From IMG/VR virus record IMGVR_UViG_3300044846_000556, positions 1 to 20,950 of that record: a stretch of DNA of 20,950 nucleotides. One strand, 5' to 3'. The DNA comes from a virus. A program made the translations under genes and the position numbers. The notes beneath the pieces were generated by a model. The model ran no database searches. It was given only the letters and a program-made list of their open reading frames with translations, and was not told the origin of the DNA. This document shows positions 1 through 20,950 of the stretch, one piece after another (the stretch's first letter is position 1; each line of letters starts with the position of its first letter).

Positions 1-129
1 CTGGCTGGTGGAGATCAAGCCCTGAAGGATGGACGCCGCGAGTACCTACTACAACGCTTTCAGGAATTGGAACAAGATTTTCCGGGATCGCGATCAATGA
101 TCATCGAACGAATTAGAGCGCTGAAATGA
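1..129 (+). CDS. C-terminal end of an unidentified upstream gene (partial)
   Basis: An open frame enters from the left edge in frame 1 and gives 42 residues before a TGA at 127-129. The piece is charged and helical-looking, with a Gln/Glu-rich stretch and a basic end (IIERIRALK). Its stop overlaps the start of the next gene as ATGA, so it is very probably the end of a real gene in the same operon. Too little is present to assign a family. The neighbouring recombination/nuclease genes suggest a DNA-metabolism role, but that is inference from position only. Confidence 0.6.
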   Translation: MAGGDQALKDGRREYLLQRFQELEQDFPGSRSMIIERIRALK

Positions 130-392
130 GACACGCAGCCAGGGTTGACAAAAATCAACAAGAGATCGTTGCAGCACTACGGGCGGCTGGCGCTTACGTC
201 TGGATCATTGGCCTACCTGTTGACCTTTTGGTCGGCTACAAGGGCCACACGTTTCTGGTTGAGGTCAAAGATGGCCCTAGAAAGCGTTTAACGGCCCTAC
301 AAGACGATTTTTTTAAGAATTGGTCTGGTAGTACATTGGCGAGAATTGACGGCTCTGGGGCCGCTTTACGCATGATTGGAGTTTTGAAATGA
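126..392 (+). CDS. Small VRR-NUC-like PD-(D/E)xK nuclease
   Basis: The 88-residue product has the compact layout of stand-alone phage VRR-NUC nucleases (restriction-endonuclease fold, Holliday-junction-resolvase-like): an N-terminal helix with Glu13 (NQQEIVAALRAAGA), then a beta strand ending in Asp33 (PVDLLVGY), then the catalytic E-x-K at Glu46-Val-Lys48 (FLVEVKDG), followed by a helix with the LTALQDDFF element typical of the family. Phage copies are usually about 80-110 residues, so this one is full length. The start overlaps the preceding stop (ATGA) and its own stop overlaps the next start, so it is translationally coupled. A role in structure-specific DNA cleavage during recombination or replication is inferred from family and neighbours. 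The substrate cannot be read from the sequence. Confidence 0.72.
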   Translation: MRHAARVDKNQQEIVAALRAAGAYVWIIGLPVDLLVGYKGHTFLVEVKDGPRKRLTALQDDFFKNWSGSTLARIDGSGAALRMIGVLK

Positions 393-1216
393 GTGAGCCA
401 TTTAAAATTACGGAGCCGACCTGCATTTCCTTCAGCGGCGGCAGGACAAGCGCCTATATGCTGTGGCGAGTGCTTGAGGCTCACCAGATGAGCCTGCCAC
501 CAGAAGCGGTGGTGTGTTTTGCCAACACAGGCAAAGAAGACGAGGCGACTTTGGAGTTTGTGCGGGACTGTTCTATGAATTGGAATGTGCCGATCACTTG
601 GCTGGAATACGCCGAAGTGGATTTCACCATCGTTACGTTTGAGACAGCCAGCCGCAACGGTGAACCATTCGAAGCACTGATTCGAAAGCGCAACTACTTG
701 CCTAACCCGGTGACTCGGTTTTGCACTAGCGAACTGAAGATTCGACCAATTGGGCGGTATTTGCTGTCTTTGGGCATGGCTGACACCAAAATAGAAGCCG
801 AAAACATGAGCATGATTGGCATGAGGGCTGATGAACAGCGCCGAGCGGCAAAGATTGAAGACAAATCACGCATTCCATTGGTGACGGCAGGCATCACAAA
901 AGAGGATGTTGGCGCTTTTTGGCGCAGCCAGCCATTTGACTTGGGCCTGCCAAACAACAACGGCGTGACCATGCACGGCAACTGTGATCTTTGCTTCCTG
1001 AAGGGGGGGGCACAAGTGTTGTCATTGATTGCCGAAAAGCCAGAACGCGCTGTTTGGTGGGCAAAAATGGAGGCATTGGCATTGGCAAGCAAGCCAAGCG
1101 GCGCAGTTTTCCGTTCCGACCGTCCCAGTTACGCATCAATGTTGCAATTTAGCCAAGACCAAACCAACCTTTTTGACCCAAAAGACGAAGCGATAGCCTG
1201 CTTCTGTGGAGATTAA
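389..1216 (+). CDS. PAPS reductase-family / PP-loop ATP pyrophosphatase-like protein
   Basis: The 275-residue product opens with a PP-loop, SFSGGRTS (residues 14-21), the ATP-binding signature of the PAPS reductase/adenylyl-transferring superfamily. It is followed by FANTGKE (44-50) and by the RFCTSELKIRP element (110-120) seen in phage PAPS-reductase-like proteins. Further cysteines lie at 199 and 202 (CDLC) and at 271 and 273 (CFC at the C-terminus), which with Cys112 could bind metal or an Fe-S cluster. Such genes are common in phage DNA-metabolism regions, but their reaction is generally unknown. True sulphate reduction is not demonstrated, and a sulfur- or nucleotide-transfer function (as in DndC or tRNA-thiolation relatives) is equally possible. 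The start overlaps the nuclease gene (ATGA). A run of eight G lies at 1003-1010 within the reading frame. Confidence 0.8.
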   Translation: MSEPFKITEPTCISFSGGRTSAYMLWRVLEAHQMSLPPEAVVCFANTGKEDEATLEFVRDCSMNWNVPITWLEYAEVDFTIVTFETASRNGEPFEALIRKRNYLPNPVTRFCTSELKIRPIGRYLLSLGMADTKIEAENMSMIGMRADEQRRAAKIEDKSRIPLVTAGITKEDVGAFWRSQPFDLGLPNNNGVTMHGNCDLCFLKGGAQVLSLIAEKPERAVWWAKMEALALASKPSGAVFRSDRPSYASMLQFSQDQTNLFDPKDEAIACFCGD

Positions 1217-1217
1217 A

Positions 1218-1625
1218 ATGAAAGTCACTTGCTGGGAACCCGTCCAGGCGCACAAAGAAATGATGACCGTTGTTTGGCCGATGCTGAAATCCATGCTGAT
1301 GGCAGGCCACCGGATGACGATTGAGATAAAGCAGAGCAAACGCAGTGTGGAACAGAACGCAATGTTTCACAGCATGATCGACAAAATAGCCAAACAAATG
1401 GCCGCGGCCGGTAGCACCTGGACGGCAGATGATTGGAAACGGCTATTGATTGACCAGTGGGCGCACGACACAAACCGCAAGATTGGCAAGGTCTGCCCGA
1501 GTCTGGATGGCGAGAGAATCGTCCAGCTGGGACTGCAAAGCCACAAATTCACCACAAGTGAAAGCAGCGAGTTCATAGAATTCTTGCTGGCATGGTCAGC
1601 AGACAAGGGTATTGATGTTTCCTAA
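1218..1625 (+). CDS. ninB: NinB-like recombination protein (lambda Orf family)
   Basis: The 135-residue product matches the NinB/Orf layout: a short N-terminal strand region, the diagnostic block R-S-V-E-Q-N-A-M-F-H (residues 42-51) followed by an IAKQ helix, a D-D-W-K motif (71-74), and a C-terminal helix with FIEFLLAW. Lambda Orf/NinB is about 146 residues, binds single-stranded DNA and SSB, and replaces RecFOR in phage recombination. I chose ATG 1218 because GGAG at 1208-1211 lies six bases upstream. A GTG at 1206 in the same frame has no ribosome-binding site. The gene starts one base after the preceding stop and overlaps the next gene. Confidence 0.85.
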   Translation: MKVTCWEPVQAHKEMMTVVWPMLKSMLMAGHRMTIEIKQSKRSVEQNAMFHSMIDKIAKQMAAAGSTWTADDWKRLLIDQWAHDTNRKIGKVCPSLDGERIVQLGLQSHKFTTSESSEFIEFLLAWSADKGIDVS

Positions 1626-1890
1626 ACACCAGTACGTGCGCGACAAAGCCTTGCTAAAACGGGTGGCGCAGCTTGATTGCCAGCACTGCGGAAGCGGTGA
1701 AATGGTGCAGGCAGCGCACAGCAACTGGGGAGGCGGTAAGGGAAGAGGTATCAAAGCAGATGACAACCTGGTGGCCGCGCTATGCTTGAAATGCCATTGG
1801 GAAATAGACCAAGGTGTTAAACTAACTAAACTCGAAAGGCAAGAAATGTGGCAGAGAGCGCATCAGCGAACCATGAGGGCATTGCAGTGA
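1615..1890 (+). CDS. YbcO/DUF1364-like Cys4 HNH-type nuclease-like protein
   Basis: The 91-residue product carries two CxxC pairs (Cys22/Cys25 in CQHC and Cys57/Cys60 in CLKC), the second immediately followed by His61. A central AAHSNWGGGKGRGIKADD block lies at 33-50. This arrangement (CxxC, H, GKGxGxKxxD, LCxxCH) is that of DUF1364/YbcO, small lambdoid proteins with a beta-beta-alpha-metal (HNH/Ref-like) fold that often sit beside ninB. One zinc site built from the four cysteines plus a separate catalytic metal site is expected for the fold. ATG 1615 is preferred over the in-frame TTG 1612 because AAGGG lies just upstream. The coding region overlaps the end of the NinB gene, which supports operon membership. 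Nuclease activity is inferred, not shown. Confidence 0.72.
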   Translation: MFPKHQYVRDKALLKRVAQLDCQHCGSGEMVQAAHSNWGGGKGRGIKADDNLVAALCLKCHWEIDQGVKLTKLERQEMWQRAHQRTMRALQ

Positions 1891-2060
1891 TCAGAACAAT
1901 TATTGTGAGGCTTTATGCGGTGCTTGGCGCATTGATCTTGCTATGCGGCATTGCAATGATGACCGACAGATTCGGGATGGGTTTGTTTATGCTGGGTCTG
2001 TTTGGTGTGCCTTGGCTCCTGCTGCTCTGGTGTTTTTGGCCATTTTTCAAGAAAATATGA
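1887..2060 (+). CDS. Small two-helix membrane protein
   Basis: A 57-residue product starting at GTG 1887, which overlaps the preceding TGA as GTGA and has GAGGG at 1875-1879 seven bases upstream. An in-frame upstream start at 1848 would overlap the previous gene by over 40 bases without a ribosome site. Two hydrophobic segments (about residues 5-24 and 31-54) are separated by a short loop containing Asp27 and Arg28, and the C-terminus is basic (FFKKI). It could be a holin, a superinfection-exclusion factor or another inner-membrane protein. No lysis gene is adjacent, so a holin call would be speculative. Confidence 0.6.
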   Translation: MIRTIIVRLYAVLGALILLCGIAMMTDRFGMGLFMLGLFGVPWLLLLWCFWPFFKKI

Positions 2061-2073
2061 AACTGGCTATAAT
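2045..2073 (+). promoter_or_regulatory. Candidate sigma70-type promoter (perfect -10, poor -35)
   Basis: A perfect TATAAT lies at 2068-2073. Seventeen bases upstream is TTTCAA (2045-2050), a poor -35 matching only three of six consensus bases. Predicted transcription would start near 2080, directly before the inverted-repeat region that begins at 2084. The match may be coincidental because the -10 lies within a short ORF. Confidence 0.35.
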
Positions 2074-2218
2074 TTCAACGTCAAGTGCTGCAACACAAGA
2101 CCAAATGAGGCCATTTTCTCATGCGTTACCCCACAAGGGAACTGATGTTGCAGCATTAGAACGCAGTAGAAAGTGGCTTTTTGCGTTCCAGTACCGATTG
2201 CTGATGGCGAAACAATGA
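2057..2218 (+). CDS. Short coupled ORF, unknown function
   Basis: A 53-residue ORF whose ATG overlaps the stop of the membrane-protein gene (ATGA at 2057-2060) and whose stop overlaps the next ATG (ATGA at 2215-2218). The chain of overlaps argues that it is translated, because random ORFs rarely fit both ends. The product begins MKLAIISTSSAATQDQ and ends in a basic, hydrophobic stretch (WLFAFQYRLLMAKQ). I recognise no family. The DNA also carries strong inverted repeats (2084-2188), so the alternative is that this stretch works as RNA or as a DNA recognition site and the ORF is incidental. Confidence 0.42.
   Translation: MKLAIISTSSAATQDQMRPFSHALPHKGTDVAALERSRKWLFAFQYRLLMAKQ
2084..2188 (+). 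other. Nested inverted repeats: candidate structured RNA, leader or packaging site
   Basis: TGCTGCAACA (2086-2095) is the exact reverse complement of TGTTGCAGCA (2146-2155), and the stem extends by a G-T and an A-T pair to 12 bp (2084-2095 with 2146-2157). Inside lie two further arms: ATGAG (2105-2109) with CTCAT (2118-2122), and GTT-A-CCC (2125-2131) with GGGAAC (2137-2142). Immediately 3' is another hairpin, GAACGC (2159-2164) with GCGTTC (2183-2188), with inner pairing AGAAAG/CTTTTT. As RNA this would form a three-way junction followed by a hairpin, beginning a few bases after the transcription start expected from the TATAAT at 2068. No U-tract follows, so it is not a simple terminator. 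A leader RNA, a small RNA, or a terminase recognition site upstream of terS are all possible. Confidence 0.45.
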
Positions 2219-2445
2219 ACCCTGTTACGGTTGCTATCGAGAAAAGTGATGCGCTTACTGACAAGCCAGCGCGAGAACTTGCAGGCGGTATCTCAGGAAC
2301 AGAGCAGAACGGTGATGTGACGATTAGCCCAACGATACGGGCGCTCTGGAAATGGAAGCCTGACCTTATGGGTGCAGTAGTCGGAAGATGGCTGAAGTCG
2401 GGGATATCACCCGCTTGGCTTGTCCAATGGAGAATCAATGGGTAA
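2215..2445 (+). CDS. Hypothetical protein, tryptophan-rich C-terminus
   Basis: A 76-residue product from ATG 2215, coupled to the preceding stop (ATGA) and overlapping the start of the small terminase gene by eight bases. The N-terminal half is polar and looks unstructured (Asp, Thr, Gly and Glu rich). The C-terminal half is helical, with four Trp in ALWKWKPDLMG, WLKSG and AWLVQW. A GTG at 2173 in frame would extend it by 14 residues but has no clear ribosome site and lies in the hairpin region. I recognise no family. The position directly before terS suggests a late or packaging-linked gene, by inference only. Confidence 0.55.
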   Translation: MNPVTVAIEKSDALTDKPARELAGGISGTEQNGDVTISPTIRALWKWKPDLMGAVVGRWLKSGISPAWLVQWRING

Positions 2446-2851
2446 ATCAAAATACACCGACAAAGAGCAAATCTGTACCAAAGTGCTGGAAGGCATGGAA
2501 AGCGGATTAAGCGCATTCAAATCTTGTGCCGCTGCGGGTGTAAATCAAAGCACTTTTAACTTGTGGCTCAATGAAGATGCCGAACTTGCTGCAAAATATG
2601 CGCGCGCGAGAGAAGACCTGATTGAGCGCATGGCTGAAGAAGTATTGCAACTGAGCGACCAAGAAGTCCCAGAGACCGGAGACGGAAAAAAGGACTGGCA
2701 AGCCATCCAGAAACACAAATTGCAGGTTGATACGCGCAAGTGGCTGCTGTCTAAGCTGGCCCCAAGGAAATACGGCGAAAAGCTGGAAGTTTCTGGAGAC
2801 CCGGCAAACCCGTTGGTTCAGCGCATCGAGCGCGTGGTGGTGAAGTCGTGA
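2438..2851 (+). CDS. terS: Terminase small subunit (Sf6 gp1-like)
   Basis: The 137-residue product resembles the phage Sf6 small terminase (about 140 residues). It has an N-terminal helix-turn-helix DNA-binding region (about 8-45, with SAFKSCAAAGVNQSTFNLWL), a central helical oligomerisation region (50-75), and the highly characteristic C-terminal element DTRKWLLSKLAPRKYGEK (98-115), followed by a basic tail that would contact the large subunit. It recognises the packaging site on concatemeric DNA and stimulates the large subunit. ATG 2438 has GGAG at 2429-2432 with five bases spacing and is preferred over the in-frame TTG 2420. Its stop overlaps the methyltransferase start as GTGA. Confidence 0.87.
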   Translation: MGKSKYTDKEQICTKVLEGMESGLSAFKSCAAAGVNQSTFNLWLNEDAELAAKYARAREDLIERMAEEVLQLSDQEVPETGDGKKDWQAIQKHKLQVDTRKWLLSKLAPRKYGEKLEVSGDPANPLVQRIERVVVKS

Positions 2852-3486
2852 AAGTTGAGATTGGGAACGCCACCCTTTACCTTGGCGATTGCATGGATAT
2901 ATTGCCAACGCTGGCTAAGGTGGATGCGGTGATTACTGACCCGCCTTATGGGATTGGTATTGCAAAGAACCCTGTCCGCCAGATGCACGAAAAGATGGAT
3001 TGGGACGCTGCTGTTCCTGATACATCGTTGATTGATGCCTGCATTGCTTGCGGAGATATTGCGCTGCTTTGGGGTGGAAATTACTTTGAGCTGCCGCCTT
3101 CTCAATGTTTCTTTGTATGGGACAAGATGCAGCCGCAGGAATTTTCTTTGGCTATGTGTGAGCAGGCTTGGACAAACAAAAAAGGGCCAGCCAAAATTTA
3201 TAAGCAGTCGGTGCTTTCTTACCGCAAAGAGCATCCAACACAAAAGCCCGTTGAACTCATGGCATGGTGCATTGAACAGCTTGGCAACCCGCAAACAATC
3301 CTAGACCCATTTATGGGCAGCGGCACAACCGGCGTCGCCGCCATCCAGCTGGGCCGCAGCTTTATCGGCATCGAGCGCGAGCCCAAATACTTTGACATTG
3401 CCTGCCAACGCATAGAGCAAGCCGTGGCGCAGGGCCAGCTATTTGCACCAGAGCGATCTAAGCAAGTTCAGGATGCTTTGATATGA
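2848..3486 (+). CDS. DNA methyltransferase, beta-class (N6-adenine or N4-cytosine)
   Basis: The 212-residue product has the catalytic motif IV DPPY at 31-34 (TDPPYGIG), the HPTQKP element at 129-134 (motif X region), the SAM-binding motif I DPFMGSGT at 153-160, and an acidic motif II at IGIERE (173-178). The IV-before-I order defines the beta class of exocyclic-amino DNA methyltransferases. It is compact, and the target-recognition region (about 40-128) is short. There is no restriction enzyme beside it, so it is an orphan that may protect phage DNA from host restriction or mark DNA for packaging or regulation. It starts with GTG overlapping the terS stop, and its own stop overlaps the terL ATG. 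It sits between the two terminase subunits, an unusual place. Confidence 0.87.
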   Translation: MKVEIGNATLYLGDCMDILPTLAKVDAVITDPPYGIGIAKNPVRQMHEKMDWDAAVPDTSLIDACIACGDIALLWGGNYFELPPSQCFFVWDKMQPQEFSLAMCEQAWTNKKGPAKIYKQSVLSYRKEHPTQKPVELMAWCIEQLGNPQTILDPFMGSGTTGVAAIQLGRSFIGIEREPKYFDIACQRIEQAVAQGQLFAPERSKQVQDALI

Positions 3487-4706
3487 CAACTCTCCAACTT
3501 CAAACGCCTGAATGGGCATTGCCCCTGCTGGACGCCAGCCGATATAAAGGCGCATGGGGTGGCCGTGGATCTGGCAAGTCGCATATGTTCGCGGAACTTA
3601 TGATCGAGGCGCACATCATTGATCAGAAACGGCGAAGCGTTTGCGTGCGAGAAATCCAGAAATCGCTGAACCAATCCGTCAAGCGGCTACTGGAGACCAA
3701 GATCGAGGCAATGAACGCCGGCGCTTACTTTGAAGTCCAGGATGCTGTCATCAAGTCGCGCAAGGGTGATGGTGCGATCATCTTCCAGGGTATGCAGAAT
3801 CACACTGCCGATTCCATAAAAAGTCTTGAAGGATATGACTGTGCGTGGGTCGAGGAGGCACAGAGCCTGTCACAGACCAGCCTTGATCTGCTGCGGCCAA
3901 CAATCCGCAAGCCAGAATCAGAACTGTGGTTTACCTGGAACCCGCGCCAGCAGTCGGACCCGGTAGATTTCTTGCTGCGTGGCCCGACACCGCCCAAAGA
4001 TGCAACTGTCATCAAGGTCAACTTTTCCGATAACCCTTGGTTTCCGCAAGTCCTGCGTGACGAAATGGAGTACGACAAGCGGCGCGATCCAGACAAGTAT
4101 CAGCACGTTTGGCAAGGTAGTTATCTGACCAACAGCAGCGCCAGAGTGTTCAAGAACTGGAAGATTGACGAGTTTGATGCGCCACCTGACGCTATCCACC
4201 GGCTCGGCGCTGACTGGGGCTTTGCGATTGACCCGACGGTCCTGGTGCGATGCCACATCATTGGCCGCACGCTCTATATTGATCACGAGGCCTACATGGT
4301 TGGCTGCGAGATTGTGAACACGCCAGAGCTGTTTATGCAGGTGCCAGAGGCCGAGAAATGGCCAATCGTGGCAGATTCAGCCAGGCCCGAGACAATCAGC
4401 CATATGCGGAAAAACGGCTTTCCCAAGATCATGACAGCAGTAAAAGGCGCTAAATCGGTAGAGGAAGGCGTCGAGTTTCTAAAGGGCTACGACATTGTTG
4501 TGCACCCGCGCTGCACGCACACGATTGACGAACTCAGCCTGTATTCTTACAAGCAAGACCCGCTGACGGCTAAAATCCTGCCGATACTGGAAGACAAGAA
4601 AAATCACGTTATTGATGCCCTGCGTTATGCTTGCGAGGGAATCAGACGCGCAATTGTTGTCAAGCCGCAGACTTTCGTGCCATTGCCGACTATGCACAAA
4701 TGGTAG
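3483..4706 (+). CDS. terL: Terminase large subunit (packaging ATPase/nuclease)
   Basis: The 407-residue product has a Walker A loop GGRGSGKS (26-33), a Walker B with catalytic Glu (CAWVEEA, 120-126), a coupling-type motif LWFTWNPR (148-155), and a C-terminal RNase H-like nuclease with acidic residues at Asp244 (ADWGF), Asp298 (VADSA) and Asp378 (HVIDALRY). This is the Terminase_3/PBSX-Sf6 gp2 type, which cuts concatemers and translocates DNA through the portal. The length is slightly short of Sf6 gp2 (about 470), but all motifs are present. The start is coupled to the methyltransferase stop (ATGA), and 24 bases separate it from the portal gene. Confidence 0.95.
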   Translation: MTTLQLQTPEWALPLLDASRYKGAWGGRGSGKSHMFAELMIEAHIIDQKRRSVCVREIQKSLNQSVKRLLETKIEAMNAGAYFEVQDAVIKSRKGDGAIIFQGMQNHTADSIKSLEGYDCAWVEEAQSLSQTSLDLLRPTIRKPESELWFTWNPRQQSDPVDFLLRGPTPPKDATVIKVNFSDNPWFPQVLRDEMEYDKRRDPDKYQHVWQGSYLTNSSARVFKNWKIDEFDAPPDAIHRLGADWGFAIDPTVLVRCHIIGRTLYIDHEAYMVGCEIVNTPELFMQVPEAEKWPIVADSARPETISHMRKNGFPKIMTAVKGAKSVEEGVEFLKGYDIVVHPRCTHTIDELSLYSYKQDPLTAKILPILEDKKNHVIDALRYACEGIRRAIVVKPQTFVPLPTMHKW

Positions 4707-4730
4707 AAAATCGGACAACCAAGGATAAAC

Positions 4731-6770
4731 ATGGCCAGAATTTCCGAAGATCAACGCCTTGCTAACCTGCACGCTGAAGCGTTGAGGCAGTTTAACGACA
4801 TCCAAACGGCGTTGAGGGATGAGAGGCTGCAATGCCTGCAAGACCGGCGTTTCTATTCACTTTGTGGCGCTCAGTGGGAAGGGCCGCTGTACGACCAGTA
4901 TGAAAACAAGCCGAAGTTTGAGGTCAACAAGATCATGCTGGCGGTTATCCGCATCGTCAACGAGTACCGTAACAACCGCATTACAGTTGATTATGTAAGC
5001 AAAGACGGCTCAGAGAACGACAAGCTGGCCGAAGTCTGCGATGGCCTGTACCGTGCTGATGAGCAGGCATCCGTGGCTGACGAAGCGTATGACAATGCTT
5101 TTGAGGAAGCTGTAGGCGGTGGCATTGGGGCATGGCGCCTGCGGACAGTCTATGAAGACGAGGAAGACGACGAGAACGACAGGCAGCGCATCCGTATTGA
5201 GCCAATCTACGATGCTGACAGCTCAGTATTTTTTGACCTGAACGCCAAACGCCAGGATAAGAGTGACGCCAAGTTTTGCTTTGTGGTCACATCAATGACC
5301 CGCGACAGTTACAAGGAAATCTACAACGACGACCCGACAGACTGGCCGAAAATCATCCACCAGTATGAGTTTGACTGGGCAACGCCTGATATCGTCTTTG
5401 TCGCTGAGTATTACAAGATCGAAGAAAAGTCAGAAACCATCCGCATATTCGAGGCCATCGACGGCACGGAAGAACGCTACAGCCAGACCGATTTTGCGAA
5501 TGACGAGACCCTGGAAGAAACCCTGATGGCAATCGGTAGCCGCGAGGTGCGTCAAAAGCGCGTCAAGCGGATGCGCGTTCGCAAATACATTATGTCGGGC
5601 GGCAAGGTGCTGGAAGACGCTGGTTACATTGCTGGCAAGTGCATACCCATCGTCGTTGTGTACGGCAAACGCTGGTTTGTGGATAACGTAGAGCGCTGCA
5701 TGGGTGCGGTTCGCCTGGCTAAAGATGCCCAACGACTGAAGAATATGCAGCTGTCCAAGCTGGGTGAGATTTCAGCCTTGTCAAGCATTGAAAAGCCCAT
5801 CATGACTCCCGAGCAGGTTGCCGGCCATCAAGTGATGTGGGCAGAGGATAACCTGCGGGATTACCCTTACCTGCTGGTCAACCCGATTACAGGCGCGGAC
5901 GGAGCGCAGCAAATCAGTGGGCCGGTTGCCTACACCCGATCAGCAGCAATTCCCCCGGCAATGGCCGCGCTGCTTCAGATCACTGAGCAGGATATGCAAG
6001 ACATTCTCGGCAACCCGCAAGGTGCTGACAAGATGGTTTCGGGAATGTCTGGCAAAGCGGTTGAAATGATCCAGACTCGCGTAGATATGCAGACGTTCAT
6101 CTACATGAGCAACTTTGCCAAAGGCATGAAGCGCTGCGGCGAAATCTGGTTGTCGATCGCACGGGAAATTTACACCGAAGACAAGCGCAAGATGAAGACC
6201 ATTGCAGCAACTGGTGAGGCCGGCACGGTGGAACTGATGCAGCCAATGATTGACCAAGAGACCGGCGCGATGAAGATGAGCAACGACTTGAGCGAAGCGA
6301 CATTTGACGTAGTGGCAGAAGTCGGTCCATCCAGCAGCAGCAAACGCGCGGCCACGGTCCGAGCGCTGACAGGAATGCTCCAACTTACCCAAGACCCAGA
6401 AACGCAGCAGGTCATCACGGCAATGGCAATGATGAACATGGAGGGCGAAGGTTTGAGCGACACCAATGCCTACTTCAGGAAGAAGCTGCTGCGAATGGGC
6501 GTGGTCAAACCGACAGATGACGAGGCCGAGGAACTGATGCAAGAAATGCAAGGCCAGCCGCAAGACCCGAACACGATGTATCTGCAAGCCGCGGCAGAGG
6601 AAGCCAGCGCCAAAGCAGCCAAGGCCAGGGCCGACACCGTGGAGACCATTGCCAGCGCTGAACTGAAGAACGCACAGACGATGCAAACACTTAGCAAGGT
6701 GGAGAACGACGATCAGACTCTGGCTATCAACAGCGCCAAAACCATTCAAGAGATGATGCGAAATGGCTGA
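4731..6770 (+). CDS. Portal protein (P22 gp1-like)
   Basis: The 679-residue product has the N-terminal features of P22-type portals: an acidic and basic helix, then RRFYSLCGAQWEG, KPKFEVNKIMLAVIRIVNEYRNNRITVDY, and an early acidic loop (EDEEDDEND). P22 gp1 is 725 residues. The C-terminus (about 620-675) is a long Ala/Glu/Lys helical region resembling the portal barrel. It forms the dodecameric vertex through which terminase packages DNA and to which tail proteins attach. The ribosome site AAGGA precedes ATG 4731. Its end overlaps the next start by eight bases. Long minus-strand frames across it are shadows. Confidence 0.92.
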   Translation: MARISEDQRLANLHAEALRQFNDIQTALRDERLQCLQDRRFYSLCGAQWEGPLYDQYENKPKFEVNKIMLAVIRIVNEYRNNRITVDYVSKDGSENDKLAEVCDGLYRADEQASVADEAYDNAFEEAVGGGIGAWRLRTVYEDEEDDENDRQRIRIEPIYDADSSVFFDLNAKRQDKSDAKFCFVVTSMTRDSYKEIYNDDPTDWPKIIHQYEFDWATPDIVFVAEYYKIEEKSETIRIFEAIDGTEERYSQTDFANDETLEETLMAIGSREVRQKRVKRMRVRKYIMSGGKVLEDAGYIAGKCIPIVVVYGKRWFVDNVERCMGAVRLAKDAQRLKNMQLSKLGEISALSSIEKPIMTPEQVAGHQVMWAEDNLRDYPYLLVNPITGADGAQQISGPVAYTRSAAIPPAMAALLQITEQDMQDILGNPQGADKMVSGMSGKAVEMIQTRVDMQTFIYMSNFAKGMKRCGEIWLSIAREIYTEDKRKMKTIAATGEAGTVELMQPMIDQETGAMKMSNDLSEATFDVVAEVGPSSSSKRAATVRALTGMLQLTQDPETQQVITAMAMMNMEGEGLSDTNAYFRKKLLRMGVVKPTDDEAEELMQEMQGQPQDPNTMYLQAAAEEASAKAAKARADTVETIASAELKNAQTMQTLSKVENDDQTLAINSAKTIQEMMRNG

Positions 6771-7596
6771 TCCATTCTTTAAGAATTTGGCGTTTGCTGC
6801 TTTGGCACAGACGGCACGTAATCCGACCCGTGATTTTCTGCAAGCCACCCCACGAAATCCTATTCTTGGCTACTTGTCCGACTTGGCAGCTTCAAGCTAC
6901 AGCCCTGAACGAACCCAGCAAATGCAAGGCGTGGCGCAATTCATGGGCGCACCAGCAATCAGCGAAACGCTGAACCAGCTGTCATACGGTGAGCCATTGA
7001 CAACAGGCTCAGGAGGACTTGGTGGCACTACCCGCATCCGACCTGAAGCACTTGAAGCCGCTATGACGTTAGCCCCGATGGTTGCACCAACCGCACGTAT
7101 GGCCGGCGCAAGCGTTAGAGAACTAGGCCCGACAGCTGCAAGGATGGGTGAAGGTTACTTACAGCGGCAAGGTCTAATGCCTAGTATTGTTCCGAAAGTA
7201 GATGAAACCTTTGCAGGCTTTGCTACACCAGAGCAATACGCAGCAGCAAGATTTCAAGGCAGCATGGACGCCGAGCGCTGGCCTGCGGCATGGCAAAGAA
7301 CCGGGGCAGTGACACCAGAGGAAATTCTTCGTGGCAAAGGGATAGTTCAACCGCCACCGACTCAGCGCGACAAAGATTTATATTTACTGGAAAGCCGATT
7401 TTCTGGATACATGGATGCGTCAAAAGCACGTCAATTTCTTGAAAACGACATGCTAAAAGCAACCAAAAAAGAAAAAGACTTGCTTAGAAAGTATTACGAC
7501 GCATCAGGCAAATTCATTGCACGAGAAGAAGTGCCCGTACAGCAAGCAATGCAAGAATTTGAGCAAGGCCTGACCAACTTCATGGCGACAAGATGA
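6763..7596 (+). CDS. Unassigned 277-aa protein between portal and scaffold; possible virion cargo
   Basis: The product has two visibly different parts. Residues 1-130 (TPRNPILGYLSDLAASSYSP at 29-48, QGVAQFMGAPAISETL at 55-70, then a Gly/Thr-rich turn and an Ala/Met-rich helix) look like a module that recurs in phage internal or structural proteins. Residues 140-277 are charged and helical, with a Pro-rich hinge (VQPPPTQ, 195-201), aromatic-rich KDLYLLESRFSGYMD and a basic KATKKEKDLLRKYYD segment, ending in FEQGLTNFMATR. Codons in the second part look more A/T-rich than in the first. In P22 the scaffold gene follows the portal directly, so this gene is an insertion. I infer a head-associated or ejected protein; no catalytic motif is recognised. 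Confidence 0.65.
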   Translation: MADPFFKNLAFAALAQTARNPTRDFLQATPRNPILGYLSDLAASSYSPERTQQMQGVAQFMGAPAISETLNQLSYGEPLTTGSGGLGGTTRIRPEALEAAMTLAPMVAPTARMAGASVRELGPTAARMGEGYLQRQGLMPSIVPKVDETFAGFATPEQYAAARFQGSMDAERWPAAWQRTGAVTPEEILRGKGIVQPPPTQRDKDLYLLESRFSGYMDASKARQFLENDMLKATKKEKDLLRKYYDASGKFIAREEVPVQQAMQEFEQGLTNFMATR

Positions 7597-7603
7597 CGGC
7601 ATC

Positions 7604-7623
7604 CACCCAGCCGACTTTGGGTG
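7604..7623 (+). other. Short hairpin between the 277-aa gene and the scaffold gene
   Basis: CACCCA (7604-7609) pairs with TGGGTG (7618-7623) around an eight-base loop in the 43-bp gap. No T-run follows, so it is not a convincing terminator. It lies six bases before the scaffold Shine-Dalgarno (AAGGA at 7630-7634) and could affect mRNA stability or translation, or be chance. Confidence 0.25.
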
Positions 7624-7639
7624 AGTTTGAAGGAAGAAG

Positions 7640-8434
7640 ATGGAAAACGAAGAAGACTTGATCATTGAAGACGCGCCGGCCGAGGAAGAACCAGCCGAGG
7701 AACCCGACGAGGTTGTGGTCAGTATTGGCGAGGAAGAACCGCAGCAGCAAGAGGAACCGGCCCATGCGCCTGAATGGGTGCGTGAACTACGCAAGACCAA
7801 TCGTGAACTGAAGCGGCAGAATCAAGAACTGCAAGGCCGGCTGCAACAAACAGCGCCAGTTCAACAGGTTGTCCAACTTGGCAAAAAACCAACACTGGAA
7901 GACCATGACTACGACGCAGAGAAGTTTGAGCAATCGCTGGAAAGTTGGTACGACCGCAAACGGCAGACTGATGAGCAGCAAGCACGGCAAGATGCCGAAC
8001 TGCAAAACCAGAATCGCGCCTGGCAGTCAAAGCTGGACAGCTACACCAAGGCCAAAGCAGAACTGCGCGTAAAAGACTTTGAGGACGCCGAGGCGGTAGC
8101 GCAGGAACTGTTTTCCGTAACTCAGCAGGGCGTAATGCTCCAGGGTGCAGATAACCCTGCCCTGGTAGTCTATGCGCTCGGCAGGAACCCCACAAAGGCC
8201 AAAGAACTAGCAGCAATCAAAGACCCGGTGAAGTTTGCCTTTGCCGTAGCAAAACTGGAGAAAGACATGAAAGTTACCAATCGCAAAACAGCACCACCAC
8301 CGGAGCGGGTCGTTTCAGGCACTGCCCGAAACTCTGGCGCGGTAGATTCAACTCTTGAGCGCCTACGAGAAGAAGCAGCCAGGACTGGTAATATGAGCAA
8401 AGTTGTTGCATACAAACGCCAGAAAAAGGCATAA
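7640..8434 (+). CDS. Scaffolding protein (P22 gp8-like by position and layout)
   Basis: The 264-residue product begins with an acidic, Pro-rich disordered segment (1-45), continues with a coiled coil (WVRELRKTNRELKRQNQELQ, about 47-66), has a long charged Gln-rich helical middle, and ends in a basic helical tail (residues 237-264, with SKVVAYKRQKKA). P22 scaffold (303 residues) is likewise extended and helical, with a basic C-terminal coat-binding helix-turn-helix. The position between the portal (plus one insertion) and coat genes fits. It would guide coat assembly and leave the procapsid. AAGGA at 7630-7634 precedes ATG 7640. The assignment rests on position and composition more than on sequence motifs. 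Confidence 0.78.
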   Translation: MENEEDLIIEDAPAEEEPAEEPDEVVVSIGEEEPQQQEEPAHAPEWVRELRKTNRELKRQNQELQGRLQQTAPVQQVVQLGKKPTLEDHDYDAEKFEQSLESWYDRKRQTDEQQARQDAELQNQNRAWQSKLDSYTKAKAELRVKDFEDAEAVAQELFSVTQQGVMLQGADNPALVVYALGRNPTKAKELAAIKDPVKFAFAVAKLEKDMKVTNRKTAPPPERVVSGTARNSGAVDSTLERLREEAARTGNMSKVVAYKRQKKA

Positions 8435-8435
8435 T
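8406..8435 (+). promoter_or_regulatory. Candidate promoter for the coat-protein transcript
   Basis: TTGCAT (8406-8411) and CATAAT (8430-8435) are separated by 18 bases and match sigma70 -35 and -10 boxes at three and five of six positions. A start near 8442 would give a leader of roughly 115 bases before the coat gene, whose high expression could warrant an extra promoter. The site overlaps the 3' end of the scaffold gene. Confidence 0.3.
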
Positions 8436-8556
8436 GCGCCAAACGGGTATCGCTAGCCCATATAAATAGCAGTTGAATGGCCCCCGCCAGCCCATTGGTG
8501 AGTAAGGAAAGTGGCAGTAATGCCGAAATTTTTTATTCACTAATGGAGTTTTACAA
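8435..8556 (+). promoter_or_regulatory. Coat-protein leader with small hairpins
   Basis: This 122-bp gap is one of the largest non-coding stretches in the window. It holds AATGG/CCATT (8476-8480 with 8492-8496), then GGCA-GTAA-TGCC (8513-8524) followed four bases later by TTTTTT (8529-8534), which looks like a weak terminator or attenuator with only a 4-bp stem. The coat ribosome site GGAG (8545-8548) lies eight bases before ATG 8557. A short ORF from ATG 8478 crosses into the coat gene but is probably not used. Confidence 0.35.
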
Positions 8557-9846
8557 ATGGCAAATTCATTCAGCAAAGAGGAGCGCGTAGCCTTTGAGGA
8601 TATCCTTGAAGGTTTTAACGATGCTCTGGTCTTGTCCCGCAACGTGTCCGTTTACAACACCGACGGCTCGATGATGGAACGAACCAACAACGTCATCTAT
8701 CGTCCCCAGCCGTACATCGCCCAGAGCTTTGATGGTATGGATCAGACCAACAACTTCACGAACTACACGCAGTTGTCCGTGCCTGCAACGCTCGGATTTC
8801 AGAAATCCGTGCCGTTCATTTTGGACGCACTTGAACTGCGTGATGCCTTGCAAGAAGGTCGCCTCGGTGACGCTGCCAAGCAAAAGCTGGCCTCCGACAT
8901 CAACATCGCCATCATGAACTCGGCCGCAAACCTCGGTTCGTTGGTGGTCACTGTCAGCACCGCTGCCGGCGACTACGACGACATCGCTTTGTGCGACAGC
9001 ATCATGAACGAGCAGGGTGTGCAAGCCTTTGACCGTTACTTGGCACTGTGCAGCCGCGACTACAACGGCATTGCTGGCAACATCGCTGGCGGCGCAACGG
9101 GTGGTGGTGCATCGCGTTCGTTCTCGGGCAACAAGTCGAACAACGCTTTCGAACGCAGCTACGTCGGCATGGTTGCAGGCTTTGAGACCTACAAGCTGGA
9201 CTACTCCAACCGCATCCTGGCGGCTACTGGTGCAGATCCAACGATGAGCACTTTGGCTGCTGCAAACAACTACTACGTTCCCGTGGCAACACAAACAGCA
9301 GTGACCGGCGAAACGCAGAACGTGGACAATCGTTTCCAAACGATTACCGTGTCCAGCACCACCGACCTGCCTGCCGGAACTGCCATCGAGATCACAGGCG
9401 TTGAAGCCGTGCATCACATCACTAAACAAGGTACTGGATTCTCCAAAACCTTCCGTGTGGTGTCTGTGACCAATGCGACCACCTGCGTTATCACACCTCC
9501 AATCATTTCCGCACAAGGCGGGACTGATGCCGAGTTGCAGTATCAAAACTGCATAGTGACAGCAGCCGCTGGTCGCACCATCAATCGTTTGAACGTAGAT
9601 GACGCACCGATCAACTGCTTCTGGCAGAAAGATGCGCTTGAGATTCTCCCAGGCCGTTACGCTGTGCCGTCAGATGCTGGTGTCGCAGTGATGCGTGCAA
9701 GCACAGACCAGGGCATTGAGGTGGTGATGCAGAAGCAGTACGACGTCAACACCATGAAGACCAAGTACCGCCTCGATACCCTTTTCGGCGTGGTCAATAA
9801 GCAGCCAGAGATGTCCGGCATCCTGTTGTTCAACCAAACTCCTTAA
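8557..9846 (+). CDS. Major capsid protein (P22 gp5-like coat)
   Basis: The 429-residue product is almost the same length as P22 coat (430) and shares its layout: an N-terminal helix, MERTNNVIYRPQPYIAQSFDG (about 40-60), the LGFQKSVPFILDALELRDALQEGRLGDAAKQKLASDINIAIMNSAANLGSLVVT block (about 78-131) typical of the P22 HK97-fold N-arm and spine helix, and a separate beta-rich segment in the 235-345 range (ITVSSTTDLPAGTAIEITGV, then HHITKQGTG) where P22 has its inserted I-domain. It builds the icosahedral shell around the scaffold. GGAG precedes the ATG. The long minus-strand frame here is a shadow. Confidence 0.92.
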   Translation: MANSFSKEERVAFEDILEGFNDALVLSRNVSVYNTDGSMMERTNNVIYRPQPYIAQSFDGMDQTNNFTNYTQLSVPATLGFQKSVPFILDALELRDALQEGRLGDAAKQKLASDINIAIMNSAANLGSLVVTVSTAAGDYDDIALCDSIMNEQGVQAFDRYLALCSRDYNGIAGNIAGGATGGGASRSFSGNKSNNAFERSYVGMVAGFETYKLDYSNRILAATGADPTMSTLAAANNYYVPVATQTAVTGETQNVDNRFQTITVSSTTDLPAGTAIEITGVEAVHHITKQGTGFSKTFRVVSVTNATTCVITPPIISAQGGTDAELQYQNCIVTAAAGRTINRLNVDDAPINCFWQKDALEILPGRYAVPSDAGVAVMRASTDQGIEVVMQKQYDVNTMKTKYRLDTLFGVVNKQPEMSGILLFNQTP

Positions 9847-9855
9847 GGAAAAATC

Positions 9856-10467
9856 ATGAGCTATAACGTAGTTTTTGCACAAGGTACGGTTACCGTCACC
9901 GTGCCAGCCGGCGAGAAAATCGCCGTCCAAGCCTACTCATCGGCATCCGTGTTTCAAGAAGTTGGTTACCCCAATTTCCCAGAGTCACAGGATCTGCTGC
10001 AAGTAGTTGACAACACCACCTATGTGTCAGCCGCGTTCACCAATGCCACCAGCGTGACCATCCAGGCCGGTGCATCGGGCGCGTTGTACGCTGTCGGTGT
10101 TTCGCCAGTAATCACTGACGATGGCAATTGGCAACTTCAGGGCGCACCTGGTGACGTAGCCGACGGCGGCGCAATGATTGCCACAGCAGCGAATGTGCTG
10201 ACCGGCATCGTTACCGCAACGCCTACGACAACCCGCTCTATCCAGATGCCACTAGGGACAGACCTTGATCTGGCGACTGAGTGGGCAATCGGCGAGTCGT
10301 TTGACTTCAGCGTCATCACCTTGGCGGCTTTTGCTTTGACCATCACGGTCAACACAGGCGTAACCATTGTTGGCTCTGCTGCAACTGCTGCAACCTCTGG
10401 TGCTTCTGCACGTTTCCGCCTTCGCAAAACTGCTGCTGGTACTTTCATCGTGTATCGCATCGGTTGA
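9856..10467 (+). CDS. Putative capsid decoration / head-surface protein
   Basis: A 203-residue beta-rich, Ala/Thr/Val-rich protein directly after the coat gene, with AAGGA just before ATG 9856. Residues 1-85 form a small beta domain (VFAQGTVTVTVPAGEKIAVQAYS, then SGALYAVGVSP). Residues 115-203 form a second module (TTTRSIQMPLGTDLDLATEWAIGESFDF, then TANT-like repeats and RFRLRKTAAGTFIVYRIG at the end) of a type I have seen repeatedly in phage virion proteins. No lysine- or aromatic-rich binding site stands out. Position and fold suggest an outer-capsid decoration or head-fibre protein, but no assay-level function is readable. A strong terminator follows. Confidence 0.6.
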   Translation: MSYNVVFAQGTVTVTVPAGEKIAVQAYSSASVFQEVGYPNFPESQDLLQVVDNTTYVSAAFTNATSVTIQAGASGALYAVGVSPVITDDGNWQLQGAPGDVADGGAMIATAANVLTGIVTATPTTTRSIQMPLGTDLDLATEWAIGESFDFSVITLAAFALTITVNTGVTIVGSAATAATSGASARFRLRKTAAGTFIVYRIG

Positions 10468-10473
10468 TAAACC

Positions 10474-10503
10474 AAGCAGGCCAGCAGAAATGTTGGCCTG
10501 TTT
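10474..10503 (+). terminator. Strong GNRA-capped hairpin terminator after the capsid genes
   Basis: CAGGCCAGCA (10477-10486) pairs with TGTTGGCCTG (10491-10500) around a GAAA tetraloop, with one G-T pair. AAG and TTT extend the stem to 13 bp. The T-run is short (TTTCACTT), so termination may be partial. It lies seven bases after the decoration-protein stop and would end or attenuate the coat transcript, and could also protect its 3' end. Confidence 0.75.
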
Positions 10504-10519
10504 CACTTAGGATTGCATC

Positions 10520-10684
10520 ATGCCAATGGGAAAAGGTTATTCTGACAAGACAATTTCCAAGAACATCAAAATGGAAATGAAAGCTGGCAAGCCGCAAAAG
10601 CAAGCTGTTGCAATGGCACTTGGCATGGCAAGCAAGTCGGCAAAGGCCGCAGGCAAGCCAGCACCTAAGAAGGCCATGAAATGA
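10520..10684 (+). CDS. Small basic phage protein
   Basis: A 54-residue product (MPMGKGYSDKTISKNIKMEM at the start) with TAGGA seven bases before the ATG. It is rich in Lys, Ala and Met, has a central helix (KPQKQAVAMALGMASKSAK) and a Lys/Pro tail. The GKPQKQAVA...A element resembles one found in many small phage ORFs near structural genes and in DUF6496-like proteins, whose function is unknown. It begins after the terminator and its stop overlaps the next ATG (ATGA). Nucleic-acid binding or packaged-DNA condensation is plausible from charge but unproven. Confidence 0.72.
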   Translation: MPMGKGYSDKTISKNIKMEMKAGKPQKQAVAMALGMASKSAKAAGKPAPKKAMK

Positions 10685-10839
10685 AGCAGGGCTTGTATGC
10701 CAACATCGCAGCCAAACGTGATCGCATCGCGGCCGGCAGCAAGGAAAAGATGCGTAAGCCTGGAGCGCCTAGCGCACCGAGCAAAGCCGACTTTGTAGCA
10801 GCCGCCAAGACAGCCAAGCCAGCGAAGAAAAAGAAATGA
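10681..10839 (+). CDS. Small basic phage protein with an AGSKEKMRKPG motif
   Basis: A 52-residue, strongly basic product coupled to the gene before it (ATGA at 10681-10684) and the gene after it (ATGA at 10836-10839). The segment ANIAAKRDRIAAGSKEKMRKPG (7-28) is a motif I recognise as recurring in short uncharacterised phage ORFs near structural genes. The C-terminus ends in four lysines. No catalytic residue is evident. Like its neighbour, it may bind DNA or the capsid interior. Function is unknown. Confidence 0.72.
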   Translation: MKQGLYANIAAKRDRIAAGSKEKMRKPGAPSAPSKADFVAAAKTAKPAKKKK

Positions 10840-11153
10840 TCAAGTCAGCCGCCATCGTCAAGACCAAGATTCTCAGCCCCCGGCAAGAATTGCGGCTGCA
10901 AAAGCGCAAGCTGAAGAAGTTACAGACCAAAGAACGCAAGGCGAACAAGAAAGTTCACCCATCACCGATGAGCAGCCGTGTCCGTCACGAGGCGATTGAA
11001 GAAGCGCCAAAGGATGACAGCCCCCCAACCCGTGACGAAATGTTGCAGCAAGCCGAGGCAATCGGACTGAAGGTTGACAAGCGCTGGTCAGATGCAACCC
11101 TGTTGAAACACATCGAGGAATTGCAATGTCTTACACCAAACGACAATTCATAG
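10836..11153 (+). CDS. Basic protein with a C-terminal HeH/LEM- or SAP-like helical motif
   Basis: A 105-residue product with a very basic N-terminal helix (about 14-42, LSPRQELRLQKRKLKKLQTKERKANKK), a polar linker, and a C-terminal segment (about 68-96, RDEMLQQAEAIGLKVDKRWSDATLLKHIEEL). The linker-helix pattern L..A...GL.VD.RWS...L...I is what small phage HeH/LEM or SAP-like DNA-binding motifs look like. It is coupled upstream by ATGA and overlaps the gp4-like gene by 28 bases. It completes a run of three small basic proteins between the capsid and tail-accessory genes. Confidence 0.7.
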   Translation: MIKSAAIVKTKILSPRQELRLQKRKLKKLQTKERKANKKVHPSPMSSRVRHEAIEEAPKDDSPPTRDEMLQQAEAIGLKVDKRWSDATLLKHIEELQCLTPNDNS

Positions 11154-11608
11154 ATGCTGCCTTTACAGAGATTGGCCTAGCGTCTTACGTCTTTGATCTA
11201 CAGCCTGAGCAGCTGCAAAACGCTTTGAGGCGACTCGATGCAATGATGGCCGATTGGAACGGCAAGGGCATTCGCTTGGGTTACCCGCTGCCATCCAGCC
11301 CCCAGGACAGCGACCTGGACGAAGAAACAAACGTGCCTGATTCAGCCTACGAAGCAATCATTTGCTCTCTGGGTATCAGACTGGCGCCGAGTTTTGGCAA
11401 GACGGTGATGATTGAGACCAAGACCACCGCCAAGCAGGGTTATGACATTCTGTTGCAACGCGCCACATTCCCGCTTGAACAACAGCTGCCTGGAACCATG
11501 CCGGCTGGCGCAGGCAACAAGCCGTGGAGGGTGTACGACAATCCGTTTATCAGGCCACCGGCCAACCCGGTTACTGCTGGCCCTGATGGGCCTCTTGAAT
11601 ATTACTAA
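11126..11608 (+). CDS. Tail accessory factor / portal-closing protein (P22 gp4-like)
   Basis: The 160-residue product matches P22 gp4 (166 residues) in layout: an N-terminal FIDAAFTEIGLASYVFDLQPEQ helix, the DAMMADWNGKGIRLGYPL segment (about 38-55; P22 has EAMMAEW...GI..GY), a central AIICSLGIRLAPSFG helix (84-98), and the MPAGAGN element (about 131-137; P22 has MPTGSGN). gp4 multimers extend the portal after packaging and, in P22, also have cell-wall hydrolase activity. No separate catalytic motif can be identified here. The start lies inside the previous gene. Confidence 0.88.
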   Translation: MSYTKRQFIDAAFTEIGLASYVFDLQPEQLQNALRRLDAMMADWNGKGIRLGYPLPSSPQDSDLDEETNVPDSAYEAIICSLGIRLAPSFGKTVMIETKTTAKQGYDILLQRATFPLEQQLPGTMPAGAGNKPWRVYDNPFIRPPANPVTAGPDGPLEYY

Positions 11609-11616
11609 GGACAGTC

Positions 11617-12675
11617 ATGCCAACGATCAACCAGTTACCCGTTCTCAGCACGATTTCCAGTGGCGATCAGTTACCCGTCTACTCGCCCAACAATGGGGAT
11701 GCAAGGCGCACCAGTATCGGCAGCTTGCTGACGTTCTTCCAACAAAGTTTTGCATCGCCAACGCTGTCAACAAATCTCTACGTTCCTGGCTCTGGTTTCA
11801 ACATCACCGTTCCAACCCCTGTCAGCAATGACCAGTGGATGCTGCTGCAACCTGCTGGCACACTGGCAACTGGCACGATCACGCTGCCGTTGAACACTGG
11901 CGTTCCTGATGGCACTACCGTGCTGATCACGACAACGCAAGAGATTACATCGCTGACCATTGCCCTGAATGGTGCAACAGCTATTTTTGGTGGCGTGACT
12001 TCATTGGCGGCTGGCGCTGCAACAGCAATCAGGTTTTATCAGCCCACAAACTCTTGGTATCAAATCAATTCTGATGTGGTTTTTGCGGCTGGCATTCAGG
12101 CTTTCTTGGCAACGCCATCAAGCGCCAATCTACGGGCGGCGATGACAGACGAGACCGGCACAGGGTTGCTCGTGTTTAACACCAGCCCGACCTTGGTAAC
12201 GCCTGTGCTGGGTACAGTGACCAGCGGCAACATCAGCGCCTGCACATCGACCAGCATGGTTATGGTGACTCCAATTCTTGGAACGCCAACGTCTGGAGTG
12301 CTTACCAATTGCACAGGGTTGCCCCTTACAACGGGCGTAACAGGCGCTCTAGCAGTCGCAAGTGGTGGCACTGGGGCATCGGCAACGGTTCAAGCCTTAA
12401 GTGGCCCTGGAGCGGTAAATATCACCAGCCTCGCCACCGCCTTTACTTCAACCGCAGCAGGCAATGCGTTGACTCTTGCAGATGGCGCACAAGGGCAGTT
12501 GAAGACAGTTATTTATGTCGCGGAAACCGCTGGTGGCGATACTGGTGTTTTGACACCGACCAACCTTGGAAGCGCAACTACAGTTACTTTCAATGCTGTT
12601 GGAGATTCGGTAACGCTCCAGTTTGCTGGCACTGATTGGTGGGTTGTTGGATTCCGTGGTGCGGTAGTGGCGTGA
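11617..12675 (+). CDS. Tail fibre-like structural protein with tandem repeats
   Basis: A 352-residue Thr/Ala/Gly/Ser-rich beta protein. Residues 1-50 (INQLPVLSTISSGDQLPVYSPNNGDARRTSIGSLLTFFQQ) resemble the N-terminal virion-attachment region of many phage fibre-like proteins. Residues 188-210 and 211-233 are a tandem 23-residue repeat (core VTPxLGTxTSG). Then comes a LALASGGTGA-type linker (VASGGTG) and a C-terminal beta module (LADGAQGQLKTVIY to WWVVGFRGA). Such repeats occur in trimeric fibres. AAGGA precedes ATG 11617. Between gp4- and gp10-like genes, it may be a tail or head fibre. Receptor binding is not demonstrable. Confidence 0.65.
   Translation: MPTINQLPVLSTISSGDQLPVYSPNNGDARRTSIGSLLTFFQQSFASPTLSTNLYVPGSGFNITVPTPVSNDQWMLLQPAGTLATGTITLPLNTGVPDGTTVLITTTQEITSLTIALNGATAIFGGVTSLAAGAATAIRFYQPTNSWYQINSDVVFAAGIQAFLATPSSANLRAAMTDETGTGLLVFNTSPTLVTPVLGTVTSGNISACTSTSMVMVTPILGTPTSGVLTNCTGLPLTTGVTGALAVASGGTGASATVQALSGPGAVNITSLATAFTSTAAGNALTLADGAQGQLKTVIYVAETAGGDTGVLTPTNLGSATTVTFNAVGDSVTLQFAGTDWWVVGFRGAVVA
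12178..12315 (+). repeat. Two tandem 23-residue repeats in the fibre-like protein
   Basis: Unit 1 is 12178-12246 and unit 2 is 12247-12315. Both encode x-T-S-x-x-x-V-T-P-(V/I)-L-G-T-x-T-S-G-x-x-x-x-C-T. The DNA has diverged while the protein pattern is kept, so the duplication is old and under selection. Confidence 0.7.
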
Positions 12676-12968
12676 TGAAAACGCCAGCCTTTGCCCGAAA
12701 AGAAGGCCAGAACCCTAAAGGTGGATTGAACGCCAAGGGAAGGGCCGCTGCAAAGGCCGAGGGCATGAATCTTAAACCTCCAGTGAAGTCTGGTGACAAT
12801 CCTCGCAGAGCATCGTTCCTGGCCCGTATGGGTGGCAATCCTGGCCCTGAGTACAAAGACGGCGAACCAACCCGGCTGCTGTTGAGTCTGAGGGCATGGG
12901 GCGCATCGAGCAAAGCTGATGCACAAGCCAAGGCAAAGAAAATCTCCGCACGAAACAAGGCGAAGTAA
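12675..12968 (+). CDS. Basic phage protein, DUF6321-like
   Basis: A 97-residue product starting at ATG 12675, overlapping the fibre stop as TGATG. Three blocks match my recollection of the DUF6321 phage family: RKEGQNPKGGLNAKG (8-22), RRASFLARMGGNPGP (44-58) and PTRLLLSLRAW (65-75). The C-terminus is Lys/Ala-rich and probably disordered. The family's function is unknown; its members are small, very basic proteins among virion genes. An in-frame start at 12636 would run 40 bases into the fibre gene without a ribosome site and is less likely. Its stop overlaps the next start as TAATG. Confidence 0.75.
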   Translation: MKTPAFARKEGQNPKGGLNAKGRAAAKAEGMNLKPPVKSGDNPRRASFLARMGGNPGPEYKDGEPTRLLLSLRAWGASSKADAQAKAKKISARNKAK

Positions 12969-13657
12969 TGCAAATTCCAACTGAAAACCGTTTTTATGTG
13001 TATGAGCATTTGCGCTTAGACACTGGTGCGGTTTTTTATGTTGGCAAGGGAACTGGCAAACGATGCACAGTAAAAAGCCATCATCATCGTAATGAATTCT
13101 GGCAACGGACTGAACGCAAGGCTGGTGGATTCTGCGTTCGCATGGTAGCTAGTGATTTGGACGAAGAACTAGCATTTTTGATTGAACAAGAAAGAATTTC
13201 TCAACTTCGCGCCATTGGGATAAAAATTTGCAACATGACAGACGGGGGCGATGGCGTATCAGGGTTGATAAGGACACCAGAATGGCGACGCAAAATCGGA
13301 GATAAGCACAAGGGTAAAGTTGTTTCAAAAGAAACCCGTGCAAAAATTTCTGCTTCCGTCAAAGCATCTGGATACGCGCCATCTCAAGAAGTTAGACAAA
13401 AAATTTCAGATACGCACAAAGGCCATCAACGCGCACTTGGTTTAAAACATTCAGAAGAAACTAAGTTCAAGATGAGTCATGCACACAAAGGCAATAAAAG
13501 TAGATTGGGCCAACTCAGAAGCGCAGATGAAAAAGCAAAACAAAGCGCATCAATGCAAGGCCGGCCACAAGCTATTTTTACTTGCCCACATTGTGAAAAA
13601 AATGGCGGTAATGCAATGAAGCGTTGGCATTTTGACAACTGCAAGGAAAAACAGTGA
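12968..13657 (+). CDS. GIY-YIG homing endonuclease with NUMOD3 repeats
   Basis: The 229-residue product has FYVYEH (9-14) and FYVGKGTGKR (23-32) in place of the GIY and YIG elements, followed by the acidic segment FLIEQE (70-75) that would hold the catalytic Glu and by CNMTDGGDGVSG (88-99). Residues 104-185 contain three or four NUMOD3-like DNA-binding repeats (RRKIGDKHKGK, RQKISDTHKGH, KFKMSHAHKGN). The C-terminus has a CxxC-x11-H-x3-C zinc-finger-like cluster (206-225). This is a free-standing homing endonuclease of the T4 Seg type. It is visibly richer in A+T than its neighbours. Both junctions keep tight overlaps (TAATG before, GTGA after), so it inserted without breaking either gene. Confidence 0.9.
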   Translation: MQIPTENRFYVYEHLRLDTGAVFYVGKGTGKRCTVKSHHHRNEFWQRTERKAGGFCVRMVASDLDEELAFLIEQERISQLRAIGIKICNMTDGGDGVSGLIRTPEWRRKIGDKHKGKVVSKETRAKISASVKASGYAPSQEVRQKISDTHKGHQRALGLKHSEETKFKMSHAHKGNKSRLGQLRSADEKAKQSASMQGRPQAIFTCPHCEKNGGNAMKRWHFDNCKEKQ

Positions 13658-15060
13658 CCCAAATTGCAATTTTGAACGGCATCTACGCTGACAGCACACC
13701 AGAGCTGCGGACAAGCTATCCCGTCAACTTTGTGCCAGTGCCAAAACAATCAGGTATCAGTGCTGGATTCCTTCGCCCTGGTGACGGTCTTGTGGCCAAC
13801 GGCACAGGCCCAGGCATTGACCGCGGTGGAATCAACTGGCAAGGCAATTTGTATCGCGTGATGGGTACAAAGCTGGTGGAGATCGACAGCGCAGGCACTG
13901 TTACCGAATTGGGCGATGTTGGTGGGCCGACAACAGAACTGGTGACCTTTGATTACAGTTTTGATGTGCTAGCCATTGCATCTGGTGGCCGGTTGTACTA
14001 CTGGAGTGGCACAACACTTACACAAGTGACAGATCCCGACCTTGGCGTAGTGCTTGATTTCTGCTGGGTGGACGGCTACTTCATGACCACCGATGGCGAA
14101 TTCTTGATTGTCACAGAGCTATCAGACCCGACACAAGTCAACCCGTTGAAGTACGGCAGTTCAGAGGTGGACCCAGATCCAATAGTGGCTTTGCTCAAGC
14201 TGCGGAATGAAGTCTATGCGTTAAACAGAAACACCGTAGAAGTGTTTGACAATGTGGGTGGTGAGTTATTCCCATTCGCTCGGATTGATGGCGCACAACT
14301 ACAAAAAGGCGTTGTCGGCACACAAGCCTGTTGCGTCTACATCGAGCGCATCGCTTTCTTGGGCAGTGGCAGAAACGAAGCACCAGGCATCTACCTCGGC
14401 GCAGCAGCCACCACACAGAAAATCAGCACGCAAGAGATTGACAACCTGCTGTTGAACTACAGCGAGGCGCAGCTGGCCCTGGTCAAACTGGAAGCACGCA
14501 ACGATAAGGCACATCAGCATCTGTACGTCCATCTTCCAGACCGCACTATCGTTTATGACGCAGCCGCATCACAGGCACTAGAAGATCAAGTTTGGTTTAC
14601 GCTCACCACCACCTTGTCAGGCTTTGCTCAATACCGTGCGAGAAACATGGTCTGGGTCTACGACAAATGGATGATTGGAGATCCACAGTCCAGCACCATC
14701 GGCTATTTTGTGCAAGACACCGGCCATCATTGGGGTCAGCAAGTTCGCTGGGAATTCGGAACGCTCATCGTTTACAACGAAAGTAATGGGGCAATCTTCA
14801 ACGAGCTAGAACTGGTCAGTCTCACCGGCTCTGTAGCCCTTGGCAAGAATCCGCAGATTAGCACCAGCTACAGCGTGGACGGCAAGGCCTACAGCCAGGA
14901 CCGCAGCATCAGCGTCGGCACGATAGGCTCAAACAAACGCCTGGCATGGTTCCAGCAGGGGCATATGCGGAACTGGCGCATTCAGCGATTTCGCGGCGAT
15001 AGTGATGCTCACCTGTCATTCATGCGCCTGGAAGCGCAGATTGAAGCATTGGCCTACTGA
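13654..15060 (+). CDS. Portal plug / packaged-DNA stabilisation protein (P22 gp10-like)
   Basis: The 468-residue product is nearly the length of P22 gp10 (472). It is a beta-rich chain with a regular pattern of Gly and aromatic residues, and has the segments LLKLRNEVYALNRNTVEVFDNVGG, DGAQLQKGVVGTQACCVYIERIAFLGS, and HLPDRTIVYDAAASQALEDQVWF, the last matching HLPRHVLVYDASSSQ of P22 gp10. The C-terminal half (SYSVDGKAYSQDR, LAWFQQGHMRNWRIQRFRG) is also typical. In P22, gp10 forms the tail hub under gp4 and prevents DNA leakage. It starts with GTG, overlapping the endonuclease stop as GTGA. Confidence 0.88.
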   Translation: MTQIAILNGIYADSTPELRTSYPVNFVPVPKQSGISAGFLRPGDGLVANGTGPGIDRGGINWQGNLYRVMGTKLVEIDSAGTVTELGDVGGPTTELVTFDYSFDVLAIASGGRLYYWSGTTLTQVTDPDLGVVLDFCWVDGYFMTTDGEFLIVTELSDPTQVNPLKYGSSEVDPDPIVALLKLRNEVYALNRNTVEVFDNVGGELFPFARIDGAQLQKGVVGTQACCVYIERIAFLGSGRNEAPGIYLGAAATTQKISTQEIDNLLLNYSEAQLALVKLEARNDKAHQHLYVHLPDRTIVYDAAASQALEDQVWFTLTTTLSGFAQYRARNMVWVYDKWMIGDPQSSTIGYFVQDTGHHWGQQVRWEFGTLIVYNESNGAIFNELELVSLTGSVALGKNPQISTSYSVDGKAYSQDRSISVGTIGSNKRLAWFQQGHMRNWRIQRFRGDSDAHLSFMRLEAQIEALAY

Positions 15061-15926
15061 TGGCAACCGCGCCTATTTCTCGCCGGCTTAATCTCACGCG
15101 CGATCAGCTTGCGGCGTTTCTGACCGACCAGCAGCAGATCAGACAGTTTGAGTTGTTGTTTTCCACGGTTGACACCTTGCAAGTCATCGTCGGGACTGAT
15201 TTTGAGTACCAGGCAGACACGGCGGCAGCAAATGCAAACAACGCACTAGCGCAGATCAGCGCACTATCGCAAGAGGCAGCAGTCAGCGCAGCAATCATTG
15301 ATGGCAAGACCACCCTGGCACTGGATCAAGTTGCAACCTTGGCGCAAGAAACGTCTGTCAGCATCGTGTCAGCCGAGAACAAAGTCAACCAGGCAATGGC
15401 CCTAATCGCTCAACTGACAGCCGCGGTTGAAGGGTTGCAGATGACCCCAGCCCCGCGAGAGTTTAAGCGCAGCCGGTACGGATCGTTCTACGACACCACA
15501 ACACAGACAGCCACGGTCATCAACACGGCCAAAGCGATTACGTTCAACACGACTGATCTGAGCCAGGGTGTGTTTCTGTCGACCACATCAAGGGTAATGG
15601 TGGACACCGCAGGCATCTACGATTTTCAGATTTCAATTCAACTTGACAAAACAACTGGTGGCACTGCGGAATTTTACGTTTGGTTTCGGCTGAATAGCGT
15701 TGATGTAGCCGACAGCGCAAGTCAGATCAGATTGCAGGGTAATAATGCGGAAGTATTTTCTTCGCTCAATTACTTTTTTGATCTGAAGTCTTCGGACTAT
15801 ATAGAAATCATGTTTTCAGTGACTGATTTATCTGTTGAACTTGCTGCTTTTGCTGCGGCTGCACCAGTGCCAAGCATTCCATCCATCATTCTCACTGTGT
15901 CAAACAATATCGGAGGTATCCAATGA
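15060..15926 (+). CDS. Coiled-coil plus C1q/TNF-like knob protein; candidate tail needle
   Basis: A 288-residue product whose ATG overlaps the gp10-like stop (TGATG). Residues 1-50 are a conserved-looking anchor (RLNLTRDQLAAFLTDQQQIRQFELLF). Residues 55-127 are an Ala/Gln-rich helical coiled coil. Residues 139-288 form a beta sandwich whose pattern (RYGSFYDTTTQTA, then VDTAGIYDFQISIQL and FYVWFRLN, then SSDYIEIMFS) resembles C1q/TNF-like knobs. P22 and Sf6 encode their tail needle (gp26) directly after gp10; P22's is about 233 residues and Sf6's is about 280 with a TNF-like knob, so length, layout and position fit. No gp26 sequence motif is certain, so a fibre is the alternative. Confidence 0.6.
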   Translation: MATAPISRRLNLTRDQLAAFLTDQQQIRQFELLFSTVDTLQVIVGTDFEYQADTAAANANNALAQISALSQEAAVSAAIIDGKTTLALDQVATLAQETSVSIVSAENKVNQAMALIAQLTAAVEGLQMTPAPREFKRSRYGSFYDTTTQTATVINTAKAITFNTTDLSQGVFLSTTSRVMVDTAGIYDFQISIQLDKTTGGTAEFYVWFRLNSVDVADSASQIRLQGNNAEVFSSLNYFFDLKSSDYIEIMFSVTDLSVELAAFAAAAPVPSIPSIILTVSNNIGGIQ

Positions 15927-16258
15927 CTGTATCAATTAAGGTGCTGATTCCAGCAAAACAGGCAGAGAACGCACAAACTACACAGTACACGGCCACCAAC
16001 TGCAAGGCTCTGATTGACAAGTTCACCGCCACCAACACCAGCGCGGCCAACGTCACAATCAGCGTCAATCTGGTGACCAGCGGCGGCAGCGCGGCTACTT
16101 CCAACTTGATCGTGGATGCACGAAGCATTGCACCGGATGAGACCTACACCTTCCCTGAGTTGGTTGGCCAGGCGCTTGAACAAAGCGGATTCATCAGCAC
16201 GATTGCCGGTGCAGCCACATCATTGACCATCCGCGCATCAGGCCGCGAAATCACCTAA
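15923..16258 (+). CDS. Small beta-structured virion protein, conserved in phages, function unknown
   Basis: A 111-residue product coupled to the preceding gene (ATGA). It starts VSIKVLIPAKQAENAQTTQYTATNCKALIDKFTATNTSAANVTISVNLV and ends SLTIRASGREIT. This is a short beta-sandwich-like chain that I recognise as recurring in tail regions of phages without an assigned role. It has one Cys and no enzymatic signature. The position after the putative needle suggests a small tail component. Confidence 0.68.
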   Translation: MTVSIKVLIPAKQAENAQTTQYTATNCKALIDKFTATNTSAANVTISVNLVTSGGSAATSNLIVDARSIAPDETYTFPELVGQALEQSGFISTIAGAATSLTIRASGREIT

Positions 16259-16267
16259 AGGATTGCC

Positions 16268-16666
16268 ATGAAACAATTTATGATGATTCCCAAAGGCTTC
16301 GCCGGCCTGCCGATGGATGAAGAATTCTTGACCACAGGCGAGAACAAGAAGAACTACGCCATCGCGGTCCAAGATTGGAACTATGGCCCCGAAGTGCCGA
16401 CCAACGAACCCAGCGCAAACAAACCGTTCTATGCAGGTCTGGCAGAGGCTATGCAGTGCAACGAGAAGGACGCACGGCGCAAGCACTGCTCCAATTGCGA
16501 GTATTACGACAACACCTTCATGACCCAGGTGAAGATTGAGCGCATCCCGATGGCGTCTTACGACAAGGGCGCAGGGTTCAGAGGCCACTGCGAAAAGCTG
16601 AACTTTATTTGCAACGATATGCGGGTTTGTCAGGCTTGGGAAGAACGCGAATCTGAGATGGATTGA
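16268..16666 (+). CDS. Six-cysteine protein, probable metal or Fe-S binder
   Basis: A 132-residue product preceded by AAAGGA, with six Cys at 64, 74, 77, 108, 115 and 121. The core arrangement is C-x2-C (HCSNCEYYD, 74-81) followed about 30 residues later by GHCEKLNFICNDMRVCQAW (106-124). This spacing resembles small phage proteins with a HiPIP-like or zinc-ribbon-like motif, where C-x2-C, G-x-C and a C-x-A-W end hold a cluster. A [4Fe-4S] or zinc site is inferred. It sits among virion genes just before a cupin-like gene, so it could be a structural metal-site protein rather than an enzyme. Confidence 0.62.
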   Translation: MKQFMMIPKGFAGLPMDEEFLTTGENKKNYAIAVQDWNYGPEVPTNEPSANKPFYAGLAEAMQCNEKDARRKHCSNCEYYDNTFMTQVKIERIPMASYDKGAGFRGHCEKLNFICNDMRVCQAWEERESEMD

Positions 16667-16668
16667 AT

Positions 16669-17166
16669 ATGTGCGAAAATTCTGCTGCTGAGTCTATCGG
16701 GCCACCAGCAGCTCACCCTGTACAGGAGTGTTTGATGGGCAATGTGGCGGTTCAGGCAATTGGCGTTCCAGCAATGCATCTGCCAATCTATCGCTTGGAG
16801 GCTGAGTTACTCAAGCTGCCCCAGGTTGATATGCCTGTTACTCACGCTTTCTGTGCTGGCCTTTACGCTCGCACAATGCACATTCCTGCTGGTACTGTTT
16901 TGACGGGTGCGGTTCACAAAGAGGAATCATTCTTCTTGGTTCGCAAAGGCGAATTGATTGTCAGCACCGACAGTGGCCCACAAACCATTCGTTCAGGTGA
17001 CATGAGCGTTTCAAAGATTGGCACAAAGCGTGCTGGCATTACCTTGACTGACGTTGAAGTAACCACATTTCACGCCAACCCGACAAACGAGCAGGAACCG
17101 CAAGCCCTATGGGACTTGTTCACCATTCCAGCCATTGAAGCTGTGAAATTGGAGAAATTAACATGA
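16669..17166 (+). CDS. Cupin-like protein
   Basis: The product from ATG 16669 is 165 residues. From about residue 60, the beta pattern YARTMHIPAGTVLTGAVHKEESFFLVRKGELIVSTDSGPQTIRSGD and later TTFHANPTNE is a cupin barrel. Only part of the classic motif is present (G, then H-K-E, then a later H), so metal binding is possible but not certain. ATG 16735 has an excellent AGGAG (16724-16728) six bases upstream and is a strong alternative start (143 residues); 16669 has no ribosome site but lies two bases after the previous stop. Phage cupins near virion genes are known but their role is not clear. Confidence 0.62.
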   Translation: MCENSAAESIGPPAAHPVQECLMGNVAVQAIGVPAMHLPIYRLEAELLKLPQVDMPVTHAFCAGLYARTMHIPAGTVLTGAVHKEESFFLVRKGELIVSTDSGPQTIRSGDMSVSKIGTKRAGITLTDVEVTTFHANPTNEQEPQALWDLFTIPAIEAVKLEKLT

Positions 17167-17960
17167 CATTTGGTTTATCAGGAGCAGCCCTGGCCGGCAT
17201 TGCAGTTGGTGGAGCAACACTTGTTTCAGGTTTGGCCCAATCCAATGCAGCATCAAGTGCAGCAGCTACACAAGCAGGATCTGCCCAAGCTGGCATTGAT
17301 GAGCAACGCAGGCAGAATGAAGCTGTACAGCAGTTGCTTGCGCCTTACGTCCAGGCTGGAGGTGGAGCGCTTGGGGCTTATGCACCTTACCAACAAGCTG
17401 GCGCTGGTGCATTGCCAACACTCCAACAATACGCACAGGCCGGCGCCCCAGCACTTGAGCAGCAGCAGGCCTTAATCGGTCTCAGAGGCCCGGAAGCACA
17501 GCGGCAAGCCATTGCAGGCATTGAGGGCGGTCAGCAGTTCCAAGCCCTGTCTCGGCAAGGTGAAAACGCATTGCTGCAAAACGCATCGGCTACTGGTGGC
17601 TTGCGTGGCGGCAACATTCAAGGCGCACTTGGCCAATTCAGGCCGCAACTGCTAAACGAATTGATCAACCAGCAATATGGCAGGCTCGGCGGCTTGGCAG
17701 CAACAGGAGGCAACGTAGCACAAGGTCTAGCATCAAGCGGCCTGAGTGCAACAGGTGAACTTGCAAGGATTGGGCAAGCGTCTGCCGCTGGTGTTGGCAC
17801 GGCTGGACAACAAACCGGCACAAACATTGCCAATCTTTTAGGGCAGCAAGGTGCTGCTACGGCTGGCGCAGACATTGCACAGGGCCGCGCATTTGGCGCA
17901 ATTCCTGGGGCTATCGCTGGTGGTCTCGGAATATTTCAGGGATTGGGAGGGAAGTTTTAA
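17163..17960 (+). CDS. DNA ejection protein (P22 gp7-like / DNA transfer protein p32-like)
   Basis: A 265-residue, Gly/Ala/Gln-rich protein beginning with a hydrophobic segment (about 3-24) that may act as a signal or membrane anchor. The diagnostic stretch ALIGLRGPEAQRQAI (about 103-117), then FQALSRQGENALLQNASATGGLRGGN, then FRPQLLNELINQQYGRLG, matches gp7-like ejection proteins. Gly-rich repeats fill the C-terminus. In P22, gp7 is packaged in the head and ejected ahead of DNA to form part of the envelope channel. It is coupled to the previous gene (ATGA) and to the next (TAATG). Confidence 0.82.
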   Translation: MTFGLSGAALAGIAVGGATLVSGLAQSNAASSAAATQAGSAQAGIDEQRRQNEAVQQLLAPYVQAGGGALGAYAPYQQAGAGALPTLQQYAQAGAPALEQQQALIGLRGPEAQRQAIAGIEGGQQFQALSRQGENALLQNASATGGLRGGNIQGALGQFRPQLLNELINQQYGRLGGLAATGGNVAQGLASSGLSATGELARIGQASAAGVGTAGQQTGTNIANLLGQQGAATAGADIAQGRAFGAIPGAIAGGLGIFQGLGGKF

Positions 17961-19291
17961 TGGTCGCTCCTATTGACTACGGCGTACAAATCGCTGATCC
18001 AACACAGGCATTTTTGAGTGCCTTTAATACTGGCGCAAGCATTCAAGAAGCGCAATTTAAACAGCAGCAGCAGCAACAACAAGCAGCCCAGCAGCAACTG
18101 ATTCAGGCAGGTTTTAAAAAGCTACAGCAACCAGGTGCCACTGCTGCCGACTATGCAAATCTTGCCATGATGTTGCCTGAAACACAGGCCAAATCAGTGC
18201 GCGAAAGTTTCGGAATGTTGTCAGGCGAACGTCAGCAAACCGCATTGCGACAATCTGGCGAAGTGTTTTCTGCATTCAAATCAGGAAAGCCAGAGATTGC
18301 CATTACTTTGCTTGACCAGCAGATTGAAGGTAAACGCAACGCTGGTGACGAGGCCGGCGCTAAGTTTTTGGAAACATGGCGCGATGTTGCCAAGGAAAAC
18401 CCAAAAGCTACGGAAGATTACTTTGGCTTTACTATCTCGCAAATTCCAGGCGGTGACAAGGTAATCACCAGCGCAATTGCTTTAGAGGGTGAGCGAAGGG
18501 CAAAAGAAAAACAACCACTTGAAATGCGGCAACTAACCGCTAAAACTATTGTTGAAGAAGCGCAAGCCAAGTTCGCCCCACAAAAGTTTGGTTTGGAAAT
18601 CAACCTAACTCAATCTCAGATTGACCAAGCTAAAGCTGCAATCCGTGCATCTGATGCTGCGGCAAAGAAATCTGGCGCAGAAGCAACCCGTGCCGAGGCA
18701 GAAGCGGCTCAGATGGCAATGGGCGTCATCCCTGCTGACAAGCGACCAGAGGTTGAAGGCAGGTTCCGTACTGAGTACAACAACCAGACCAAGCCTTATC
18801 AGGAAGTCAAGTCGGCCTATGGGCGAATGCTTGCGTCTGAGGACACCGCAGTCGGTGATTTGTCGCTGATTTTTGGTTACATGAAAATGCTTGACCCAGG
18901 CTCTGTGGTGCGCGAGGGTGAGTTTGCTACTGCACAGAACGCAGCTGGCGTGCCAGAGCGCATCATGAACGTCTACAACAGACTGATTAGCGGCGAACGT
19001 CTTAATGCTTCTCAGCGCAATTCATTCAAAGGCCAAGCTAAAGGCCTGTACAACAGCGCACTTGAAGGCGAGAAAACAGTTCGTACTGGACTTGAGCGTA
19101 TTGCCACGGGCTACGGTCTAAACACAAACAACATTTTCTATACGCCGGCCGAGACTGCACCTGTTGCACAGACTTCGCTAACGTTAATGCCGCTACCGCC
19201 ACCACCAGCGTCCCCGCCTGCTCCAGCCCCTGCACCTGCTGCGGCAACTCCCCCTGCTGCTGGTCAACGAAACATAACGGTGGATTACTGA
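17960..19291 (+). CDS. DNA ejection protein (P22 gp20-position)
   Basis: A 443-residue helical protein starting at ATG 17960, which overlaps the gp7-like stop as TAATG. It has a poly-Gln run near the N-terminus (about 34-46), a long helical middle (VRESFGMLSGERQQTALRQSG, then KFLETWRDVAKENPKA), an Ala-rich coiled coil (about 215-252), a DPGSVVREGEFATAQNAAGVPERI block typical of phage ejection proteins, and a Pro/Ala-rich tail (about 410-432). P22 gp20 is 471 residues and lies between gp7 and gp16. The role in forming the periplasmic DNA-transfer conduit is inferred from position and the conserved block. Confidence 0.78.
   Translation: MVAPIDYGVQIADPTQAFLSAFNTGASIQEAQFKQQQQQQQAAQQQLIQAGFKKLQQPGATAADYANLAMMLPETQAKSVRESFGMLSGERQQTALRQSGEVFSAFKSGKPEIAITLLDQQIEGKRNAGDEAGAKFLETWRDVAKENPKATEDYFGFTISQIPGGDKVITSAIALEGERRAKEKQPLEMRQLTAKTIVEEAQAKFAPQKFGLEINLTQSQIDQAKAAIRASDAAAKKSGAEATRAEAEAAQMAMGVIPADKRPEVEGRFRTEYNNQTKPYQEVKSAYGRMLASEDTAVGDLSLIFGYMKMLDPGSVVREGEFATAQNAAGVPERIMNVYNRLISGERLNASQRNSFKGQAKGLYNSALEGEKTVRTGLERIATGYGLNTNNIFYTPAETAPVAQTSLTLMPLPPPPASPPAPAPAPAAATPPAAGQRNITVDY
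18062..18099 (+). repeat. CAG/CAA microsatellite encoding poly-Gln in the gp20-like protein
   Basis: A run of CAG and CAA codons encodes seven consecutive Gln, two Ala and three more Gln. It is trinucleotide-repetitive and could expand or contract by slippage without breaking the frame. Confidence 0.6.
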
Positions 19292-19292
19292 T

Positions 19293-20950
19293 ATGCCATA
19301 CAGCATCACCACCAAAGATGGCATCACCATCAACAACATCCCTGACGATGTTGCACCAGATTCGCCTAGTCTGAAAGCACGGGTTGCAGCAATTCGTGCC
19401 GGTAATGCTCCAGCTGCTCCAGCATCTGCTTCAGCTTCTCCAGCATCTGCAATGGCGGCTCCAGCCCCTGCCCCTGCACTACCAGTAGCGCCGCCAGCAC
19501 CAGCACCAGCACCAGCACTGCCTGTAGCAGTAGCTCCATCAGCCCCGGCCCCAGCACCATTGGCTCCGCCTGCGCCACAAGCTGCCCCTGCTGCCCTGGC
19601 TGCAAGCGCTCAAGTTACGCCAACTCAGCAAGCTGGCGGTGAAAAAATTGATGTTCAAATTTTGACGCAGGAGCTAACGTCAACCCAAACAAAACTGGCA
19701 AGTGGGCCACCGGCTTCATTGTCATTGGATGAGCAAAAGGCTTATTTCAGACGGTTGCGTGAAGATGAGAGTTCTTTAAAAAGAGAATTGGCTCGCAAGG
19801 GTGTGAATGTTAGTGCTTTACCTACCCCAGCAGCATCTGCTCCTGCACCGCCTCCAGCGCCAGCAGCACCAGCCCCAGCAGCACCAGCCCCGCCTCAGAT
19901 GGGATTCTTTGAAGGTTTAGCCGAGCAGATTACAGGGGCAAGACGCGCAACACCTGAGACGCAAACGCTCCCAGAGTGGACAACAATGCCAGAAATGAAT
20001 CAGGTGAGCGTGGCATCGTTCAAATCTGCGCTTGGCACGATGATGAGCAACCCCAAGGAAACGGTGCAGATTCTGCAAGCCAATTTCCCCGGTGTCCAAG
20101 TTCGCCAAGATGCCAAGGGCAACTACCTGCTGCGTTCGTCAGTTGATCAGAAAGAATATGCAATCACGCCTGGCTTCACAATGGGCGACATTCCCCGTGC
20201 CATTGGTGGCATAGCAGCATTCACACCGGCCGGCGCTGCAAGAACTATTCCAGGCGCAATCCTTGGTTCGGGTGCTACGCAAGCAGCTATTGAAGCAAGC
20301 CAAGCGGCAACTGGTGGCAATGCTGGTCGAGGTGAACTTGCTGAGATAGGCATGGCAGCGGCTACAGGCCCAGCAGGGCAGATTATTCAGCGAGTTGGTG
20401 CGCCAGTAGTCCAAGCAGTCAAAGGCGGCGCACAGAGGGTTATGGCGCGTCCTGCACCTGCTCCTGCTCCACGAGTTGAACCAACCTTTGAAGCGCCACC
20501 TGTAACGCCAGAAGCACCACCTGTTGCACCAACAGCAGCACCGCCTGTAACACCAGCTGCCGCCCCAACTGCGACGACCACCGTGACCACAGAGGTTGTC
20601 AATAATCTTGTTCAGAAAGCATCTGGCACGGGTTTTGGTGCAGCAGCAGCACGCAACAAGCTGGCCGATCTTGCACAAATCAATGTTGGAGCCAAAGAAG
20701 CAGCCGACCGACTTGGCATCAAACTACCTGCTGACGTATTCAGCGATAGCCCACAGGTGAGAGCAGCCGCAGGACTAACCCGTTCAGCCGCAGCAAGCGA
20801 AGCAGAGGCAGCATGGCGCACAACCGTTTCTCAGGCCGTGGAAAAGGCCGACGAGGTGATCAGACAGTTTGATGCAACTTTTGTTGAAGGTGCAGTAGCG
20901 CCTGGTGTGGTTTCACAGAAGATCAAAGACTCACTGACAGCAACTCGATC
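19293..20950 (+). CDS. Large Pro/Ala-rich internal virion protein (partial, gp16 position)
   Basis: ATG 19293, one base after the gp20-like stop, opens a frame that runs to the window edge without a stop, giving 552 residues so far. The layout is: a short N-terminal polar segment (MPYSITTKDGITINNIP), Pro/Ala-rich linker 1 (about 37-100), a charged helix (YFRRLREDESSLKREL), linker 2 (about 180-202), a folded module from about 203 (MGFFEGLAEQ to FPGVQVRQDAKGNYLLR, then ITPGFTMGDIPRAIGGIAAFTPAG and a Gly/Ala-rich hydrophobic helix), linker 3 (about 386-423), and a helical domain (NKLADLAQINVGAKEAADRLG). Following gp7- and gp20-like genes it occupies the place of P22 gp16. The enzymatic or membrane-acting part, if any, lies outside the window. 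Confidence 0.72.
   Translation, partial: MPYSITTKDGITINNIPDDVAPDSPSLKARVAAIRAGNAPAAPASASASPASAMAAPAPAPALPVAPPAPAPAPALPVAVAPSAPAPAPLAPPAPQAAPAALAASAQVTPTQQAGGEKIDVQILTQELTSTQTKLASGPPASLSLDEQKAYFRRLREDESSLKRELARKGVNVSALPTPAASAPAPPPAPAAPAPAAPAPPQMGFFEGLAEQITGARRATPETQTLPEWTTMPEMNQVSVASFKSALGTMMSNPKETVQILQANFPGVQVRQDAKGNYLLRSSVDQKEYAITPGFTMGDIPRAIGGIAAFTPAGAARTIPGAILGSGATQAAIEASQAATGGNAGRGELAEIGMAAATGPAGQIIQRVGAPVVQAVKGGAQRVMARPAPAPAPRVEPTFEAPPVTPEAPPVAPTAAPPVTPAAAPTATTTVTTEVVNNLVQKASGTGFGAAAARNKLADLAQINVGAKEAADRLGIKLPADVFSDSPQVRAAAGLTRSAAASEAEAAWRTTVSQAVEKADEVIRQFDATFVEGAVAPGVVSQKIKDSLTATR
19402..19590 (+). repeat. Pro/Ala low-complexity repeat tract 1
   Basis: GCTCCA/GCACCA-type hexanucleotide and trinucleotide repeats, with GCACCAGCACCAGCACCA near 19497-19515, encode an Ala-Pro linker. 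Similar shorter tracts lie near 19830-19893 and 20450-20560 in the same frame. These repeats are prone to slippage, and misassembly of this tract is possible. Confidence 0.65.

Follow-up and report, generated by a model that had tools for sequence, protein, structure and literature searches.

A large, modular, non-coding RNA is encoded immediately upstream of the terminase small subunit gene (terS) in the genome of a lake phage, and it can be regarded as practically certain that this element, which extends from position 2080 to about 2430 on the plus strand (~350 nt), is a structured RNA conserved across phage contigs. Positions refer to the window, i.e. the whole analysed stretch of 20,950 nucleotides. 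The RNA is built of two modules: a 5' module, comprising a promoter, a pseudoknot of helices A and B, and a U run, and a 3' module of ~240 nt. The family holds at least five pseudoknots. Compensatory changes occur in most helices beyond the level of shuffled and slid controls, and they recur in held-out sequences. The original prediction placed a structured RNA right after a TATAAT box, where the packaging operon begins, and both features agree with the present results. Its length of roughly 105 bases, on the other hand, covered only the first third of the molecule.

Extent and distribution of the RNA

The conserved stretch runs from GTCAAG (2080) to CTTGGCTTGTCC (~2425), ending 13 nt upstream of the terS start, and the HMM match (2080-2430, plus strand) covers the full structured RNA. 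The flanking DNA on both sides is unrelated from clade to clade. Besides the window, the element is carried by ~127 further IMG/VR contigs, all from uncultured phages, in a manual count in which duplicates were merged and some members are truncated. These relatives were collected by a translated search with the overlapping open reading frame (ORF), followed by degenerate DNA patterns. A profile of the 3' domain scores above 50 bits in 164 fetched loci. Several matches from the last pattern scan (L158, L160-L164 and L170 among them) are not family members.

Two degenerate-pattern scans of GTDB bacterial genomes returned no member, and the match L121 was a chance 23-mer. A BLASTN search of INPHARED with eight RNA queries gave a single true relative, MW202484 (L205), in which the 5' module is joined to an L045-type 3' part. 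The INPHARED phages with TerL related to that of the window (PBR31, MW202867 and MW202573) lack the RNA.

The overlapping ORF (2057-2218) was named in the original prediction as a reason for caution. It remains open for 53 codons, and a coding reading could also draw on MW202484, where the region of the RNA is annotated as a hypothetical protein, UOF77725.1 (L205:6033-6392, corresponding to MW202484.1 33533-33892). Nevertheless, the frame is broken by indels in relatives, the upstream sequence is unrelated, the start codon region is not conserved, and the changes track base pairs. The ORF was rejected as a gene because its reading frame is not conserved, a short protein-coding gene is almost certainly not the explanation of this element, and UOF77725.1 is likely a spurious gene call of the same kind.

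Table 1. Positions of the promoter, RNA helices and first downstream gene in the window
Feature	Position	Strand	Basis or remarks
Sigma-70-type promoter: TTTTCA (2044-2049), 18-bp spacer, TATAAT (2068-2073)	2044..2073	+	Sequence; -10 position in relatives
Helix A, 5' strand (A5)	2085..2095	+	Pairs with 2146-2156; double-sided changes in 8/11 pairs
Helix A, 3' strand (A3)	2146..2156	+	Hypervariable sequence, complementary to A5
Helix B, 5' strand	upper 2110..2119, lower 2123-2127	+	Covariation
Helix B, 3' strand	upper 2168..2177, lower 2160-2164	+	Covariation; T run 2178-2182 after upper part
Helix C, GAACGCA/TGCGTTC	2159..2188	+	Clade-specific alternative to lower helix B
PK2: AACC/GGTT hairpin (2218-2232), loop TTAC (2225-2228) with GTGA (2246-2249)	2218..2249	+	Every pair double-changed
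H3: hairpin, stem TGCGC/GCGCG; loop includes PK3 5' strand	2250..2273	+	Covariation
PK3, 5' strand GACAAGCC	2260..2267	+	Covariation and RNAalifold
H12: GAGA/TCTC; loop contains H4 5' strand	2273..2294	+	Blind covariation scan
H4: CAGGC (2282-2286)/GCCTG (2358-2362)	2282..2362	+	Covariation
H5: CAGAGC (2300-2305)/GCTCTG (2343-2348); encloses H6	2300..2348	+	Covariation
PK4: GGTGAT (2311-2316) with ATCACC (2406-2411)	2311..2411	+	Double changes in 6/6 pairs
H6: GCCC/GGGC	2327-2342	+	Covariation
H11 (2363-2373) and H10 (2375-2394): hairpins	2363..2394	+	Covariation
H8: AAG (2395-2397)/CTT (2414-2416); loop contains PK4 3' strand	2395..2416	+	89.6% paired, 1 double-changed pair; weakest helix
PK3, 3' strand GGCTTGTC; RNA 3' end folds back onto H3 loop	2417..2424	+	Covariation, RNAalifold, held-out sequences
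terS (terminase small subunit), first gene downstream of the RNA	2438..2851	+	PHROG 1482, E 1.4e-30

Folding energy and comparison with Rfam

The segment 2080-2200 folds to -44.7 kcal/mol, compared with -26.7 ± 3.65 kcal/mol for shuffled sequences (z -4.93), and none of 200 shuffles reaches so low a value, as would be expected of the folded RNA originally proposed there. For 2080-2430, the z value is -2.86. The view that no known RNA family is represented also holds. Rfam 15 (4,227 families, including GOLLD, ROOL, RNase P, tmRNA and group I intron) contains no match to the RNA at the gathering score, and the window RNA gives none at E <= 10. Seven further loci gave nothing over the RNA at E <= 1. 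An overlap of L113 with mir-511 is a chance match (24.4 bits, cut-off 80), and likeness to RNase P, tmRNA, group I intron or SRP, seen by eye in short motifs, is unsupported by Rfam. As a separate observation, L204:2776-2842 matches the int-alpA RNA family near its threshold (34.9 bits, cut-off 35.8).

No phage RNA fitting the description was found in the open-access library searched, and none of the annotated features describes this RNA as such. Although it stands where phage late operons begin, the RNA is either unannotated or labelled as a hypothetical protein.

Structure of the 3' module

For the 3' module, 50 sequences were aligned by sequence alone, and an 11-helix structure with three pseudoknots (PK2, PK3 and PK4) in addition to that of helices A and B accounts for them, 96.0% of 2,736 cells being standard pairs. 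Double-sided changes are present in 44 of 55 pairs. Compensatory change, the mark of a structured RNA by which the original prediction was to be judged, is abundant among these relatives, with 380 double-change cells against 93.9 after shuffling, and not one of 500 shuffles reaches the observed value in any measure. When partners are slid, pairing amounts to only 34-39%, a comparison biased in favour of the structure, which was drawn from the same 50 sequences.

The held-out, RNAalifold and blind-scan tests are free of this bias. In 27 members that were found later and played no part in defining the structure, 91.8% of cells are paired, compared with 37-42% for slid partners. RNAalifold independently recovers several helices, including the long-range PK3. 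When 26,864 column pairs were ranked blindly by covariation, pairs of the structure took nine of the first 10 places and 15 of the first 20. The same scan revealed a helix that had not been drawn, H12, which is 97% paired and shows 38 double-change cells against 12 after shuffling. Together with H4, it forms the fifth pseudoknot.

Selection acts at the level of RNA, since G-U cells in the 3' module (222) far outnumber A-C cells (32), and certain G-U pairs are retained in ~90% of members. This excess, expected of RNA only, bears on the idea of a DNA-level element, for instance a cos or pac site containing inverted repeats. Such sites commonly lie near terS, and the proximity of the element to terS would fit. 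Nonetheless, it is found beyond terL in one clade and several kilobases upstream in another, which, with the G-U excess, makes a DNA-level site very improbable.

Unpaired stretches such as CAGGAACA and GGAAAT.GAA are near-invariant. The strict conservation of unpaired residues, the size and the number of pseudoknots recall large ribozymes, and a self-processing or catalytic RNA could trim a leader or an mRNA. Against this stand the flanks, which differ entirely between clades and hence offer no conserved cleavage site, and the lack of likeness to any ribozyme family in Rfam. A ribozyme is thus an unlikely explanation.

Promoter and 5' module

The TATAAT box stands exactly where it was first noted, and the weakness of the -35 element, TTTTCA at 18-bp spacing, is likewise borne out. 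In 55 of 70 loci, a TATAAT-like -10 box lies 6 nt upstream of the conserved GTC start, and a TTGACA -35 sequence occurs at 16-18 bp in several mutually unrelated upstream flanks. The fixed spacing and the recurrence of TTGACA in unrelated flanks indicate that the box at the RNA start is more than chance. The predicted transcription start is 2080 ± 1.

The perfect 10-bp inverted repeat of the original prediction is confirmed as TGCTGCAACA (2086-2095) and TGTTGCAGCA (2146-2155), extendable to 12 bp with one G-U pair. Its role is different from that first assigned. Rather than closing a three-way junction, it forms one arm, helix A, of an H-type pseudoknot in which helices A and B interlock, followed by the U run. 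The inner ATGAG/CTCAT stem of the proposed junction shows no double-sided change at all, and the junction was rejected on this ground. The hairpin GAACGC/GCGTTC (2159-2164/2183-2188), predicted to follow, is indeed present within helix C, but this helix is clade-specific, its 96.3% pairing comes with just three double-change cells and so with little support, and the region belongs to the H-type pseudoknot.

Across 35 sequences, 96.7% of cells in helices A and B are paired, with 61 double-sided changes compared with 12.1 after shuffling. The strands of helix A are hypervariable across loci yet still complementary. For example, L004 and L012, compared over more than 200 nt counted from the RNA start, differ solely in helix A, which reads GTGCTGCAACA/TGTTGCAGCAT in the former and GTGCTGGCACA/TGTGCCAGCAT in the latter. 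Such a compensatory change between near-identical RNAs possibly reflects selection for phage-specific pairing. Among held-out members, most 5' modules form the A/B pseudoknot despite quite different sequences, most scores lying at 44-82, whereas the 95th percentile of shuffles is 35. No clear helix pair was found in the 5' module of L159, L169, L178 and L189.

Helix B and the U run have the shape of an intrinsic terminator, a G-C-containing stem abutting a U run, and in the 5' module of 66 of 77 loci a U/T run directly follows a perfect stem, 8 bp long or longer. A standard terminator scan makes no call at helix B, whose loop of ~48 nt exceeds the reach of the scan.

Exchange of modules

The two modules are separable. 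L145 carries the 3' module alone (L145:11954-12211), with neither the promoter nor the A/B pseudoknot, and preceded by an antirepressor gene with Rha and KilAC domains. Conversely, L045, L048 and L205 have the same 5' module followed by a second, different 3' module, which may represent a second RNA type. In L205, this second-type module terminates in CATGCGAACTTGGGGCTTTTTTTG. In L144 (L144:8910-9335), the U run is separated from the 3' module by an insertion of ~150 nt that includes a long hairpin, GCGGCTATAAGGTGGCG/CGCCACCTTATAGCTGC.

Genomic context

In 50 non-redundant loci in which TerL was found, it is always encoded on the same strand as the RNA. In 45 of them it lies 0.3 to 7 kb downstream, whereas in one clade of five it is found 1.8 kb upstream; the clade with the RNA after terL comprises L106-L111 and L139. 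The terminases accompanying the RNA best match several PHROG families (2, 2472, 9, 38, 979 and 3717). In the marine-type contigs L148, L174 and L144, the RNA is placed directly 3' of a P22-type cro gene, and the genes on the far side of cro are divergent. Downstream of it, small, nin-type and HNH-like genes, terS, terL and the portal gene form a rightward operon, the genes of this clade other than Cro and TerL having been named by eye from sequence.

The gene that follows the RNA varies by clade, being terS, an HNH endonuclease gene, unknown genes or the major capsid protein gene, and its distance is variable too. This variation speaks against a cis-regulatory leader of terS translation, such as a riboswitch or an RNA thermometer. 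The fold of the window, which stops so shortly before the terS start codon, would suit such a leader, but it is improbable as an account of the family.

In the window, a DNA methyltransferase gene (2848-3486) is situated between terS and terL, and TerL begins 1,053 nt past the RNA, compared with 418 nt in close relatives such as L004, where terL directly follows terS. The methyltransferase gene is probably a recent insertion. In L101, a tRNA gene (L101:2867-2938, minus strand, 65.6 bits) precedes the RNA match by ~250-330 bases.

The record search found NinB, its positive control, in 20 of 50 cases. The RNA-bearing records searched yielded no antiterminator Q, but these Pfam models did not detect the annotated Q of PBR31 either, and the absence of Q was therefore dropped as support.

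Possible function

The favoured reading of function, which can be put forward only tentatively, is a cis-acting leader that controls termination or antitermination of the long rightward or late operon. The phage's own sigma-70-type promoter would start transcription at ~2080, and the 5' module would fold at once into a pseudoknotted hairpin followed by the U run, a potential intrinsic terminator. Once transcribed, the 3' module would act in cis on RNA polymerase, which would then pass terminators along the rightward operon (terS, terL and structural genes). The outcome would be a protein-independent switch of late transcription, like HK022 put or the Q-controlled late leader of lambda, with a different RNA.

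This role is suggested by the RNA's own promoter at a fixed distance, by the terminator-shaped helix B with its U run, and by the constant orientation and usual downstream position of TerL, despite several terminase families. It is also suggested by the marine clade, in which the RNA follows cro and precedes the whole rightward operon, as putR sits in the PR transcript. Moreover, a promoter and terminator scan of 1900-2600 found no terminator-like site, and its range includes the interval that separates the RNA from terS. Other observations count against a cis role. The 3' module far exceeds put in size and intricacy and has the look of a ribozyme or a protein-binding RNA, the RNA is located after terL in one clade, and each module occurs without its usual partner, the 3' module of L145 lacking the promoter and terminator module and the 5' module of L045, L048 and L205 being joined to another 3' part.

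With a 3' module so large and complex, trans-acting, ribozyme and translational readings stay under consideration. The main rival is a trans-acting structured RNA, which might be a component of the packaging motor, an inhibitor of host defence, or a scaffold for phage or host proteins. The promoter exactly at the 5' end, the very elaborate fold with its near-invariant unpaired stretches, the 3' end tucked into the fold through PK3, and the adjoining packaging genes in many phages are what such a molecule would present. Several unrelated terminase families alongside the RNA make a dedicated motor part unlikely, however, and neither the constant co-orientation with late genes nor the lack of a visible terminator at the 3' end within the window favours trans action, an explanation only a little less probable than the cis-acting leader.

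Whether it is a cis-acting polymerase switch or a trans-acting or catalytic RNA, the element probably represents a previously unknown class of large modular phage RNA machine with at least five pseudoknots and no dedicated protein, shared by phages from lakes, the sea and elsewhere whose terminases are unrelated. Few large RNAs have many pseudoknots, and ribozymes, scaffolds and regulators are among the classes known. If the RNA proves to be an antiterminator, its function would be a novel form of a known kind. It is a candidate explanation for how late genes are switched on in these phages, and its fold is suited to structural work.

Comparison with known RNAs

The put RNA of HK022 binds the zinc-binding domain of the RNA polymerase beta' subunit and suppresses termination. 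Put RNAs are located downstream of early promoters, putR lying ~270 nt into the PR transcript, and HK022 put acts alone on RNA polymerase, its effect reaching terminators 10 kb or more away (PMC9378689). Like put, the present RNA is encoded by a phage, follows a promoter and opens a long operon on the same strand. It is unlike put, which has ~70 nt and two stem-loops, in its ~350 nt and at least five pseudoknots.

In the late leader of lambda (6S RNA with tR'), a promoter, a short structured leader and a terminator hairpin precede the late genes under the control of Q. The order of a promoter and then a leader with a terminator-shaped hairpin ahead of late genes is shared, whereas lambda has no multi-pseudoknot domain. 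With phi29 pRNA, the element has in common that it is a phage-encoded structured RNA positionally linked to packaging genes. In contrast to pRNA, which is found in phi29-type phages with one packaging ATPase, it is accompanied by several terminase families.

GOLLD combines a conserved 3' part with a variable 5' part, and ROOL contains multiple pseudoknots (PMC12286853). Both resemble the present element as large phage RNAs of complex fold, but they usually lie near tRNA islands and differ in sequence and size, and no Rfam match to either was obtained. The element is a new RNA family, whose nearest counterparts, put, phi29 pRNA, GOLLD and ROOL, share its position or its style, but not its size, fold or sequence.
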